Assembly (NCBI GenBank): GCA_000999315.1
Contig: LCFW01000002.1
Span: 62,001 to 126,000 of the forward strand
DNA: 64,000 bases
Reading direction: 5' to 3'
Source of the DNA: Candidatus Peregrinibacteria bacterium GW2011_GWF2_43_17
GTDB taxonomy: Bacteria; Patescibacteriota; Gracilibacteria; UBA1369; UBA12470
Position 1 is the stretch's first letter. Every line of letters begins with the position of its first letter. The notes beneath the pieces were generated by a model. The model ran no database searches, was not told the DNA's origin, and saw nothing but the letters and a program-made list of their open reading frames with translations. The position numbers and the translations under genes were made by a program. This document shows, one piece after another, positions 1-64,000 of the stretch.

Positions 1-2
1 CC

Positions 3-668
3 ACCCCGAATTCACACGTTCTGATAACGATCATGGATTCGGATAATCAGCCTGTATTGTTCTTGGAAGGGGATACCGACGGGAATGGAATATTTGCGGT
101 TTATGCGGATAAAACACTTGTAAACGGCGCATACAAAATTTTCGTTGTAGGAATGGATAAAAATGATAACGCGAAAACAACATCGAGGATAACGGAATTC
201 AAAGTTGACGATACTTCGGAAGTCGGAGAAATAAATTCATTGAAATTCGACGATTCGAGTATCGGCACGCCAAGACCCAAACTCACGGCTATGGCGAAAC
301 CAGGAATGATAATATTCGGCACATGGAAAAGCTTCGTATTTACATCCGTACTTATGTCTGATGCGATGACCGGCGAATTTACGGTGGAAGCTCCGGCTGA
401 CCTTGAAGTCGGCGATCATACGGTTTATTTCTATCCGGTGGGCCCGATAACGGGAGTACAAGGCGAGGTTATGATGGTGAATTTCGCGGTTATGGGAGAA
501 GAATCGTTGCAAGATGACGGAGGTGCGATACCATCTTCGCAAAACAACAACAATTCTTATATTCTCATGGCGCTATTAATTCTCTTGGTATTTGCCGGCG
601 GATATATCTTTTACAAAAAATCCGCACGAGGCAGGGAAGAAGAAAAGAAATTGATAGGGAAATTGTAA
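3..668 (+). CDS. Surface protein with C-terminal membrane anchor, 5'-truncated
   Basis: The frame is open from the first bases of the window, so only about the last 222 residues are present and the ATG at 33 is probably internal. The visible part alternates short beta-strand-like stretches, consistent with Ig-like or cadherin-like modules. It is followed by an Asn/Ser-rich spacer (SSQNNNNS), one hydrophobic span of about 19 residues and a basic tail (KKSARGREEEKK). This order suggests an extracellular stalk anchored in the membrane. No LPXTG motif is seen before the hydrophobic span, so sortase anchoring is not supported. The stop codon runs into the hairpin at 668-739. The family cannot be named without the missing N-terminal part. 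Confidence 0.6.
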   Translation, partial: TPNSHVLITIMDSDNQPVLFLEGDTDGNGIFAVYADKTLVNGAYKIFVVGMDKNDNAKTTSRITEFKVDDTSEVGEINSLKFDDSSIGTPRPKLTAMAKPGMIIFGTWKSFVFTSVLMSDAMTGEFTVEAPADLEVGDHTVYFYPVGPITGVQGEVMMVNFAVMGEESLQDDGGAIPSSQNNNNSYILMALLILLVFAGGYIFYKKSARGREEEKKLIGKL

Positions 669-739
669 TACCAATTCGCGCTCAAATAGTATTGTGCGAA
701 TGTTTTGCGCGAGATATTTCTTTGAGCGCGAATTGGTAT
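668..739. terminator. 19-bp inverted repeat between convergent genes
   Basis: Positions 668-686 and 721-739 are perfect reverse complements (19 bp) around a 34-nt loop. The left arm begins inside the stop codon of the surface-protein gene and the right arm ends just before the 3' end of the convergent gene at 745. No U-tract follows either arm, so this may be a bidirectional 3' mRNA-stabilising or factor-assisted termination hairpin rather than a classic intrinsic terminator. Confidence 0.6.
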
Positions 740-744
740 AAGCG

Positions 745-1317
745 CTATGCCATAAAAGAGTCGACATGCTCTCGTATTCTTGCTATAACGGCTTCCAATA
801 ACGCGCCACGAACAACATTACTTGCATCTCCTTTGGTGGAGTCCGCGGGCTTTTTTTCAATACCATTCCATGGGAAATCTCTTCCGGGAACAAAATCGAA
901 CCCGTTATACCCGTTACGCTTTTTAGCTACAATTCTAAAACCTGGGATTTCCCTCATATCACGAGGATATCCTCTTAAATGGTTTCGATTATCAGATATA
1001 ACCATCCCAAATGAGAAACCGGGATTTTCCGATAAAGCTTCACGTAATTTAGCAGCAACATCCGCAAGTTCGCCAACCAATACGTTATCCAGTCGAATAG
1101 GTCGGGTTGACGTTACGGAAACCATACTGCGCCCGGATTCATCAGGTGGATTTGTCCATACGCGTGTGTCCGGGAAAACGATTTCCAAAGTGGCAAGACC
1201 GGAGTCGGGTCTTCTAACGGAAATACCGGGCTGGTCAGACCTTGCAGGCTCTTCCGCCAATTTGCGTACGGCGACAAGAAAAGTATCATTTCTCTGTTTT
1301 AGCTGTTCAGCATTCAT
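745..1317 (-). CDS. Hypothetical protein, 190 aa
   Basis: This soluble 190-residue protein has no recognised family. It has a charged N-terminal helix (MNAEQLKQRNDTF), a predicted alpha/beta middle, a segment rich in Gly, Phe and Pro (residues ~120-160) and a C-terminal helix. No signal peptide, membrane span or cysteine motif is visible. The opposite strand is also open over 692-1384, but its translation is Ser/Thr/Arg-rich and less protein-like, so I favour this strand. It converges on the surface-protein gene across the hairpin at 668-739. No Shine-Dalgarno sequence precedes the ATG. Confidence 0.5.
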   Translation of the reverse strand: MNAEQLKQRNDTFLVAVRKLAEEPARSDQPGISVRRPDSGLATLEIVFPDTRVWTNPPDESGRSMVSVTSTRPIRLDNVLVGELADVAAKLREALSENPGFSFGMVISDNRNHLRGYPRDMREIPGFRIVAKKRNGYNGFDFVPGRDFPWNGIEKKPADSTKGDASNVVRGALLEAVIARIREHVDSFMA

Positions 1318-1416
1318 GTTCGAAAAATTAAAGAGTCATACTTTTATAGGAAATCGAGGTTTTTGTAAAGGGGATCCTGAATAGTATATCGGCTTGTCAA
1401 AAATATAGAAAAAATA

Positions 1417-1444
1417 TTGACAAAAAAGACCAATACGGTAAAAT
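1417..1444 (+). promoter_or_regulatory. Sigma70-type promoter
   Basis: A perfect TTGACA (1417-1422) and TAAAAT (1439-1444) are separated by 16 bp. They lie about 43 bp before the start codon of the 68-aa gene at 1488, whose leader has no clear Shine-Dalgarno sequence. Confidence 0.65.
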
Positions 1445-1487
1445 TACCCTCTCTTAGCCAAACAATCTATCCGTTAAAAAGATCCTA

Positions 1488-1694
1488 ATGTCGAAAGAAG
1501 CAAGACCAACCAATCAAGAACAACTCGCAGATGAATTTAGAAGATTCTATAGTCCGGAAGAAGAGGAAAGCTTTGGTGCCATTCAAGCTTTAAGTTATCT
1601 GGTTGTACTGGGATCCGCATTCATGGGTAAGGCTGTTAGAGATGGTGTCAGGTGGACACGGGCTAAAATTCATCAATTGACGGGGCGAAATTAA
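1488..1694 (+). CDS. Small hypothetical protein, 68 aa
   Basis: This is a short protein of unknown function. The N-terminal half is highly charged (Glu/Arg rich), a hydrophobic stretch sits in the middle (LSYLVVLGSAFMG) and the C-terminus is basic (RWTRAKIHQLTGRN). That could be a marginal membrane-associated helix followed by a cytoplasmic tail. It has its own strong promoter at 1417-1444 and stands alone, so it is probably a real monocistronic gene. No family is recognised. Confidence 0.55.
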   Translation: MSKEARPTNQEQLADEFRRFYSPEEEESFGAIQALSYLVVLGSAFMGKAVRDGVRWTRAKIHQLTGRN

Positions 1695-1719
1695 ACCTCT
1701 CGAGTCTATAGCAAGCGGA

Positions 1720-2091
1720 CTAACCTTGTGACATAGTAAATTCAATCAATCTTTGAGTTGCCTCCCTTTCCGCATCTAATGTCGATTCATAGAAGATGCA
1801 TTCATAAGCTACGTCATGACCGTCAAGAGCCTCAAATAAAACAACAAGCTGGTTACCGGGCAGATAAAATGTGTCATTTTTTCCGTAAACTCTTCGCTCC
1901 AATATCCCCGGAACTGTTCTCGCTAGCCTCCCCCTGAACAGCCGCACTAATTCCGGTTTATCCGTTGAGACTTCTATTATTTCGCCGGGCTTCATTATCC
2001 CGACAGTGCCTTTCATACCGCATGGCGCCGTGTAATTAAGGCTACGGCCGTAAGGATGGTATTCGTTTGATGTTACGGCGTGTTCTTTCAT
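1720..2091 (-). CDS. Hypothetical protein, 123 aa
   Basis: The likely product starts at the ATG at 2091 (MKEHAVTS). An upstream in-frame ATG at 2127 would add 12 hydrophobic residues that look like read-through of the AT-rich leader. The body is predicted beta-rich, with a phrase (MKGTVGIMKPGEIIEVSTD) typical of a small barrel, and ends in a helix. It has no signal peptide and no recognised catalytic motif, and it converges on the 68-aa gene with 25 bp between stop codons. The function is unknown. Confidence 0.5.
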   Translation of the reverse strand: MKEHAVTSNEYHPYGRSLNYTAPCGMKGTVGIMKPGEIIEVSTDKPELVRLFRGRLARTVPGILERRVYGKNDTFYLPGNQLVVLFEALDGHDVAYECIFYESTLDAEREATQRLIEFTMSQG

Positions 2092-2229
2092 ATCATTAAA
2101 AATTATGTAGAAAACATAACATATCAATTCGAGATTCTTATGTCTATAAAAAAAGACACTACGAATAAAGATATTTGCTTGTAAACCAGTAAAATGCCAT
2201 AATTTATATGTTGTTTAATTAAGTCAACT

Positions 2230-3024
2230 ATGGAGATTGTTAGGCTTAAAAAGCTTGGAATGACCCAAAAAGAAATCGGTTTTTATCTAAAACTTCTTGA
2301 GTACGGAGAGTCCGGAGTGAACAATCTTTCGCGTAGCCTCGGAGAAAATCGTACATCCACCTATAGCCTTTTAAAGACAATGCAGAAAAGAGGTTTTGTG
2401 TCTTTCTACGTCAAAAACAATCTGAAAATCTTTGTGCCTACCGATCCCGCCATACTGATTAGTCAATTTGTCGATGGCGCAAATAGCCTAAAAAAACTTT
2501 TACCCGAACTTCTGGCGGTCCACAATAAATACGGGAAAATAAAACCTAAAATTACTTTTTACGAAGGTGTGGATGGAATTAAGCAAATTGGCGAACTTTT
2601 ACTTGAAGTTCCCGGCTCAACAAGGCTGAGTTTTATGGGGATAGACAAAAATATTCATCCGGAAATAGAGAGATATTATGAGGAAGATTTCATTAATCGT
2701 AGGATTGAAGCAGGAATCACTTATCGAGGGATAGTGACCGGCAAACTCCCTATGGGTAATAAATATAAGGCGACGGAAAAAGGGCAGTTGAGGGTTTTAA
2801 AGTACATTGATTCCAAAAAATTCCCTATCAGAATTCATATAGATATTTTCCCAAAAAATAAAGTTGCCCTGTACTCATACCATAAGGATGACTTAATGGG
2901 TGTTGTCATTGAACATGAAAATTTTTACAACACGATGAAAACGGTGTTCGAGCTGGCATGGGCCGGTGTGGATACTGGTTTATCTAGCCCAAAGCATGTC
3001 TCTTGTTATCTCGAATCTGCCTGA
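2230..3024 (+). CDS. TrmB-family transcriptional regulator
   Basis: The N-terminal ~75 residues form a winged helix-turn-helix typical of TrmB/MarR-like sugar-responsive regulators (LGMTQKEIGFYLKLLEYG, then NRTSTYSLLKTMQKRGF). They are followed by a short linker helix and a C-terminal phospholipase-D-like effector domain of about 160 residues beginning near ITFYEGVDGIKQI. TrmB proteins are best known in Archaea and also occur in CPR bacteria, where they usually bind sugars or related ligands; the ligand here cannot be inferred. The last 45 bp overlap tail-to-tail with the gene on the opposite strand. The regulated genes are not evident. Confidence 0.75.
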   Translation: MEIVRLKKLGMTQKEIGFYLKLLEYGESGVNNLSRSLGENRTSTYSLLKTMQKRGFVSFYVKNNLKIFVPTDPAILISQFVDGANSLKKLLPELLAVHNKYGKIKPKITFYEGVDGIKQIGELLLEVPGSTRLSFMGIDKNIHPEIERYYEEDFINRRIEAGITYRGIVTGKLPMGNKYKATEKGQLRVLKYIDSKKFPIRIHIDIFPKNKVALYSYHKDDLMGVVIEHENFYNTMKTVFELAWAGVDTGLSSPKHVSCYLESA

Positions 3025-3723
3025 AGCTTCGGCCATATCTAATAAACTTACTCCACGATTTGTTCTTGCGATATGTGCCGCACCAGTTACGGTTGCGATT
3101 TTGGAATCATTTGGAAGTCTTCCGGCTAATGTTTTCAAAACTGCCCACATTGTTCGGTCACGTTGGTCAATTAGAGCCGTATCCCCTTGTCGTATAGTAT
3201 TCGCAAAACTAGGTTCCGTTGATCGATCACCATGTCTTGACCATGCTTTCTTTGCTTCTGCAAGATTGGCGGTTATTTTGGCGAGTTGCTCTTTTATTAA
3301 TTGTTTTCTGGCTTGACGATTTAATCTTCCTACCTGTTGGATAACGCTTTGAGTTGCTAATCTCGCATGTGTAGAAACAGCGCGTATATTTTGAACTGGT
3401 TCATCTCTAAAAAAATCAACTTCTACCGCTGGAGTTTCAGATTTGTACCCATCTACAGCAGTAATATCTCTCAATTGTCCATCTCTTTCAAAAATAATTA
3501 AAACCTCTAAACCATCTGAAGCCGAAAGTTGATTAATTACTTCGAGTGCAACCTTTCTTGCCTCTAAATTTACTTCATGACTTTCTCTACTGCCTTCGAC
3601 AAGAATATGGTCTGGAGCAAAATTACGTAAGGCAGATTTTATTTTATTTCCTCCATCCCTATCAAAGTGATTCGTGCCGAGTAGTAATAATTGAGTCATA
3701 GGTTTATTTATTACATCCTTCAA
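2980..3723 (-). CDS. TraB/PrgY-like (Tiki-type) protein
   Basis: The N-terminus has a hydrophobic strand ending in GTNHFD, followed later by HILVEGSRE. Near the C-terminus is RDRTMWAVLKTLA and then a strand ending GAAHIARTNRGVS. This order of a Gly-x-x-His motif, an acidic motif, Arg-Asp and a final G-x-x-H matches the TraB/PrgY/GumN (Tiki) superfamily, whose members act as metal-dependent peptidases or pheromone-shutdown factors. The match is by motif order only. The middle is a charged coiled-coil-like helix (residues ~125-170). A second possible start lies at 3699 (MTQLLLLGTNHF). The gene overlaps the TrmB gene by 45 bp. Confidence 0.5.
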   Translation of the reverse strand: MKDVINKPMTQLLLLGTNHFDRDGGNKIKSALRNFAPDHILVEGSRESHEVNLEARKVALEVINQLSASDGLEVLIIFERDGQLRDITAVDGYKSETPAVEVDFFRDEPVQNIRAVSTHARLATQSVIQQVGRLNRQARKQLIKEQLAKITANLAEAKKAWSRHGDRSTEPSFANTIRQGDTALIDQRDRTMWAVLKTLAGRLPNDSKIATVTGAAHIARTNRGVSLLDMAEASGRFEITRDMLWAR

Positions 3724-3835
3724 CTTTTATAGCTTGAGAATTAATAATTAAGTTTCAAGCCATACGTTAAAAACAGGCCATTGTCAATTTTCTGGAGCAC
3801 CTTATGGCACGAAGTGCGGACCAGCCTAGTAACAT

Positions 3836-3855
3836 TATAATAATTGGCTTATAAT
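3836..3855 (+). promoter_or_regulatory. Candidate -10 elements of the GH114 gene
   Basis: Two TATAAT hexamers occur just upstream of the SLH-GH114 gene, at 3836-3841 and 3850-3855. The second lies only 5 bp before the ATG at 3860, which favours the downstream ATG at 3881 as the true start. No good -35 box is seen. Confidence 0.35.
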
Positions 3856-3880
3856 TTTTATGTTTTTTATTAAAACAAAT

Positions 3881-5191
3881 ATGAAAAAAACATTACAACT
3901 TTTAATAGGATTTTTGTTTTTTGTGAAAATAATTCCTTCTTACGCTTATTTTTCAGATATTAATACTGAAAATCAGTTTTATGAAGCAGTTTTATATGCA
4001 CAAGAACAAGGAATTATTGATGGATATGATGATAATACTTTCCGTCCTGACAATAATATAAACAGAGCGGAATTTGTAAAAATAATAATGGGATCTGTTT
4101 TTGATGTTGAAGAAATATCAGGAGAAAATTGTTTCTCTGATGTGTCAAACGAATGGTTCGCGAAATATGTATGTACTGCTAAAACAAATTCAATAATCCA
4201 GGGGTATCCTGACGGGCTGTTCCATCCTGAATATGATATTTCTTTTACCGAAGCTGCAAAAATTATTCTTCTTGGATTTGAGGTTGAAATAAACTCTGAT
4301 GAAGATATTTGGTATAGACCTTTTATCCAAAACTTATCAGACAAAAAGGCTATCCCCACAACAATTACGGAGATTGATAAAAAAATTACTCGTGGAGAAA
4401 TGGTGGAAATTATTTATAGGCTTAAAGAAAATATATTGAATTTTGATTCGATGATTTATCAAGATGATGTTTTGACTTTTACTTGGTATCAACCAACTCC
4501 GAAGACCTCATGGCAATGGCAATTATCAGGAGATATAGATACGGCTTATGATGTTGATATGTATGATATTGATCTTTTCGATACTCCTCAAAGTATTATT
4601 GATGAGTTGCATTCGGAAAATAAAAAAGTTATTTGTTATTTTTCAGCTGGAAGTTTTGAAGAATTTCGAGATGATGCCGAAGATTTTCCGGAAGAAATTT
4701 TAGGGGAAGAACTTGAAGGATGGGAGGATGAAAAATGGCTGGATGTTTCAAATTATCAAGAATTTGCTTCAATAATGGAAGATAGACTGGATTTAGCCGT
4801 AGAGAAAGAATGTGATGGTGTAGAGCCTGATAATATGGATGGATATGCGAATGATAGTGGATTTGATTTAACTTATGATGATCAAGTTGTTTATAGCAAA
4901 TGGATTGCCGAAGAAGCTCATGAAAGAAATTTATCCGTGGGGCTTAAAAATGCGTTGGATCAAATCGATGATGTGATTGATTATTTTGATTTTGCCGTAA
5001 ATGAACAATGCTTCGAATATGATGAGTGCGATCTATTAATCGAATTTATAGATCAAAATAAAGCTGTTTTCGGTGTCGAATATGAACTTGAACCACAGGA
5101 ATTTTGTGTTTCGGCGAATGAAATGAGTTTTAGTTGGCTCAAAATGGATTATGAATTAGATGGCGGAAGAATTGGATGTGAAGAATTTTAA
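3881..5191 (+). CDS. SLH-domain endo-alpha-1,4-polygalactosaminidase (GH114)
   Basis: This is a secreted hydrolase. A signal peptide (MKKTLQLLIGFLFF, ending about SYA) is followed by three SLH repeats in the first ~185 residues (conserved cores GYDDNTFRPDNNINRAEF and GYPDGLFHPEYD, the third degenerate). The C-terminal half carries glycoside hydrolase family 114 hallmarks: WQWQLSG, IDLFDT, VICYFSAGSFE, WLDVS, CDGVEPDNMDGY, VGLKN and VNEQCFEYDEC. The SLH part should bind pyruvylated wall polymer, so the enzyme would be displayed on the surface to cut galactosamine-rich exopolysaccharide. The gene is visibly more AT-rich than its neighbours, which suggests transfer. An upstream ATG at 3860 is possible, but 3881 gives the better signal peptide and fits the -10 box. 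Confidence 0.85.
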   Translation: MKKTLQLLIGFLFFVKIIPSYAYFSDINTENQFYEAVLYAQEQGIIDGYDDNTFRPDNNINRAEFVKIIMGSVFDVEEISGENCFSDVSNEWFAKYVCTAKTNSIIQGYPDGLFHPEYDISFTEAAKIILLGFEVEINSDEDIWYRPFIQNLSDKKAIPTTITEIDKKITRGEMVEIIYRLKENILNFDSMIYQDDVLTFTWYQPTPKTSWQWQLSGDIDTAYDVDMYDIDLFDTPQSIIDELHSENKKVICYFSAGSFEEFRDDAEDFPEEILGEELEGWEDEKWLDVSNYQEFASIMEDRLDLAVEKECDGVEPDNMDGYANDSGFDLTYDDQVVYSKWIAEEAHERNLSVGLKNALDQIDDVIDYFDFAVNEQCFEYDECDLLIEFIDQNKAVFGVEYELEPQEFCVSANEMSFSWLKMDYELDGGRIGCEEF

Positions 5192-5209
5192 AAAGGAGAT
5201 TGCTATCCT

Positions 5210-5338
5210 CAGACCGTCCGACAATGAAATTGGAGGACGGTCCTAAACAAGCGAAGGATTGACGCGTAAAATGTTATTCTGTGCAACAGATAGCAAAAAG
5301 CATTGTTTTCTTAAAAAAGTTCATTGTCGGACAGCCTG
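5210..5338. repeat. MITE-like element, copy 1
   Basis: This 129-bp unit is nearly identical to 34479-34612; the only difference is 5 bases (cggcg) missing near the right end. Its ends form 19-bp terminal inverted repeats with 17 matches, CAGACCGTCCGACAATGAA on the left and CAGGCTGTCCGACAATGAA on the right, read inward. An internal hairpin pairs GACCGTCC with GGACGGTC at the left end. No target-site duplication is obvious and no protein is encoded. Such non-coding units are normally mobilised by a transposase elsewhere in the genome. Confidence 0.75.
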
Positions 5339-5389
5339 CAATCAGCTTATAATAAAAGGCCGTCCGGTCCCTGCGGGACCTACCGGCTC

Positions 5390-5464
5390 TGGAGCAGGTA
5401 AGGGGAATTGAACCCCTCTCTCAGCCTTGGCAAGGCTGCATAATAGCCACTATACGATACCTGC
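5390..5464 (-). tRNA. tRNA-Gly(GCC)
   Basis: The minus strand folds as a complete cloverleaf. It has a 7-bp acceptor GCAGGTA/TACCTGC, anticodon stem CAGCC/GGCTG around loop TTGCCAA (anticodon GCC), a T-arm GGGG-TTCAATT-CCCC, discriminator U73 as usual for glycine, and an encoded CCA. It lies between the MITE-like repeat and cyuA. Confidence 0.93.
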
Positions 5465-5524
5465 AAATTTTTAAAGAAGCGCAGTCAAATTTATATTAAA
5501 GGAGACTAATTTTCAAGATAAAAG

Positions 5525-6805
5525 TTAAGAAACCTTCACCTGCCTCTTCATAATTCCCAAAATCACCTGATTGGTTCCCGCCATCCCTTCAACCGTAATT
5601 TGAGCCAAATTTTGCAAAGTTTCTTCCGCGGAGAACCCGATAATTCCATTCGGTCCCGAAGCATGATATCCATCCAGAGCTGAAAAAGCCGCAGAAAGCG
5701 CCGAATGAGCCGAACTCGCAACCTTAACGGCACATCCGAGATTGGCTCCGTTGCAAAACATCCCGCCAAGATCGTTCGCGACATTATCAATCGCGTAAGT
5801 GATTAATTTCAAATCGTGTTTTTCTTGATAAACGCAACCCGCCGCCGCTCCGACACCCGCCGCAATGGCACAATGACAGATAGGGGACAATTCGCCCGCA
5901 AAAGCTTTCACATAAGCATTCAAAAGATGCGACAAGGCGATACTTCGTAAAACGCGCTCTTCGGCAATCTTGAAATATTTCCCCCAAAAATACGGTACCA
6001 AAATCGCAACCAAGCCTTGGTTGCCACTTCCGCCACTGCTCATAACCGGGAAAGGCATCCCCGACATACGTCCATCGGCCGCCGCCGCAATGGCGATCTT
6101 CGTATCGGGAAACAACCCTTTTTTATTTATACCCGTTTCGATCAGCTTTTTAAGCTCGGCGGAATATAAATTATATTTGGCTCCCTCTGCTGATGCTTTA
6201 AGGTTCATCTCAATCCCTTCTTCGATATATTTAAGGTCTTTTTTCGTTGCCTTATCGGCTTCATTTATCAAATCGCGAATCGTCAGGCATCTTAATTTAT
6301 CTCTGTATTTATCAATCCCGTTTCCGCCTTTTAAATGAGTTTTGATCAAATTAACTCCGTTTTTTTTCAGTTCAATCAAATTTGTATGTCCGCAAGCTAT
6401 CGTTGCAATCCCTTCTCCAGTATTGGTTTTAATTTTAACTTTTATATAAAGTCCTTTTTTTTCAAAATTCGACTTCAAAATAACCTGTTTAGTCGCTATC
6501 AACTTCTTGGCTTCCTTGAGGTCGCGATCCTTCACGTTTTTTAAAAGATGCAATCCGTCTTTCGGGTTGCAACACAAAGCTCCCAGCGCCGCCGCAACCG
6601 GGATCCCCGTCGCTCCTTTCGCCCCCGGAATAAAAACATTCATCCCGTTTTTAAAAGTTCCGGGATCCGTTTCGACAACAATCCTCCACACCTTACCGCC
6701 AATCGCTTTGCTCGCATAAGCGCATGCCAAAGCCACGGAAACCGGCTCGGTGCAACCCATCGCCGGCACAACCTCGTGCTGTAAAATTTCGGTAAGTATT
6801 GTCAT
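5525..6805 (-). CDS. cyuA: L-cysteine desulfidase, UPF0597/CyuA family
   Basis: Proteins of this family degrade L-cysteine to pyruvate, ammonia and sulfide using a [4Fe-4S] cluster, or act as related serine/cysteine dehydratases. The length (426 aa) is normal. The conserved cluster-ligand cysteines are visible: C17 in MGCTEP, the CHCAIAAG motif near residue 309, and FCNGANLGC near residues 349-357. The family phrases ETDPGTFKNGMNVFIPG and GMPFPVMSSGGSGNQG are also intact. The start codon follows the pnp stop by a single base, so it is very probably cotranscribed with pnp. In a reduced genome it would supply pyruvate and sulfide or detoxify cysteine; which of these applies here is inference. 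Confidence 0.88.
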   Translation of the reverse strand: MTILTEILQHEVVPAMGCTEPVSVALACAYASKAIGGKVWRIVVETDPGTFKNGMNVFIPGAKGATGIPVAAALGALCCNPKDGLHLLKNVKDRDLKEAKKLIATKQVILKSNFEKKGLYIKVKIKTNTGEGIATIACGHTNLIELKKNGVNLIKTHLKGGNGIDKYRDKLRCLTIRDLINEADKATKKDLKYIEEGIEMNLKASAEGAKYNLYSAELKKLIETGINKKGLFPDTKIAIAAAADGRMSGMPFPVMSSGGSGNQGLVAILVPYFWGKYFKIAEERVLRSIALSHLLNAYVKAFAGELSPICHCAIAAGVGAAAGCVYQEKHDLKLITYAIDNVANDLGGMFCNGANLGCAVKVASSAHSALSAAFSALDGYHASGPNGIIGFSAEETLQNLAQITVEGMAGTNQVILGIMKRQVKVS

Positions 6806-6806
6806 A

Positions 6807-8918
6807 TTACTCCGCGTCTTTCTTTGACAAGTTGTACCTGCCTTCTCTGTCCACTTCCATCAATTTAACCTTGATAACGTCGCCGACTTTTACCACATCT
6901 TCAACCCGATCCACCCTCTTTTTATCAAGTTTAGAGATATGAACGAGCCCTTGTTTGCCGGGGGTAAACTCAACGAAAGCTCCGAACTCCATAATCTTCA
7001 TAACTTTGCCTTCGTAAACTTTTCCGACTTCCGGATCCATGACAATGCTCTTGATCCAATTCATAGCTTTTTCGCCACTTACCTGGTTTGGAGCTGTGAC
7101 CATGACCAACCCATCATCCTCGATGTCTATTTCAACGCCGCATTCGGCTGTAATTTTCTGAATGGTCTCGCCACCCTTCCCGATAACTTCGCGTATTTTC
7201 TCCGGATTAATTTTGATACTTGTTATCAAAGGCGCATAAGGAGACATCACCGTTCTTGGAGAGGGGAGCGCCTCGAGCATTTTCGACATAATCTCGGCTC
7301 TGCCCGTTTTTGCTTTTGTTAAAGCTTCTTTCATGATTTCTACAGTCAGCCCTTTGACCTTAATATCCATCTGCAAAGCGGTGATTCCTTTATCGGTTCC
7401 CGTAACTTTGAAATCCATGTCGCCGGCGAAATCTTCCATTCCTTGTATATCCGTCAAAATCACATATTTACCACCTTTTGTCAGGACCCCTTCAACGTTT
7501 TCCGTGACCAATCCCATCGCGATTCCGGCAACCGGAGATTTAATAGGTACGCCAGCATCCATCAAACTCAAAGTTGATCCGCAAACCGATGCCATTGAGC
7601 TCGAACCGTTGCAAGACAATATTTCGGAAACAACCCTCATCGTATAAGCGAAATTATTTTTATCCGGGAGCATCGGCTCAAGCGCCCTTTCCGCAAGATG
7701 ACCGTGCCCGATTTCCCTTCTGGAAGCGCTTCTTAGAGGTCTCGCCTCGCCGGTGGAATAAGGAGGGAAATTATAGTGATGCATATATCTTTTCGTCTCG
7801 TCGTTGTCCATCGTGTCTATAATCTGAGCGGCGCCGGGAGCTCCGAGAGTTGTTATGGTCAAAGCTTGAGTCTCTCCTCTTTGGAACAAAGCTGACCCGT
7901 GCGTTCTTGGCAAAAGTCCGACTGCACATTTGATCGGTCGGATTTCGCTGTCTTTTCTGCCATCCAATCTGATGCCTTTCTCAAGGATATTTTTCCTCAT
8001 TCTCTTTTTAAAAACCGTATCAAGGCATTCCATAAGCTCTTTCTGAGTGAAAACCTCCTCTTCGATTTGTTTCGCGTATTTCTCGAGCAACTTGGCTTCC
8101 AAAACATGCAACTTGTCCTTAACTTCCGCCTTTGTTACACCTTTTATCGTATCCAAATCAGCTTCGGTGATCGTATCTGCGATAGCTTTTTCCGCTTCTT
8201 CGTTCGTTGGTTGCTCGGAATATTCCCTTTTCTTTACATTAACTTTTTTGACCAGTTCCAACTGAAGTTCGCAAAGTTTCTTAATATGTTTGTGAGCCAA
8301 ATCCAAAGCTTCAAGCATGATATCTTCCGACACTTCTTTCGCGCCGGCTTCAACCATGGTGATCGCATCAATCGTTCCGGCAACTATCAAATTAAGAGTG
8401 CCTTCTTCCTCTTGTTTATAGGTTGGATTTACAACCAATTTGCCATCAATCATCCCGATTCTGACACCCGCGACCGGTCCTTGGAAAGGCATACCCGAAA
8501 GCATTAAAGCGGCCGAAGCGGCCGTAAGAGCGGTTGTTCCCGGGTCCACCTCCATATCCGCCGATAAAACGGTACAAATAACCTGCACATCATTTCTCAT
8601 CATCTTCGGGAAAAGCGGTCTCAGCGGGCGATCTATCAGCCTGGATGTCAAAACCGCATTGTCCGACGGTCTGCCTTCTCTTTTTACAAACCTGCTACCG
8701 CTAATTTTGCCACTGGCATAAAACTTCTCTTCGTAATCCACCATTAACGGGAAGAAATCAGTCCCTTGGCGCACCTCTCCCATCGTAGCGCTGGATAAAA
8801 CGCAAGTATCACCCAAAGAAGCGATAATCGAGCCGTGAGCTTGTTTTGCCAAAGCACCCGTCTCCAAAGTGAATTTTCTCCCTTCGAAATCGAGGGAGAC
8901 CGAAACAGCGTCCAACAT
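6807..8918 (-). CDS. pnp: Polyribonucleotide nucleotidyltransferase (PNPase)
   Basis: PNPase degrades RNA 3'-5' by phosphorolysis and can add tails. Both RNase PH-like domains are present, the second beginning near ILEKGIRLDGRKDSEIRPI, separated by the all-alpha linker. They are followed by a KH domain (GKGGETIQKI, about residues 579-588) and an S1 domain (GKVYEGKVMKIMEFGAFVEF, residues ~636 to the end). I start it at the ATG at 8918 (MLDAVSVSLDFEGRK), which fits the family's N-terminus. An in-frame ATG at 8954 would add 12 unusual residues. It lies directly downstream of rpsO, the classical order, and its stop precedes cyuA by one base. Confidence 0.97.
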   Translation of the reverse strand: MLDAVSVSLDFEGRKFTLETGALAKQAHGSIIASLGDTCVLSSATMGEVRQGTDFFPLMVDYEEKFYASGKISGSRFVKREGRPSDNAVLTSRLIDRPLRPLFPKMMRNDVQVICTVLSADMEVDPGTTALTAASAALMLSGMPFQGPVAGVRIGMIDGKLVVNPTYKQEEEGTLNLIVAGTIDAITMVEAGAKEVSEDIMLEALDLAHKHIKKLCELQLELVKKVNVKKREYSEQPTNEEAEKAIADTITEADLDTIKGVTKAEVKDKLHVLEAKLLEKYAKQIEEEVFTQKELMECLDTVFKKRMRKNILEKGIRLDGRKDSEIRPIKCAVGLLPRTHGSALFQRGETQALTITTLGAPGAAQIIDTMDNDETKRYMHHYNFPPYSTGEARPLRSASRREIGHGHLAERALEPMLPDKNNFAYTMRVVSEILSCNGSSSMASVCGSTLSLMDAGVPIKSPVAGIAMGLVTENVEGVLTKGGKYVILTDIQGMEDFAGDMDFKVTGTDKGITALQMDIKVKGLTVEIMKEALTKAKTGRAEIMSKMLEALPSPRTVMSPYAPLITSIKINPEKIREVIGKGGETIQKITAECGVEIDIEDDGLVMVTAPNQVSGEKAMNWIKSIVMDPEVGKVYEGKVMKIMEFGAFVEFTPGKQGLVHISKLDKKRVDRVEDVVKVGDVIKVKLMEVDREGRYNLSKKDAE

Positions 8919-9029
8919 ATTTTTACAAATTAAAAAATATACCTTAAGAAGCAAGTTCGGAGATACGAAAACATATGCCCGAATCCACCTCTTAAGCCGT
9001 CCTTGACCAATACCATATTTTCAAAGAAC

Positions 9030-9293
9030 CTATTTCCTTAAATCGAGAGCATCGATAACCTTATCGTACGCACCTTTATTCTTATTCTTTAAATAATTCA
9101 AAAGCCCTCTTCTCTTGCCAACCATTTTAATAAGCCCTCTTCTGGAATGATTATCTTTCAAATGTTTTTTAAGATGTCCGCTTAAGTCGTTGATTTTCTG
9201 AGTCAAAATCGCAACTTGAACTTGCGGAGATCCGGTATCTTTCTCGTGTAAAGCATGCTTCTTGATAATTTTTTTCTTATTTTCGCTCTTCAT
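9030..9293 (-). CDS. rpsO: 30S ribosomal protein S15
   Basis: This is the 87-residue S15 with its diagnostic phrases [25 protein letters not shown] and [10 protein letters not shown]15 binds the central domain of 16S rRNA early in 30S assembly. In many bacteria its mRNA is autoregulated and cleaved between rpsO and pnp; here 111 bp separate it from the pnp start, enough for such a site, though none is identified. Length and sequence are normal. Confidence 0.97.
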
Positions 9294-9396
9294 TATTAAA
9301 TTGGTTATATAAATTTTCTACAAAAGAAATTTTACCCAAAACAGATAACAAAATCAAGCCTCGTTTTACAAAAGCGGGGAATATAGCAGGAAACAC

Positions 9397-9425
9397 TTGA
9401 CGAGTCGCCACTCGCAGTATATAAT
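9397..9425 (+). promoter_or_regulatory. Sigma70-type promoter
   Basis: TTGACG (9397-9402) and a perfect TATAAT (9420-9425) are spaced by 17 bp. They lie 35 bp before the start of the lipoprotein gene at 9461. The transcribed leader is AT-rich and has no Shine-Dalgarno sequence. Confidence 0.75.
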
Positions 9426-9460
9426 TCGACACCTCTCGGTTAATTTTTAATCAAAAAAAT

Positions 9461-10111
9461 ATGAATCCAAGCAAAGAAATACTCCCTGCGGGCAAAGCAA
9501 CTGTTTTAACTGCGCTTATGACTCTCGCAAGCGCATGTACAAGCGACAACGGTCCATATGTTGATAATGACGATACATATGTTGCAACGGATGATACGGA
9601 CGTAGAAGATACCAGCGATACGGTAACAACTCCGACGGAATGTAGCGACGGAATAGATAATGATGGTAATGGTGTTGCGGATGCCAACGACACGAATTGC
9701 TACGGTTCGAACGGTCAATACGACGCCGCCAGAACTGCGGAAAGAGTTCAACAATGCAGGGACGGTTTGGACAACGACGGCGATGGACTTATAGACTCGG
9801 CCGACATGGGACAATGTCCGACAGGTTGGTCGGATCTCGAAGCGGCGGAATGTAACGACGGGTTAGATAATGACAACGATGGCTGGACGGACTCCTCAGA
9901 TGCCGCAACGGGTACGGTTTCCCCGGATCCGCAATGCGTGAATCAGTATGATATTTCCGAAACGGAAGCCGGCGCTCAATATCCGGCGGGACTTGAATCT
10001 TATTATGAAGGACTTGCGACTCCCGACACCGGCAACACGACTCTTTTACTGAATACAAGAGAAGCGATAAGAGAGACTTGGCAAAAAGTCGTAGACTTAA
10101 GAGTTTCATAA
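9461..10111 (+). CDS. Lipoprotein with CxDGxDNDxDG calcium-type repeats
   Basis: An N-terminal hydrophobic stretch ends in a lipobox-like LASAC at about residue 26. After an Asp/Thr-rich linker come three repeats of the form C-x-DG-x-DNDGDG-x-x-D (ECSDGIDNDGNGVAD, QCRDGLDNDGDGLID, ECNDGLDNDNDGWTD), each closed by a second cysteine. These resemble the thrombospondin type 3-like, Ca2+-binding repeats common in secreted bacterial proteins. The remaining ~60 residues have no recognised motif. A surface lipoprotein with Ca-stabilised repeats is likely; its partner is unknown. It has its own promoter at 9397-9425 and a terminator at 10154-10186. Confidence 0.7.
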   Translation: MNPSKEILPAGKATVLTALMTLASACTSDNGPYVDNDDTYVATDDTDVEDTSDTVTTPTECSDGIDNDGNGVADANDTNCYGSNGQYDAARTAERVQQCRDGLDNDGDGLIDSADMGQCPTGWSDLEAAECNDGLDNDNDGWTDSSDAATGTVSPDPQCVNQYDISETEAGAQYPAGLESYYEGLATPDTGNTTLLLNTREAIRETWQKVVDLRVS

Positions 10112-10153
10112 ATTACCATTTGGTCAGTCTAGGTTTAATCTCCCCTTTAGAAT

Positions 10154-10186
10154 AAAAAAGTCTCGTGTAAAAGCGGGACTTTTTTT
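10154..10186. terminator. Bidirectional intrinsic terminator
   Basis: AAAAAAGTCTCG pairs with CGGGACTTTTTT (one G-T pair) around the loop TGTAAAAG, with A- and T-tracts on either side. It lies between the convergent lipoprotein and corA genes and can serve both. Confidence 0.85.
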
Positions 10187-10189
10187 CAC

Positions 10190-11128
10190 CTACAACCACC
10201 TCTTCATCTTGAAGAAAATCAACATCGTCAAAGATATAACCGCCATCCCTCCTATTATAAGGAAATACGCGACGGGATGTTCGCCCATCGGCAAATCCAC
10301 ATTCATACCGTAAAAGCCGGTCAAAACCGTCAACGGAAGCATAGTCGCGGAAAAAATAGTCAAAACCTTGATAACATCGTTGGTTTTATGCGAAATGATG
10401 GATTCATTTGTTTCTTGAAGTGAAATTACCAAATCTTTCATGCTCTCCAGATTTCCCCAGATTTTCTCAACTTTATCCACAAGGTCATCGAAATAAAGAT
10501 CGAGATTTTCCGGCAAAAATCTTTTATTTTTATGCTCCAATTGCGCGATTACGGTCCTTTGCGGTCCCATAACTCTCCTGAATGTGATTATGTCTTTTTT
10601 CAGACCGAGAATGTCCCTGAGCATATCTTTTTGCTCTTGGCCGGAACCGAAAACGCTCAATTCTATCGTCTTAATGTTTTTTGAAACCTGATCGAGCAAG
10701 AAAAATACATGATCCAACATCGTATCCACTATTTCATATAGCAAAAATCCCGTTCCGTTCGACATGGTTTTCTTTCTGCTCTTTAAAGAAGATCTACACC
10801 TTTCAAAAACATCCATCAGCGGATACAAAACCCCATCATGTATGGTTATCAAATAATCGTGTCCCATGAAAACATCGATCTCTTCAATTACCACGGCGTT
10901 TTTCCTTTTATCAAAATGGGGGAAATGCAGAATTATAAAAAGGTACTTGTCGTATTCATCAATTTTCGATCTTTGATTCTCGGATGCGCAATCTTCGAGA
11001 TCGAGCTCATGGAATTTATATTTTCTTTTGAGCTCGGCAAAAACAGCTTGATCGGGGGCGACAATATCCACCCACTTGAACTTCTTAAATCTTACGGTTT
11101 CTACTTTTGGATTTGTTTCTATCATCAA
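10190..11128 (-). CDS. corA: CorA-family magnesium/divalent cation transporter
   Basis: CorA forms a homopentameric inner-membrane channel for Mg2+ (also Co2+ and Ni2+). This 312-residue protein has the large cytoplasmic alpha/beta funnel domain, a long charged helix and two C-terminal membrane spans. The signature YGMN (residues ~273-276) sits at the end of the first span, followed by the periplasmic loop VDLPMGEHP that contains the usual acidic residue. The C-terminus is basic (KMKRWL), as in the family. An ATG one codon downstream is an equally good start. It shares the terminator at 10154-10186 with the convergent lipoprotein gene. Confidence 0.93.
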   Translation of the reverse strand: MMIETNPKVETVRFKKFKWVDIVAPDQAVFAELKRKYKFHELDLEDCASENQRSKIDEYDKYLFIILHFPHFDKRKNAVVIEEIDVFMGHDYLITIHDGVLYPLMDVFERCRSSLKSRKKTMSNGTGFLLYEIVDTMLDHVFFLLDQVSKNIKTIELSVFGSGQEQKDMLRDILGLKKDIITFRRVMGPQRTVIAQLEHKNKRFLPENLDLYFDDLVDKVEKIWGNLESMKDLVISLQETNESIISHKTNDVIKVLTIFSATMLPLTVLTGFYGMNVDLPMGEHPVAYFLIIGGMAVISLTMLIFFKMKRWL

Positions 11129-11162
11129 TTTGGATGACTAAGCTTTAATTTAGAAGTTCGAT

Positions 11163-12140
11163 ATGATAAAGTCAACACAAATGGATTATAAAAGTATCAT
11201 CAGGGACGCGTGGATACTTACGAAACAGAATAAAAAACTTTTCTGGTATTGGGCTTTCGTGCCGGCGATATTTACCGTTATGTTCGGGATATTGAATTTC
11301 GTTTATCAGGTGATGGCTTTCAGATACTCGCCGTTGATGAGCGATACGCATAACAGCGGAGGTTTTCTGGGAGTGCTCTTTGAATGGATTTATGATTTTG
11401 TGGATAAAAATACTTCGATTGGCATAGTGATGATTGTCATAGTTGCGATTTTGGGACTTGTTTATTTCGTATATCCGACATTTTGCCAGGTTTCATTGAT
11501 ACAATTGATAGCGCGTATAAAAAACAAGCAGAATATCAGCATGATAGACGGGATAACTTACGGAGCCTTGGGGTTTCTGAAGTTGTTTGAATATCATATG
11601 ATTATTAAAATGTTTGGAATTATCACAATGGTTACCGAGGCGATGTTTGTTTTGAGAAACTTCGGATGGGATTTGTTTGAAATCATATTGATCCCGTTTG
11701 TCCTGTTTTCGATATTCGCATTAATCGTGAAGCTTTTCTTGTCTTATACGGATTTTTATATAGTTATAGATGAGGAAAACGTGATCAAGAGTATGGCGAA
11801 AAGCATGAAGCTGGTTATTTTAAACTGGCGTCATACGATTCTTCTTTTGATATTGATGCTACTTATCAGCGTAAGAATAGTCATAAACATTATTTTGGTA
11901 CTGCTTGTGCCGTCTTTGATATTTTTGGCGGCGGGACTGCTTGCGACCTTAACGCTTGAAACGGTGGGAATAGTTATCGGCGCGTTGGTTGGAATAGCGG
12001 GGTTGATTTTCGCGGCATATTTAACAGGAGTACTTGAAATATTTTCAAATGCGGTTTGGGTATTCACATTCTTGGATTTGACGGATGCCGGAGAGGTGAG
12101 CGCCAGGGCTAAAGGGATCGTCCAGCAAGAAGAAAAATAA
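11163..12140 (+). CDS. Polytopic membrane protein of unknown function
   Basis: About six hydrophobic segments are visible (near residues 30-50, 75-100, 125-150, 170-195, 215-245 and 250-290), with an amphipathic N-terminal helix (MDYKSIIRDAWILTKQNK). The layout resembles the membrane domain often annotated as glycerophosphoryl diester phosphodiesterase membrane region or DUF7847-like, but there is no catalytic domain. A second start at 11181 (MDYKSI) is equally plausible. It is divergent from corA, with 34 bp between the two start codons. Its last 32 bp overlap the 3' end of the convergent DUF3307 gene. Confidence 0.6.
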   Translation: MIKSTQMDYKSIIRDAWILTKQNKKLFWYWAFVPAIFTVMFGILNFVYQVMAFRYSPLMSDTHNSGGFLGVLFEWIYDFVDKNTSIGIVMIVIVAILGLVYFVYPTFCQVSLIQLIARIKNKQNISMIDGITYGALGFLKLFEYHMIIKMFGIITMVTEAMFVLRNFGWDLFEIILIPFVLFSIFALIVKLFLSYTDFYIVIDEENVIKSMAKSMKLVILNWRHTILLLILMLLISVRIVINIILVLLVPSLIFLAAGLLATLTLETVGIVIGALVGIAGLIFAAYLTGVLEIFSNAVWVFTFLDLTDAGEVSARAKGIVQQEEK

Positions 12141-12669
12141 TATAGAACATGGCGAAAGCCAGAAGACCTTTCGACATGTAGTCGTACCTTCTTTTATATT
12201 TCAAATCGGGGTTTTTTCGCCTGCGAATCTGGTAAATCACGATATCAAGGGCGTAAGAAAAAAGAATCAATAACGACAAATAAACATAAATATTTTCATT
12301 AAAATAGATCTTGTTAAATACGGGTTGATACAAAGTTTCGCCCAGGTAACCCGAGACAAAAATAATGATTCCGATATGAAAAAACTGATCTATGAAAAAA
12401 GGATAAATGTTTTTCCCGGTATTGAATTTTTTATCATACCAAACTTTCAACCAGTCTTGCACGAAATGAGTAAAAACAACGACAGCCAACCCGATCCACA
12501 TTCCTCCTTGATTTAAATAAGGAACGAATAAAGCCGTCAAAATTATCAATAAAACAAGGACGTGCACGAGCACGCCGAGCCAACTTCTCTCTTTCCATGC
12601 AACGAGCTTGGAAGGTTGAAATAAAAAATCCGCGGCCAGATGTCCAAGAATGAATATGGAGGTGATCAT
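12109..12669 (-). CDS. DUF3307 membrane protein
   Basis: The 186-residue protein has about five membrane spans. It shows the conserved pattern of the DUF3307 family: GHLAADFLFQP at the N-terminus, then a Lys, a buried His (LVHVLV), HFVQDWLKVW and DQFFHIG. The conserved His/Asp/Gln residues within the membrane suggest a metal or catalytic site, but the family's role is unknown. Its start codon overlaps the stop of the upstream cNMP-binding gene by 4 bp, so the two are translationally coupled. The 3' end overlaps a convergent membrane-protein gene. Confidence 0.75.
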   Translation of the reverse strand: MITSIFILGHLAADFLFQPSKLVAWKERSWLGVLVHVLVLLIILTALFVPYLNQGGMWIGLAVVVFTHFVQDWLKVWYDKKFNTGKNIYPFFIDQFFHIGIIIFVSGYLGETLYQPVFNKIYFNENIYVYLSLLILFSYALDIVIYQIRRRKNPDLKYKRRYDYMSKGLLAFAMFYIIFLLAGRSL

Positions 12670-13073
12670 TTGTTTTCGGAATAACGTTCTTTAACGATAT
12701 TTTCAATGATTTTACGAGCTTCGTCGTTGGCTACGAGCAGTGCGTCGAAGTCGGATTTTTTCAGGATAAAAACTTCCGCATCCTCAATCACCTTTGCGGA
12801 AGCGTTTCGCGGCAAATCGGAAACCAAAGCCATTTCGCCGAAAAAAGAGCCTTTGCCGAGCTTGGCTATCTCTTTGTTGCCTTTATAGATTTGGATGACG
12901 CCGCTTTTCAGGATATACATGGCGCCGGCGGGGTTACCTTCTTCAAACAGCTGATAACCGGCGGGATAGTACTGCATGGTTATATCTTTGATAATCTTAT
13001 CGTGAATCTTCTCATCCAAGGTTGCGAATAACGGGATTTGTTTGAGTATCGGCAAAATTGAGAATTCAGTCAT
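12666..13073 (-). CDS. Stand-alone cyclic nucleotide-binding domain protein
   Basis: The 135 residues form a single cNMP-binding (CAP-type) beta-barrel. It contains the glycine turns AGYQLFEEGNPAGAMYILKSG and a phosphate-binding cassette region GSFFGEMALVSDLPRNASAKV, in which FGE and the Arg before NASA are the conserved ligand contacts. There is no DNA-binding domain, so it is not a CRP/FNR regulator. It more likely modulates a partner, and the obvious candidate is the DUF3307 membrane protein, whose gene it overlaps by 4 bp. The actual ligand (cAMP, cGMP or none) is not known. Confidence 0.85.
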   Translation of the reverse strand: MTEFSILPILKQIPLFATLDEKIHDKIIKDITMQYYPAGYQLFEEGNPAGAMYILKSGVIQIYKGNKEIAKLGKGSFFGEMALVSDLPRNASAKVIEDAEVFILKKSDFDALLVANDEARKIIENIVKERYSENK

Positions 13074-13134
13074 TTTTTTGTGATTAAATCTTAAAAATTA
13101 TACCAAAAAACGAGATGGGTAGTGCGTTTAGGGG

Positions 13135-13163
13135 TTGACATATGCAGCAAGATGTTATACAAT
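13135..13163 (+). promoter_or_regulatory. Sigma70-type promoter
   Basis: A perfect TTGACA (13135-13140) and TACAAT (13158-13163) are spaced by 17 bp, placing the start of transcription about 15 nt before the ATG at 13184. The leader is very short and has no Shine-Dalgarno sequence. Confidence 0.75.
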
Positions 13164-13183
13164 ATAACGTAAGATAGAAATTT

Positions 13184-13372
13184 ATGGAATACATCCAGTC
13201 ACTAAATACGCGTGCGAAACTGATAATAATAATCTTGTCCATATTTATTGTAAGTATGACTGTCGGTTTGCTTGCCTTCGGTGTCGATATAAAAGGAGAT
13301 TCTATACATATGGCTCCGATGCACAACATTACGAGCGATATGATTATGGTGCCCCAAGGGGAGAAGGAATGA
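13184..13372 (+). CDS. Small single-span membrane protein, 62 aa
   Basis: A short N-terminal segment (MEYIQSLNTRAK) is followed by one strong membrane span (about residues 13-33, IIIILSIFIVSMTVGLLAFG). An outward-facing tail of about 30 residues containing several Met and His (HMAPMHNITSDMIM) follows. The Met/His pattern could bind a metal, but this is speculation. It has a strong promoter of its own and stands between genes on the other strand. The 150 bp after its stop hold no gene that I can support. Confidence 0.6.
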   Translation: MEYIQSLNTRAKLIIIILSIFIVSMTVGLLAFGVDIKGDSIHMAPMHNITSDMIMVPQGEKE

Positions 13373-13522
13373 CGCGTGATCGAGATGGCGCGCGATTGCG
13401 CTAGAATTTCTTGGTGCGTTGCGGACATGGTGGATATATGATTCCGCTTGTTTTTCTTGCCCTTGTTCACGCGAAAAAAAAGTAAGTAACATCCCCCCAC
13501 CCGCGGTTTTTGCCTGTTTGCG

Positions 13523-13846
13523 TTATTCGATTTCTTCAATACTGCCCTCGGTCATTGAGAAACGAACAGTCGGGCCATTATTTAATGTCACCATATAAGA
13601 ATCGACACCGATTTTCACAAGACTGACTACGGTAAAACGTAAAAAGTCCTTTGCGTATGCCGAAATACTTTCAACCCTTTTTGGAGTTAACGCCAACCTT
13701 TCACCGACCTTTATTTCATCGGCACGGAATTCCCGACCATCGTCAAGTCTTATTGCGAATTTGAGTTCGCGATTTGTGCTAACCAACCCTTTCAACGCTT
13801 GTTCCTCCGGAATATCTTCCGTGCTGCCGCCAGGTATATCAACCAT
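13523..13846 (-). CDS. Hypothetical protein, 107 aa
   Basis: This is a predicted all-beta protein of 107 residues with an acidic start (MVDIPGGSTEDIPEE) and end (EGSIEEIE). Alternating hydrophobic strands (FAIRLDDGREFRADEIKVGERLAL; FTVVSLVKIGVDSYMVTLNN) suggest a small barrel-like fold such as an SH3- or OB-like domain. No signal peptide or catalytic motif is seen and the family is unknown. It is transcribed divergently from leuS, with 114 bp between the two start codons. Confidence 0.5.
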   Translation of the reverse strand: MVDIPGGSTEDIPEEQALKGLVSTNRELKFAIRLDDGREFRADEIKVGERLALTPKRVESISAYAKDFLRFTVVSLVKIGVDSYMVTLNNGPTVRFSMTEGSIEEIE

Positions 13847-13960
13847 AATATTTTATGTTAAATAATCCCGATAAACGATACTACAATCAGCACCTCAAGT
13901 CAACATACCCTCGTGCCTCTGTTTGCAGTATGATTCACCAGTAATTTTAATCTTAAAATA

Positions 13961-16366
13961 ATGCAAAAGATAAAAAACTACGCTCACTCGAAAGTTGAAA
14001 AAAAATGGCGCGCCGATTGGTCAAAGAAAAAACTTTACAAGACAGATCTCAAATCGAAAAAACCGAAATATTACAATCTCGTAATGTTTCCTTATCCATC
14101 CGGGGACAAGCTTCACATAGGGCATTGGTACAGTTACGCGCCGGCCGACTCATGGGGGAGATATATGACGATGAAAGGCTTCAACGTTTTTCAGCCGATA
14201 GGTTTCGATTCTTTCGGGCTTCCGGCCGAAAATTATGCGATCAAAACCGGGATTCATCCCGCAAAAACAACCAAGACCAACATAAAATACATGCGCAAGC
14301 AGTTGGGCGATATGGGCGCAGGTTGGGACTGGGATGCCGAGGTTGTGACGTGTGAGCCCGATTATTACCGTTGGACGCAGTGGATTTTCATTAAAATGTA
14401 CGAAAAAGGGTTGGTTTATAAAAAAACCGCTCCTGTAAATTGGTGTCCGGGTTGCAAGACCGTACTTGCCAACGAACAAGCGCAAGACGGGACCTGCGAG
14501 CGTTGTGACAGTCCGGTAACGAAGAAGGATTTGAGTCAGTGGTTTTTTGCCATAAAAAAATACGCGGAAGAACTTTTAAATTACGACGGGTTGGATTGGC
14601 CCGAGAAAACGCGATTGATGCAGGAATATTGGATAGGGAAAAGTTATGGTGTGGATATAAATTTCAAACTTGAGAATAGCGAAGAAACATTGGTCGCATA
14701 TACCACAAGACCGGATACGCTTTACAGCGTGACATTTATAGTCATTGCGCCGGAACATCCGATAGTGGACAAATTGGTTAAAGGCACAAAATATGAACAA
14801 GAAGTCAAACATGTCGCCGAAGAAGTTAAAAAACAAAACTTGATTGAACGTGCTTCCGAAGGTGGCAAAAACAAAATCGGAGCTTTCACGGGCAAATACG
14901 CGATCAACCCTGCAACAGGAGAAAAAATACCTGTTTATATCGCAAACTTCGTACTTATGTATGGGACGGGAATTGTAATGGCGGATGCTCATGACCAAAG
15001 AGATTTCGAATTCGCAAGAAAATACAAAATCCCTCTTAAATTCGTGATTTCAAAAGATGGCAAACCGACAGATCCGAAAGATGCAAGCGAAGCTTTCATC
15101 GATGACGGGATTTTATTTAATTCGGGAGAATTTTCAGGGATAAACAATAAGGAGGCGCTACCGAAAATGGCAAGTTGGCTCGAAAAAAACGGTAACGGCA
15201 AAAAAACCGTAAATTACAAACTCCGCGACTGGCTTATCTCCCGCCAAAGATATTGGGGCGCTCCAATTCCGGTTGTTTATTGCGACAAGTGCGGCGAGGT
15301 GCCGGTACCGGAAAAAGATTTGCCGGTTTTGTTGCCGACAGATGTTGATTTCAAGCCGAGCGGTGACGGAAAATCCCCATTAAATACGTCGAAAAAATTC
15401 ATAAATACAACCTGCCCGAAATGCAAAAGTCCGGCGAGAAGAGAGACTGAAACCATGGACACATTCGTTTGCTCGAGCTGGTACTTTTTGAGATACCCGT
15501 CGGGCAATTTGAAAGATAAACCTTTCGACACAAAAATGCTCGACAAATGGCTTCCCGTGGACATGTATATAGGTGGTCCGGAGCACGCGTGCATGCACCT
15601 TTTGTATGCGAGATTTATTCACAAAGCTCTGCACGATTTGGGTTATGTGGAATCAAAAGAACCTTTCAAAAGACTTGTGCATCAAGGGATGATAACGAAA
15701 GATGGCGCGAAGATGTCGAAATCAAAAGGGAACGTCGTCAGCCCGGATGAGTTTGTAAAACAATACGGAAGCGACGTTTTCAGGATGTATTTGATGTTTA
15801 TGGGCCCTTTCACTCAAGGCGGAGATTGGAACGATAAAGGGATCATGGGCATAAAAAGATTCGTGGACAGATTTTGGAAACTTATAAATGAAAAAGACGG
15901 CAAGGAGAGTCCGAATTTGATACATAAAGCGATAAAAAAAGTCACAGAGGAGATGGATAAAATGCACTTCAACACGGCGATATCCACGATCATGGAATTG
16001 ATAAATGGAGCATCTGAAGGGGCTTCAAAAGAAACAAAGAAAATGGCGGCACAACTTATAGCTCCGCTCGCTCCACATCTTGCGGAAGAGTGTTGGATGA
16101 CACTGGGTGAGAAAGAAAGCGTGTTTTTATCCGAGTGGCCTAAATACGATCCGGCCCTTGTAGTTGATGACAAAATAACCATCGCAATCCAAGTTAACGG
16201 GAAATTGAGAGGTACAATCGAGGTGCCGAACTCTGCGGAAAAAGAGTTTGTAATAAAAACCGCAAAAGAGGCGGAAAACATCAAGAAATATCTCGTTGGC
16301 ATGACGACGATCAAGGAGATTTATGTACCCGGGAAACTGATTAGCTTGGTAGTAAAACCTTCTTAA
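13961..16366 (+). CDS. leuS: Leucyl-tRNA synthetase
   Basis: This class Ia synthetase charges tRNA-Leu. It has HIGH as LHIGH (residues 51-55) and KMSKS as AKMSKSKGN (near residue 585). A zinc-binding region near residue 165 has CPGC and CERC pairs, and the CP1 editing domain contains TTRPDTLYS and a MADAHDQRD phrase. At 801 residues it is slightly shorter than typical bacterial LeuRS (~860). It heads a compact operon in which its stop is one base before tsaB. The ATG at 13961 (MQKIKNYAHSKVEKKW) fits the family's start. Confidence 0.97.
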   Translation: MQKIKNYAHSKVEKKWRADWSKKKLYKTDLKSKKPKYYNLVMFPYPSGDKLHIGHWYSYAPADSWGRYMTMKGFNVFQPIGFDSFGLPAENYAIKTGIHPAKTTKTNIKYMRKQLGDMGAGWDWDAEVVTCEPDYYRWTQWIFIKMYEKGLVYKKTAPVNWCPGCKTVLANEQAQDGTCERCDSPVTKKDLSQWFFAIKKYAEELLNYDGLDWPEKTRLMQEYWIGKSYGVDINFKLENSEETLVAYTTRPDTLYSVTFIVIAPEHPIVDKLVKGTKYEQEVKHVAEEVKKQNLIERASEGGKNKIGAFTGKYAINPATGEKIPVYIANFVLMYGTGIVMADAHDQRDFEFARKYKIPLKFVISKDGKPTDPKDASEAFIDDGILFNSGEFSGINNKEALPKMASWLEKNGNGKKTVNYKLRDWLISRQRYWGAPIPVVYCDKCGEVPVPEKDLPVLLPTDVDFKPSGDGKSPLNTSKKFINTTCPKCKSPARRETETMDTFVCSSWYFLRYPSGNLKDKPFDTKMLDKWLPVDMYIGGPEHACMHLLYARFIHKALHDLGYVESKEPFKRLVHQGMITKDGAKMSKSKGNVVSPDEFVKQYGSDVFRMYLMFMGPFTQGGDWNDKGIMGIKRFVDRFWKLINEKDGKESPNLIHKAIKKVTEEMDKMHFNTAISTIMELINGASEGASKETKKMAAQLIAPLAPHLAEECWMTLGEKESVFLSEWPKYDPALVVDDKITIAIQVNGKLRGTIEVPNSAEKEFVIKTAKEAENIKKYLVGMTTIKEIYVPGKLISLVVKPS

Positions 16367-16367
16367 A

Positions 16368-16976
16368 ATGGGATTTTTGCTCGCAATAAATACGGCTTTA
16401 AGTAAAACCGAAATCGCATTTTTGGATGGGCGAAATATCCTCAAAGAAGATTCATGGATTTCTTCGGCGGACGAGAGCTCGAAGATACTTCCTTACGTAG
16501 AGAAAACGATGTCCGAATTAGGATTAACTTTTAAAGATTTGACTGCGCTTTTTGTCGTCAAAGGTCCCGGTCCTTTTACGTCGCTCCGAGTTGGGATAAC
16601 GATAGTGAACACTTTGGAATATCTGTTGAAAATCCCGATTTATACAATGAATACGTTCGAACTTTTAAAATTAAAAGCGGCGACAACAGAGCCTTTATTG
16701 ACGATTATCGAAGGTGGTGGTGAAACGAAATTTTCAAAAAAATTCCCCGATGGAAACGAGCCGATTATGGGACCGATTGAAAAACATTTCACCGATAAAA
16801 AGATTCTTTGCATTTCCGATTTGAAAGAAAATCCATCTTGGCTAAATAAAATCCCGACAGCGAAATTGTTAACATTCGGCGAAGCGCTTCTCGAAGTTGA
16901 CTTTAAAAAACTCGAAAAAACGAGCATGATAAAACCATTATATTTAAGACCACCAAACGTAACCAAGAAAAAATGA
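16368..16976 (+). CDS. tsaB: TsaB, tRNA threonylcarbamoyladenosine modification protein
   Basis: TsaB is the ASKHA-fold partner that, with TsaD and TsaE, installs t6A37 on ANN-decoding tRNAs. The N-terminal LLAINTAL strand, the hallmark KGPGPFTSLRVG (family GPGSFTGLR) and the MNTFELL segment are present. The 202-residue length is a little short because the C-terminal lobe is reduced. It lies one base after leuS, and its stop overlaps the rsmI start by 4 bp. The TsaD and TsaE genes are not in this window. Confidence 0.9.
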   Translation: MGFLLAINTALSKTEIAFLDGRNILKEDSWISSADESSKILPYVEKTMSELGLTFKDLTALFVVKGPGPFTSLRVGITIVNTLEYLLKIPIYTMNTFELLKLKAATTEPLLTIIEGGGETKFSKKFPDGNEPIMGPIEKHFTDKKILCISDLKENPSWLNKIPTAKLLTFGEALLEVDFKKLEKTSMIKPLYLRPPNVTKKK

Positions 16977-17812
16977 CGCCAGACCCGCTGCATTGTAACA
17001 ATTCGTCACGAAATACAACAAATTCGAGCGAAAATGTCGAAGCGCGAGGAAAACGTATCAGATTGGATACGATGACGAGCGATAAGACATTTGCAGCCGA
17101 ATTTGTAAATTGCAGTAGAATTGCTTACAGTGCGGCGGGTCTGTTATATACCGTAGCAACACCGATAGGGAATCTTTCCGACATAACTTACAGAGCCGTT
17201 GAAGTTTTGAAGTCGGTGGATTTGATCGTCGCAGAAGATACTCGCCACTCAAAGGTTCTCCTTGATAAATATGGCATTACAAAGCCGCTGGAAAGTTTTC
17301 ACGCGCATTCTGACGACTCGAAACTCGATTTATTGATTCGCAAATTACTTGCCGGCGAAAACTTGGCGTTGATATCGGATGCGGGAACGCCGGGGATTTC
17401 GGACCCGGGATTCAGATTGATAAGTAAGGCGGTTGAGTTGGGTGTGAAAGTTATCCCGATACCTGGCGCAAGCGCTTTTTTAACAGGTTTGCAAGCGGCG
17501 GGTCTGCCGACAGACAAATTCATTTATTTGGGATTCTTGCCGATCAAAAAAGGCAGGCAAACTTTGTTTAAAAAAATAGCGGAAGAAGAAAAAACGATTG
17601 TGTTTTACGAGTCTCCTCATAGGATTCAAAAGACGCTTTCGCAAATTGCGGAATTTATGCCGGGCAGGTATATTTCGGTCGCGCGCGAACTTACAAAAAT
17701 ATATGAAGAATTTATCGCCGGACCGGTTGAAGAAGTTGCCAAGAAAGTTAAGCCGAAAGGCGAGTTCGTAGTGATGATCGCGCCAAAAGATTTTAAAAAA
17801 TTCAACAGATGA
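16973..17812 (+). CDS. rsmI: 16S rRNA (cytidine1402-2'-O)-methyltransferase RsmI
   Basis: RsmI is an SAM-dependent tetrapyrrole-methylase-fold enzyme that methylates C1402 in the ribosomal P site. The core starts at LLYTVATPIGNLSDITYRA (residue ~57) and has AEDTRHSKVLLD, SDAGTPGISDPG, PGASAFLTGLQ and FYESPHRI. All catalytic and SAM-binding phrases are intact. The first ~56 residues are an extra Asn/Ser/Thr-rich leader not usual in this family. There is no ATG between codon 34 and the core, and the 4-bp overlap with tsaB supports initiation at 16973. Its stop overlaps the next gene by 4 bp. Confidence 0.93.
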   Translation: MTPDPLHCNNSSRNTTNSSENVEARGKRIRLDTMTSDKTFAAEFVNCSRIAYSAAGLLYTVATPIGNLSDITYRAVEVLKSVDLIVAEDTRHSKVLLDKYGITKPLESFHAHSDDSKLDLLIRKLLAGENLALISDAGTPGISDPGFRLISKAVELGVKVIPIPGASAFLTGLQAAGLPTDKFIYLGFLPIKKGRQTLFKKIAEEEKTIVFYESPHRIQKTLSQIAEFMPGRYISVARELTKIYEEFIAGPVEEVAKKVKPKGEFVVMIAPKDFKKFNR

Positions 17813-18273
17813 AAAAGGGGTTATCTCTGATCGAAATCATTGTAGTCGTGACAATCATGGCGCTGATTGCGACATTTTCAATTAAGGCTTGGTCCTACCA
17901 TCTCGTCAGAGCGGAGTTCGACAATTCAGTACTTACGATCGTGGGGATTTTTCAAGAAGCGCGAAATTATTCCACGAAAAATCTCGGGGACGAAGTGACT
18001 TATGATACGATTTATTACGTTGAACAAACCGCAAGCGGGATTATAAAAATTTCAGGAGATCAGTCCGACGTTATCGAAGAGTATGATTTGAGCGACTCGG
18101 TTGCGATTAGTCCGGAAACTTGGCAAGTCTCTTACGAGGCGCCGTATGCGGATTTCACGGTTGTAGATGGGGGAGATGCAGATGGGAATTTGGTTTTAAC
18201 CGTGGATTCGCTAAAAGGGGATTTGAGTGAAACTATTACGGTCAGGGTGCTGTCGGGGATTGCGGAGAGATGA
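17809..18273 (+). CDS. Type IV pilin-like (pseudopilin) protein
   Basis: The N-terminus is a class III prepilin signal: a short basic leader MKKG, cleavage before LSLIE with Glu at +5, then a hydrophobic helix of about 20 residues (IIVVVTIMALIATFSIKAW). The remaining ~120 residues are predicted to be a beta-rich globular head, as in GspH/FimT minor pilins. It would be processed by a PilD-type peptidase and join a type IV pilus or competence pseudopilus, which is widespread in CPR bacteria. It is the last gene of the leuS operon and overlaps rsmI by 4 bp. No other pilus genes are nearby. Confidence 0.85.
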   Translation: MKKGLSLIEIIVVVTIMALIATFSIKAWSYHLVRAEFDNSVLTIVGIFQEARNYSTKNLGDEVTYDTIYYVEQTASGIIKISGDQSDVIEEYDLSDSVAISPETWQVSYEAPYADFTVVDGGDADGNLVLTVDSLKGDLSETITVRVLSGIAER

Positions 18274-18290
18274 TATGGCATTGTGTCTGC

Positions 18291-18319
18291 TTGACAAAAC
18301 CCCGCAAAGCATTTACAAT
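18291..18319 (+). promoter_or_regulatory. Sigma70-type promoter
   Basis: A perfect TTGACA (18291-18296) and TACAAT (18314-18319) are spaced by 17 bp, 30 bp before the ATG of the secreted protein gene at 18350. No Shine-Dalgarno sequence is seen in the leader. Confidence 0.75.
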
Positions 18320-18349
18320 TCCGCCCTTATCATAATTTAAACAACTTAT

Positions 18350-19225
18350 ATGCAATCTCAACACGCTCCTGAAGGTAGTCGTTCGAATTTGGGCAAAACA
18401 TTGGCGTTGATGGCCGGATTACTCTTGTCGGGCACGGCAAATGCAGAAGAAGGAATACAAGTATCTCCTCGATCTTTGGCGGAAAATTGTCAAGTTCCGG
18501 GCAGTATGACACTTGCGACATTGGAAAGTACTGCGAAAACCTTTGGGATGGCTTTGGGAACAGCTTTAACGGTTACGGACGAAGATCGTCAATTGGCTCA
18601 AACTCGCGCAAGACAAGAGCTTGAAACAGGTAAAGCGGACTTAACGGGAAGTCTTGGTGGTATAACCAGAGGACTTAAACAGACAAAATCGGAGATAGCG
18701 GAACTGAAAGAGAGCATAACGATGGGAACTCCGATTGCCGCATTTGTGAATGGCGGAGAAAAACAAACGGAATTAAAACGGTTAATAGGGCGATTGGATA
18801 TGCAAGAAGAGACTTTATATACTGTGCAAACAGTCGACATTCCATTACTTCAGACAAGCGTTAACATCGGAGATGGAGGAATTATAAAATATGATGTACA
18901 ACAAGCTTTTCATGACCTCGACGCCACGTGTCACATAACTTGCTCGGCGGAAGTTGTTAGGCATGTTCTTGATAGTCGAGCTTTCCCCGTCACGTCGACT
19001 AAACCCGGAAGAACTCGGGGTGATGTTGTTGATCCTTTAGTCGGATTTATTGGAACAAAAGGTGTACGTGATGAAGGAGTGGCGTATTTATTAAGCCCTG
19101 AAGAACCCAATCCTCTTTGGGAATTTGTTTCGGAAATCGATAGATTAACGGTGCGAGCCGACGGATTGATTACAGACGCGACCACTTTAACCGCTCAAGT
19201 TGCTCAACTTGACTTGCAAGAATAA
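18350..19225 (+). CDS. Secreted protein with coiled-coil region, unknown function
   Basis: A Sec signal peptide is clear: a charged start, the core TLALMAGLLLSG and a probable cleavage after TANA (residue ~32). The mature part contains a helical, coiled-coil-like stretch (residues ~80-165, rich in Glu, Lys and Leu). A central region with three cysteines (CHITC and an earlier C) and a Leu/Thr-rich helical C-terminus follow. No enzymatic motif is recognised. It is monocistronic with its own promoter at 18291-18319. A surface or periplasm-like structural role is possible but not shown. Confidence 0.6.
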   Translation: MQSQHAPEGSRSNLGKTLALMAGLLLSGTANAEEGIQVSPRSLAENCQVPGSMTLATLESTAKTFGMALGTALTVTDEDRQLAQTRARQELETGKADLTGSLGGITRGLKQTKSEIAELKESITMGTPIAAFVNGGEKQTELKRLIGRLDMQEETLYTVQTVDIPLLQTSVNIGDGGIIKYDVQQAFHDLDATCHITCSAEVVRHVLDSRAFPVTSTKPGRTRGDVVDPLVGFIGTKGVRDEGVAYLLSPEEPNPLWEFVSEIDRLTVRADGLITDATTLTAQVAQLDLQE

Positions 19226-19236
19226 TACAATCCGTT

Positions 19237-19482
19237 TTACCTTCGGTGTGCCTTTCTTTTCAGCAACTCCGACTTCCTCTTCTCGAGTCCGCACAAGAGT
19301 TGCCTGACCGCGTGTATTAAATTGTCCAAAACATCCAAGTTATCCCAATATTTCCCGCGAGAGAAAAACTTCCCGATCATATTCACATATCGCTCGATGG
19401 ATTTGGATACAAACCCGTTATCGGCGTTCACTATCGTGAATGTCGCGTTTAATCCTTGATTTTCGTTTGGGAGTTTTTTCAT
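19237..19482 (-). CDS. Small helical basic protein, 81 aa
   Basis: This is a short, predicted all-helical protein with a strongly basic C-terminus (EKRKSELLKRKAHRR). The middle (YVNMIGKFFSRGKYWDNLDVLDNLIHAVRQLL) would form two amphipathic helices. No family is recognised. Its start codon overlaps the stop of the large amidase-SpoIID gene by 4 bp, so it is translationally coupled to that secreted cell-wall enzyme. It may be an accessory factor or merely a passenger. Confidence 0.5.
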   Translation of the reverse strand: MKKLPNENQGLNATFTIVNADNGFVSKSIERYVNMIGKFFSRGKYWDNLDVLDNLIHAVRQLLCGLEKRKSELLKRKAHRR

Positions 19483-22400
19483 AAATCTTCAATGCCGGTT
19501 ATTTCCACACCGGTGAAATAATACTTAATAATTTCTTCATAAGTATTGCCGTTTTCGGCGGCAGAGGTTGCTCCGCATCCGCTCAAGCCGACTCCATGAC
19601 CGGAGAAACTGTCACTTTCGCATAACGGGTCGGAAACGCTGATCAAATAAGGAGTATCGGTCCAGCCCCAAACCTCTTCGGCGCTTTTGGTTTCGGTGCC
19701 ATCGCTAGAGCTGAAATAAGGCGTTTTCACAAGTTCTCCTTCGTAAGTGACAACCAAACCGTAAGTCACCTCCACTGCGGAAACCATGTTCGGAGCCCTT
19801 GATTCATATCCGTAACCTAAATATTTTTGGCAATGGTCGGGGTCATCATCCAAATCGTAAGGCATATCGGGGAACTTCTCATCGATTTCAATGTAATAAA
19901 GGGCGTAAGTTCTTGCCAAAATCGCCATGGTCTTTAGTTTCTCGGTAGGCGAGCTGTTCGATTCCTCGGCGATACCTTTTACATAACTCTCAAGTGGCAA
20001 CTCGTTGATTACGTTAAGTTCGCCATCAACCTCACGCACTTCAAGATAACCTCGATACATGTTGTCGTTAAGCTCGGTGTTCCACGACGGTCTGTTTTCA
20101 AAATTTTCTATCTCCATGATAACTTCGCTATTTGCCGGCTTAAATACCGGATAAGCGTTCAAAACCCAAGCGAATCCGCCGGATTTTACCTGATACGAGT
20201 TGTCGCTTGCCAATGAGATTTCAACCTTATTGTCTTCATCGAAATATCTTATTAATTTATCATTTGAATACATTGAAAAATCTCCATCCGCAGTGATTAT
20301 CGGAGCCTCTCCATCGTAACTTATCTTAACCCTCACATCCGGCTGATCATATCCTCCGCTTTCGCCACCTTCCACAACAGAGAATTCATAATAAAAATAA
20401 CTTTGTGTTAAATTTCGTCCCTCGACTCGCGGCTTAAGCATGACCTTGTAATCTCCGACAGCACTTGGTGCTTCTATGGTGAACTTTATTTTACCGGTTT
20501 CTTCCGACTCAACGGAACTTTCAACCAAATAATAATCCGAAACTTCAATCCCGTAATATTTCAAAAATCCAACTGTAAGATTGTCATCCGTCCAAGTTTG
20601 ATAACCCGTATTCAAAAGCTCAACCCAAACTTCCGCTTCTTCGTTCGGATAAAACTCAATCTTGTCGCTCTTCTCAACGAAACTCGCTTGTTCCGAAGTG
20701 TTGTAAACCAGTATCTCGAAATAACTATCTTCCGCTTCTTCCGCAGAACTCACACCATCAAAATAAAGTGCAAAATGCTCTTCATAAGTACCGGCTTCTT
20801 CCGGTCCGGTTACGGTAAATGTAAACGTCGCAATCTCTCCGGGAGCAACCTCGTTTTCAATCATCAAAACATCATCGGGGATCAACTCATCTCCTCTCAA
20901 ATAAACAGGATAATCGCCGTTATTTCTCCATATGACATTGCCCGTATTTTCAAGCTCAATCGTGATTTCCGTCTCCTCCTCGTTTTCAATCTTTTCATCT
21001 TCGATATCGATATTTTCAACTTCATAAGTCAGCTCGGGGAACTCGGCGTAAACCGGCAAAGTCATATAATTTGACGTCTTTTCATCCCCATTGAAAATCG
21101 GTGTCAGTTCGAAACTCACAAATCCTCCAAGAATATTTGTATTCAAAGTCATGTTAAAAGTTGCCGTTTCGCCGGGCGTAACCGAATTTTCAACCATATA
21201 AGCTTTATCCAAATCGACAATCCTGTCTGCGGAATAATCGGTATTGGCAGTCAAATATGTGCTTTCATTCCATGTCGCAGTACCTATATTTTTAAGCTCA
21301 AAAGTAATCGCTTCTTCACTCTCCGGGTCCATATAAATCGTTTCCCAATCGGTTAAAGCCTCGTAAGCGAACTCTTCATCCCCGTCATATTCGTAGACGC
21401 TCGTGCCTTCAATCGAAGACCTCAAATAGGGGAGTAAATCATAAACATAATCTCCCGGGCACGCAGTCGCATCCACATCTCTATGACCGAGCAGATTAGC
21501 GATTACCGCTCCTCTGAATCTCGAAGAACCCTCAACATCTATATTGAACTCATCGGCTTTATCTTGTATCAAAGCCATCAAGCTCACCAACGCTTCATAA
21601 CTCGGTGCGACATTTTCATAATTTCCCAAAAGCGCAATACCTATCGAACCGACGTTATATCCGGCCGCATGACCGCCTACCACACCATCACCTCCATACC
21701 TGCCTTCATAAATATTTCCTTCTTGATCAATAATATAATTGTATCCGATATCGCCCCACCCTTTTGTAATTGCATGATAATAATAAATCGCTCGTATTGC
21801 CGCCTCGGGATCATCGAGATTGGAAGTTGTCGCGGTGTGGTGAATTATAAATTTATCAACATCTTCCGGGTATTCGAGAGCCCAAGAAAGCCTTTCTCCA
21901 TCCTCATATTTCACGATGTCATCAATCTCAAGTTCGCTGTCATACGCCCCATCCCATAATTCCGTTTCTATGGCTGAAGAAAGTCCGTCATCGTCTTCAA
22001 GGGCTCCTTCATCTCCATCATAAAATCTATAACTTTCGTCAGTTCCCCACTCTTCTCGCGAAATAATATTTAAATCATCTTTAAAAATCAGCTTTTGCAA
22101 ACTCGCATCCAAATCGCTCAAAAATCCTCCGCCGGATTTCACCGACGTATCCATATATTGGAAAGTGATATCTTCCAAATAAGGTGTTTCCGATGTGTCA
22201 TCGGTATGCATAACTATCTTATATTGGAAAGCTTCCGCTTGATCGGTCGCGACGAAACTGTAAGAAGTCGTCAAATCTGCGGTCCTGTCCTCTTCATCCC
22301 TATCCACAGATAACCATTCCGTCCATTTGTATCCATCAAAAAATTTTATAAAAATTTCACTCGACGTTTGATCGGGCACGTTTTCATGCCACTTTAAGCC

Positions 22401-22634
22401 AACCGCATTGAAAGCGAAATCCGCATAAATTTCTTTTGATATGAAAATCTTATCCTCATCGTAGTTGGACGAAATATCGCTCACCGAAGCCGAAAGTCCG
22501 GCAGAAAGCGAAAGCTTAACCTCTTGACTGATTTCGTCAAACTTAACCTCGGATTCCGCCTTTGACACAGTTAATGTCTGTACGAAAAGCGAGCAGATCA
22601 AGGTAAAAATCAGTATGTGAGAGATTTTTTTCAT
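19479..22634 (-). CDS. Secreted N-acetylmuramoyl-L-alanine amidase fused to SpoIID/LytB domain
   Basis: This is a very large (1051 aa) exported peptidoglycan enzyme. A signal peptide (residues 1-27) and a beta-rich N-terminal domain precede a PGRP/Amidase_2 domain (residues ~190-410) with the zinc ligands in FIIHHTAT and GHRDVDATACPG. Three consecutive Ig-like segments of about 110 residues each follow (repeating patterns such as ELKNIGTATWNES, ELENTGNVIWRNNG and ELLNTGYQTWTDDN). A SpoIID/LytB domain (from ~residue 860) carries the family phrase NELPLESYVKGIAEES and ends with HGVGLSGCGATSAAENG. SpoIID enzymes cleave stripped glycan strands made by amidases, so both activities sit in one polypeptide. 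A small basic protein gene overlaps its stop. Confidence 0.88.
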   Translation of the reverse strand: MKKISHILIFTLICSLFVQTLTVSKAESEVKFDEISQEVKLSLSAGLSASVSDISSNYDEDKIFISKEIYADFAFNAVGLKWHENVPDQTSSEIFIKFFDGYKWTEWLSVDRDEEDRTADLTTSYSFVATDQAEAFQYKIVMHTDDTSETPYLEDITFQYMDTSVKSGGGFLSDLDASLQKLIFKDDLNIISREEWGTDESYRFYDGDEGALEDDDGLSSAIETELWDGAYDSELEIDDIVKYEDGERLSWALEYPEDVDKFIIHHTATTSNLDDPEAAIRAIYYYHAITKGWGDIGYNYIIDQEGNIYEGRYGGDGVVGGHAAGYNVGSIGIALLGNYENVAPSYEALVSLMALIQDKADEFNIDVEGSSRFRGAVIANLLGHRDVDATACPGDYVYDLLPYLRSSIEGTSVYEYDGDEEFAYEALTDWETIYMDPESEEAITFELKNIGTATWNESTYLTANTDYSADRIVDLDKAYMVENSVTPGETATFNMTLNTNILGGFVSFELTPIFNGDEKTSNYMTLPVYAEFPELTYEVENIDIEDEKIENEEETEITIELENTGNVIWRNNGDYPVYLRGDELIPDDVLMIENEVAPGEIATFTFTVTGPEEAGTYEEHFALYFDGVSSAEEAEDSYFEILVYNTSEQASFVEKSDKIEFYPNEEAEVWVELLNTGYQTWTDDNLTVGFLKYYGIEVSDYYLVESSVESEETGKIKFTIEAPSAVGDYKVMLKPRVEGRNLTQSYFYYEFSVVEGGESGGYDQPDVRVKISYDGEAPIITADGDFSMYSNDKLIRYFDEDNKVEISLASDNSYQVKSGGFAWVLNAYPVFKPANSEVIMEIENFENRPSWNTELNDNMYRGYLEVREVDGELNVINELPLESYVKGIAEESNSSPTEKLKTMAILARTYALYYIEIDEKFPDMPYDLDDDPDHCQKYLGYGYESRAPNMVSAVEVTYGLVVTYEGELVKTPYFSSSDGTETKSAEEVWGWTDTPYLISVSDPLCESDSFSGHGVGLSGCGATSAAENGNTYEEIIKYYFTGVEITGIEDL

Positions 22635-22788
22635 CTATAAATTATAACACGTTTAAGACGGATTTGATACCATAATACGGTTGACAAAAGCTCGATTCCT
22701 AGACGAAAACAACTATCTAATATGGACTCAAAAATCCTCACTGTGTACTATACAACATGTACTCAAATCACTAATCTCAAAACTACCC

Positions 22789-23103
22789 ATGGCGAAAATA
22801 TTCACGGATGCCGATTTCCAACAAGAAGTCCTGGATTATAAAGGTTTAGCGGTCGTAGATTTCTTTGCCGAATGGTGCGGTCCTTGCAAAATGCTCGCCC
22901 CAATCATTGAACAATTGGCAGAAGAAAACAAAGATGTGAAGATAGGGAAGGTGAATGTTGATGAAAGTATGAATACGGCAAGACAATACGAAGTCATGAG
23001 TATTCCGGCAATCATATTCTTCAAAGATGGCCAAATCGTAGCTCAAATGGTCGGCATGAAGTCGAAAGGGGATTTGGAAGCGAAGATAAAGGAACTTAAA
23101 TAA
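22789..23103 (+). CDS. trxA: Thioredoxin
   Basis: This classical thioredoxin is about 104 residues long and has the active site WCGPCK, the buried Asp before it (VVDFFAEW), the cis-proline MSIPAIIFF and the C-terminal Gly turn. It is a dithiol-disulfide oxidoreductase in the cytoplasm. I start it at the ATG at 22789 (MAKIFTDADF), which matches family N-termini; an in-frame ATG at 22681 would add 36 residues that do not look like thioredoxin. It is followed after 7 bp by a 68-aa gene, probably in one operon. Confidence 0.93.
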   Translation: MAKIFTDADFQQEVLDYKGLAVVDFFAEWCGPCKMLAPIIEQLAEENKDVKIGKVNVDESMNTARQYEVMSIPAIIFFKDGQIVAQMVGMKSKGDLEAKIKELK

Positions 23104-23110
23104 AATTTAT

Positions 23111-23317
23111 ATGTCAGGAGAAATACCACCTGCAATAGAAAGACTTAAGCAACAAGCGTTGGACGGGGATCCGGACAATGCTTTAACAAGTTTATATATT
23201 CGAGGGATACTGAATGGATCGCGAGAAGAGGTAGCAGCAGCTCGTACCGTAATAAATGAAATCCTAGATATGAAATCTGGCGATGCAAGAAGGGTACTTT
23301 TGAAAACTAAAATATAG
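23111..23317 (+). CDS. Small hypothetical protein, 68 aa
   Basis: This is a short helical, charged protein of unknown function that starts 7 bp after thioredoxin. The helix-turn-helix-like alternation (PPAIERLKQQALDGDPDNALTSLYIRGIL) resembles a single TPR-like unit, but one repeat is not enough to assign a family. Its last 11 bp overlap the 3' end of the convergent RNase HI gene. Cotranscription with thioredoxin is likely. Confidence 0.5.
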   Translation: MSGEIPPAIERLKQQALDGDPDNALTSLYIRGILNGSREEVAAARTVINEILDMKSGDARRVLLKTKI

Positions 23318-23909
23318 ATTCTTGCTTGTTACTACCGTGGATTCTGCCGAGATTCTTTTTTGTTTTTTCCGCAAACCTGATGTATTTCCCGCAATGTTCG
23401 CAATCAATTCGTATCGGGCTATCCGGCGTTTTTTGGCTTAAAATCCCCTTTGTTTCCTTGTTGCATTTTGTGCAAAAGAAATCCGCAGTTTTTTTATTGG
23501 AAGGGATGGAGGCGATTTTCGAAGCCTGTTCACGAGCGAGTTCATCGCACTGATTGTTGTATTTGTTCTTAGCGTGACCTTTTACCCACTCCCATTTAAT
23601 TGTAAAGTCTGCAAATTCCGAAAGACGCTTCCAAAGATCGGTATTTTTCTTCGTTTTCCAGTTTTCGGTCATCGTTTTTATTACCAAACTCGAATCGCTT
23701 TTCACGGTTATGGAAGGTGGATTTTTAAAATTTTTTCCAACCCACTCGAAAGCCTTAATAACCCCGAGAAGCTCCATCCTGTTGTTGGTCGTATCAGGTT
23801 CGTTACCGCAAAGCTTCGTAACTTTGCCTTCATGAATTATTAAAGCCGCCCAACCTCCCGGTCCGGGATTCCCAAGCGAACTTCCATCGGTATAAATCGT
23901 AATGCTCAT
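23307..23909 (-). CDS. rnhA: Ribonuclease HI with C-terminal zinc ribbon
   Basis: RNase HI cleaves RNA in RNA-DNA hybrids. The N-terminal ~135 residues show the fold and the catalytic carboxylates: D8 in YTDGSSLGNPGPGGWA, E in NNRMELLGVI, D in KSDSSLVI, and the KGHAKN...CDELA motif. The last ~60 residues are an unusual extension holding two CxxC pairs (FCTKCNK and CEHCGK), which would make a zinc ribbon, and end in a basic tail. Standard RNase HI lacks this ribbon. It may add nucleic-acid binding, which is inference. It is convergent with the 68-aa gene. Confidence 0.92.
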   Translation of the reverse strand: MSITIYTDGSSLGNPGPGGWAALIIHEGKVTKLCGNEPDTTNNRMELLGVIKAFEWVGKNFKNPPSITVKSDSSLVIKTMTENWKTKKNTDLWKRLSEFADFTIKWEWVKGHAKNKYNNQCDELAREQASKIASIPSNKKTADFFCTKCNKETKGILSQKTPDSPIRIDCEHCGKYIRFAEKTKKNLGRIHGSNKQESIF

Positions 23910-23975
23910 CGGAGAACACTTTAAGTTCCGCTTGCGAATTCGTCAAATTTCAGATTAAATTTACAGCGTCAGCGA

Positions 23976-24049
23976 GCGGGTATAGTACATCGGTAGTACG
24001 TGTGCTTCCCAAGCATGAGAGACGGGTTCGACTCCCGTTACCCGCTCCA
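23976..24049 (+). tRNA. tRNA-Gly(CCC)
   Basis: The cloverleaf has acceptor GCGGGTA/TACCCGC, anticodon arm TGTGC/GCATG around loop TTCCCAA (anticodon CCC), a T-arm ACGGG-TTCGACT-CCCGT, discriminator U73 and an encoded CCA. It is the third glycine isoacceptor in this window. Confidence 0.92.
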
Positions 24050-24114
24050 CGAACTCAATGGATGGCTTAAGTAAGCCGTTTTTCATCAAGAAAGAACCTT
24101 TCTTGAATACCGCG

Positions 24115-26580
24115 TTACAAAACTTTCTCCGGTAAATCTTTTCCTACTTCGCCAATGTAAACGCGAGACATACGTTTATCTGATGAATCTTTGCCGGTAT
24201 TATCCTGTGCGACATGCACACACCAGCCTGTTTCTGATTTTCTGCCAGAAATAACTTCTTGCGCCCGATTTATATCGATTAATTTTATAAATGGTCCTAA
24301 TTTCTTAGAGATCTCAAATCCTTCTTGTGTTTCTGCCCTTCTAAAAAAATCAAAATTTACGCCACTATGCCTAAATGCTCCGGTAGTCATATTGCTATCC
24401 ATGAAATCTTGTAAAAAGTGGGTTCCCCATGATGAAGTTGGCTCTCCCGGGAAAAGTTCCATCGCACCTGCGGCATTCGAAAAATTTGCAAAACGTGCTT
24501 TTAATCCGGAGGCATCCTCTTCCGACCCCCACCTTAACGGAGTTACGATGAGATACTTTCCTTTTTTACCTTCACCTGCAAACATTTCATTTATCCTTTG
24601 GACTGTGCTCCTAACGTCTCTGTCTCTCGGCCCTAATTCTGTAAAAATTTTTGGATCTATAAAAACCAAGTGGGTTATGTCCGTGCAGTGCGTTGCATTC
24701 ATTGCTTCGTCACTGGTAAGCAATACTCTTTCGTTGGGAATATTTGCCGGCATATTTGAAGGATGCATATTTTCCGGAATATTTTGAGGTCGGCATTGTA
24801 CCAATTTTATATCAAATTTCCCGGTTTTTGCGTTTTGCTGAACTGTAAATTCGCAATCCACATCATATCCAAGTTGATATTTTAATTTTTGAAGAATGTA
24901 TTCTATTGCTAATGGTATCTCCGTATAATACATAACGCCTTTCAATGAAAGTTGTTTCCATCTTTCTCCTTCAAGTCCATAGGATTGAATTGCGCCTGAA
25001 AGGCCACCTTCACTTTGTAAGTCTGTGTATGGCCTAGTTTCCTTACGGTTTGCTCTTAAATTTATAACGGTCATTCCCACTTGTGGACGAAGGTCTCCAT
25101 ATCCAGCTTTTGGTGCGTCCAGCATTGCGTATCTTCCGCCATTGTTTACCGCTTGTTCTCCAAGTCCTGCGACTGTTATCATGGCGCCTTTTAAAGGATC
25201 CTTCCCCATTGATTGAGTCGCGTGAGACATCCCCACTATGGCAAAATCCGGATAGAAGTAGTCTCCGTGACGATCTCCATTCAAAAATTGCACCAAAATC
25301 CCCATCTCCTCATCTTCTACAAGGAGACCCTTCTGTTTTCTGTACTCCATCACATCTTTTGAGAATACGGAAGCGTAAACTGTCAAAATTGCCTGTTTGA
25401 ATTCCATAAAATCCGCTTCAACATCATCGCTTGAGTTTGCCAATTCCACGCTCTCATATTTCCCGGCGAATGCCGCCCCTATGCGGTCCTCAAGCTCACT
25501 TGATGATCTGATTATTATCGGACGGCCGTGCATTTCCATAAAAAGTACGCGAAGTTGCCTTTCTATATGCTCCGGAAATTTTGCTTCCAACATGCCTTTC
25601 TGAATTTGTCCGTGAATCTCGTCCGGTGCCGATCCACCGTCCGTGTAATATCTTTTCAAGATTGCCGAATCTGCAACTCCCGGATTTGTATTCACTACAG
25701 ATTCGAAAACTCTTGATCCGATAAATCTGGATTCATTTTCGGCGAAAGTTATTCCCTCCAATGTTCTTTTTCTTTCACCTGGTCGGAACCTATGAGCTAC
25801 ATCAAATTGCCTGTCAAATTCCGGCGTATCTTGCTCCAATGCCGCATAAGCAAGAAGCACCCCTGTGGATTTCCCTCCGATTCTTCCATCTGCAAGGCTA
25901 TCCGGCATTTGGTTAAGAATTGCATCGATATATCTTGATGTGAAAAATTTGCTGGCTCTTTCTATAAGCTGACCATTTGCTGTTACGAGTCTTCTTATCA
26001 AAAATTCCAATGCCGTACCCCTTACTTTATTCATAAAGTCTGAATGATTTTCGTCTTCCGCCAATTTAAGAATGTCCAAGAGTTCGTTCGTTGGTACTTG
26101 TTCGGTTATGGCAATTTTTAGCCGTTTATTTTCTACGTCCACATATTTTCTCCCAGTTTTATGTGATGGATCAGTTCTTTCGAATCTTGCTCTTATCATA
26201 CCGAGTTTTATTCTTGCAGCTTCGTCTCCCAGTGTTGCCAATGCCCTTAAGCATATTTCAGTTCTTATTCTTCTCATTCTTTCCGCAAATACTTCACCAT
26301 CTTCTTGCTCTAGCGGATTACTCAAACCTTCAGTTAGTTGCTCTTCTATAGCACGTTGCTGTGCTCTCTCATGTATCTCTTGGATGTCACCAGCTATCCC
26401 CTCATCGTATACAAGATGCCTTATTGCAGCCCAAATTTTTGATTGAATTTCTGGGATTCCTTCTTTTGCGTGTTGTTTGAATTCGTCTAAAAAAGCTACT
26501 GCCCTACCACTCGTTACAGTAGTTCTGAGCTTTAATAGTGACTCTTCAGATAAATATTCTGGTTTTTGAGACTGAAACAT
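24115..26580 (-). CDS. PEP synthase/PPDK N-terminal (ATP-grasp) domain protein
   Basis: The 821-residue protein has the nucleotide-binding ATP-grasp domain of the pyruvate phosphate dikinase/PEP synthase family, starting near GGKSTGVLLAY. It contains IIIRSSSELEDRIGAAFAGKYES (the family's VRSSA..ED...SFAG motif) and closes with KLVQCRPQNIPE (family Q-x-RP). A ~210-residue helical domain lies N-terminal to it and a ~200-residue unknown domain C-terminal. The swivelling phospho-His domain and the PEP TIM barrel of the full enzymes are absent. It is therefore probably an ATP-dependent phosphotransferase of altered substrate, or one subunit of a split enzyme. No partner is nearby. Confidence 0.72.
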   Translation of the reverse strand: MFQSQKPEYLSEESLLKLRTTVTSGRAVAFLDEFKQHAKEGIPEIQSKIWAAIRHLVYDEGIAGDIQEIHERAQQRAIEEQLTEGLSNPLEQEDGEVFAERMRRIRTEICLRALATLGDEAARIKLGMIRARFERTDPSHKTGRKYVDVENKRLKIAITEQVPTNELLDILKLAEDENHSDFMNKVRGTALEFLIRRLVTANGQLIERASKFFTSRYIDAILNQMPDSLADGRIGGKSTGVLLAYAALEQDTPEFDRQFDVAHRFRPGERKRTLEGITFAENESRFIGSRVFESVVNTNPGVADSAILKRYYTDGGSAPDEIHGQIQKGMLEAKFPEHIERQLRVLFMEMHGRPIIIRSSSELEDRIGAAFAGKYESVELANSSDDVEADFMEFKQAILTVYASVFSKDVMEYRKQKGLLVEDEEMGILVQFLNGDRHGDYFYPDFAIVGMSHATQSMGKDPLKGAMITVAGLGEQAVNNGGRYAMLDAPKAGYGDLRPQVGMTVINLRANRKETRPYTDLQSEGGLSGAIQSYGLEGERWKQLSLKGVMYYTEIPLAIEYILQKLKYQLGYDVDCEFTVQQNAKTGKFDIKLVQCRPQNIPENMHPSNMPANIPNERVLLTSDEAMNATHCTDITHLVFIDPKIFTELGPRDRDVRSTVQRINEMFAGEGKKGKYLIVTPLRWGSEEDASGLKARFANFSNAAGAMELFPGEPTSSWGTHFLQDFMDSNMTTGAFRHSGVNFDFFRRAETQEGFEISKKLGPFIKLIDINRAQEVISGRKSETGWCVHVAQDNTGKDSSDKRMSRVYIGEVGKDLPEKVL

Positions 26581-26768
26581 TTTTTATCGTGCATTTAAAT
26601 TTACTTGGGGGCGAACCTATCACAAAGTACGGATCGAATCAACTATGTGTATGACTTGATGAAAAATAATTACAAGTTCAATAAGCCATACGGCGACAGT
26701 GGCGATCAGACCGGTAGCCAGTTCCGGAAAGTGAAACGATTCCGGAACTTCTATTATTAAGCTGTTTT

Positions 26769-26791
26769 GCCTGCCTACCGGACAGGCAGGC
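26769..26791. repeat. REP-like GCCTGCCT palindrome
   Basis: GCCTGCCT, then ACCGGAC, then AGGCAGGC forms a 23-bp near-palindrome. It belongs to the same GC-rich family as those at 26833, 27980 and 35262. Flanking TTTTGC and GCAAAA extend the hairpin partially. Confidence 0.7.
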
Positions 26792-26832
26792 GAATGCAAA
26801 ACTCAAGACCGAACGGCCCATATTATCAAGTT

Positions 26833-26868
26833 GATTGCACCTGCTTGTCGGCAGACAGGTACGCAATC
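26833..26868. repeat. REP-like palindrome upstream of the Fic gene
   Basis: GATTGC (26833-26838) pairs with GCAATC (26863-26868) around an inner CCTGCTTGTCGGCAGACAGG hairpin. The preceding bases CAAGTTGATTGCACCTGC closely match CAAGCTGATTGCGCCTGC at 27974, so the Fic gene is bracketed by copies of one element. Confidence 0.65.
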
Positions 26869-26897
26869 TCAATATTTCTTATATCTTCTATATTCTC

Positions 26898-26946
26898 TTG
26901 AAATCCACTCAAAGGTACGATATACTGAAAACAGACTTATCGTACC
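26898..26946 (+). promoter_or_regulatory. Fic gene promoter with overlapping operator palindrome
   Basis: TTGAAA (26898-26903) and TATACT (26921-26926) are spaced 17 bp. A perfect 9-bp inverted repeat, GGTACGATA (26914-26922) and TATCGTACC (26938-26946), overlaps the -10 box and ends 4 bp before the ATG at 26951. A dimeric repressor bound here would block transcription. The Fic protein's own C-terminal DNA-binding-like segment makes autoregulation a reasonable hypothesis. Confidence 0.6.
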
Positions 26947-26950
26947 CTTT

Positions 26951-27892
26951 ATGGCAAAAGCGCAATACTTATCGAAAAACACAGTATCTACACTGGAATC
27001 GAAACTTAAAGAATTAAAAGCTTTGAGGCCTATTCCGGCAACCGTATTCAGTAAAATAAGGGAGCAGTTTCAGATAGAGATGACTTACAACTCAAATGCC
27101 ATAGAAGGGAATTCGCTGACATTAAAGGAGACTTTTTGGGTTGTTCAAGAAGGCTTAACGATAAAAGAAAAACCTTTAAAGGATCATTTGGAAGCGAAAA
27201 ATCATGATGAGGCTTTGGATTTTATGTATGAACTCACAGATAGCAAAAAGCAAAATACAATTTCAGAACATCTGATTAGACAATTACATCAATTGGTTGT
27301 TCAGGATTCGCAAAGAGATATAGCGGGGAAGTATAGGGATGGTGATGTGTATATATCGGGAGCGGAGCATAGACCGTCAAGCCACATGGAAGTGCCAATA
27401 AAAATGCACGAGTTGATTAAATGGCTTAGCAAGAATAAGACAAAACATCATATAGTTGAACTTGCGGCATTGTTGCATCATAAGATGGTTAATATTCATC
27501 CGTTTTGGGATGGCAACGGAAGAATATCTCGACTCGTGATGAATATATTGATTCTAAACGCGGGATATCCTTTGGCGATTATTTTGAAAAATGACAGAAA
27601 AAGGTACTACCGAGTTTTATCGTTGGCGGATAAGGGCGAATATAAGCCAATTTGCGAATTTGTCGCACAAGCGGTTATGCGAAGTCTGAATATTTATTTA
27701 AAAGTATTGAAACCGACCAAAGCCAAAAACAAACAGTTTATAAGCTTGAAAGAGTTGAGCAAAGGATCAAGTTATTCGGCAACCTATCTTAGGAAATTAG
27801 CGACTCAGGGAAAAATTGAAGCAATCAAGGAGAAAAGGAACTGGCTATCTACAAGAGAGGCTCTAAAAAACTACATGGATTCGTTAAGATAA
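26951..27892 (+). CDS. Fic family protein (class II, predicted AMPylator)
   Basis: Fic enzymes transfer AMP (rarely other groups) to hydroxyl side chains of target proteins. The complete active-site motif HPFWDGNGRISR (near residue 183) is present, with a partner loop earlier in the domain. An N-terminal inhibitory helix carries SNAIEGN (near residue 48), the class II autoinhibition motif with its Glu. The last ~55 residues (FISLKELSKGSSYSATYLRKLATQGKI) look like a small helix-turn-helix module. I start at 26951 (MAKAQYLSK), 4 bp after the operator; an ORF start at 26831 would run through the promoter. REP-like repeats flank the gene, which suggests an exchangeable cassette. Confidence 0.88.
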   Translation: MAKAQYLSKNTVSTLESKLKELKALRPIPATVFSKIREQFQIEMTYNSNAIEGNSLTLKETFWVVQEGLTIKEKPLKDHLEAKNHDEALDFMYELTDSKKQNTISEHLIRQLHQLVVQDSQRDIAGKYRDGDVYISGAEHRPSSHMEVPIKMHELIKWLSKNKTKHHIVELAALLHHKMVNIHPFWDGNGRISRLVMNILILNAGYPLAIILKNDRKRYYRVLSLADKGEYKPICEFVAQAVMRSLNIYLKVLKPTKAKNKQFISLKELSKGSSYSATYLRKLATQGKIEAIKEKRNWLSTREALKNYMDSLR

Positions 27893-27979
27893 GTGCCAAC
27901 CAAACCAGTGTGTACATCCTCTATGATGGAGCTCCAAACGGAAAAATGCGAAGCATTCTTTGCGCAATACATTCAAGCT

Positions 27980-28035
27980 GATTGCGCCTGCCTGTTGGCT
28001 TGCCTAACCGGCAAGCAGGCAGACAGGAAAGCAAT
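27980..28035. repeat. REP-like nested palindrome downstream of the Fic gene
   Basis: Three nested pairings are visible: GATTGC with GCAAT, CCTGCCTG with CAGACAGG, and GGCTTGCC with GGCAAGC. The left flank matches the element at 26828-26850. It lies between the Fic and yajQ genes, in a 197-bp stretch with no gene. Confidence 0.65.
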
Positions 28036-28089
28036 TTCCTTCGGGAATTTCGGCAATGACATACCGAATTTCCACGTTATTTCCCATTT

Positions 28090-28584
28090 CTACCTGTAAT
28101 TCGTAAACTGCAACGGCAATTCGACCACTTTTTCGGTCTTAAACATCGCTATAACAGCTTGCAACTCATCCCTTGATTTCGAAGAAACTCTTACGGTTTG
28201 TCCCTGAATGCTCGGTTTTGTCTTGGGGAAGCGCTCTCTGATAATTGCTGAAACTTTTTTTGCGGTCTCTTGATCGAGAGCTTTTATGAGTTCGACCGTA
28301 TACCTTACGTTCGTTCCACCCATCTTTTCCATATCTTTTTTCTTGAGAATTTTTGGTGAAAGTTTTCTGTTGATAATTTTCTGCAATAAAGTCTCAAAAG
28401 TTGCGTTCAGAGCGTACTCCGACGGAGCGGTGATAGTTATCGCGGTATCACTTTGATCCATAGTGATTCCAAGCGTTTTCAAGTCATATCTTGTCAAAAT
28501 CTCACGCCTTGCCTGATCGACGGCATTTGTAAGCTCGTGTACATTGAAATCACATACGATATCCATTGATGAATCGGAAGCCAT
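28090..28584 (-). CDS. yajQ: YajQ family nucleotide-binding protein
   Basis: YajQ (UPF0234) proteins are ~163-residue duplicated ferredoxin-like folds. They bind nucleotides or RNA, and in some bacteria cyclic di-GMP, acting with partner regulators. This 164-residue product matches the family from start (SSMDIVCDFNVHELTNAVDQARREI) to end (VVELPLQFTNYR). It includes RYDLKTLG and the second-repeat segment RERFPKTKPSIQGQTVRVSSKSRDELQ. It is divergent from the salvage operon, with 38 bp between start codons, which probably share a promoter region. The real ligand in this organism is unknown. Confidence 0.92.
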   Translation of the reverse strand: MASDSSMDIVCDFNVHELTNAVDQARREILTRYDLKTLGITMDQSDTAITITAPSEYALNATFETLLQKIINRKLSPKILKKKDMEKMGGTNVRYTVELIKALDQETAKKVSAIIRERFPKTKPSIQGQTVRVSSKSRDELQAVIAMFKTEKVVELPLQFTNYR

Positions 28585-28622
28585 AGATTTTTAGGTTAAT
28601 ATTTCACAAACATTCTACTAAA

Positions 28623-29096
28623 ATGGAGCCGATGAATACAGATCAATTAAAAAAACTGCGGGAAGTTGCAACTTTTATCCAATCCGAAATAAGCTCGTTC
28701 GGGAATATCAGTTTTCGCGATGGCGATAAATTTCAAATAACAAAAACCGGAGCAGTTCTGAACGACCTAACAGAAGGAGATTTCGTTCCGCCATTGAAGA
28801 AAAACAATCCATCCTCGGAGACGAAACTGCATGCTTTTATATATAAAAAAAGACCGGAAATAAATTGGATAATCCATTTGCACGACGATTTTGTTCTCAA
28901 AAACGCAAAAAAACTCAACTTACCAACGACAAAAAAAGAGCAACCTTTCGGCACACAAGCTCTCGTTGATGAAGTTGGGCAAATACTCGGTCTGCACAAT
29001 TATATAATCATGAAAAATCATGGTATCATCGCACTCGGTTCTTCGCTTGATGATACGATAGATTTGATAATAAAAATTCATGGTCAAAACGATTGA
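28623..29096 (+). CDS. Class II aldolase-like protein (MtnB/fuculose aldolase family)
   Basis: The protein has the family's phosphate-binding GNISFR motif, a catalytic-type Glu in PSSETKLHA, the zinc ligands in IIHLHDDF, and a third His in MKNHGIIALGSSLDDT. At 157 residues it is shorter than the usual ~200-215. Homologues act as 5-methylthioribulose-1-phosphate dehydratase (MtnB), or as aldolases splitting 5-(methylthio)ribulose-1-phosphate or 5-deoxyribulose-1-phosphate to DHAP and an aldehyde. It overlaps mtnA by 17 bp. No mtnC, mtnW/X or mtnD is present, so the aldolase role is the more likely one; this is inference. A second ATG lies at 28632. Confidence 0.8.
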   Translation: MEPMNTDQLKKLREVATFIQSEISSFGNISFRDGDKFQITKTGAVLNDLTEGDFVPPLKKNNPSSETKLHAFIYKKRPEINWIIHLHDDFVLKNAKKLNLPTTKKEQPFGTQALVDEVGQILGLHNYIIMKNHGIIALGSSLDDTIDLIIKIHGQND

Positions 29097-30057
29097 GTGG
29101 AAAAACGGCGCGGCTTACATCATCGATCAAACTCTTTTGCCGAAAAAATATAAGATTATCAAGTGCGATACTGTTTTGAAAATTCGGACGGCGATTAAAA
29201 AACTTCAAATCAGAGGCGCCCCTGCAATCGGTATCGCGGCGGCTTTCGGGATGGTAATCGCATACGAAAAATTTAAAAATGATCCCGACTACAAACACGA
29301 GATGCGGGAAGCCGTAAAATATCTCGCAAGTTCGCGCCCAACCGCAGTAAATCTGTCATGGGCTCTTAATAGGATAATGAAAGTTGTGGATAGGGGAGGT
29401 GATGTTAAAAAAGAGGCTTTGAAAATTTTCGAAGAAGATAAGAAAATCTGCAGATTGATCGGCAAACACGGAGAAAAATTAATCCAGAAAAACGCGACGA
29501 TTATCACGCATTGCAACGCCGGAGGGCTTGCAACCGCCGATTATGGTACGGCGCTTGCCTGTATCTACTCTGCGCATGAGAAAGGCAAAAAGCTCAAAGT
29601 ATTCGCCGATGAAACGAGACCTCTTCTTCAAGGCTCGCGCCTCACGAACTGGGAACTTACACGTTCCGGTATAGATACGACGATTATTTGCGACAACATG
29701 GCGGCGCACGTTATGGAAACACGAAAAATAGACCTGGTAATAGTCGGTGCCGATCGAATCGCGGCGAATGGCGACACGGCGAACAAAATAGGGACTTACG
29801 GGCTTGCGCTGGCCGCAAAAGCGCACAAGATTCCTTTCTACGTTGCGGCTCCGATTTCAACTTTCGATCTCAAATTAAAATCCGGTAAACAAATTCCAAT
29901 AGAGGAGCGCAGTTCGAAAGAAGTGGTAAAATTTAAAGCAAAAGTTTATAACCCGGCATTCGATGTCACGCCGGCGAATTTAATAACAGGTATAATCACC
30001 GAAAAAGGCATAATTAAAAATCTAAAAAAAATCACATCATGGATCTCAAAAAAGTAA
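29080..30057 (+). CDS. mtnA: S-methyl-5-thioribose-1-phosphate isomerase
   Basis: MtnA converts 5-methylthioribose-1-phosphate (or 5-deoxyribose-1-phosphate) to the ribulose form. The 325-residue protein has the substrate-binding RGAPAIG (near residue 47), the catalytic Cys in ITHCNAGGLATADYGTALA and the catalytic Asp in VGADRIAANGDTANKIGTY. It continues with the C-terminal segment AAPISTFD and the phrase IPIEERSSKEV. These separate MtnA from the related eIF2B and ribose-1,5-bisphosphate isomerases only in part, but its place between an aldolase gene and mtnP supports the MTA role. It overlaps apt by 19 bp. Confidence 0.92.
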   Translation: MVKTIEWKNGAAYIIDQTLLPKKYKIIKCDTVLKIRTAIKKLQIRGAPAIGIAAAFGMVIAYEKFKNDPDYKHEMREAVKYLASSRPTAVNLSWALNRIMKVVDRGGDVKKEALKIFEEDKKICRLIGKHGEKLIQKNATIITHCNAGGLATADYGTALACIYSAHEKGKKLKVFADETRPLLQGSRLTNWELTRSGIDTTIICDNMAAHVMETRKIDLVIVGADRIAANGDTANKIGTYGLALAAKAHKIPFYVAAPISTFDLKLKSGKQIPIEERSSKEVVKFKAKVYNPAFDVTPANLITGIITEKGIIKNLKKITSWISKK

Positions 30058-30554
30058 TCCGCAACATCCCCGATTTTCCAAAAAAAGGAATAATTTTCAA
30101 AGACATCACGCCGTTACTCGCCGATCCGACCGCTTTCAAATTTGCGGTTGATCAAATGACCGATTTTGCGCGAGCACAAGGCGCAAAAGCTATTGTCGGG
30201 ATAGATTCGAGAGGTTTTATATTCGGCAGTGTAATAGCTTATAAATTGGGAATAAAATTCGTCCCGGTACGAAAAAAAGGAAAACTCCCATACAAAGCGA
30301 TTTCAGAAAAATACAATCTTGAATACGGCACGGCTGAGATTGAAATTCACGAAGACGCTCTCGCCAAAGGCGAAAAAGTTTTAATCGTCGACGACCTTCT
30401 CGCAACAGGAGGTACAATGAAGGCAACCTGCAATCTGGTTGAGAAACTTGGTGCGGAAATTTGCGGAATTGCTTTCGTAATCAATCTCACCTTCTTGAAT
30501 GGCATGGAAAAGATCAAAAATTACAAAACTTTAACTTTGATAGATTATGAATAA
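30039..30554 (+). CDS. apt: Adenine phosphoribosyltransferase
   Basis: Apt salvages adenine with PRPP to AMP. The 171-residue protein has the APRT N-terminus (IPDFPKKGIIFKDITPLL), the adenine-pocket region GIDSRGFIFGSVIAY, VPVRKKGKLPYK, and the PRPP motif VLIVDDLLATGGT (residues ~113-125). It starts inside mtnA (19 bp overlap) and its stop overlaps mtnP by 8 bp. Because MtnP releases free adenine, the neighbouring Apt would return it to the AMP pool, closing the salvage loop. Confidence 0.95.
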   Translation: MDLKKVIRNIPDFPKKGIIFKDITPLLADPTAFKFAVDQMTDFARAQGAKAIVGIDSRGFIFGSVIAYKLGIKFVPVRKKGKLPYKAISEKYNLEYGTAEIEIHEDALAKGEKVLIVDDLLATGGTMKATCNLVEKLGAEICGIAFVINLTFLNGMEKIKNYKTLTLIDYE

Positions 30555-31350
30555 AGCACAAATTGGCATATTCGGCGGTTCGGGCTTTTACGATTTTTTA
30601 AAAAATGCAAAAGAGATCGAGATGGACACGCCATACGGCAAACCGTCCGGCAAAATAGTTCTTGGGGAATATAAAGGTAAGAAAATCGCATTCATGCCGC
30701 GTCACGGCGAAGGCCACAAATATCCTCCTCACAAAATCCCATATCGCGCAAACATGTGGGCTTTCAAAGAACTAGGAGTAAAATTCGTATTGGGGCCATG
30801 CGCTTCGGGCAGTTTGCGTCCAGAAATAGAACCGGGCGATTTCGTGATTTGTGATCAGTTTATAGACAGAACCAAAGGACGTAACGATACATATTACGAA
30901 GGGCCAAAAGTTGCCCATGTGGAAGCGGCAAATCCGTATTGCGCAAATCTCGGTGAAATAGCGGCGGAAGAAGCTCAAAAACTTGGAATAAAAGCGCATC
31001 AAGGTGGAACTGTTGTAGTTATAGAAGGCCCTCGTTTTTCTACAAAAGCCGAAAGTAAATGGTTCTCAAGCGCCGGTTTTGACGTTATAAATATGACACA
31101 ATATCCGGAGTGTATTTTGGCGCGCGAACTTGAAATGTGTTACGCGGGGATATGCCTGATAACAGATTACGATGTTGGACTCGTCGACTATCCCGATATC
31201 AAACCGGTGACGATCGAAGATGTATTGAAAATTTTCAAAGAGAACAATGAGAAATTACGAAATCTACTCTTCGCAATAATAGAAAGAATAAACATCGAAG
31301 AGTCTTGTGAATGTCATTCGGCGATGAAAAGCTCAGTCGTTAGCGCTTAG
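30547..31350 (+). CDS. mtnP: S-methyl-5'-thioadenosine phosphorylase
   Basis: MtnP phosphorolyses methylthioadenosine (and often 5'-deoxyadenosine) to adenine and the 1-phospho sugar. Family motifs are IGIFGGSGFYD at the N-terminus, MPRHGEGHKYPPHKIPYRANMWA, the phosphate/base pocket with VVVIEGPRFSTKAES, and DVINMTQYPE. The substrate-specifying Asp is in LITDYDVG. Length (267 aa) is close to normal. The last ~15 residues (ESCECHSAMKSS) are an odd cysteine-containing tail. It is the final gene of the overlapping salvage operon. It could also use inosine or guanosine analogues, but its neighbours favour MTA or 5'-deoxyadenosine. Confidence 0.93.
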   Translation: MNKAQIGIFGGSGFYDFLKNAKEIEMDTPYGKPSGKIVLGEYKGKKIAFMPRHGEGHKYPPHKIPYRANMWAFKELGVKFVLGPCASGSLRPEIEPGDFVICDQFIDRTKGRNDTYYEGPKVAHVEAANPYCANLGEIAAEEAQKLGIKAHQGGTVVVIEGPRFSTKAESKWFSSAGFDVINMTQYPECILARELEMCYAGICLITDYDVGLVDYPDIKPVTIEDVLKIFKENNEKLRNLLFAIIERINIEESCECHSAMKSSVVSA

Positions 31351-31377
31351 GAAATCCCGCTCAATGCAATCTCATTA

Positions 31378-32556
31378 TTAATTGACTGCACTGACCCCCG
31401 CAATCCTCCCCGTCGCCCAAGCCGCCTGCAGATTAAATCCGCCCGTGACTCCGTCTATATCCAAAACCTCTCCGCCAAAATATAATCCGTGGCATATTTT
31501 CGATTCCATTGTTTTCGGATCAACTTCATCGAGAGAAATGCCGCCGGCTGTAACAAATTCGTTTCCGCCAGCTCTGCCGATTACCGCGAATTCACAGTTT
31601 TTTATGAATTCAACAGATTTGTTTATCTCATTTTTGCCGACTGCCGCGTTTTTGCCTTTGAATTTGCTTGTTGCCGATTTGGGAACGAATTTCGCCAACG
31701 TATTTGCGAAATCTTTCTTTGGGCTTGAAGAGATTTCATTTTTAATATCTTGTAAAACATCTTCTCGGCTTAGATCCGGTGCAAAATCGATAAACAACTT
31801 AGCAGGATTTTTATCATCAAAATCCGCATAAGCGGCCAAAGCCGATAAAGCGAATATGGCAGGCCCGCTGATTCCCGAGTGAGTAAAAACAAAAGGTCCT
31901 TCATATTCATATTTATCCGTGCCGTAACGCAACCTCAATCCGGCTTTCTTAACCGTTACTCCAGCCAAATCCATAGGATCGGCGAGTTTCAAAGCGCTCA
32001 AACTCGGTACCAATTTCGTTATTGTGTGACCGAAAGATTGCGCGATTTCATAAGATCCTCCTCCAGCGGCCAAAATCATTTTATTCACAGTAAGCAATTT
32101 GCGATCTTGCAGGTCGAGTTCAAAACCATCGCGTACTTTTTTCACACTCAGCACTTCATTCGACATAAGCATTTTAACTTTGTGTTTATCGAAAATTTTC
32201 ATAAAAACCGAAATAACATCCATACTTTTGTCAGATGCTGGGAAAACCCTCATGTCATCTTCAACTTTTGTGCGGAGCTTGTGATCTAGGAACCATTTTC
32301 TGGCTTTTTCAGGAGAAAATTCATACATTGCATATTTAAGAAATTTCGCGCCTCGCGGATATCTTTTCAAAATCTCTTTTATGTCAGTTAATCCTGTGGT
32401 CAAATTGCACCTTCCTCCACCCGTTAATAAAACTTTCTGACCAATATCGGAATTTTTATCTATCAAAAAAATATTACCGTGGAGGTCGCTCTCGCAAATT
32501 GTCGCGCAAGCCATCATGCCCGCCGCCCCCGCTCCAATTATCGCAATTGTTTTCAT
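31378..32556 (-). CDS. HI0933/BaiN-family FAD-dependent oxidoreductase
   Basis: The N-terminus has a Rossmann dinucleotide motif (IAIIGAGAAGMMA) and the family's characteristic GGGRCNLT near residue 50. Later come AAGGGSYEIAQSFGHTI, FTHSGISGPAIF and the C-terminal FAD contacts in LYFGGEVLDIDGVTGGFNLQAAWATG. These features mark the HI0933/YhiN/BaiN flavoprotein family, whose members reduce unsaturated substrates or have unknown substrates. I start at 32556 (MKTIAIIGAG); an in-frame ATG 36 bp upstream would add a hydrophobic leader. A possible terminator of the upstream small gene lies at 32571-32604. It converges with mtnP, with 27 bp between stop codons. Confidence 0.88.
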   Translation of the reverse strand: MKTIAIIGAGAAGMMACATICESDLHGNIFLIDKNSDIGQKVLLTGGGRCNLTTGLTDIKEILKRYPRGAKFLKYAMYEFSPEKARKWFLDHKLRTKVEDDMRVFPASDKSMDVISVFMKIFDKHKVKMLMSNEVLSVKKVRDGFELDLQDRKLLTVNKMILAAGGGSYEIAQSFGHTITKLVPSLSALKLADPMDLAGVTVKKAGLRLRYGTDKYEYEGPFVFTHSGISGPAIFALSALAAYADFDDKNPAKLFIDFAPDLSREDVLQDIKNEISSSPKKDFANTLAKFVPKSATSKFKGKNAAVGKNEINKSVEFIKNCEFAVIGRAGGNEFVTAGGISLDEVDPKTMESKICHGLYFGGEVLDIDGVTGGFNLQAAWATGRIAGVSAVN

Positions 32557-32570
32557 GAGTATATGGTAAC

Positions 32571-32604
32571 AAAAAACCGGGAAGAAAAACATCTTACCCG
32601 GCTT
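32571..32604 (-). terminator. Probable intrinsic terminator
   Basis: On the minus strand CCGGG and CCCGG pair across a 15-nt loop and are followed by a run of six T. It would end the lysine-rich microprotein transcript before the flavoprotein gene. The stem is short, so confidence is moderate. Confidence 0.45.
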
Positions 32605-32625
32605 TGCTAAAAGAGGAAATGCAAA

Positions 32626-32730
32626 CTATTTGCATTTCTTGCAACCTTTCTTCTTCGAAACCTTCTTAACTTTCTTTACTGTCTTCTTTGCTTTCTTAGC
32701 AACTTTTTTTGTTTTTTTCTTTGCGGCCAT
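32626..32730 (-). CDS. Lysine-rich DNA-binding-like microprotein, 34 aa
   Basis: Translation of this 105-bp frame gives MAAKKKTKKVAKKAKKTVKK, then VKKVSKKKGCKKCK. About 60% of the residues are Lys, with interspersed Ala/Val and a CKKC pair at the C-terminus. The pattern is that of histone H1 C-tail-like proteins that bind DNA or RNA by charge. The CxxC could bind metal or form a disulfide. The gene is divergent from csaB. It is easy to miss because of its length, but it has a clean ATG and stop and a terminator-like hairpin after it. The function is inferred from composition only. Confidence 0.65.
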   Translation of the reverse strand: MAAKKKTKKVAKKAKKTVKKVKKVSKKKGCKKCK

Positions 32731-32811
32731 TTTTTTGTTTTTATTAAAGTACAAAAGCCTCTAATCGCAGAATAGGGTGCATTTTAAAATTTAGCAACAT
32801 ATAATTTACTT

Positions 32812-33750
32812 ATGAAGATTTTAATTATCGGAAATTACGGCGCAAAAAACTTCGGAGATGAACTTGTCTTAAAGGCGATTTTGAAAATTTTCGCACATGG
32901 GAATTACAACTTCACGGCACTGTCCGCAGACCCGCGTGAGACTGAAAAAATACATGGAATCAGGGCCGAATATTTTTTCCCAGCAGGCTTGCATTCACTC
33001 CTGAAATTTTGCTTTTTCAAGACGCTCAAAATATATAAGCAAAGCAATCTTGTGATTTTTGGTGGAGGGACGTTGTTTACCGACGAAGACAAGAAGGCGA
33101 TTTTCATTTGGACGATGCAAATTCTTCCGGCGATTTTGATGAAGAAAAAAATAATTTGTTTCAGGCAGGGGATAGGCCCAATCAAAAATCCGATTAGCAG
33201 ATTTTTAATAAAATTCTTGTTTAACAAATTTTCTGAAATAAGTGTGCGCGACAAAAATTCCAAAAAAATCTTAGAATCACTAGGCATCAAAAAAGAAATC
33301 AAAGTGGAAAGAGATCCGGTTTTCGAACTTGAAATGCCGAAGTCGCATGGCGAAAAACTGCTGATCGCTTTGAGGAAATGGAAAGGAGTTGACGAGAAAT
33401 TCATAAGCAAGCTGATAGAATTCTTGAAGTCTGTAAAAATGCCAATAAATCTGTTGGTTTTTGATAAAAGCGGGGGGGACAGAGAAATCGCGGAGCAAAT
33501 CGCAAAACAAATTGATGTCGAAATTACCGAAGTCGATTTCACAAACTACGAAAAAGTTTTCGCCGAAGGCAAAGCGGGGATTCACATGAGACTCCACGCG
33601 AATATAATCTCTTTCATGTGCGGTCTGCCATGCATCGGTTTTGCTTACGAATCAAAAGTCGAAAATTTATTTGAAGATATGGGAAAAGGGGAGTGGGTGA
33701 TTTCCATGGAAGGGTTTTCGGTGGATGAGCTTAAAAAGAAAATGGGATGA
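32812..33750 (+). CDS. csaB: CsaB-type polysaccharide pyruvyl transferase
   Basis: CsaB adds pyruvate ketals to secondary cell-wall polymers, which SLH domains recognise. The 312-residue protein has the family's start (MKILIIGNYGAKNFGDELVL), NLVIFGGGTLFTD, FRQGIGPIKNPIS and SVRDKNSKKIL. The C-terminal IHMRLHANIISFMCGLPCIGFAYESKV is the hallmark of the pyruvyl-transferase family. An SLH-anchored GH114 protein is encoded in the same window at 3.9-5.2 kb, which fits a functional wall-anchoring pathway. A following ATG overlaps its stop (ATGA), but the next gene probably uses a later start with its own promoter. Confidence 0.85.
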   Translation: MKILIIGNYGAKNFGDELVLKAILKIFAHGNYNFTALSADPRETEKIHGIRAEYFFPAGLHSLLKFCFFKTLKIYKQSNLVIFGGGTLFTDEDKKAIFIWTMQILPAILMKKKIICFRQGIGPIKNPISRFLIKFLFNKFSEISVRDKNSKKILESLGIKKEIKVERDPVFELEMPKSHGEKLLIALRKWKGVDEKFISKLIEFLKSVKMPINLLVFDKSGGDREIAEQIAKQIDVEITEVDFTNYEKVFAEGKAGIHMRLHANIISFMCGLPCIGFAYESKVENLFEDMGKGEWVISMEGFSVDELKKKMG

Positions 33751-33780
33751 GGCTGCAGCTCGGAAAGGCGTACGGCGAGC

Positions 33781-33809
33781 TTGACGCGTCGACCGCTTTG
33801 TGTCAGAAT
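33781..33809 (+). promoter_or_regulatory. Sigma70-type promoter
   Basis: TTGACG (33781-33786) and CAGAAT (33804-33809) are spaced exactly 17 bp, just before the ATG at 33834. It lies inside the theoretical longer reading frame from 33747, supporting the later start. Confidence 0.5.
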
Positions 33810-33833
33810 CCCTTTTCTGTAAAGAATTTACGT

Positions 33834-34469
33834 ATGTATAACCCTGATCTAAGAAAGTATTTTCAAACCAGTAGAGAAGTTGTCCTTCCCGGTATTAAAG
33901 AAAGGATAATGCTTCCTCGTGATGTATGGTTTCGTTATGATGGAGAAGTTCGTTCGCTATCCGGAAATATAGCTCGAACTGAATTAATTATTCGTGGTCT
34001 TATAGAACTTGATAGAACCAGGCTTGAGCACGTTCTTGACTGGCCTATTGATTCTTTTGCAATATTTGTAGGACAAAGCGAGGTGCGAGCTAGGATCCCA
34101 CTTATTGAAGATACCGCCGCCTGCTGCGCTCATCACCAAATCGACTCAGATGCCACGTTAGGTGATGGACCTCAAGCCTATGTTATAGCTAAGAAACGTG
34201 AACTTGGCGTACCAGGTAGTATTTTCGCCGACGGACACGAGAGTGGAGAATTTCTACAGAGAATCAGACGGCAATTATTTATGCAGGATGCTTTGAACAA
34301 AGCAGGAGTGAAATTGAATGCACTCGCTTATCATGGCGAAGATTTCGCCGATATTGGAGGTTTATTAGCTTTAAGAAAAGTGTTTGCCACAAATTTAATG
34401 AATCAACTTCCTACCTTCAAACATCGCGAACCGGTTTTGCCGGAACAAGTAGATGCTTTTTTAAGATAA
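33834..34469 (+). CDS. Hypothetical protein, 211 aa
   Basis: This is an unrecognised soluble protein starting MYNPDLRKYFQTSREVVLPG. It is predicted alpha/beta, with a segment containing Cys-Cys-Ala-His-His (ACCAHHQ) that might bind metal, and a helical C-terminus. An in-frame ATG at 33747 overlaps the csaB stop and would add 29 residues, but a promoter lies between the two. There is no signal peptide. The function is unknown. The MITE-like repeat begins 10 bp after its stop. Confidence 0.5.
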   Translation: MYNPDLRKYFQTSREVVLPGIKERIMLPRDVWFRYDGEVRSLSGNIARTELIIRGLIELDRTRLEHVLDWPIDSFAIFVGQSEVRARIPLIEDTAACCAHHQIDSDATLGDGPQAYVIAKKRELGVPGSIFADGHESGEFLQRIRRQLFMQDALNKAGVKLNALAYHGEDFADIGGLLALRKVFATNLMNQLPTFKHREPVLPEQVDAFLR

Positions 34470-34478
34470 AAATATGTA

Positions 34479-34612
34479 CAGACCGTCCGACAATGAAATT
34501 GGAGGACGGTCCTAAACAAGCGAAGGATTGACGCGTAAAATGTTATTCTGTGCAACAGATAGCAAAAAGCATTGCGGCGTTTTCTTAAAAAAGTTCATTG
34601 TCGGACAGCCTG
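34479..34612. repeat. MITE-like element, copy 2
   Basis: This is 134 bp and matches 5210-5338 at essentially every base except an extra cggcg near the right end. Terminal inverted repeats (CAGACCGTCCGACAATGAA and the inverted CAGGCTGTCCGACAATGAA) and the internal GACCGTCC/GGACGGTC hairpin are conserved. The copies share orientation and lie about 29 kb apart, each near a tRNA-Gly gene. Confidence 0.78.
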
Positions 34613-34666
34613 GGCTTAATAATATGGACCGTACGCTCATGTCTTATATTTATTGCAAAAAACAAT

Positions 34667-34712
34667 CAACTGGTTCGCTCCCTATGCCGGAGTCGCAGAA
34701 AAACACCAGTTG
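34667..34712 (+). terminator. Hairpin with T-tract, possible terminator
   Basis: CAACTGGT (34667-34674) pairs with ACCAGTTG (34705-34712), flanked by A- and T-tracts. The loop is long (30 nt), so efficiency is uncertain. It could end transcription of the hypothetical gene at 33834. Confidence 0.4.
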
Positions 34713-34729
34713 TTTTTCCTGAAAGAGTT

Positions 34730-34807
34730 TCCAGTCTTGATCCAAGTCGGAATTTAACAAGAAGCGAGATTGCTATCGCAATATATCAGTATTTACAGAA
34801 TCGATGA
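34730..34807 (+). pseudogene. Remnant resembling an SLH repeat
   Basis: The frame reads VSSLDPSRNLTRSEIAIAIY, then QYLQNR and a stop. This resembles the second half of an SLH motif (F-x-P-x-x-x-ITRAEFA-x-x-L). The preceding part of the motif is missing and no start is close, so it may be the residual 3' end of a lost SLH protein next to the MITE copy. The following 165 bp up to 34976 show no gene. Confidence 0.3.
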
Positions 34808-34976
34808 TGGATTGACTTGTTAATGTTGGGAGAAATGTTTTAAGCCATTATGCAAACCCACTCTAAATATCCGATAAAGGCAGGACATACATTCGGCCTT
34901 CAGACAAATCGAAATCCTTTGGGATAATAATGGTTTGTATTAAGACCATAAACAATAAATCCTAACCTAAAATCTC

Positions 34977-35117
34977 ATGGAAGCGTATTGCGTAAAATGT
35001 AAGGCAAAGAAAGAAATGTCTGACGCGAAAGAAGTAAAAATGAAAAATGGACGCAAGGCTATGAAGGGGAAATGCCCCGTTTGTGGCACTGGAATGTATA
35101 GGATTCTTGGAAAGTAA
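34977..35117 (+). CDS. DUF5679 zinc-ribbon microprotein, 46 aa
   Basis: Translation gives a 46-residue protein with CVKCKAKKEM near the start and KGKCPVCGTGMYRI near the end. The two CxxC pairs form a zinc ribbon, and the order YCVKCK - charged - NGR - KGxCPxCG matches DUF5679. This family of tiny proteins is frequent in CPR bacteria and Chloroflexi and has no known role. The charged, glycine-rich middle suggests nucleic-acid or ribosome binding, which is inference. A hairpin terminator follows at 35150-35180. Confidence 0.8.
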   Translation: MEAYCVKCKAKKEMSDAKEVKMKNGRKAMKGKCPVCGTGMYRILGK

Positions 35118-35149
35118 AAAGGCCACTCACAAGAAATACCAAAAACGTT

Positions 35150-35180
35150 AATCGCTAAACTAATAGTGTTTGCGATTTTT
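35150..35180 (+). terminator. Intrinsic terminator after the DUF5679 gene
   Basis: AATCGC-T-AAAC pairs with GTTTGCGATT with one bulged base and is followed by T5. It ends 63 nt after the DUF5679 stop. Confidence 0.55.
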
Positions 35181-35261
35181 GATGTTGCACTTGGATTTGC
35201 TGTTTCAAAGAAGTTTCACTTTCCGGAACGACTTGATAATATTGCGCTCGTGATCGCTGAT

Positions 35262-35283
35262 GCCTGTCTGCCGACAGGCAGGC
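35262..35283. repeat. REP-like GCCTGTC palindrome
   Basis: GCCTGTC, TGCC and GACAGGC form a hairpin followed by AGGC. The sequence belongs to the same palindrome family as the copies around the Fic gene. It lies 14 bp from the 3' end of tRNA-Gly(UCC). Confidence 0.65.
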
Positions 35284-35296
35284 TTCCCGAGCGCTC

Positions 35297-35372
35297 TGGA
35301 GCGGGTGAGCGGAATCGAACCGCCCTCTTCAGCTTGGAAGGCTGACATAATGAGCCACTATACGACACCCGC
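35297..35372 (-). tRNA. tRNA-Gly(UCC)
   Basis: The minus strand folds with acceptor GCGGGTG/CACCCGC, anticodon stem TCAGC/GCTGA around loop CTTCCAA (anticodon UCC), a T-arm with GGTTCGATTCC, discriminator U73 and an encoded CCA. It follows atpC on the same strand with no visible terminator, so it may be cotranscribed with the ATP synthase operon. Confidence 0.92.
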
Positions 35373-35403
35373 GAATTTTTAAAACAGCACGAATTCAAAA
35401 CAA

Positions 35404-35859
35404 TTATCTCCTTTTTCTTCTGGCGACCTTGAGTTCGGCCAAAGCTTTCGCAAGTTGAGAAGAGGCACCAACGAACTCTTGATCGGAAACATGTCTCTTG
35501 CCTTCTTGGAATGCTTTTAACATCTCTTCGGCCTTCTCTTTGGCTTCCATGGCTTTCTTTTCGTCGATTTCATCGACACGCATGGCGCTGTCAGCAATGA
35601 TATTTATGATATTCCCGGGCTTTACCTCCATAAATCCGCCGGAAACGGCGATGTAAATCATGTCCGGAGAATAAATACCTTCTCCATCGTTGACTTTCAT
35701 TTTCAATTCGCCGGCCTCAAGTGTTGCGACAAGAGGAATATGATTCGGGAGCACGGTGATTTCACCCATTTTTGTCGGAGCGGTGATCTGTTTCACCTTG
35801 CCCTTGAAAAGGACTTTATCAAGCGTGACTATATCGAGATCTATGTATTTTTCCGCCAT
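35404..35859 (-). CDS. atpC: F1F0 ATP synthase epsilon subunit
   Basis: Epsilon couples the rotor to F1 and can inhibit ATP hydrolysis. The 151-residue protein has the N-terminal beta-sandwich (DLDIVTLDKVLFKGKVKQITAPTKMGEITVLPNHIPLVATLEAGELKMK) and the C-terminal helical hairpin (MEAKEKAEEMLKAF). Its end is basic (KVARRKRR). It is the last gene of the operon, 2 bp after atpD, as in most bacteria. Confidence 0.93.
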   Translation of the reverse strand: MAEKYIDLDIVTLDKVLFKGKVKQITAPTKMGEITVLPNHIPLVATLEAGELKMKVNDGEGIYSPDMIYIAVSGGFMEVKPGNIINIIADSAMRVDEIDEKKAMEAKEKAEEMLKAFQEGKRHVSDQEFVGASSQLAKALAELKVARRKRR

Positions 35860-35861
35860 AC

Positions 35862-37247
<1,386 letters not shown>

Positions 37248-37250
37248 TTA

Positions 37251-38150
37251 TTAATTTTTTAATGCTTCAACGCCGCCTACGATTTCAGCTATCTCTTGAG
37301 TAATCGACGACTGTCTCAACTTGTTATATGTCAGGGTCAATAAATCGATCAATTCACCTGCGGCCTCGGTTGCATTCTTCATCGCAACCATTCTGGAACT
37401 ATGTTCGGAAGCGGAACCTTCCAAAACGGATTGATAAATTTGCATCTCGACAAATCTTGGCAAAATATCATCCAAAACTTCACTTGGAGTAGGTTCAAAT
37501 ACATACTCGTAATCAACTTCGGCACCGGCTTCAGCATCTTTTTTATTCGTATAAACATCTTTCAAAAAATTCGTTATATCTTTTCCAAGAGGAACGACCC
37601 TTTTTACAACAGGTTTTTGTTTCAAAATAGACAAGAAATGAGTGTAAACGATATAAACCCTGTCGTAATTTCCTTTCTTATAAGCTTCGAGCAAATACTT
37701 CGTAACCGGACTGATATCGAGTAGGGAAGGATTGTCGGCAACATCCGAGAAATCCGCCTCGACTTTGTGCCCGAGTCTGAATAAAGCATCGCGACCCTTT
37801 TTGCCCAATGTCACAAACGTATATTCGCCATCTTTCCCGCCAATAAATTCAATTGTTTTACGGATTGCGTTTGAATTCAAAGATCCGCACAACCCTTTGT
37901 TTGATGTTATCAAAAGCACCAAATACTTTTTACCATCACTTTTTTTAAGAAGATAATGAGGATAATTTGGAACTTTTTCGGAGATACTGGCTAAAATTTC
38001 AAGTGCTTTTTCGGAATAACTTTTCACCTTAAGAACCTGATCTTGAGCTTTTCTCATTTTGCTCGCAGAGACCATTTCCATAGCTTTCGTTACGGAACGG
38101 ATCCCTTTGATAGATTTTATCCTGCGTCTTAAATCTAAACCTTTAGCCAT
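37251..38150 (-). CDS. atpG: F1F0 ATP synthase gamma subunit
   Basis: Gamma is the central shaft. The conserved N-terminus (DLRRRIKSIKGIRSVTKAMEMVSASKMRKAQD) and the C-terminus (SRMVAMKNATEAAGELIDLLTLTYNKLRQSSITQEIAEIVGGVEAL) are both present. Length is 299 aa. It sits 4 bp after atpA and 15 bp before atpD, in the normal order. Confidence 0.96.
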   Translation of the reverse strand: MAKGLDLRRRIKSIKGIRSVTKAMEMVSASKMRKAQDQVLKVKSYSEKALEILASISEKVPNYPHYLLKKSDGKKYLVLLITSNKGLCGSLNSNAIRKTIEFIGGKDGEYTFVTLGKKGRDALFRLGHKVEADFSDVADNPSLLDISPVTKYLLEAYKKGNYDRVYIVYTHFLSILKQKPVVKRVVPLGKDITNFLKDVYTNKKDAEAGAEVDYEYVFEPTPSEVLDDILPRFVEMQIYQSVLEGSASEHSSRMVAMKNATEAAGELIDLLTLTYNKLRQSSITQEIAEIVGGVEALKN

Positions 38151-38154
38151 GCTA

Positions 38155-39660
38155 TTATAGGGAGTTTAAAAGAGATTTTAATTGTTCTTCGATTTCAGGT
38201 GTGAATTCCCTCTGCACTCTTATTTTTTCAGTCAAACCCTTGTGAGTGGTATCGAGCCTTTCGCAAAGTCTGACTTCATAATCGGCAACCTTTGCAATTT
38301 CAACAGTATCCAAATATCCGTTTGTAGCCGCGTAAAGTATGCATACCTGTTTTTCAACCGGAAGTGGGACATATTGCTTCTGTTTCAAAACTTCAACAAG
38401 CCTCTTTCCTCTTTCAAGTTTCTTTTTTGTGCCTTCATCAAGATCCGAACCGAATTGAGCAAACGCTTCAAGCTCTCTGAACTGAGCCAACTCAAGCCTC
38501 AACCTTCCGGCAACTTTCTTCATGGCTTTTGTCTGAGCCGAAGCACCTACGCGTGATACGGACAAACCTGTATTTAAAGCCGGTCTTACGCCTTTATAGA
38601 ACAAGTCGGTCTCGAGATAAATCTGACCGTCCGTGATTGAAATTACGTTTGTAGGGATGTAAGCGGATACATCGCCGGACTGCGTTTCAATAATTGGCAA
38701 CGCCGTCAAAGATCCTCCGCCGAAATCTTTACTCAATTTCGCAGCTCTTTCCAAAAGTCTGCTGTGGAGATAGAAAACGTCACCCGGATAAGCTTCTCTT
38801 CCCGGAGGTCTGCGTAGAAGCAGCGACATTTCTCTGTAAGCTACGGCATGCTTTGAAAGATCGTCATAAACGACCAAGGCGTCCTGCCCTTTATCCAAGA
38901 AATATTCACCCATAGCGCAACCTGCGTAAGGAGCAATATAGTTAAGAGGAGCCGGATCGGCGGATGTACCGACAACAACGATCGAATGTTCCATCGCACC
39001 TCTCTTTTCGAGTTCGCTTACCAATCTCGCAACTTTTGACTCTCTTTGTCCGATAGCGACATATATTGATATAACACCTGAATCTTTTTGGTTGACAATG
39101 GTATCTACAACGATCGCAGTTTTACCTGTTTGCCTATCTCCGATCACGAGCTCTCTTTGTCCTCGTCCGATTGGGATAACGCTGTCTATGGCTTTCAAGC
39201 CTGTTTGCAGAGGAGTATTTACTGATTGTCTCGTAATAACGCCTGAAGCGATTCTTTCAACAGGGTAATATTTCTCCGCTTTGATTGGTCCTTTGCCGTC
39301 GAGAGGTTCGCCAAGAGGGTTTACAACTCTGCCAACCAGCTCTTCGCCAACCGGAACCTGCAAAATTTTGCCTGTTCTTTTGACTTCCATGCCTTCGTGG
39401 ATTTTCTCGTAATTGCCCATGATAACCGTACCGACGATTTCATCTTCAAGGTTCAAAACCAATCCGAATACGCCGGTATCTCCAAACTGGACCATCTCCG
39501 ACATCATTACGTCGGAAAGACCGTATATGCGAGCGACGCCGTCGCCGGCTTCTATAACATAACCTACTTCTTCCAGGTCGGAAGAGATGTCAACGCCTTG
39601 AATGCTTTTCTTGAGATTTTCAAGTAAAACATTAAGTTTTTCTTTCTTTTTGGTGTCCAT
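38155..39660 (-). CDS. atpA: F1F0 ATP synthase alpha subunit
   Basis: Alpha forms the non-catalytic nucleotide sites of the F1 hexamer. The Walker A motif is [10 protein letters not shown] (about residues 169-178), and [15 protein letters not shown] and the arginine-finger region [18 protein letters not shown]...[14 protein letters not shown] are intact. Length (501 aa) is normal. A TTG/ATG ambiguity is not a concern because the start at 39660 ([10 protein letters not shown]) follows atpH by 13 bp. Confidence 0.97.
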
Positions 39661-39673
39661 ATTAAATTTTAAG

Positions 39674-40222
39674 TTATTTAACTTTTGAAAAATTTTCAGC
39701 CAAAATATTTAATTTTCTCTTGAGAGAGCAGTTCATCATTTTCCCATCGACTTCAAATATGGCTCCGCCCAAAACCGACTCATCCATAGTCTCGCTAAAC
39801 TCAATAATCTCTTTCCCGAGAATCTTTTTCAAAGAGTTCGACATGTCTTCCGTTTGCTTGGCGTTTAAACCTGTTGCTGTCCTTACTTTCACTCTGGCTA
39901 TTGAAAAATTCGAATCACGAAGTTTTTTCAAACTCATTATTATATCCGGCAAATATTTCATGCTCTTCCCGGAGATAAGCAGTCCCATCAACGAAGCAAT
40001 ATCCTTCTTGTTTTTAAGATCGGTAAAAAACATACCGGCAACCTTCTTCTTATTATCCAAAGCAATTTTCGGGTGATTTAAAATCACATTGATGCTTTTA
40101 TCCTCAGTATAAACATCGAAGAAAAATTCCAATCTGGATATGACCTCAGTAACCTCATGTAAAGAATTATCTTTTATGAGGTCCCATAGGGCCTGTGCAT
40201 AAGTTTTAGTCCTGATCCTCAT
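39674..40222 (-). CDS. atpH: F1F0 ATP synthase delta subunit
   Basis: Delta (OSCP-like) ties the peripheral stalk to the top of F1. The 182-residue protein has the six-helix N-terminal domain start ([15 protein letters not shown]) and the C-terminal segment [32 protein letters not shown], with the conserved GG and short terminal helix. It lies 1 bp after atpF. Sequence similarity in this subunit is naturally low, but the genomic position is decisive. Confidence 0.9.
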
Positions 40223-40223
40223 T

Positions 40224-40730
40224 TTATTTGGTTAATGAAAGCTCCTTTATCGAATCGTTGACCAAGTGAGCCTTGGTCTTCTCATCGAGTTTGTCGGCAA
40301 GCAGTTTTTCAACGACAACCAAGCTCATCTTTACAATGTGGTCTTGGATATCGCTCATCATCTGCTCCTTTTCGTGTTCCATATCCTTTTTGGCTTTTGC
40401 AAGCATTGAAGAAACTTCTCGATTTGTCTCGAGTAAAATATTATTGCGGGCGCTTTCTCCGATTTCTTTCGCTTCCGCAATTATTCTCTCGGTTTCTTTT
40501 TTGCTGGCGGAGAGTTTTTCAGAAATCTCTTCTTGAAGTTTCTTGTTTCTCTCTTCAATTTCTTTAGCTTGTTGCAAACTTCCTTCAATTTTCTCTCTCC
40601 TTTTATCCAAAACCGACAAAATCGGTTTATATACGAATTTGTAAAGGACAATAAAAAGTATCGCAAAATTTACCATTTGCGCGACAATAAGGTGCCATTC
40701 AAGGCCGAACTTTTCAGCTATTTCTGCCAT
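40224..40730 (-). CDS. atpF: F1F0 ATP synthase b subunit
   Basis: Subunit b is the peripheral stalk. One N-terminal membrane span (WHLIVAQMVNFAILFIVLYKFVYKPI) is followed by a long charged helix (~130 residues, e.g. EIEERNKKLQEEISEKLSASKKETERIIAEAKE) that dimerises. Its length (168 aa) and position between atpE and atpH are standard. Only one b gene is present, so the stalk is probably a homodimer. Confidence 0.93.
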   Translation of the reverse strand: MAEIAEKFGLEWHLIVAQMVNFAILFIVLYKFVYKPILSVLDKRREKIEGSLQQAKEIEERNKKLQEEISEKLSASKKETERIIAEAKEIGESARNNILLETNREVSSMLAKAKKDMEHEKEQMMSDIQDHIVKMSLVVVEKLLADKLDEKTKAHLVNDSIKELSLTK

Positions 40731-40752
40731 TTTTTGAATTAGTTAGTGACCT

Positions 40753-40965
40753 TTAGACGAACTTCAAAACCAAAGCCATTACCAATGCGTAGATGGCGAT
40801 TGACTCAGCGAAAGCCAAGCCAAGAATCATGTTGCCTTGTATTTTTCCGCTGGCTTCCGGATTCCTGCCTGAAGCGTTTACTGCGTTTGAAGCGATAATA
40901 CCGATCGCCATTCCGGGACCGAGGGCCGCTCCTGCCATGATGATTGCGATTGCAAGTTCTGTCAT
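40753..40965 (-). CDS. atpE: F1F0 ATP synthase c subunit
   Basis: This 70-residue, two-helix c-ring subunit has the first helix GAALGPGMAIGIIASNA, the polar loop GRNPEASGKIQ, and the ion-carrying Glu54 in LAFAESIAIYALV. Compared with Na+-binding rings, the Gln of the first helix is replaced by Ile (GPGMAIG where Na+ types have GPGVGQG) and the Thr after Ser is Ile. A proton-coupled ring is therefore more likely. The small size and lack of a signal peptide are typical. Confidence 0.95.
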   Translation of the reverse strand: MTELAIAIIMAGAALGPGMAIGIIASNAVNASGRNPEASGKIQGNMILGLAFAESIAIYALVMALVLKFV

Positions 40966-41011
40966 GTTTTTTTAGGGTTAAATTTTATATAAATACTACT
41001 GACAAAAAATC

Positions 41012-41749
41012 TTAGTGTTCCGCATGAGACGCGATGTTGGTGAATACAAGAGTTAGAACCGAGAAGATCAAAGCTTGTATAAACCCGGCAAACATCTCAA
41101 TGCCCATGAAGGGGATAGGTACTATAAAAGGCACCAAGCTGAACATAACTATAAGTAGAACATCTCCGGCAAACACATTGCCGAAAAGACGAAAAGAGAA
41201 TGAAAGTATCTTGATCGTCTCCGCAACCAATTCGAGTATTCCGACGAAGAACATAATCGGGCTCTTGAAATTGAAAAATTTCGAAAGATAAGACTTAACA
41301 CCTACATTTTTGATCGCGACAACCTGGGTAAAAGTAACGGATATAACGGCTATTGCGATTGTCATATTAAGGTCGCTATTTGCGGAACGGAACAACGGTA
41401 CAAAAATCTCTTCCCCTTCATGGACCTCGTTGAAACCTATCGAACCGACACCCGGCAGAAGTCCGAGCCAGTTATTGAAAAGTACAAATATAAAGAAAGT
41501 GGATATTACGGCAAAAACTTGTTTGGCAAGAGGACATCTGCCCGTAACGCTTTCGATGACAGACATAAGTCCTTCAATCAACATCTCTACAAAGTTATAA
41601 AACTTGCTCTTCAAATCACACTTTTTGGTGGAAAGCAGAATTACGAAAATAATAAGCGTGGTTACGGTTATCATGGACATAAGAATCGTGTTCGTGACTA
41701 CGAACTCTCCAATATGACCGATAGGTTCTGCTTTTGTAGAAATTTCCAT
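41012..41749 (-). CDS. atpB: F1F0 ATP synthase a subunit
   Basis: Subunit a forms the ion half-channels. The 245-residue polytopic protein has the essential Arg in SFSFRLFGNVFAGDVLL (near residue 187) and the C-terminal pair of spans ending FAGFIQALIFSVLTLVFTNIA, with the conserved Gln. Family phrases FFIFVLFNNWLGLLPG and GILELVAETIKILS are also present. It follows atpZ after 4 bp and precedes atpE by 46 bp. Confidence 0.95.
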   Translation of the reverse strand: MEISTKAEPIGHIGEFVVTNTILMSMITVTTLIIFVILLSTKKCDLKSKFYNFVEMLIEGLMSVIESVTGRCPLAKQVFAVISTFFIFVLFNNWLGLLPGVGSIGFNEVHEGEEIFVPLFRSANSDLNMTIAIAVISVTFTQVVAIKNVGVKSYLSKFFNFKSPIMFFVGILELVAETIKILSFSFRLFGNVFAGDVLLIVMFSLVPFIVPIPFMGIEMFAGFIQALIFSVLTLVFTNIASHAEH

Positions 41750-41753
41750 ATTC

Positions 41754-41996
41754 TTACATTATTCCTAATTCTAAGAAGATTTCTCTGATCCTCTTATAGA
41801 GGAGGAGTGAGGAGGCCAATATCGACAACCCGACGCCAATCAGTATGAACAAAGGCTCTGTGCCGAACTTGCCATCCAGGTAGAAACCAATGCCACCGAA
41901 AATCAATATCGGAACCGCTATCATTACTCCAAACTCTGTTCCAAGTGACAATAAATTCACTTTCTGCGGAGCCGAGTTTTTAAGAGGCGTAAACAT
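41754..41996 (-). CDS. AtpZ/AtpI-type ATP synthase accessory protein
   Basis: The 80-residue protein has two membrane spans (VMIAVPILIFGGIGFYLD and PLFILIGVGLSILASSLLLYKRI) separated by a short loop with DGKFGTEP. This matches the AtpZ/AtpI group, whose members assist c-ring assembly or divalent cation import. It is the first gene of the operon. An AGGAG Shine-Dalgarno sequence precedes its ATG at a good distance, one of the few clear ones in the window. Confidence 0.85.
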   Translation of the reverse strand: MFTPLKNSAPQKVNLLSLGTEFGVMIAVPILIFGGIGFYLDGKFGTEPLFILIGVGLSILASSLLLYKRIREIFLELGIM

Positions 41997-41997
41997 T

Positions 41998-42010
41998 CGC
42001 TTCTCCTGTA
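41998..42010 (-). promoter_or_regulatory. Shine-Dalgarno site of atpZ
   Basis: On the minus strand AGGAG is followed by AAGCG just before the atpZ ATG. Most genes here lack such a motif, so this one stands out and probably reflects high translation of the ATP synthase operon. Confidence 0.6.
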
Positions 42011-42191
42011 AATTTCCCCAAAAATTTCACTTAATCCTAGCAAGTTATAAAATAACAATCAAGGAGAAATTTTTTAGGTTTTCTTAAGGTTTAAAAAGTC
42101 AAAAAGACAACTTTTCGGGCAAACTTTCAACAAGAAACCGATATATGTCTAGAGTTGCGAGATGGTTTTTTTTTGCTATCCTACGGCAGTC

Positions 42192-43385
42192 ATGAAAATC
42201 ATACCTAAAATCATCATAGTGGCGATGTTGGTTGTTATGGGTCTCGTATTGTGGCAAATGTCCATGCAAATATCGGCATTGGAAAGCCAAATAAACGACA
42301 TTACCCAAACGACGGACCAAGCTTTCTTGGCCACGGGATACATATCCGATTTCGGCACCGATATTAACGAAATAAGAGAACTTCTTCTGTTGCCAACGAA
42401 AGATTACTCGTTGATTGACGAAGAAAATACCGAAACGGATGAGGAGGACGAAGTGATCACGAATATGTTCAAATACATAAGCGATGTAAGTGACTCTATA
42501 AGAGCATCGCAAGTTATTTTCGAACTCGACACTTTTTTTAACTCCGCGGAAACGAAAGCTCTCCTTGCGGAGAAAGGTTTATCGAGAGAAGAGGGGAACT
42601 ATCTCATAAAAGATGCATCTTCGATAAAAATAATCGAAATATCCGTATCGGATTCCGGTTACTGCAATATTGAAACTTATTTTGGAGAGGTGATTACGAC
42701 GGAGGGGACTTCGGCAGAAGCTATAAGCGAGTTTGAGAACACGATTAATAATTTGGATTCGATAAAAGAAAAAATAAACAAAGTCGAATCGGCGAGAGCG
42801 ACGTTGAAAACGATATTATACGAATCGGGAGCCGCCCATGATGCGCTGACAGCCAAAGGCATGTGGACGGATACGGAAACGGATGGAGAGTTGTCGTTCG
42901 ACTACAATTTGGTGAACCAAGATCAAGCGGTTTTGGCGACAGTTTCTTTGAGCAAAGAGGACCCGACATTCATAACTTGGGGTACATCGGGTGGCGAAAA
43001 ACAACAGATGGATATTGACGCCATCAAAATGGCGGAACTTATCAACGGGCTGAATTCCGGCACCATTCTTGAAAACAAAATCGCGGAAAATAAAACCAAG
43101 ATGGAAAGTTTACTTCAAGATGCTGGTTTCCAAACCGCGCTTCTGGACAACGGTTTAAATATGTCGAGCGCCAGAGAAGATGATGCGGGCATTTCTTACG
43201 ACATAACAGATTCGACAGGGGCGGTTTTAAGCACGGTTTATGTTGATAAAAAAACCGGCAAAGTGATGGTGAAAACCGCAGACGGTAGTAGCGTCATGGA
43301 ACTTATTTCCGCCGTTAGCGACGATTTTGGTAAAAAAAAACTTTGGATTTGCCCGAATCATTACCTGATTATGGGAGTAGCCTGA
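42192..43385 (+). CDS. LCP-family protein, N-terminal part (frameshifted)
   Basis: This part has an N-terminal signal-anchor (MKIIPKIIIVAMLVVMGLVLW), a coiled-coil-like stretch and a region of about 330 residues with two similar modules (ESGAAHDALTAKGMW and DAGFQTALLDNGLNM). It stops soon after GKKKLWICPN. The LCP catalytic domain begins in the -1 frame just beyond an A9 run (43332-43340). A -1 shift there gives GKKKTLDLPESLPDYGSS and joins the two parts. The single gene would encode roughly 670 residues. The ATG at 42192 is preferred over 42162. The split may be true, programmed slippage or an assembly error. Confidence 0.6.
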   Translation: MKIIPKIIIVAMLVVMGLVLWQMSMQISALESQINDITQTTDQAFLATGYISDFGTDINEIRELLLLPTKDYSLIDEENTETDEEDEVITNMFKYISDVSDSIRASQVIFELDTFFNSAETKALLAEKGLSREEGNYLIKDASSIKIIEISVSDSGYCNIETYFGEVITTEGTSAEAISEFENTINNLDSIKEKINKVESARATLKTILYESGAAHDALTAKGMWTDTETDGELSFDYNLVNQDQAVLATVSLSKEDPTFITWGTSGGEKQQMDIDAIKMAELINGLNSGTILENKIAENKTKMESLLQDAGFQTALLDNGLNMSSAREDDAGISYDITDSTGAVLSTVYVDKKTGKVMVKTADGSSVMELISAVSDDFGKKKLWICPNHYLIMGVA

Positions 43386-44203
43386 AAGTATCGGAGGAAG
43401 AGTTGAACATATTGATTTGCGGCAAAAACGGCTCCAACGTGGATACGATTATTTTCACAAATATAAATGCGGAGAAAAACAAGGTGACGATGATCAGTAT
43501 CCCGCGCGATCTTTATTACGAAGATAAAAAAATCAACAGCGTCTATTTCTACTACGGAATGGACGAATTCATTTCTCAAATAGAGAAAATAATAGGCAGG
43601 GAAATAGACAAATATATGCTCGTGGACATGTACGTTTTCGCCGATATAATAGATCTGATGGGTGGCATAGACATAACGCTCGAGGAAGATTTAATAGATC
43701 CGAGTTATGTGACTTATGACAGCGGTGTATGGAGCACTCTTTATTATCCCGCCGGAGATTATCATTTGAACGGCACTCAAACATTGCGAGTCGCGCGTTC
43801 TCGCCATTATTCATCCGATTACGATAGGGCGGAGCGCCAACAGATGATTTTGGAGGCTATTAAAGCAAAAGCACTGGACATGGGAATCGAAGACACCGGA
43901 ACCCTTTATGAAATGGTCGAGACGGTCTTGGATGATACGGAAACAGATATAAGTTTAAACGAAGCCCTGCTTTATTATGTTAAGTACAAAGATTACGAAA
44001 TCGCTCGCGGGAACGTGATCAGTACCGGTAATGTACTTCAAACCGAACACGAATACGTGAACTACGACACTTCCGCCAGCGAAGAGGTCTGCGACGAAAT
44101 CACCGGAATCTGCGAAATCAAAAACTTCGTCTACACCTTACTACCGTATGAAGGCAACTGGGACTATATCAAGTGGTATGTTGACGGGGTGCTGGGGGAG
44201 TAA
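43343..44203 (+). CDS. LytR-CpsA-Psr (LCP) domain, C-terminal part
   Basis: LCP proteins transfer lipid-linked glycopolymers to peptidoglycan or other surface acceptors. This segment has the core phrases LNILICGKNGSNVDTIIF, KVTMISIPRDLYYEDKKINSVY, DLMGGIDITL, and the pyrophosphate-binding arginines in LRVARSRHYSSDYDRAERQQMI. Alone it has only a TTG start at 43343 and no membrane anchor. It is almost certainly the catalytic half of the upstream frame, displaced by -1 at the A9 tract. The remaining C-terminal ~40 residues have two Cys (EEVCDEITGICE) that could form a disulfide. Confidence 0.75.
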   Translation: MDLPESLPDYGSSLKVSEEELNILICGKNGSNVDTIIFTNINAEKNKVTMISIPRDLYYEDKKINSVYFYYGMDEFISQIEKIIGREIDKYMLVDMYVFADIIDLMGGIDITLEEDLIDPSYVTYDSGVWSTLYYPAGDYHLNGTQTLRVARSRHYSSDYDRAERQQMILEAIKAKALDMGIEDTGTLYEMVETVLDDTETDISLNEALLYYVKYKDYEIARGNVISTGNVLQTEHEYVNYDTSASEEVCDEITGICEIKNFVYTLLPYEGNWDYIKWYVDGVLGE

Positions 44204-44210
44204 ACAGCAA

Positions 44211-44304
44211 GCAAATATTTTGTATTGTGAACGATTCCGCAGTACTCCCGTTCAACTTCCAAGAACGGGAAACGAGGACTTAGTGAACAATACAAAATAT
44301 TTGC
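44211..44304. repeat. Nested inverted repeats between LCP gene and tRNA-Phe
   Basis: An 18-bp perfect inverted repeat (GCAAATATTTTGTATTGT at 44211-44228, and its reverse complement at 44287-44304) encloses a second hairpin in which TCCCGTTC pairs with GAACGGGA. The outer arms lie between the LCP stop and the 3' end of tRNA-Phe, 4 bp from it. The structure may terminate both converging transcripts or be a small mobile palindrome. It has the same architecture as 668-739. Confidence 0.6.
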
Positions 44305-44307
44305 CTC

Positions 44308-44382
44308 TGGTGCCGAGGGGCGGAATTGAACCGCCGACGCAAGGATTTTCAGTCCTTCGCTCTACCACTGAGCTACCTCGGC
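44308..44382 (-). tRNA. tRNA-Phe(GAA)
   Basis: The minus strand forms acceptor GCCGAGG/CCTCGGC, a D-arm with AGCTCAGTGGTAGAGC, anticodon stem AAGGA/TCCTT around loop CTGAAAA (anticodon GAA), a T-arm GGCGG-TTCAATT-CCGCC, discriminator A73 and an encoded CCA. Confidence 0.95.
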
Positions 44383-44488
44383 AAACTTTTATCAAAGACA
44401 AAAAGCAGTTTATAGAAACGGTGTCGCTAATTCAATGGCATTTTGAAAACATAAATGATATAAGTAACCACCTATAACTCAAGTAACG

Positions 44489-44875
44489 ATGGAAAATTGC
44501 AGACACGAATGGGTGGAAAGCACGGAAGCTCTATGCAATGACTTCAGTAATATAAGAGAACAGTTCGGACTCGAACGCGAAGATTTTCAAGAATGGCTGG
44601 CAAGGAGAGCATGGGAGGAAAGCCAAGCGTTCATTAACGGGTTCAGAGCGTTTGTGTGCGAACGCTGTAACGCTATGGAGGTTTTACATCAAGAAGATCA
44701 CAGATCGTTACCGCCCCTTCCTAAAACCGAAGAACAACAAAACGCAGCATGGAGACAAAGATGGGGGAACATGCCAAAAAAACCGCCAACGAATTCCTCG
44801 GGCGATACCGGCAACATTATCATTATTGGTCGCCCAAGAGTCCTATGGAGACGACGCGATGACGAAAATCGCTAG
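44489..44875 (+). CDS. Small protein with probable zinc-binding Cys/His motif
   Basis: The 128-residue protein starts MENCRHEWVES. It has a second cysteine pair in FVCERCNAMEVLH, giving a C-x-H-x-W ... C-x-x-C arrangement like small treble-clef zinc modules. The helical region between them is acidic and aromatic. The last ~50 residues are Pro-rich and then Arg-rich (VLWRRRDDENR), which could bind nucleic acid. No family is recognised with certainty. It overlaps the 3' end of the convergent lipoprotein gene by 4 bp. Confidence 0.55.
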   Translation: MENCRHEWVESTEALCNDFSNIREQFGLEREDFQEWLARRAWEESQAFINGFRAFVCERCNAMEVLHQEDHRSLPPLPKTEEQQNAAWRQRWGNMPKKPPTNSSGDTGNIIIIGRPRVLWRRRDDENR

Positions 44876-45816
44876 TAATACATCTCCAACAAATCCACGA
44901 TCGAATTATGTGCATCTATCAGCTCGTCATAATATACAAATACATAATCGTAATCAGCACTGTTTTCCCCGGTTACCAATCCGGCTTTCGAATCATCGAT
45001 AATATTTTTTACCCCCGCTTCATAACTTGTCAGAGTGCCCAAATAGCCGGTTTCGAAAGCGCTAAACAAGCTGTCGTAATCGCTTGAATATATCGCGGAA
45101 ACTTCTTGTTCCTCTTCGGCATGTTTGGAAACGAGGCTGTTATAAATATCTTCCAATCCGGTAACGTCCGGATTCGTAAAATCCCAATAAGAAAGAGTGT
45201 CCGACGCTTCTTCCGCCAAATCGGAAAGTAAAGTCAGTGAGACGCCGATTTTCTCAACCGGATCGGTTGAATCCTCATTGAGTTCTCCTCGAGCTTCCTT
45301 TTGCGCTCCGGAAATCAAATCGAACAAGGCGGCTTGCGAACCTATGGTGTCGTAATAATTATTAATTATCGTCTCATCCAAAGTCGCGGCGTAAGAAACG
45401 TCGTTTTTATATTCGCTCGAGCTGTAATAATCGGCCGCTTCTTTATAAGAGGTGAGAAATGTTTCATAACCGGCGAGATATGTCTTCGCGGCATATTCGA
45501 TGGCGCCTTCTTTTGTGTCATCGGCGATATCCATATTTTCGGATAATAAGTCGGTCTTCGCTTGCTCCAAATCGGCGACGACGGTACCATAATAAGATCC
45601 GTAAAAAAATATTTCATCATCGACCGTTACGGCTTCCGGCACATAATAAAGATAATCGTTGAAAGCATAATCAAGATTGTCGGCGAGAGGATTCAAATAA
45701 TCTATATAAGTGTTGAGATACTCGTTTTCATCCATCGTTGAAGAAAGGAAATTATATTCAAACTGACAACCACTCAACAAAGATATCGTAATAACCGCAA
45801 GTAAGATTTTTTTCAT
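44872..45816 (-). CDS. Lipoprotein of unknown function
   Basis: The N-terminus is a lipoprotein signal: basic start, hydrophobic core and lipobox LLSGC at about residue 17. The mature 297 residues are predicted almost all helical, very rich in Asp, Glu and Tyr (e.g. YLNTYIDYLNPLADNLDYAFNDYLYY), with no recognised motif. The long helices and acidic character resemble DUF3829-like lipoproteins, but this is a weak comparison. It would be anchored to the outer face of the membrane. Confidence 0.65.
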   Translation of the reverse strand: MKKILLAVITISLLSGCQFEYNFLSSTMDENEYLNTYIDYLNPLADNLDYAFNDYLYYVPEAVTVDDEIFFYGSYYGTVVADLEQAKTDLLSENMDIADDTKEGAIEYAAKTYLAGYETFLTSYKEAADYYSSSEYKNDVSYAATLDETIINNYYDTIGSQAALFDLISGAQKEARGELNEDSTDPVEKIGVSLTLLSDLAEEASDTLSYWDFTNPDVTGLEDIYNSLVSKHAEEEQEVSAIYSSDYDSLFSAFETGYLGTLTSYEAGVKNIIDDSKAGLVTGENSADYDYVFVYYDELIDAHNSIVDLLEMYY

Positions 45817-45860
45817 TGTTTTTTTGTTTAGGTTTTAACAGAGAACTTATACGTTAAATC

Positions 45861-46520
45861 TTAGAAAATTTCAAATTTAATATCTTCGGGTGGCACGCCG
45901 TTTGCCAACAAATATTGTTTCATTTCATCTGTCATGGATTTATTTCCGCACATGTAAACTCTTATATTTTCAAAATCCATTGCGGTTTTAGGTACGATTT
46001 CGGTGACGCGACCAACCAACCCTGTCCAATCGCCTTCAGGTTTGGAAAGCGTTAATTTCAAATCTAAATCTTTGTATTTTTCTGCCCAAAAAATATCTTT
46101 CGCGTGCCTGAGGCCCCAAAACAAAGTCCCGCCTTTATTCTCTTCGATCATTGCGTTTATCGGGGCGATTCCGGTGCCGGTAGCGATAAAAACAATATTC
46201 TTTTTTGGATTCTCATCAAAAACAAAATGTCCGAAAGGTCCACTCAAAGAGAGTTCCGCTCCGACATCAAGTCCGGCTAAAAATCGGGAACCCCTCCCGT
46301 CGGGAAGAATTTTCACAATGAGAGAGAACTTATTGTCGACTCCTCCGCGCGTGGTTATCGAATATGCTCTGCGAGCTTTCGGCTCTTTGCCATCCAAGAC
46401 ATCGACCATGATAAATTGTCCACTTTTATGCTGAAAACCAGGTTCGACTTCGATATCAAATTGGATGACATCGTACGTCAGCTCTTTTTTTACAACCAGT
46501 TTTCCTTTAAAGTTCCCCAT
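45861..46520 (-). CDS. Ferredoxin-NADP reductase-like FAD oxidoreductase
   Basis: This is a compact two-domain flavin reductase. The N-terminal barrel has the FAD-binding phrase RRAYSITTRGG and SGPFGHFVFDE. The C-terminal NAD(P)-binding domain has VFIATGTGIAPINAMI, LFWGLRHAKDIFW and the end motif VYMCGNKSMTDEMKQYL. It would transfer electrons between NAD(P)H and a carrier such as ferredoxin, flavodoxin or rubredoxin; the partner is not encoded here. There is no [2Fe-2S] domain. Length is 219 aa. It is divergent from aroD, with 37 bp between start codons. Confidence 0.88.
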   Translation of the reverse strand: MGNFKGKLVVKKELTYDVIQFDIEVEPGFQHKSGQFIMVDVLDGKEPKARRAYSITTRGGVDNKFSLIVKILPDGRGSRFLAGLDVGAELSLSGPFGHFVFDENPKKNIVFIATGTGIAPINAMIEENKGGTLFWGLRHAKDIFWAEKYKDLDLKLTLSKPEGDWTGLVGRVTEIVPKTAMDFENIRVYMCGNKSMTDEMKQYLLANGVPPEDIKFEIF

Positions 46521-46557
46521 GTCATGAGCATTTTAATTTTCAAACGTACTTAAAACA

Positions 46558-47211
46558 ATGAGAAAGAGTTTGTATTGTCAGCCGATCAGAGTTGATGCGA
46601 TCGAGAAAATCGCTGGTAAAATTTCGAAATCCGCCGATATTGTCGAAATATGGCTCGATCATTTGAAAGACCTTGATTTTGAAAAACTTTTAAAAATAAA
46701 AAACAAAAAACTTTTCTTATACGTGTTGAAAAGCAAACGCGAGCAAGGAAAATTCAAAGGCTCCGAAAAATCGAGAGTCGAACTTTTAATCAAATCATTA
46801 AATTACGGTGCGGACTATGTGGATATAGATATAAAAACCGACATCGCACTCATTAAAAAACTTCTCAAGGTCGCAAAATCCCAAAAAGTAAAAACGATAA
46901 TTTCGTATCACGATTTTGAAAAAACGCCGACAAACCTCCACGCAATTTACAAAAAAATCTCAACTCTAAACCCCGACATAATTAAATTTTCAACCAAAAT
47001 CAACAAAGTTCACGACATCGCCGAACTTTTTTCTCTCTTAAAGAATAACAAGAAGAAAATCATTACGCTCGGCATGGGCGAAAAGGGGGAAATCACAAGA
47101 ATCCTTGCGCCCAAACTGGGCAACTACTTATACTATGCGCCGTTACACAAAGAAGATAAGACCGCAGACGGTCAATTAACTTACGAAGAACTTAACAACT
47201 ATTGGCAATGA
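46558..47211 (+). CDS. aroD: Type I 3-dehydroquinate dehydratase
   Basis: Type I dehydroquinases form a Schiff base with the substrate. The catalytic His is in TIISYHDFEKTP and the Schiff-base Lys in IIKFSTKINKVHD. The C-terminal phosphate-free substrate pocket is seen in LGMGEKGEITRILAPKLGN and TADGQLTYEEL, as in the family. Length (217 aa) is close to normal. No other shikimate-pathway gene is in the window, so the enzyme may act alone here or its partners lie elsewhere. Its stop overlaps the ychF start by 4 bp. Confidence 0.85.
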   Translation: MRKSLYCQPIRVDAIEKIAGKISKSADIVEIWLDHLKDLDFEKLLKIKNKKLFLYVLKSKREQGKFKGSEKSRVELLIKSLNYGADYVDIDIKTDIALIKKLLKVAKSQKVKTIISYHDFEKTPTNLHAIYKKISTLNPDIIKFSTKINKVHDIAELFSLLKNNKKKIITLGMGEKGEITRILAPKLGNYLYYAPLHKEDKTADGQLTYEELNNYWQ

Positions 47212-48302
47212 GTCTCAAAATCGGAATTGTAGGGTTACCAAACGTCGGGAAATCAACTATTTTTAATGCACTCACCAGGTCGAAAGGCGCGGCTGTCGCG
47301 AATTATCCGTTCTGCACAATCGAGCCGAACGTCGGAGTTGTCGAGGTGCCGGATGAGAGACTTAAGAAACTTGCGGAGATGGTAAGCCCGGAGAAAATCG
47401 TGCCGACAATCATAGAGTTCGTAGATATCGCCGGTCTTGTGAAAGGTGCGAGCGAAGGGGAAGGGCTGGGAAACAAATTTTTATCACATATCAGAGAGTG
47501 CGACGCTATAGCACAAGTTGTAAGGGTTTTTGAAGACTCGAATATAACGCACGTGCATGAAAAAATAGATCCTAAACGCGACATTGAAATTATAGAGTCG
47601 GAGTTGCTTCTTGCCGACTTGCAAACTCTCGAGAATAGGCTTCTAAAAGCCAAATCCAACGCCAAGTCCGGCAAAAAAGAAGAGATTAAATATGCCGAAC
47701 TTTTAGAGCGCATGAACGTCGAAATGGACAAGGGCAAACTTGCATCGCGAATTGAAATGACAAAAGAAGAATTGGAGATGATTAGGGATCTTCATCTTCT
47801 GACGGCGAAACCGATAATGTATATCGCGAATGTTCATGAAAACGAAATTGGTTCTTTTGACAGCGATGAAGTCAGAGCTAAACTCGGTCTCCCGAAAGAA
47901 GCAAAAATCATCCCGATTTCGGCTAAAATAGAAGAAGAACTCGGCGGATTTTCAAAAGAAGAAGCGCAGGAATTTCTTGCGGGCTTGGGCATGAAAGAAA
48001 CCGGCTTGAATGTGCTTATCAGAGACGCTTATGACTTGCTCAAATTGCGCACATATTTCACCGCCGGACCGAAAGAAGTAAAAGCTTGGACAATCCATAT
48101 CGGAGATTTAGCTCCACGAGCCGCCGGCGTTATCCATACGGATTTCGAAAAAGGTTTCATAAAAGCCGAAGTCATCGGTTACAACGATTACGTCTTTTGC
48201 GGTGGGGAAGTCGGGGCAAAAGACAAAGGTGTCTTGAGAATCGAAGGGAAAGAGTACGAAGTGAAAGACGGAGATGTGATGCACTTCAGGTTTGCGGTTT
48301 AA
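47208..48302 (+). CDS. ychF: Ribosome-binding ATPase YchF
   Basis: YchF/OLA1 is an Obg-family ATPase that binds the ribosome and affects translation and stress. The P-loop GLPNVGKSTIFNALT, the switch region NYPFCTIEPNVGVVEVPDERL and DIAGLVKGASEGEGLGNKF are typical. So are YIANVHENE (an altered G4 favouring ATP) and the C-terminal TGS domain with TAGPKEVKAWTIHIG. I start at the ATG at 47208, which overlaps the aroD stop; a TTG at 47202 is also in frame. Length is 364 aa. Confidence 0.95.
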   Translation: MSLKIGIVGLPNVGKSTIFNALTRSKGAAVANYPFCTIEPNVGVVEVPDERLKKLAEMVSPEKIVPTIIEFVDIAGLVKGASEGEGLGNKFLSHIRECDAIAQVVRVFEDSNITHVHEKIDPKRDIEIIESELLLADLQTLENRLLKAKSNAKSGKKEEIKYAELLERMNVEMDKGKLASRIEMTKEELEMIRDLHLLTAKPIMYIANVHENEIGSFDSDEVRAKLGLPKEAKIIPISAKIEEELGGFSKEEAQEFLAGLGMKETGLNVLIRDAYDLLKLRTYFTAGPKEVKAWTIHIGDLAPRAAGVIHTDFEKGFIKAEVIGYNDYVFCGGEVGAKDKGVLRIEGKEYEVKDGDVMHFRFAV

Positions 48303-48356
48303 AAATAAAAACTACGCTTGAAACCGGAATAAACTCATACGACTATCCGCATCCAT

Positions 48357-48386
48357 TTGACTCCAAAACACCACTTCCGCTATTAT
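48357..48386 (+). promoter_or_regulatory. Sigma70-type promoter
   Basis: TTGACT (48357-48362) and TATTAT (48381-48386) are spaced 18 bp, 37 bp before the lipoprotein ATG at 48424. Confidence 0.55.
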
Positions 48387-48423
48387 CCTCCAAGCAAAAA
48401 TTAATCTATAACCAAACACGCAA

Positions 48424-48909
48424 ATGAAAAAACTTATCGCATTGGCGATAACTATCACAATGGTGGGAGCTTTTTCGGGTTGTTTCAAGACGGCCGTAGA
48501 AAATGCAGTTAATTCCGCCATTGAAGATGCGTTGGAAGAGAGCACAGTATCTTCCGGCGATTCTACAGCGCCAACAGATTGGCCGAGCGATTTCCCGATG
48601 AATGGCGACTGGGCGATCAGCGGGTCTTCCAGCTCATCGTCGAACGGATCGGTATACCTTTCGGTAACGCAAACATGCGATGATTGCACGGCGGACGAAG
48701 TTATCAATTACTATAAGGAAACAATGTTGGCGCAAGGATGGACAGACGGCGGCACTTCGACATACAGCGACGAATGGGGAGATTCAACCTCAATCAGTTT
48801 CAACAAAGACAACTACTACAAATATGCGAGTGTTGATTACAGTACTTGGGAATACGAGGGGTACACGGACATTTCCATCTATCTTTCATACAGCGAATAT
48901 TCATACTAA
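48424..48909 (+). CDS. Small lipoprotein, 161 aa
   Basis: A signal peptide with lipobox FSGC (Cys at residue 20) is followed by a short helix and a Ser/Thr-rich linker. The beta-rich C-terminal domain contains CDDC and ends in a Tyr/Ser-rich strand (YTDISIYLSYSEYSY). The domain resembles small surface lipoproteins with a helix (DEVINYYKETMLAQGW) packed on a sheet. No catalytic motif is recognised. It has its own promoter and a strong terminator at 48925-48960. Confidence 0.65.
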   Translation: MKKLIALAITITMVGAFSGCFKTAVENAVNSAIEDALEESTVSSGDSTAPTDWPSDFPMNGDWAISGSSSSSSNGSVYLSVTQTCDDCTADEVINYYKETMLAQGWTDGGTSTYSDEWGDSTSISFNKDNYYKYASVDYSTWEYEGYTDISIYLSYSEYSY

Positions 48910-48924
48910 GAATTCTTTTTAAGC

Positions 48925-48960
48925 AAAAAGCCCTGAGTCCGCAACGACTTGGGGCTTTTT
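48925..48960 (+). terminator. Intrinsic terminator
   Basis: AAAAAGCCC, T, GAGTC pairs with GACTT, G, GGGCTTTTT around CGCAAC. It lies 16 bp after the lipoprotein stop and before hisA-like. The A/T-tracts make it usable in both directions. Confidence 0.85.
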
Positions 48961-49006
48961 AAAATATCATATGATACTATGTATTTGACACTACGAACTT
49001 TGCATT

Positions 49007-49723
49007 ATGCAAGTCATTCCATGTTTCTACATCCAGGACGGTAAATGTGTCTCTCTGTATAAAGGGCAACAAAATAAACAAAAAAAGATATACTTCACGG
49101 AACCTCTGCAAATGGCCAGACTTTTTGATATGCAGGGAGCGAAAAAACTGCAAATTATCGATCTTAACGGAAGTATTACCGGCGAACTTGGGAATGCGCG
49201 CTTGATTCAAAAAATCTGTAAAGATATAAAATCCGAAGTCCAACTTGGAGGCGGTATAAGAAAAATCGGAGATATGGAAAAAGCTTTCGAGCTTGGTGCG
49301 AGCAGGGTGGTGCTCGGAGTTTCATCCATAGCGATATTGAAATCGGCGCTTAAAAAATACGGCGGTGAAAAAATAATCATGGGTATCAAGGCGAGACACA
49401 ATATCGTAGATACCGATTTAATGCTTGAAGGCAAAATCCCGGAAGTGACTTTGCTTGCAAAAGAGGTGAAAGAAATAGGAGTTACCCAAATTATTTACAA
49501 AGATCTTGAAGCCGAAGGAACTCTTTATCATCCGAATTTCGACATGATAGAAAAAATCATCTACGAAACGGGCGGGGAAGTGGATGTTTACAGTTCCGGT
49601 GGAGTTGCCGATGCATATGATTTGAAACTGCTGAAAGATACGGGAGCGGCGGGTGTAATAATCAACCGTGCGTTTATGGAAAACGAATTATCTTTTCCAG
49701 ACCTTAACAATATCTTTCACTGA
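49007..49723 (+). CDS. HisA-like TIM-barrel protein lacking catalytic aspartates
   Basis: The 238-residue protein aligns along its whole length with ProFAR isomerase HisA. It keeps the DGKCVSLYKG, IIDLNGS, QLGGGIRKIGDMEKAFELGASRVVLGVSS and SSGGVADAYDLKLLKDTGAAGVIINRA segments that bind the two phosphates. The catalytic Asp of strand 1 (PAxD in HisA) is Tyr here (PCFYIQDG), and the strand-5 Asp (LDxR) is Lys (GIKARHN). The substrate Arg in VRL is Ser. No his genes are nearby, so it should not be an ordinary HisA; another phosphosugar role is possible. The 3' end overlaps rel by 36 bp. Confidence 0.85.
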   Translation: MQVIPCFYIQDGKCVSLYKGQQNKQKKIYFTEPLQMARLFDMQGAKKLQIIDLNGSITGELGNARLIQKICKDIKSEVQLGGGIRKIGDMEKAFELGASRVVLGVSSIAILKSALKKYGGEKIIMGIKARHNIVDTDLMLEGKIPEVTLLAKEVKEIGVTQIIYKDLEAEGTLYHPNFDMIEKIIYETGGEVDVYSSGGVADAYDLKLLKDTGAAGVIINRAFMENELSFPDLNNIFH

Positions 49724-51619
49724 ACTCACTGCCATTAAGGCTTCATCAAGATGCCGAAGATTATTGACTTCGATCGTCATGCTTAGACGTTTTTGCATAT
49801 TTGAATCCGCATTCAAGTCCTTGATTTGGCTTATGTTCACTCCTAAATTGGAAAACAACATCGCGATATCCCTTAAAAATCCAACTCGATCTTTGAAAAT
49901 TATATTTATCTCAACCTGATAAGAAGATTGAGTCCCTTTTGCGGGCGGCGTACCAAGCAACTCTTCATGTGAATAGAGGGTATGAATCACGTTCTTAACG
50001 TTTATATCTCCGTTACCGATTAAAATAACCAGCTCCCGTTTACTTTTCACGCTAAAATTCTTTAGGAATTCGTTTTCCGCTTTGGATGACATTTTTTTCA
50101 ACTCGCTTATACCGAGAAGTTTCAACTCTTGCCCCAGCAACTGCAATCCGGCGTTATAATTTTTTTGAGTACTCTGCTTCTTGAAAAATTCTTTAATTCT
50201 GGTTTTGGCCAGACCGGTTTTGGCAAATTGCAACCATTCGCGTTTGGGTCCGAGCACTTTATCGGAAATTTCGATTTTCACAGTGTCGCCGGTTTTAAGT
50301 TGTGCGGTTGGAGTGACAGGTTCGCCATTGATTTCGGCCGACAATAAATGATCGCCGATATCGCTATGTATATGATAAGCGAAATCCACGACATTGGATC
50401 CATAGGGGAGATCTATTACATCGCCTCGAGGCGTAAATACGAAAATTCTATCTTGAAAAATGTCGAATTTCATGCCATCTACGAAATCGTTGGAAGTTCT
50501 GGCTTCTTTCTGTATATCCAATATTTTCTTTGCCCAATCGGCGTGTTTCCTGAACACTTCGCCGATTTTTTGTTTTTTCGCTTTCGAATAGTCGTAAAAA
50601 TAATGGGCGGCGATTCCATATTCGTCATCGAGATGCATTTGCTTGGTTCTTATTTGGAATTCCGTAATCACGCCATCTATTCCGAACACGGTGGTGTGTA
50701 TACTTCTGTATCCGTTAACTTTCGGGACGGCGATGTAATCTTTAATCCTTTTGGGTTTTGGTTTGAAAGTTTGATGTATGGCACCGAGAGCCAAATAGCA
50801 TTCATCAACATTATTTACGATTACGCGTAGCGCGATCAGGTCATAAATGTCCTTGAATTGTCGTCCGGTTCTGACCATTTTTTTATAAATGCTGTAAAGA
50901 TTTTTCTTCCTTGCGTAAATTTCCGCATTTATTCCTCTGGATTTCACGGCGCTTTTCGCAATTTTCAATGTTTCTTTTAATATGTGATCGTTTCTAATCG
51001 CGCTTTGTTCAACGAGAGAGTTCATTCTTGAGTAATCGGTCGGATAAATGTGCTCGAAACACAAATCTTCCATTTCGAATTTGATTTCCCAAATGCCGAG
51101 AAGATTCGCAACCGGCACGTATATTTCGAGAGTTTCGTTTGCGATAAGAAGTTTTTTTGATTCGTTTTTGATATTACCGAGCGTCCGCATATTGTGTAAC
51201 CTATCCGCAAGTTTCACTAAAATTATTCTCAAGTCTTTCGCGCTGTGCAGAAAAAGTCTTTTCAAAGATTCAATCTGTCGGTCCGCCATGTTGTGCTTAT
51301 AATAAACACGCGATAACTTGGTTACACCTTCCACCAAAAATGCAACCTTCTTACCGAATTTCCCCCCCACATCCTTTAAACTATAGCCGGTATCCTCGGG
51401 CACGTCGTGCAAAAGAGCCGTTATAAGCATATCTTCATCGGCTTGCAGATTCGTTAAAATCATACAAGTTTCCAGCGGATGAGTTATATATGGCGAGCCA
51501 TCATCTCTTTTCTGATTTTTGTGAGCCTCTTCGGCGAAGGAATAAGCGTCAAGAATTTTTTGCTCGTTAAGATCGGGCATATATTTTTTAGCCGCCCTGA
51601 TGATTTGGGAGATATTCAT
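49688..51619 (-). CDS. rel: RelA/SpoT-type (p)ppGpp synthetase/hydrolase
   Basis: This is a bifunctional stringent-response enzyme. The HD hydrolase domain (residues ~20-190) has SPYITHPLETCMIL, ALLHDVPEDTGY and LVKLADRLHNMRTL. The synthetase domain (~230-350) has YDLIALRVIV, KDYIAVPKVNGYRSIHTTVFG and EFQIRT with the conserved catalytic Glu. A TGS domain (FVFTPRGDVIDLPYGSNVVDFAYHIHSDIGDH) and a C-terminal ACT domain follow. Length is 643 aa, a little short of the ~720 typical because the regulatory region is reduced. It is divergent from mnmA, with 32 bp between start codons. Confidence 0.96.
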   Translation of the reverse strand: MNISQIIRAAKKYMPDLNEQKILDAYSFAEEAHKNQKRDDGSPYITHPLETCMILTNLQADEDMLITALLHDVPEDTGYSLKDVGGKFGKKVAFLVEGVTKLSRVYYKHNMADRQIESLKRLFLHSAKDLRIILVKLADRLHNMRTLGNIKNESKKLLIANETLEIYVPVANLLGIWEIKFEMEDLCFEHIYPTDYSRMNSLVEQSAIRNDHILKETLKIAKSAVKSRGINAEIYARKKNLYSIYKKMVRTGRQFKDIYDLIALRVIVNNVDECYLALGAIHQTFKPKPKRIKDYIAVPKVNGYRSIHTTVFGIDGVITEFQIRTKQMHLDDEYGIAAHYFYDYSKAKKQKIGEVFRKHADWAKKILDIQKEARTSNDFVDGMKFDIFQDRIFVFTPRGDVIDLPYGSNVVDFAYHIHSDIGDHLLSAEINGEPVTPTAQLKTGDTVKIEISDKVLGPKREWLQFAKTGLAKTRIKEFFKKQSTQKNYNAGLQLLGQELKLLGISELKKMSSKAENEFLKNFSVKSKRELVILIGNGDINVKNVIHTLYSHEELLGTPPAKGTQSSYQVEINIIFKDRVGFLRDIAMLFSNLGVNISQIKDLNADSNMQKRLSMTIEVNNLRHLDEALMAVSSVKDIVKVWKR

Positions 51620-51651
51620 TTAAGTGGTTTTTTGTGGTAATTTTATTATAT

Positions 51652-52701
51652 ATGACAAAAGTTGCAATCGCCATGTCGGGGGGAATAGACTCGTCGGTCA
51701 CAGCCGCAATCTTAAAAGATCAAGGATATGACTGTTTTGGAGTCCATATGCATAACGGCACCGCTTCGGCGCCCAAAAACATAGAAGATGCGGCGAAATC
51801 CGCCAAGAAAATAGGGATTCCTTTTTACGTTATTGATTTGAAAAAAGTTTTTGAAGAGAAAATTTTAAAATATTATTTGGACACTTACAAAAAAGGGCAT
51901 ACGCCGAATCCGTGTGTCGTTTGCAACAAATATGTGAAATTCGGAGAGTTGATGACAAAGGTGCGCGGGATGGGGGCGGATTTTTTGGCTACGGGTCACT
52001 ACGCGAGAATTAAAAAGAACAAAAATATTTACGAACTCCATGCCGGAGCCGATCCGAAAAAAGATCAGAGTTATTTCCTTTATCGGCTTACACAGGCGCA
52101 ACTTAAGCACGTCATGTTCCCGCTCGGTGACACAACGAAAGAAAAAACAAAAGCTTTCGGGAAAGAATATGGCTTGCGTTCTGCAATCGAAAGAGACGAA
52201 AGCCAAGGAATATGCTTCATTCCGGATAAATTTTATACCGATTTTCTAAAAAACCATCTCCCGAAATCGTGTTTCGAAGAGGGTCTGATTATAGACATGG
52301 ATGGCACGAAACGCGGGCGCCACAGAGGATTGCCTTACTACACATGCGGACAAAGGAAAGGGCTTTTTATAGGAGGACTGAAAGAGCCGTATTATGTGAT
52401 CAAAACGGATTACAAAAACAACACTCTTTTTGTTGGCGGAGATAAATATTTATGGCACAAAGAAATTTACGCAAAAGAGTTGAGTTTCATATCGGGTAAA
52501 ACGCCAAGCAAAACATTCACGGCAAACGCTCGCACAAGGCACCTTGGCACACTCGAAAAGGCCAAGGTCGAAATTTTAAATAAGAATACGGCGAAGGTGG
52601 TGTTCGCGAAACCGGTCAGGGCTTTCACCGAAGGACAATCGATAGTTTTCTATAAGGGATCGAAAGTGATTGGCGGGGGGACTATGAGATGGAATCAATA
52701 A
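51652..52701 (+). CDS. mnmA: tRNA-specific 2-thiouridylase MnmA
   Basis: MnmA thiolates U34 of tRNA-Lys/Glu/Gln. The PP-loop SGGIDSSVTA is at the N-terminus. The first catalytic Cys is in TPNPCVVCNKYVKFG, the second in SQGICFIPD, and ATGHYARI and DQSYFLYRLTQAQL are also typical. The C-terminal barrel (GQRKGLFIGG...) is complete. I start at 51652 (MTKVAIAMSGG); an in-frame ATG at 51634 adds six residues and overlaps the leader. Length is 349 aa. Sulfur donors are not encoded nearby. Confidence 0.95.
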   Translation: MTKVAIAMSGGIDSSVTAAILKDQGYDCFGVHMHNGTASAPKNIEDAAKSAKKIGIPFYVIDLKKVFEEKILKYYLDTYKKGHTPNPCVVCNKYVKFGELMTKVRGMGADFLATGHYARIKKNKNIYELHAGADPKKDQSYFLYRLTQAQLKHVMFPLGDTTKEKTKAFGKEYGLRSAIERDESQGICFIPDKFYTDFLKNHLPKSCFEEGLIIDMDGTKRGRHRGLPYYTCGQRKGLFIGGLKEPYYVIKTDYKNNTLFVGGDKYLWHKEIYAKELSFISGKTPSKTFTANARTRHLGTLEKAKVEILNKNTAKVVFAKPVRAFTEGQSIVFYKGSKVIGGGTMRWNQ

Positions 52702-52778
52702 AACAACAGGCATGTGTTCTTCAGGATCGCGCGTCTTTTTGGCGTAAAACAATCTGCCGAATCGTCAACCACCCCTGG

Positions 52779-52807
52779 TTGAAAAAAAACTCAAAAAGGA
52801 ATATAAT
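52779..52807 (+). promoter_or_regulatory. Sigma70-type promoter
   Basis: TTGAAA (52779-52784) and TATAAT (52802-52807) are spaced 17 bp, 23 bp before the sortase ATG. Confidence 0.7.
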
Positions 52808-52830
52808 TTAATGAATAACTATATCTGTAA

Positions 52831-53706
52831 ATGGCTCATAAATTAACCATCGAAGAAATAGTAAAAAAAGTTGACCGCAAAATCGACTCATTCAGGGAAG
52901 CCGAATTTTACAGGATAGATTTTCCCGAAGAAGGCGTGCCTTTCGATATAAATCAGGCTTTGGCATTGGAGCTGTCGCAAAACAGCATCATTACATTTAC
53001 TGATAAAATAATCGGCATCGCGAAAACTCTTGCGATTTCAATTACATTATTTTTCGTATTCTTTCTGTTATTTAACGCGAAAGCTTACTTCGAGATCATG
53101 AAAGATGATGTGTTCGATCTTTTAACATATCAAAGCGAACGAATCGCAGAAACGCCACAACAACCGCCCGAACAAGAGTTGATAGTTTTAAGCAAAGATC
53201 CATCTGCCCAAAAACAACAATTCTCGGAATTGGATCTGGCAATAACACCGCCAGACAACAGATTGATAATACCATCGATAGGCAAGGATGTTCCTATAGC
53301 GGAAGTGGATTCAGCCGCCATCACGGACCCGAACTGGACCAATCTAAATGACGACATCTTAAACGCGCTCAAAAGCGGCGTGGTGAGATATCCCGGTACC
53401 GCTTTGCCTGGAGAATACGGCAATACATTCATAACCGGCCACAGCAGTTATTATTTCTGGGATGACGGCCAATACAAAGAGATTTTCGCCCTCTTATCCG
53501 AGGTACAAGTCGGAGAAGAAATCGAGGTTTATTATAATCAGCAAAAATTTATTTATGAAATTACCGAAAAAAAAGAAGTCATGCCATCGGAAGTGGATGT
53601 TTTAAGCCAGCCGACGGACCAAAAACAGATCACATTGATGACTTGTACGCCGGTAGGGACGAATTTGAAGAGGCTGATAGTCAAGGGTAATCTCATGGAT
53701 GAGTAG
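52831..53706 (+). CDS. Sortase-family transpeptidase
   Basis: Sortases attach surface proteins to the wall or to each other. A cytoplasmic N-terminus of ~65 residues is followed by one membrane span (TLAISITLFFVFFLLFNAKAYF) and a Pro/Gln-rich linker. The C-terminal sortase barrel has the catalytic His in FITGHSS (near residue 204), the Cys in ITLMTCTPVG (near residue 271) and the Arg in LKRLIV. The layout fits class C/D/E-like enzymes, without a closer assignment. The long acidic N-terminus before the membrane span is unusual. No LPXTG-like substrate is seen in this window. Confidence 0.9.
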   Translation: MAHKLTIEEIVKKVDRKIDSFREAEFYRIDFPEEGVPFDINQALALELSQNSIITFTDKIIGIAKTLAISITLFFVFFLLFNAKAYFEIMKDDVFDLLTYQSERIAETPQQPPEQELIVLSKDPSAQKQQFSELDLAITPPDNRLIIPSIGKDVPIAEVDSAAITDPNWTNLNDDILNALKSGVVRYPGTALPGEYGNTFITGHSSYYFWDDGQYKEIFALLSEVQVGEEIEVYYNQQKFIYEITEKKEVMPSEVDVLSQPTDQKQITLMTCTPVGTNLKRLIVKGNLMDE

Positions 53707-53713
53707 CCACCCC

Positions 53714-54109
53714 CTAAGCGTTGTTCAACTTTGCCAAAATATCTTCCTGCGCCTTCTGATCTTCGACCGCCGCGACAGACTCTTGAGCTTTTCGTTCTTC
53801 GCGCGCCTTTTTCGTTTGGAACTCTTTCCACTCGATGGCGTGCTTATCGTTAATTCTTTTTAATTCTTTCTCGTATTCGTTATCCAATTTTGCGAGTTGT
53901 TCTCTTTCTTTCATCAAAATCCCGCGCAATTTCACGACCTGATCCTCTGTCATTATCGGCAAAATTTGGAACCAGTAATTCCTCTCGGCATCGGTCATGG
54001 ATTCGGTCTCTTTTATAAGTTTAACCAAATCCGGAAATTTATTTGCGACCTCGTCGGGTATGACAAATTGTGTCGCATTGGTTCCTGATTGTTGTGCCGC
54101 GTCCGCCAT
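53714..54109 (-). CDS. Coiled-coil protein, unknown function
   Basis: The 131-residue protein begins with a short Ala/Gln region and a helical segment (DEVANKFPDLVKLIKETESMTDAERNYWFQILPIMTEDQVVKLRGIL). It continues with a long charged coiled coil (KEREQLAKLDNEYEKELKRINDKHAIEWKEFQTKKAREERKAQ). No signal peptide or catalytic motif is visible. It is the third gene of a three-gene group (with 54161-55519 and 55526-55942) on the minus strand. The group has no recognised family, so its role is unknown; a filament or scaffold role is possible from the coiled coil alone. Confidence 0.55.
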   Translation of the reverse strand: MADAAQQSGTNATQFVIPDEVANKFPDLVKLIKETESMTDAERNYWFQILPIMTEDQVVKLRGILMKEREQLAKLDNEYEKELKRINDKHAIEWKEFQTKKAREERKAQESVAAVEDQKAQEDILAKLNNA

Positions 54110-54160
54110 ATTCGTCTTTGTTTTCGGATGTTATTTTAGATTGTTTTTGAAATAAATCAA

Positions 54161-55519
54161 TTAAGCCTGTGAAGCATCCGCCACTCTGGGAGCAGATTGA
54201 ATAAAACCGTTTGCCGGATCCGCAATGAATTCCGCGAGAGGTAACGTGTCTTGACTGCCATCGCTTGGCGCTTTTGCCACAACCTGATCATAAATCGCTT
54301 TTACGATCTCAAAATCCGCCTGATAATCACTTGGCAAATCCTCAACATCGAGAGACTCTTTGTCATTGCCGTTTTTTGCCAACTCTTTAAGTTTAGCGAC
54401 GGTAAACTCGGTATTGAAAAGCGAATAACAAAGTGCCTCTTTCTTGCCGACTTTATTGCCACCGACTATAAGATTTTCCAGCCACGTTGTTGCGGCCGTT
54501 TGGTTTTCTTTAAAAGTCTTGAAAGTCACAGCCTCATCGCCATCTTTCGGATGGCTAATCACCTTTTGTTTATTTGTGATCAAGTCGAGAAAAACCTCTT
54601 TTGTCTCCGATGGTGACATCGTACCTATCAAACCGTCAAACATACCACCGGGATTGAAATTCAAAAGCGCCACAAATGCCGCCGCCAAAGTCGCCAAAAA
54701 CCCGTTTTTAGACTGCATCAGTCTGTCTAAAATACCTTGAAGGCCGGTTTGCCCCGTACTGATGGCGTCACCGATAGCATCACCGATCGTCTCATCGGTT
54801 CCTTCCGTAGCGCTTATTGTATCATCCTCCGCCTTTTTCTTATCGCGCATCTCGGCAACTTTTGTTTTGAATTCGGAAGGTTTTTCAATTGAAACAAGAG
54901 TGCTCGCATCGTATTCCCCCGTATTGAATTTTTCGGTTTGAAGTTTTTCTATCGCGGATGTTCTGTATTTCACGAATAACTCTTTGTATTTTGTTTCAAA
55001 TTCTGCGACCTTGGCTTGCCTTTGGTCGATGGCGACAGTTATGTTCTCCGGCTTAAATTCCAACACTTCTGTTAAAAGAGCCTCGACTTCTTGTTTTGAT
55101 GTCGCATCCATATCGGAAAAATCTTTCAAAACTGTGAGTTCGGATTCAACTGTTCCATGTCGCGTTGCCAACTCTTTTGAGGTGATAGTTTCTTCGAGTT
55201 TTGCAATAACTTTATCAAGACATTCCGTTTTGAATATATCCATCAGCTCGGGAACATCATCTTCATCATCCCAGTCTCCGTCCATCAACTCTTCGGATAA
55301 AGTTGTAAGCTCGTAGAAATCAGGATCATCACTCTCCATCTTTGATAAAAGTTCGGGTTTTCGAAGATAGCCGGGGTGAGATTTTAAATAAGTTTCAACT
55401 GCGCTATTCATATCTTCTTTTGCGCCAGGCAAATTTCTCACCAAACTCATCAATTTTGTGACGGAAGAACTTTGCTCGGGGCTCAATTCCACTCCCGTTT
55501 TTACTTGTTCTGATGGCAT
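54161..55519 (-). CDS. Large helical protein with one hydrophobic segment
   Basis: This is a 452-residue protein of unknown family. The first ~235 residues are acidic and helical, with heptad-like repeats (AKVAEFETKYKELFVKYRTSAIEKLQ). A Gly-rich linker leads to one hydrophobic stretch (FLATLAAAFVALLNF, residues ~275-290), and the last ~160 residues are globular. It has no classical signal peptide, so the hydrophobic stretch may be an internal anchor. Its start is 6 bp after the stop of the 138-aa gene at 55526, indicating an operon. Confidence 0.55.
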   Translation of the reverse strand: MPSEQVKTGVELSPEQSSSVTKLMSLVRNLPGAKEDMNSAVETYLKSHPGYLRKPELLSKMESDDPDFYELTTLSEELMDGDWDDEDDVPELMDIFKTECLDKVIAKLEETITSKELATRHGTVESELTVLKDFSDMDATSKQEVEALLTEVLEFKPENITVAIDQRQAKVAEFETKYKELFVKYRTSAIEKLQTEKFNTGEYDASTLVSIEKPSEFKTKVAEMRDKKKAEDDTISATEGTDETIGDAIGDAISTGQTGLQGILDRLMQSKNGFLATLAAAFVALLNFNPGGMFDGLIGTMSPSETKEVFLDLITNKQKVISHPKDGDEAVTFKTFKENQTAATTWLENLIVGGNKVGKKEALCYSLFNTEFTVAKLKELAKNGNDKESLDVEDLPSDYQADFEIVKAIYDQVVAKAPSDGSQDTLPLAEFIADPANGFIQSAPRVADASQA

Positions 55520-55525
55520 AAATTT

Positions 55526-55942
55526 TTAAATTACAAAAACATCTCCCCACTCTTTCTCGGCCGCCTCTTTTTGCAATCTTAACCAGTGAACGCGGTTCTC
55601 GAATTGGTAGGCGTTATTCGAAAAAGGGGATTTGTAATAGTTATAGATTTCACGCACGCTTGTAAGCATATTAAAAGCATGCTGATCGACTTTTCCTCGA
55701 GTTAATTCGGGCAATTTGTCGTAAACGGGTTGATTTATCAGTGTTGAAGGGGCATATAAATTTATCTTTTTGCTGTCGACCAAACTGACTATCAAATTAA
55801 CAAGCGCCATGTCTTGGTCATCCATTGCTGAAGACTTTTCAACAGGAGTATTTACGACTTTTTGCGTATCGGCTGCGATAGGCATATTGTCGGTCTTGGG
55901 ATCGAAATATGGATTGTATTGGCCTGATGATTTGAAAACCAT
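55526..55942 (-). CDS. Hypothetical protein, 138 aa
   Basis: This is a soluble helical protein with a low-complexity start (SSGQYNPYFDPKTDNMP), a Val/Ile-rich helix and a Lys/Glu-rich end. It is the first gene of a three-gene minus-strand operon. No family, signal peptide or metal motif is recognised. It is transcribed divergently from ligA, with 43 bp between start codons, so a shared control region may lie there. Confidence 0.5.
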   Translation of the reverse strand: MVFKSSGQYNPYFDPKTDNMPIAADTQKVVNTPVEKSSAMDDQDMALVNLIVSLVDSKKINLYAPSTLINQPVYDKLPELTRGKVDQHAFNMLTSVREIYNYYKSPFSNNAYQFENRVHWLRLQKEAAEKEWGDVFVI

Positions 55943-55970
55943 CGTTGAGTTTTTATGTTTTTTATCTTAA

Positions 55971-58088
<2,118 letters not shown>

Positions 58089-58126
58089 GAATACATCTAG
58101 GTAGAAAGATTTTGGAAAGATGTAGA

Positions 58127-58636
58127 TTATTTAACTGCCTGCATTGTGTTTCCAATAATTCCATCAAGTTTTTCATAGAGACCAGATGGGTCGAATTTCA
58201 AATCCTCTAACTGCTCTTGATTAATTGTTACTGATTGATTTAATTGTTGTTTAGATATTTCCATTTGTTCGTTAGATGCACTCCGTGAAAAATAAAGACC
58301 TATTATTGAGATAATAAGTGCGGAGATAGCAAGAAGGGTTGCTATAAGTGATGATGAATTAGCATTTTTTAATTCTTCATGTTCAAGCAACCTAAATCTT
58401 GATTCCAAAGTTAAAACATAAGGGATGTCTGCCTTTAGGGTAGTGCAACCCCAATTGTACTTGCCTTGATCTAATGGCACATACATTGAACAGACCAAAT
58501 TCGCCAATCTGAATTCGTTTATATTTACTCTCTTCCTTTCTAGTTGTTTTATTAAATCAGAAAATTTTATTCCTTCTTCGATTTTGTCTTTCCCGAATTT
58601 TAAAATTTCTATGTATAAGTCATTTTTCCTAAACAT
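58127..58636 (-). CDS. Membrane-anchored hypothetical protein
   Basis: The product starts probably at 58636 (MFRKNDLYIEILKFGKDKIEEGIKF), with an alternative ATG at 58672. The N-terminal ~90 residues are predicted to contain a helical bundle, possibly winged-helix-like (FSDLIKQLERKRVNINEFRLANLV). They are followed by one membrane span (SSLIATLLAISALIISIIGLYF) and a polar tail with Gln/Asn. No family is recognised. It stands between ligA and the palindrome-rich region that starts at 58680, so it may belong to the same accessory block. Confidence 0.5.
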   Translation of the reverse strand: MFRKNDLYIEILKFGKDKIEEGIKFSDLIKQLERKRVNINEFRLANLVCSMYVPLDQGKYNWGCTTLKADIPYVLTLESRFRLLEHEELKNANSSSLIATLLAISALIISIIGLYFSRSASNEQMEISKQQLNQSVTINQEQLEDLKFDPSGLYEKLDGIIGNTMQAVK

Positions 58637-58680
58637 ATTTGTGAATAATTTATATTTGGCACAAATTAACATTACCTTTG

Positions 58681-58842
58681 TTTGAACCCCCGGGCAACTC
58701 TGTTAACAGGCCGGTAGCGAAGCGAACGATCAATTATTATGAGTTTGATTGCTAATGCAATCTCCTCATAAAATTCTCCCCGGGGAGAAAACCCAGCTGC
58801 TGTTTAAACAAATCTTAATGTTATTGAATTCAATAACATTAA
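58681..58842. repeat. Left flank of the Bro-N cassette: stacked palindromes
   Basis: This segment holds TTTGAACC (58681-58688) and CAGGCCGGT (58707-58715), which recur inverted at 59791-59821. It also has an ATGAG/CTCAT hairpin with an inner GATTGC/GCAATC pair (58739-58769), the palindrome TTCTCCCCGGGGAGAA (58774-58789), and a perfect 28-bp palindrome (58815-58842) centred on GAATTC. Such density of palindromes in 160 bp suggests the edge of an exchangeable unit. Confidence 0.65.
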
Positions 58843-58882
58843 AACACTGAAAATCCAAATCCCGTGACAAACAGCTTCCAAC

Positions 58883-59710
58883 TCACTTAATCCTTTTTCC
58901 ACCTCGCCTCTTCGGCAAATAATTCTCTTTGGACACCACAGATCTGCCAATCTCATGCTCCAATGCTTTTCTCGCAGTACCGGCGATTTTGCCACCTCTT
59001 TCGGCATCTTTTTTAAGCTTGGGCACGCCTTTTGAATTATCGATGCGATGAATTTCGGTTGTTGATCTCTCGCCAAGCATGGTGAAGATCAGCTCGAAAT
59101 CATCCATGTGATCACGTAAATTTTCTCGTTTCAATCCTTTCAGATCCTTATATTCACTTGGGGTTACGCCAAAAGTGGCTTTTGATATTTCGGCGGTTAA
59201 TATCTCGTAATCTTTTTGCTCTTGCGCGCCTCGTTTCTGCCATTCGTCGGTCAATTCTTCACGAATAGCAATCCCGCGCATTCGTTTCTCAATCCATTCT
59301 TCCGGATAACCTTTCAGTTTATACAACATGCGTGTTCGTTTGGTCGCCAGTTCAGGATTTTCTATTTCTTGTACTCGCTCGTAACCGACTTTTGCCAGCC
59401 AACGCTTAAACGGCTCGGCTTTAGGGGAGGGGATTGATTGAATGATACGGAAAATACCTTCGGTGTTTGCGCAATTCATTTTCTGGATGCCTCCTTCTGT
59501 TAATATGTCAAGGGTGTGTACAATTTGTACATATCCTTTTGCCAATTCCGGATCACGATATTTCATACGTTGAATATATTGTTTTGGATTGCTTGAGTCC
59601 ATAAGGGCTAAAACGACATCTTCAACCACAAACCACCACTCATTATTATGGAGAGTTTTTCTGATTCTTGTGCCTTTGAATAGCGCTATTTTTGTAGTTT
59701 GATTGTCCAT
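58883..59710 (-). CDS. Bro-N domain protein (phage antirepressor-like)
   Basis: The N-terminal ~110 residues match the Bro-N domain (IRKTLHNNEWWFVVEDVVLALMDSSNPKQYIQRMKYRDPEL), with the usual GIFRIIQSIPSPKAEPFKRWLAKVG segment. The rest is a helical region (residues ~130-230), and the C-terminus is basic (LPKRRGGKRIK), consistent with DNA binding. Bro-N proteins occur as phage antirepressors, and similar solitary genes are common in CPR genomes, where their role is unknown. The gene lies between stacked palindromes on both sides, unlike any other gene here. No phage structural gene is nearby. Function as a regulator is inference. Confidence 0.8.
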   Translation of the reverse strand: MDNQTTKIALFKGTRIRKTLHNNEWWFVVEDVVLALMDSSNPKQYIQRMKYRDPELAKGYVQIVHTLDILTEGGIQKMNCANTEGIFRIIQSIPSPKAEPFKRWLAKVGYERVQEIENPELATKRTRMLYKLKGYPEEWIEKRMRGIAIREELTDEWQKRGAQEQKDYEILTAEISKATFGVTPSEYKDLKGLKRENLRDHMDDFELIFTMLGERSTTEIHRIDNSKGVPKLKKDAERGGKIAGTARKALEHEIGRSVVSKENYLPKRRGGKRIK

Positions 59711-59755
59711 TCGCCAGATAGTATATCACGCAGACATTAAATTTTTATGAAAAAA

Positions 59756-59790
59756 CAAAGGGGGGGGGGCGATTTGCCCCCCCCCCTTTG
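59756..59790. repeat. G10/C10 perfect hairpin
   Basis: CAAA followed by ten G and a C (59756-59770) pairs with G, ten C and TTTG (59776-59790) around the loop GATTT. The 15-bp stem contains an uninterrupted run of ten G-C pairs, 46 bp upstream of the Bro-N start. The long G-run could form a quadruplex. It may be a transcription stop, a recombination substrate or an assembly-sensitive homopolymer. Confidence 0.7.
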
Positions 59791-59865
59791 ACCGGCCTGC
59801 CCCGCCTTGCGGTGGTTCAAACCTGTTAACCATTTTTAATGTTATTGAATTCGATAACATTAAAA
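59791..59865. repeat. Right flank of the Bro-N cassette
   Basis: ACCGGCCTG (59791-59799) and GGTTCAAA (59814-59821) are the inverted copies of the left-flank motifs. A 32-bp palindrome (59834-59865) with one central mismatch repeats the one at 58815-58842, including TTATTGAATTC. Confidence 0.65.
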
Positions 59866-59983
59866 CAAAAAGCGGGACGATTTATTAGTTTGGTAGAAAA
59901 TTCGGGAATCCTGAATTTTCTCATCCATTCGACGAAATCAAATAGTCGTATTTTATGCTTTCCTCAACCTGTTGCAGGCCGTC

Positions 59984-61051
59984 CTAGGACGTCTCACCCA
60001 CAAACCTTTGTATCAAATAGCACCCGCACAAAACCGGCCTAAATCCAGCCGGCCACGCACCGGGGATCTCCTCCGATATCTCTTCGCCCAACGATACGAT
60101 TTGATCCATGCTCGCCGCCCTCTCATGTTTCAGCGGTACCACCAACACGCGATCTCCATCTCTTTTCAGCGCGCCAATTATCCCTCGAGCATTTTTATCG
60201 CGCAAAAATCCCATCAAAAAGAAAAATTTCTCACCAGGATACTTGGCATCCAATCGTTCACGCAAAAGTTTCGCGCTTTCGACCGTGTGAGCCATATCAA
60301 ACACGCACTCTTGCCCAAAAACCTCTTTGATTTCAAATCTCGCAGGCAAATCAGCACGTACTTCGCCGACCACTATACCCAAATACCCAAGCACTCTTCT
60401 TGCCACCTCTTCATTCGATCCCGCCTCGTCAAACCTGAACAATTTGGCCCCACCTCTTACCACAGCCAACTTCTCCGCCTCAATCTTCTCGATAGTATCT
60501 CCAAGAATTTCGGCATGCTCTTTTTCCATCCTTGTCAAAACCACAACCTTGGGCTCTTTCGCGACATTCGTCGCATCCAATCTGCCACCCAACCCGGCCT
60601 CAACAACCGCATATTCAACCCCGATATCGGCAAAATATTTAAACATGCAAATCGTCAAAAACTCGAAAAAAGTAAAATCGCCCGGATTCAACATCGAAGC
60701 AACTTCCAAAACGACTTTCTCAAGTTCTTCATCCGTAATTTCTTCTCCGTTCACCCTGATTCTCTCATTCATCCTGTAAATATGCGGAGAATAATACGAA
60801 CCGACCGTATGACCGGCGCCAATCAGTCCTTGCTCAATCATTCGTACCGTCGAACCTTTTCCCTTCGATCCGACAACATGAATAAAAACATACTTGTCCT
60901 GTGGATTTCCCATCTTGCGAAGCGTCTCTTTCACCCTCGCGAGCCCGGCCTCAAAATCCGGTTTCTTCCCGGTCTTCTCGTAATTCGCCAACTTGTCGAA
61001 AATATGATTTATATTCAAAATATGCGCTGTTATCCCTCCGAAACCTCCCAT
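59984..61051 (-). CDS. folC: Folylpolyglutamate synthase/Mur ligase-type enzyme, shortened
   Basis: FolC adds glutamate to folates (or makes dihydrofolate). The 355-residue protein has the P-loop VVGSKGKGST (near residue 60), SPHIYRMNERIRVNGEEI, VVEAGLGGRLDATN and the C-terminal domain with FFFLMGFLRDKNA. The length is about 70-80 residues below the usual ~430, and the DH...LG motif is reduced to KEHAEILG. The same fold is used by CapB-like and Mur ligases, so folate specificity is likely but not proven. It overlaps dnaX by 22 bp and is probably cotranscribed. Confidence 0.8.
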   Translation of the reverse strand: MGGFGGITAHILNINHIFDKLANYEKTGKKPDFEAGLARVKETLRKMGNPQDKYVFIHVVGSKGKGSTVRMIEQGLIGAGHTVGSYYSPHIYRMNERIRVNGEEITDEELEKVVLEVASMLNPGDFTFFEFLTICMFKYFADIGVEYAVVEAGLGGRLDATNVAKEPKVVVLTRMEKEHAEILGDTIEKIEAEKLAVVRGGAKLFRFDEAGSNEEVARRVLGYLGIVVGEVRADLPARFEIKEVFGQECVFDMAHTVESAKLLRERLDAKYPGEKFFFLMGFLRDKNARGIIGALKRDGDRVLVVPLKHERAASMDQIVSLGEEISEEIPGAWPAGFRPVLCGCYLIQRFVGETS

Positions 61052-62505
61052 CCCAAATCCGCAACCGCTTTATCAACCGCATCGTTAGCTTTTTCTTTGT
61101 GTCCGATGTTCACTTTGCCAAGTTCGCAATTCAACTTAACGCTCTTTGCGAAAACCTTTTTGAACGCTCTTTCGATAACGTCGTGACCTTGAACATTGTT
61201 GATTTTTTCAAGATGAAAATTCGTAGCGAAACTTACGGTAATTTCCGCATCCGTCACTTTCGTCACAACACCTGTCTGGAAAGATCTTTTAATCGCTGGA
61301 TTATCTATGTTTTCAAGAATTCTCGGAAAATTTCGTTTCACGCTTTCGAGCGAAAGATCAATGACGTAGTCGGCCTTTTCTTGCTCTGCGACAATTAAAG
61401 GTTCCTCCTCGTCCGGTACCGATTTCGTTTCTTCTTTTTTAGAAACTTTTTTCTCTACTTTTTCCTCAACACTTACCACGCCAACCGAACATATTTTAAT
61501 CACTGCCATTTCAAGAGGTAATTGCGGTATTACGGCGCTTCTGCCGATTTCGTAAGCCCACTGAAATTGATCGATCATCTCCACGAGCAAAACCGTTTTC
61601 GCATGGTCATTTTCTTTGACGGCCGCAAGCATTTGATCCCTCAAGAATTCCAAGAAGTCTTTCGCGAATTGATTTAAATCATATCCGTCAAAATAAATTT
61701 CATTAATTGTTGAAAGAGCCTTCGCGGTATCCTTTTCTACAATTTGAGAATAAAGTTGCTCGATCGCTTTAAATCCGGCAACTCCAAGACTTTCCTTCAC
61801 CGATGCATAAGTCAACTTGCCTTCGGATGTCAGTTGATCCATGAGCCCAATCGCATCTCTAAGCCCTCCGTCAACATTTCTGGCAATCAGCTCAAGCGCG
61901 TCGAGTTCCGCATCAACGCTTTCTTGTTGAGCGATATATCCCAAACGTGCCACAATGGATTTTATTGAAATTCTTTTAAAATCAAACCTCTGACATCTCG
62001 AAATTATTGTCTCCAAAACCTTATGTGCTTCCGTCGTCGCGAGTATGAAATAAACGTGAGATGGTGGCTCTTCAAGAGTTTTCAAAAGTGCGTTAAAAGC
62101 ATCTTTGCTCAACATGTGAACCTCGTCGATGATGTAAACCTTAGCCCTCGCCCTTGTCGGCGCGAAATTGATCTTTTCCTTGAGCGCGCGCATCTCGTCT
62201 ATGCTCCTGTTGGAAGCAGCATCGATTTCTATCAAATCTATGAGTCTGCCATCCGAAGCTCCCAAACAAAATTCGCACTTCTCGCACGGTTCGCCGCCTT
62301 CTTGGAGATCGGTACAATTTATAGCTTTCGCGACCAGTCTCGCCGTAGTGGTCTTGCCGGTGCCTCTTGGCCCGCAAAACAAGTAAGCATGCGAAATACT
62401 CCCACCTTTTATTGCATTCAAAAGTGTCTGTCTGATGTTGTCCTGTCCGACCAGATGATTGAAACTTTGCGGCCTATATTTTCTATATAAAGCAATTTCA
62501 GCCAT
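61030..62505 (-). CDS. dnaX: DNA polymerase III subunits gamma/tau
   Basis: DnaX is the clamp-loader ATPase. The YRPQSFNHLVGQ start, Walker A CGPRGTGKTTTA (near residue 45) and four-Cys zinc module NCTDLQEGGEPCEKCEFC are present. Walker B is VYIIDEVHML and the sensor motif ILATTEAHKV. The C-terminal ~160 residues are the tau-specific part, here shortened and Lys/Glu-rich (KVEKKVSKKEETKSVPDEEEP). Length is 491 aa. No slippery frameshift heptamer was evident in the segment I read, so whether a short gamma form is made is unknown. Confidence 0.96.
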   Translation of the reverse strand: MAEIALYRKYRPQSFNHLVGQDNIRQTLLNAIKGGSISHAYLFCGPRGTGKTTTARLVAKAINCTDLQEGGEPCEKCEFCLGASDGRLIDLIEIDAASNRSIDEMRALKEKINFAPTRARAKVYIIDEVHMLSKDAFNALLKTLEEPPSHVYFILATTEAHKVLETIISRCQRFDFKRISIKSIVARLGYIAQQESVDAELDALELIARNVDGGLRDAIGLMDQLTSEGKLTYASVKESLGVAGFKAIEQLYSQIVEKDTAKALSTINEIYFDGYDLNQFAKDFLEFLRDQMLAAVKENDHAKTVLLVEMIDQFQWAYEIGRSAVIPQLPLEMAVIKICSVGVVSVEEKVEKKVSKKEETKSVPDEEEPLIVAEQEKADYVIDLSLESVKRNFPRILENIDNPAIKRSFQTGVVTKVTDAEITVSFATNFHLEKINNVQGHDVIERAFKKVFAKSVKLNCELGKVNIGHKEKANDAVDKAVADLGWEVSEG

Positions 62506-62543
62506 TAGATTTTTTGTAAGGTGGCAATTTTAACCTAACATAT

Positions 62544-63668
62544 TTATAAAGTCCACGTTTCCCTCACCGCTTTCTTTATCCCATTAATAAAAATTTCTTT
62601 CCCAAACTTCTCCGCATGTTTCCTTATATCCATATAATTATAATTTTTCTCATTTAATAAAAGTCTCGCCATTCCATCCTCAATTCCGGTCAATGTCGGT
62701 TCGTAAAAAAACTCACCTGTGATACCCGGCACAACCGTCTCGGTCGCTCCGCCCCTTCCATAAGCCAAAACCGGCTTGCCACACGCCATCGCCTCTACCG
62801 GCACAATCCCGAAATCATCCTCTCCGGCAAAAATCACCCCTCTGGAATTTTCCATATACTCTTTCACAATGTCGTCATCTTTAAACCCAAGAAAATCTAT
62901 ATTCGGCCCTGACATTTTTTCAAGTTCGCTTCTCGCATTTCCGTCTCCGATAATTACAAGCCTCATCCCCGTCCTGTTAAAAAGCGATATCGCCAAATCA
63001 ATCCTTTTATAAGGCGTTAAAGTTGAAACTATCAAAAAATAATTTTCATTCGTATTTCTGGCAGTAAATCTGTCGACATCAACAGGAGGAAAAACAACGT
63101 CCGCATCACGTCTGTAATATTTCGAAATTCTATCTTTTACCGTCTGTGAATTGGCAAGATATTTATCAACTCTATCCGAAGCGAGCTTGTCCCACATTCG
63201 TATTTTTTCGAGTCTTTTTAAAACAAATCTCTTCGTAAATTCTGAAATTCTCTGCTCGTTTAAATAATTGTGCGTCCAGTCCCACGCATAGCGCATAGGA
63301 GAGTGGCAATAACAGAGATGTTTTGTACGCAAATTTGTGACAATCCCGTGCGCATACGCATTGCTCGAGCTGATCACCATATCGAATTTGCTCAAATCAA
63401 ATTGTTCCACAACCATCGGCATGAACGGAAAAAGGTATTTGTGCCTCTTCCGCATAAACCCCGGCAACTTCTTCAAGCATGACATTTTCACTTTGTCTTT
63501 CGGGAAAACCGACCCGCAAACTTTTTCATCATAAAGCAAAGTATAAATCGGAGCCTTGGGATACATCTTCGAAAGTTCAAATAGGACCCTTTCGGCGCCC
63601 CCCAAACGAATCAAGAAATCATGTACGAGTGCAACTTGCAATTTTTCTATTTTTAAGAACAAAATCAC
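62544..63668 (-). CDS. GT4-family glycosyltransferase
   Basis: This GT-B retaining glycosyltransferase is of the family-4 type. The N-terminal domain has VALVHDFLIRLGGAERVLFEL (nucleotide-fold glycine loop). The C-terminal domain has FLIVSTLTPYKRIDLAI, LVIIGDGNARSELE and the donor-binding EDDFGIVPVEAMACGKPVLAYGRGGATETV, with the E-x7-E element. Length is 374 aa. It probably builds a surface polysaccharide or glycan with the next gene, whose stop it overlaps by 4 bp. Donor and acceptor are not known. Confidence 0.92.
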   Translation of the reverse strand: MILFLKIEKLQVALVHDFLIRLGGAERVLFELSKMYPKAPIYTLLYDEKVCGSVFPKDKVKMSCLKKLPGFMRKRHKYLFPFMPMVVEQFDLSKFDMVISSSNAYAHGIVTNLRTKHLCYCHSPMRYAWDWTHNYLNEQRISEFTKRFVLKRLEKIRMWDKLASDRVDKYLANSQTVKDRISKYYRRDADVVFPPVDVDRFTARNTNENYFLIVSTLTPYKRIDLAISLFNRTGMRLVIIGDGNARSELEKMSGPNIDFLGFKDDDIVKEYMENSRGVIFAGEDDFGIVPVEAMACGKPVLAYGRGGATETVVPGITGEFFYEPTLTGIEDGMARLLLNEKNYNYMDIRKHAEKFGKEIFINGIKKAVRETWTL

Positions 63669-64000
63669 TCTAACCTATTGCATAAAATTTGAAAAGTTTT
63701 CTCCGCACTCTTTTCCCAATCAAATCCGCTCAACCTCTCATATCCCATCCCGACCATCCTTTCGCGCATCGGCAAATCGCGAATCATTTCACTTATCCCA
63801 ATAGCGATATCCTCTTCGCTCTTCGGATCCACATAATAACAAGCTGCCCCACCAACTTCACGCAAAGGTTCGATATTTGATGCCAACACGGGCACCCCCG
63901 CCTTAAAAGCTTCCAAAACCGGCATTCCAAACCCTTCATACAAAGATACAAAACAAAACATGTAAGCGTTTTTCAATAACGTCGCCTTCTTATTCTCATC
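63665..64000 (-). CDS. GT4-family glycosyltransferase, 5'-truncated
   Basis: The frame is open to the end of the window, so the gene's start lies beyond it. The visible ~111 residues are the C-terminal donor-binding half (CFVSLYEGFGMPVLEAFKAGVPVLASNIEPLREVGGAACYYVDP), with the same E-x7-E element as GT4 enzymes. Its stop overlaps the next glycosyltransferase gene, suggesting a glycan-assembly operon. Confidence 0.85.
   Translation of the reverse strand, partial: DENKKATLLKNAYMFCFVSLYEGFGMPVLEAFKAGVPVLASNIEPLREVGGAACYYVDPKSEEDIAIGISEMIRDLPMRERMVGMGYERLSGFDWEKSAEKTFQILCNRLE

Follow-up and report, generated by a model that had tools for sequence, protein, structure and literature searches.

Two nearly identical blocks of non-coding DNA, each bounded by inverted repeats, occur in the stretch analysed here (the window, 64,000 nucleotides from the genome of Candidatus Peregrinibacteria bacterium GW2011_GWF2_43_17), raising the question of what kind of element this is and by what route it came to stand in more than one place. 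The first-pass annotation regarded the pair as a two-copy, MITE-like element whose near identity implied either recent movement or selection as a structured RNA. The element, termed A, has the following features in the window, its terminal repeats having been located by a degenerate end-pattern search:

5210..5338, plus strand: element A, copy #0, 129 bp, in a convergent intergenic region
5210..5228, plus strand: left terminal inverted repeat of copy #0
5300..5310, plus strand: remnant of internal hairpin c in copy #0, with GCATTG+TTTTC left; the most eroded of eight short copies
5320..5338, minus strand: right terminal inverted repeat of copy #0
34479..34612, plus strand: element A, copy #1, 134 bp, 10 nt past a stop codon
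34479..34497, plus strand: left terminal inverted repeat of copy #1
34569..34584, plus strand: remnant of internal hairpin c in copy #1, GCATTGCG+GCGTTTTC; full-length copies elsewhere in the genome are ~26 nt longer here
34594..34612, minus strand: right terminal inverted repeat of copy #1

The basic description of the pair holds: the copies show 100% identity over 96 nt and 34 nt and differ by a 5-bp indel, CGGCG being present only in the second (copy #1), their inverted ends (CAGACCGTCCGACAATGAA / CAGGCTGTCCGACAATGAA) match at 17 of 19 positions, both have the same orientation, and coding sequence was seen in neither. The degenerate pattern of these ends, with up to 3 mismatches allowed, occurs five times in the window, compared with a mean of 0.04 in window shuffles. 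The reported position upstream of tRNA-Gly genes had to be reversed, because both of these genes lie on the minus strand and A thus stands on their 3' side, at distances of 52 nt (copy #0) and 685 nt (copy #1); the nearest features are in fact the stop codons of plus-strand genes, 19 nt and 10 nt away. By eye, the flanks of copy #0 resemble the arms of a common intergenic hairpin, GGAGATTGC...CAATCAGC, and both copy #0 and copy #12 appear to lie within this repeat, off its exact base. Another palindromic arrangement was seen at 58807-59867 of the window, where a gene with a BRO-N domain (58883-59710) stands between two near-identical palindromic 40-nt repeats.

The description as a two-copy element applies inside the window only. 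In the whole assembly, a very small genome of 1,204,769 bases (~1.20 Mb) in 16 contigs, BLAST gave 21 matches, which together with weaker ones resolve into 13 two-ended copies (three of them short by 1 to 4 bases at their termini), two half copies, one at the end of contig C1 and one at the start of contig C13, and eight fragments, including a 57-bp miniature with A-like ends and a 35-nt hairpin. The analysis is based on this one assembly, from which ~0.38 Mb was examined as stretches besides the window. Full-length A measures ~160 nt, and the flanks of its copies are unrelated to one another. All copies are intergenic, with two of them overlapping the end of a neighbour by 1 and 13 nt, and the only open reading frames that enclose a full copy run on the opposite strand, encode 75 and 83 aa, and consist largely of repeat sequence. 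Two of the surroundings deserve mention. At L062:9870-10218, a 149-nt repeat match adjoins copy #12 and a second, degraded 3' part of A lies beyond it, the 149 nt representing the interval between these two as viewed from either side; at L059:15335-19000, a few kb from an A copy, there is a very long Tyr/Cys-rich repetitive protein (e.g., with CPDGCYYYD repeats).

The distribution of A is narrow. BLAST detected no copy in two other genomes of the family or in 88 other genomes of the order, and among 379 genomes of the phylum, real copies were found in its own genome only. Four other genomes of the phylum gave matches of 21 to 44 nt (E ~3e-4 to 6e-4 per genome), which look like chance, and the possibility that A has been kept in relatives was rejected on these data. 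A scan of a named genome collection for the palindromic pattern of A also returned no match. With copies restricted to one genome, the suggested selection of A as a structured RNA is not supported. Recent spread of a mobile, non-coding element with terminal inverted repeats is borne out by the 13 copies with unrelated flanks and their absence from 88 genomes of the order, so that the MITE-like label is apt to this extent; as a strict MITE, A falls short on flanking duplications and on a transposase with matching ends.

Flanking duplications were checked by script, and a flush direct repeat of at least 2 nt was found in 0 of 13 copies; copy #2 has a 1-nt flush repeat, and copy #3 has a 5-nt repeat only if 1-3 nt of slippage is allowed. 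A transposase with matching terminal repeats was sought among four transposase families in this one genome, and none was found. PF01797 (Y1, RAYT-type) and PF02371 (IS110-type) had no match here, with matches in 5 and 4 of 14 control genomes, respectively, and PF00665 (rve) likewise had none. A single PF01609 protein, an IS4-like DDE transposase, is present and has its own inverted repeat, CTAAAAAGGCACGAATTTT, which is unrelated to the ends of A. It belongs to an apparently intact IS4-like element (L069:996-2280, contig C14), the only PF01609 match, with a run of N just downstream. No pair of A ends (up to 3 mismatches) encloses a transposase gene, and ordinary open reading frames lie between two A copies 2.2 kb apart on contig C7. 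A DDE transposon bounded by A ends was accordingly rejected as a candidate. Apart from these families, a repeated protein of 258-277 aa was observed (L060:1716-2492 and L068:13802-14635), the C-terminus of which looks HNH-like; neither copy gave a convincing Pfam match, and the one copy compared with NCBIfam gave none.

What A does upon arrival can be seen from its junctions. Several copies lie inside other repeats, and two repeat groups, B/C (B ending in TAGGGCCTGTGCACACTATTGG and C in TAGGCAGTGTTCACATATATTTTTT) and D, occur both with and without A; since the same recipient is available with and without its guest, the outcome of a move can be read to the base. At tip 1, B elements without A read GAGGAGCGCT / GCGTACCCGTTGGTACGC / GAGTGACGAGC, and copy #11 reads GAGGAGCGCT / A / GAGTGACGAGC, with the 18-nt hairpin gone. 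At tip 2, B elements without A read CACTCCTCCTC / GCCCCGCTTAGCGGGGC / TTTCCAG at four places (with small variations), GTAATAC standing there at others, and copy #9, with the same flanks, reads CACTCCTCCTC / A / TTTCCAG; the ancestral content of this tip may have been the 7-nt strand GTAATAC instead of a whole hairpin. Copy #3 lies in D (L057, L064), which is unrelated to B, and stands in place of a 40-nt segment with the hairpin GTCCCGCTTAGCGGGAC at its end: its right junction falls exactly at the 3' base of this hairpin and its left junction 23 nt outside the tip. Among one-sided or partial cases, copies #5, #8, #14, and #16 have the same boundaries on one or both sides, and in #16 the left side of tip 1 and the right side of tip 2 are connected by a 35-nt hairpin made of A ends. 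An equivalent connection, within a C element, would be formed by the half copies on C1 and C13 if these two contigs are neighbours; the breaks at the end of C1 and at the start of C13 both fall within A, each contig carries the left half of A, and the two half copies face each other, each in one half of a C element.

Altogether, 10 of 11 testable junctions coincide with a tip boundary (two each for #9, #11, and #16, and one each for #5, #8, #14, and, on its right, #3), the exception being the left junction of #3, and exact replacement of a B hairpin tip with both flanks testable was observed at two sites (#9 and #11). Nine of the 13 copies (#0, #1, #2, #4, #6, #7, #10, #12, and #13) had no two-flank homologue lacking A in the DNA compared. 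Among the B tips, L068/L085, L076/L109, and L086/L115 represent the same places and were counted once each. The junctions are not all independent because B copies share descent, and several of those in B may go back to a single event whose product was later copied or spread by gene conversion; the data seem to call for no fewer than three independent events, namely at tip 1 of B, at tip 2 of B, and in D. If B is taken to measure 284 nt and the replaced interval to be no longer than 125 nt, there are ~35,000 possible intervals, two of which excise exactly one tip, and by our own arithmetic the chance per two-sided hit is of the order of 1e-4. A tRNA fragment was rejected as the identity of the left flank of #10, which is part of a common intergenic hairpin repeat.

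Exchange of tips appears to extend to hairpins other than A. A scan of 468,647 fetched bases located the hairpin core CCCGCTWAGCGGG five times, always in a tip site of B or D, and D-like repeats elsewhere, as judged by eye, have a different tip, GTATC...GATAC. The presence of one core in the tips of two unrelated families, together with D-like repeats that have another tip, points to tip exchange independent of A. The position of A exactly in place of hairpin tips, at the sites open to comparison, suggests that hairpins in this genome can be swapped for one another. Among the papers listed by a literature search on replaced hairpins, none was relevant by title.

The B/C element folds into three parts: the outer stem has TAGG...CCTA ends, and both arms combine an internal loop that is conserved with a tip that varies. 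The fold z values are -14.1 (L112) and -11.1 (L076). From 20 loci, 18 elements were extracted (without L070 and L117), and the first arms of 14 of them were aligned (alignment A1), leaving out L094, in which one strand is missing, and the near-duplicates L120, L124, and L126. In this alignment, 96.6% of cells are paired and 24 of 36 pairs have changed on both sides, values reached by none of 500 shuffles and by no slid control, with the cell counts not being independent because the arms include near relatives from one genome. This degree of pairing and two-sided change identifies the resident tips as true hairpins and characterizes B/C as a new-looking three-way palindromic element with strong covariation. 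Its range is wider than that of A: BLAST detected it in 6 of 88 genomes of the order, own genome included, covering several genera, and a covariance model with strict filters found it in 11 of 379 genomes of the phylum, again including its own, with the weaker matches (E ~1e-4) being less sure. It had no Rfam match, and it did not surface in literature searches on MITEs of the Candidate Phyla Radiation, on palindromic or inverted repeats of Patescibacteria, or on Peregrinibacteria. Examples include L076:1501-1790, L112, L114, and L127, among others, and the genomes concerned are G000, G001, G018, G084, G085, and G086. At L130, L131, L140, and L145, which are from other genomes, B-like elements have an outer stem similar by eye to the 3' ends of tRNAs, and L145 has a further large hairpin inside its second arm. 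The window itself contains a long palindrome at 16985-17140 that overlaps the start of an open reading frame (16973-17812) and has an arm resembling those of B and D; a weak model match lies at 17011-17109 (E 0.048).

Tips are also lost from A itself. In full-length copies, its internal hairpin c consists of GCATTG...CAATGC with a loop of ~24 nt, and eight copies with hardly any substitutions elsewhere each carry a deletion of their own, always confined to this hairpin. The loop is reduced to 6 nt in #7, to 4 nt in #9 and #11, and to 2 nt in #10, and the stem is partly lost in #12, #6, #1, and #0, in that order; in #8 and #13, other parts of A have deletions as well. The uniqueness of the eight deletions may partly reflect ascertainment, since assembly from short reads can separate copies only where their middles differ.

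On these grounds, we consider A to be a selfish, non-coding palindromic repeat of one lineage that has spread by hairpin-for-hairpin exchange, i.e., by cutting and rejoining at hairpin bases, a reading to which we assign a probability of about one in two. Structure-specific cleavage of a DNA hairpin at its base, either in single-stranded DNA at the replication fork (on the lagging strand) or in an extruded cruciform, would remove the resident tip, and an A hairpin released or copied by an equivalent process would be joined where that tip had been. This would account for the exact ends of A without target duplication, for the exact loss of tips, and for strings of palindromes after genes. Cutting and rejoining of hairpins would also explain why B and D share tip hairpins, and the same handling of tips could possibly have produced the nested deletions of hairpin c. 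The cutting and joining step is reconstructed here from its outcome, and the same applies to the enzyme and to the nature of the donor, which may be DNA or RNA; template switching during replication is a possible alternative to cutting and rejoining.

The main rival is that A is a non-autonomous, MITE-like transposon moved in trans by a transposase that prefers hairpins and that has been lost, is too diverged for the models, or is missing from the assembly, the resident tip having been lost during or after insertion. It gains from the precise ends with 19-bp inverted repeats found in nearly all copies and from insertion sequences with a known preference for hairpin targets, such as IS1111 into GTAG palindromes according to the relevant excerpt of PMC10969869. 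Simple insertion, however, adds sequence and leaves the exact two-sided loss of a resident tip unexplained; none of the 13 copies has a flush duplication of at least 2 nt, PF01797, PF00665, and PF02371 are all without a match in the genome, the ends of the PF01609 protein are unrelated to those of A, and no pair of A ends encloses a transposase, the region between the C7 copies included. We regard this rival as a serious contender, though the less probable of the two.

Retention of A for an RNA function, e.g., as a 3'-end hairpin or terminator of the preceding gene, is improbable. Although the 3' end of a gene or tRNA is no more than 100 nt away from 12 of 15 placed copies (13 two-ended ones and two halves), this location is also expected from tolerance in intergenic DNA, and although the RNA fold of A has z values of ~-4.4 and -4.6 on the two strands, a terminator-like pattern is absent from both window copies, A has no Rfam match (only tRNAs scored above gathering), no copy is present in the relatives searched, and hairpin c is destroyed in several copies. 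Even less credit can be given to the idea that the joints between A and B or D are assembly artefacts. Several copies have unique genes on both sides, in contigs 89 to 373 kb long, and the ends of A share no sequence with the flanks in B and D that could have caused a misjoin, even though contigs C1 and C13 end inside A copies, as assemblies tend to do at repeats, and the eight uniquely deleted copies are those that an assembler can resolve, so that their uniqueness is maybe in part ascertainment.

Compared with known systems, A resembles REP/REPIN sequences in being an intergenic hairpin repeat. These are hairpin repeats between genes that are probably handled as single strands and are associated with RAYT transposases; A differs in its organisation and in the lack of any Y1 transposase match in its genome. 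The lack of an IS110-type match in the genome likewise sets A apart from an IS110/IS1111 derivative. Prokaryotic MITEs, as characterized in part of PMC10969869, are similarly short, non-coding, intergenic, and multi-copy with terminal inverted repeats, whereas A has no target-site duplication and no matching transposase that could be found and stands in place of resident hairpins. Rickettsia palindromic elements, as outlined in the same source, are of comparable size (~150 bp), palindromic, and located in a reduced genome, but they are noted there for in-frame insertion in genes (PMC10969869), in contrast to A, which lies between genes. Parallels in behaviour come from organelles. According to the excerpts of these sources, the short palindromic repeats of Volvox organelles often lie inside one another (PMC2670323), and yeast mitochondrial GC clusters undergo palindrome merger and shuffling, for which the authors lean to RNA-mediated ligation (PMC4478555); like A, these palindromes and those of sponge mitochondria are selfish and mutually nested, and they can merge or be shuffled and give rise to double or triple hairpins (PMC2670323, PMC2800124, PMC4478555). 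Palindromes within palindromes are common to both, as a matter of behaviour only. The organelle units belong to organelle DNA and are mostly shorter, and the excerpts of these sources do not describe exact tip-for-tip replacement.

Palindromic repeats are present in many bacterial and organelle genomes, and the mode of their spread is often unclear; the B/C recipient family deserves a separate study of its own. A further, tentative proposal, which we think somewhat unlikely as it stands, is that hairpin-for-hairpin exchange represents a general mode of DNA mobility in this lineage, in which a cellular activity would cut and rejoin hairpin bases, and A, the 17-nt CCCGCTTAGCGGG hairpins, and the arms of B, C, and D would be interchangeable modules that need no transposase of their own. 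The outcome of the hairpin swap, in turn, provides a concrete and testable prediction about the nucleases and ligases involved.

What the first reader, a model, noticed from the sequence alone, without database searches (positions are those of the whole stretch)
58681..59865. Bro-N gene bracketed by matched inverted repeats and long palindromes
Both sides of the Bro-N gene carry TTTGAACC plus CAGGCCGGT (inverted on the right) and nearly identical palindromes of 28-32 bp centred on GAATTC. The left side adds TTCTCCCCGGGGAGAA and another hairpin, the right side a G10/C10 hairpin. This resembles a cassette whose ends could be recognised by a recombinase, and no neighbouring gene is arranged this way.
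Basis: seen in the sequence. Interest (0 to 1): 0.65.

Follow-up and report, generated by a model that had tools for sequence, protein, structure and literature searches.

The report
Mobile defence-candidate gene with duplicated flanks
A single Bro-N gene that spreads widely between bacteria has landed between two housekeeping genes and is flanked by two copies of a short hairpin sequence; relatives suggest these copies are the footprint of the insertion (a duplicated target) rather than the ends of a recombinase-driven cassette.

Summary
The flanking sequences are real and unique: the 28-bp palindrome and the TTTGAACC/CAGGCCGGT pair each occur in the 1.2-Mb genome only at the two sides of this gene. 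The "recombinase cassette" reading is only partly right. The gene (275 aa, Bro-N plus helical C-terminal domain; PADLOC candidate PDC-S13, E 3e-108) is horizontally mobile: 103 of 386 relatives have it, same-family genomes lack it, and 67-84% identical copies occur across phyla. But no second cassette with these ends exists in the genome, and homologues do not share them. The palindromes are better read as the core of a 47-bp DIRECT repeat. Across 190 homologous loci, long direct (not inverted) repeats flank the gene more often than other genes (26/190 vs 20/383, p=9e-4; 0.3% in mismatched pairs), often duplicating a neighbouring gene end or terminator-like hairpin. One sister genome shows a single-copy empty site. 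Sister G002 has one palindrome and a different defence-candidate gene (PDC-S45) at the window's site. Best reading: a single-gene defence candidate inserted with long target duplication, as known for restriction-modification genes. The model resembles the DNA-damage protein DdrC. Antiviral function and insertion mechanism are inferred.

The parts
58883..59710 (-). Bro-N gene, 275 aa; PF02498 N-terminal domain plus helical C-terminal domain; PADLOC PDC-S13, PHROG 15286
   Evidence: AlphaFold model mean pLDDT 86
58800..58846 (+). distal copy of the 47-bp direct repeat, with perfect palindrome 58815-58842 (just downstream of the gene's stop codon)
59823..59867 (+). folC-proximal copy of the direct repeat, with palindrome 59834-59865; aligns over 58 bp with the folC-proximal hairpin array of sister genome G002, so probably the native copy
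58680..58715 (+). left GTTTGAACC...CAGGCCGGT motif pair
59791..59822 (-). right copy of the same motif pair, inverted
58774..58789 (.). palindrome TTCTCCCCGGGGAGAA, also present next to the palindrome in G002
58739..58769 (.). hairpin ATGAGTTTGATTGC...GCAATCTCCTCAT
59756..59790 (-). C10/G10 hairpin followed by T6 on the minus strand; terminator-like, between folC and the Bro-N promoter region
59984..61051 (-). Mur-ligase-family (folC-like) gene, conserved right neighbour in G001 and G002
55986..58088 (+). ligA (NAD-dependent DNA ligase), conserved left neighbour
58127..58672 (-). second accessory ORF, 181 aa, no relative in 290 related genomes

Best explanation
The block is a horizontally acquired single gene of the candidate anti-phage family PDC-S13, inserted downstream of folC in the convergent folC/ligA intergenic region. 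The insertion left a long target duplication: a palindromic hairpin at the folC 3' side was copied, so the gene now sits between two copies of it in direct orientation. Shown: the gene is accessory and mobile; the repeats are unique to this site; direct repeats are an enriched mark of the family; one clean empty site exists elsewhere in the family; and the window's site holds a different defence candidate in a sister genus. Inferred: that the window's two palindromes arose by this duplication and not by independent hairpin evolution; that insertion used ordinary or homology-assisted recombination of transferred DNA; that the hairpins act as bidirectional terminators; and that the protein works as a DNA-binding (DdrC/DinD-like) defence or DNA-damage factor.
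For: Mobility: absent from G001 and G002, present in 103 of 386 relatives; 67-84% identical proteins in many phyla; the gene tree mixes phyla, 48 label changes against a minimum of 30. Site: G001 ligA/folC abut; G002, whose ligA is 88% identical, has one palindrome and a PDC-S45-like gene there; the window's right flank aligns with that array. Direct repeats: in 190 loci score >=16 in 26, against 0.3% of mismatched flank pairs and 20/383 control genes (p 9e-4); at the same score inverted repeats are in 2/190 and 10/383 controls. Repeats overlap a neighbouring ORF in 16 of 26: 3' end of the upstream gene in L073, 5' end of a type III res-like gene in L044, promoter and first codons of a proS-like gene in L062; terminator-like hairpins in L186, L185, L016. 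Empty site: G034 has two hairpin copies around the gene upstream of purC; sister G047 (purC 91% identical) has one copy and no Bro-N gene there. Defence context: PDC-S13; neighbours include Cas4 (8 of 133), ResIII (7), Cas1, SWI2/SNF2, YhcG nuclease (4 each). Structure: DdrC, Z 13.9, Foldseek probability 1.00.
Against: Only 26 of 190 loci show strong direct repeats, so most insertions lack the mark or it has decayed. 20 of 383 control genes also show them, and some repeats may come from tandem paralogues (for example L181). The window's repeat core is palindromic, so it also pairs inverted (27.5 against 31.5). The left flank also matches the G002 array in the opposite orientation (TTCTCCCCGGGGAGAA before the palindrome), so a simple one-step duplication does not explain the whole flank, nor the inverted TTTGAACC/CAGGCCGGT pair. 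G002 is not a true empty site, because it holds other cargo. Antiviral function was not tested.
Confidence: 0.6

Rival explanations
1. Cassette whose ends are recognised by a recombinase: terminal inverted repeats or palindromes are sites for a transposase or tyrosine recombinase acting in trans.
For: Near-identical 28-bp palindromes on both sides with an 11+6+11 layout like Xer sites; the site holds different cargo in G002.
Against: No further copies in the genome; homologous Bro-N loci share no ends; inverted repeats not enriched in the family; no transposase or recombinase seen at the locus and tyrosine recombinases only on other contigs; no GC-skew switch at the site that would mark a chromosomal dif.
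Confidence: 0.12
2. The palindromes are just bidirectional terminators that evolved or were copied locally between convergent genes; their pairing around the gene is a regulatory arrangement, not a trace of insertion.
For: Strong hairpins; G002 has four hairpins in a row at the folC 3' end (z -5.7); the site lies between convergent genes.
Against: The direct repeat extends beyond the palindrome core to 47 bp, and the two cores differ at one position in 28, which independently evolved hairpins would not. No other palindrome of this size in the 64-kb window apart from the C10/G10 hairpin. A terminator role is compatible with the best explanation.
Confidence: 0.2
3. Part of a decayed prophage: the Bro-N protein as a phage antirepressor.
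For: Bro-N is the domain of phage antirepressors, and weak PHROG antirepressor matches exist.
Against: Only 8 loci among 2.9 million viral contigs, 4 of 50,697 phage records and 10 of 72,556 plasmid records hold relatives, against a hit limit reached in cellular genomes; no phage genes flank it here, and neighbours elsewhere are R-M and CRISPR genes.
Confidence: 0.05

Closest known systems
Insertion with long target duplication of restriction-modification genes (Nobusato et al. 2000, described in PMC1643837 and PMC3031569)
   Same: A mobile defence-type gene flanked by long, variable direct repeats copied from the target; no transposase of its own
   Different: One gene instead of an R-M pair; cross-phylum spread; the duplicated target here is a palindromic hairpin; based on comparison of species, not of strains
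PADLOC PDC-S13 (candidate single-gene anti-phage family; the guilt-by-embedding approach to PDCs is described in PMC12988326)
   Same: Sequence match over nearly the whole protein, E 3e-108
   Different: The PADLOC class is a prediction; its insertion footprint was not found described in the papers held here
Deinococcus radiodurans DdrC
   Same: Model aligns over both domains (213 residues, Z 13.9); DdrC is a damage-induced DNA-binding, strand-annealing and DNA-circularising protein (PMC5436757)
   Different: 12% sequence identity and rmsd 11 (domain arrangement differs); no DNA-binding data for this family
E. coli DinD (NF008573)
   Same: Colinear weak match of the C-terminal region
   Different: 13.5 bits against a cut-off of 242

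Membership tests
Bro-N domain proteins (PF02498) | Pfam score above the gathering cut-off | tested here: met
   51.4 bits against 25.6
PADLOC PDC-S13 | full-length profile match | tested here: met
   E 3.3e-108, residues 4-268 on profile 3-270 of 286
PDC-S13 as an anti-phage system | protection against phage | not testable with these tools
   only context: neighbours are CRISPR and R-M genes
Insertion with long target duplication | long direct repeats flanking the gene | tested here: met
   47-bp direct repeat here; enriched in the family
Insertion with long target duplication | single copy at the empty site in a close relative | tested here: inconclusive
   Shown for G034/G047; at the window's own site G002 has one copy and no Bro-N, but other cargo, and G001 has no copy
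IS or MITE-type element | shared terminal inverted repeats and several copies | tested here: not met
   single copy, ends not shared with homologues
dif or pdif module (Xer) | site at the replication terminus or canonical XerC/XerD arms | tested here: inconclusive
   no GC-skew switch at the site; canonical-dif scan at background level; 11+6+11 layout noted but arms differ by inspection
Integron gene cassette | attC site with RYYYAAC/GTTRRRY ends | tested here: not met
   by inspection the palindromes end in TTAATG/CATTAA, not GTTRRRY/RYYYAAC
DinD (NF008573) | NCBIfam cut-off 242 bits | tested here: not met
   13.5 bits
DdrC-like fold | two-domain fold match | tested here: met
   Z 13.9, next unrelated row 8.4; Foldseek E 7e-7; a shared fold shows no function

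The most novel reading that the evidence does not exclude
The gene is a self-moving single gene: the DdrC-like protein, by annealing strands or circularising DNA (as DdrC does in vitro), promotes insertion of its own gene at hairpins or gene ends and so produces the long target duplications without a transposase or recombinase.
Probability: 0.07. Interest if true: 0.88.

Novelty: new variant of a known kind. Interest (0 to 1): 0.5.

Why it matters
It gives a footprint for how single-gene defence candidates get into operons of many phyla without transposases: they arrive mostly co-directional, next to gene ends or terminator-like hairpins, with a long duplication that can leave the neighbour intact. 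It also offers a testable link between a large uncharacterised candidate defence family, DinD and the radiation-response protein DdrC.

Tried and rejected
Rfam: no match in the region. Further cassette copies in the genome by palindrome or motif pair: none. Flank motifs at homologous loci: none. Palindrome as chromosomal dif: no GC-skew switch, canonical-dif scan at background. Phage origin: few viral or plasmid relatives. Function of the 181-aa neighbour: no family and no relatives. PDB by sequence: only three marginal RNA-polymerase matches over one short stretch, judged chance. A second empty-site test beside a sufU-like gene (L016): relatives are too diverged (62-63% protein identity at best) to compare intergenic DNA. 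Papers: no text hit for PDC-S13 or for DdrC with BRO family.

Full report
What is there. The window lies on a 373-kb contig of a 1.2-Mb genome. Between the convergent genes ligA (55986-58088, +) and a folC-like Mur ligase (59984-61051, -) lie a 181-aa ORF (58127-58672, -) and a 275-aa Bro-N gene (58883-59710, -). The palindrome and the ACCGGCCTG...GGTTCAAA pair each occur only twice in the genome, at the two sides of this gene.

The gene. It scores as Bro-N, PHROG 15286 and PADLOC PDC-S13. It is present in 103 of 386 relatives but not in the two same-family genomes. The tree does not follow phyla well: 48 label changes against a minimum of 30, shuffled mean 55.8; the label is still somewhat clustered. 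Close viral or plasmid relatives are rare. Around 80 homologous loci, nearest neighbours include Cas4 (8 of 133), ResIII (7), Cas1 (4), SWI2/SNF2 (4) and YhcG nuclease (4). Neighbours in the larger set are co-directional in 279 of 360 cases. This fits the guilt-by-embedding class of candidate defence genes (PMC12988326).

The site in relatives. In G001 (ligA 67% identical) ligA and folC abut, with no cargo and no palindrome. In G002 (ligA 88% identical) the same gap holds a 321-aa ORF matching PADLOC PDC-S45 (E 2e-13), preceded on the folC side by TTCTCCCCGGGGAGAA, one copy of the palindrome and GGTTAAC. The window's right flank aligns with this array over 58 bp. So the palindrome belongs to the site, not to the Bro-N gene, and the site has received different single genes.

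Direct, not inverted. Including flanks, the two palindromes form a 47-bp direct repeat (score 31.5) rather than a 30-bp inverted one (27.5). I therefore tested the family. In 190 unique loci, the 250 bp upstream and downstream share a direct repeat with score >=16 in 26, against 0.3% of mismatched flank pairs and 20 of 383 control ORFs in the same loci (Fisher p 9e-4). At the same score, inverted repeats are found in 2 of 190 and in 10 of 383 controls. Other score cut-offs from 12.5 to 20 give p from 2e-6 to 2e-3; at 30 the difference is no longer significant, 10/190 against 10/383, p 0.14. In 16 of the 26 the repeat overlaps a neighbouring ORF: for example the last codons of the upstream gene (L073), the start of a type III res-like gene (L044), or 81 bp reaching into the first codons of a proS-like gene (L062). 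In L186, L185 and L016 the repeat is itself a terminator-like hairpin, as in the window. For L186 the sister genome G047 (purC 91% identical) has a single copy of the hairpin and no Bro-N gene there. This matches insertion with long target duplication as described for restriction-modification genes (PMC1643837; PMC3031569).

Function. The AlphaFold model (mean pLDDT 86) matches full-length DdrC of Deinococcus (Foldseek probability 1.00; Z 13.9 over 213 residues, rmsd 11.3). The high rmsd means the domains match in order but not in arrangement. DdrC binds DNA, anneals strands and circularises linear DNA in vitro (PMC5436757). The C-terminal region also weakly matches DinD, below its cut-off. 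A DNA-damage or DNA-end-binding defence protein is the working inference; it is untested. In 20 of 190 loci the 90 bp upstream of the gene holds GGTG-N10-CACC, against 0 of 190 in a control stretch further upstream, which suggests repression by some regulator; the window's copy lacks it by inspection.

What is not explained. The inverted TTTGAACC/CAGGCCGGT pair, and the reversed order of TTCTCCCCGGGGAGAA and the palindrome on the left compared with G002, are not accounted for by one simple duplication. A second rearrangement, or repeated hairpin evolution, is needed. Most homologous loci show no clear repeat. The controls also have direct repeats at about 5%, so the enrichment is roughly 2.6-fold, not absolute.

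Verdict. Observation confirmed; the cassette interpretation is half right (mobile, yes; recombinase-recognised reusable ends, not supported). New variant of a known kind.

Noticed in passing
Promoters of homologous Bro-N genes, e.g. L186, L021, L027, L009, L176: Operator-like inverted repeat GGTG-N10-CACC in the 90 bp upstream of 20 of 190 genes, often TTGAC-GGTGAGTnnnnnCTCACC-TATAAT, in two sequence variants; 0 of 190 in a control stretch. Possibly a lineage-specific stress or SOS operator.
   Followed up: partly
window 58883-59710: Predicted fold resembles Deinococcus DdrC over both domains.
   Followed up: partly
L161:1836-2801 (G002): PDC-S45-like gene between folC and ligA, right after four tandem hairpins.
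   Followed up: partly
G034, G041 (upstream of purC); G343, G210 (beside a sufU-like gene): Bro-N genes sit at the same neighbour gene in more than one genome, which suggests preferred insertion sites.
   Followed up: partly
L062, upstream flank: An 81-bp duplicated leader and first codons of a proS-like gene precede the Bro-N gene, so the insertion may borrow a promoter while the neighbour keeps its own.
   Followed up: no
L101:3795-4867: The direct repeat overlaps the start of the downstream gene, which by inspection looks like a small helical avd-type protein.
   Followed up: no
phage records MT838753, MT838532: Phage records of about 5 kb from human faeces encode a 42-46% identical Bro-N protein.
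   Followed up: no
window 58127-58672: 181-aa ORF without relatives in 290 related genomes, next to ligA.
   Followed up: partly
window 59756-59790: Perfect C10/G10 hairpin, which could be hard to sequence; assembly accuracy there is unverified.
   Followed up: no
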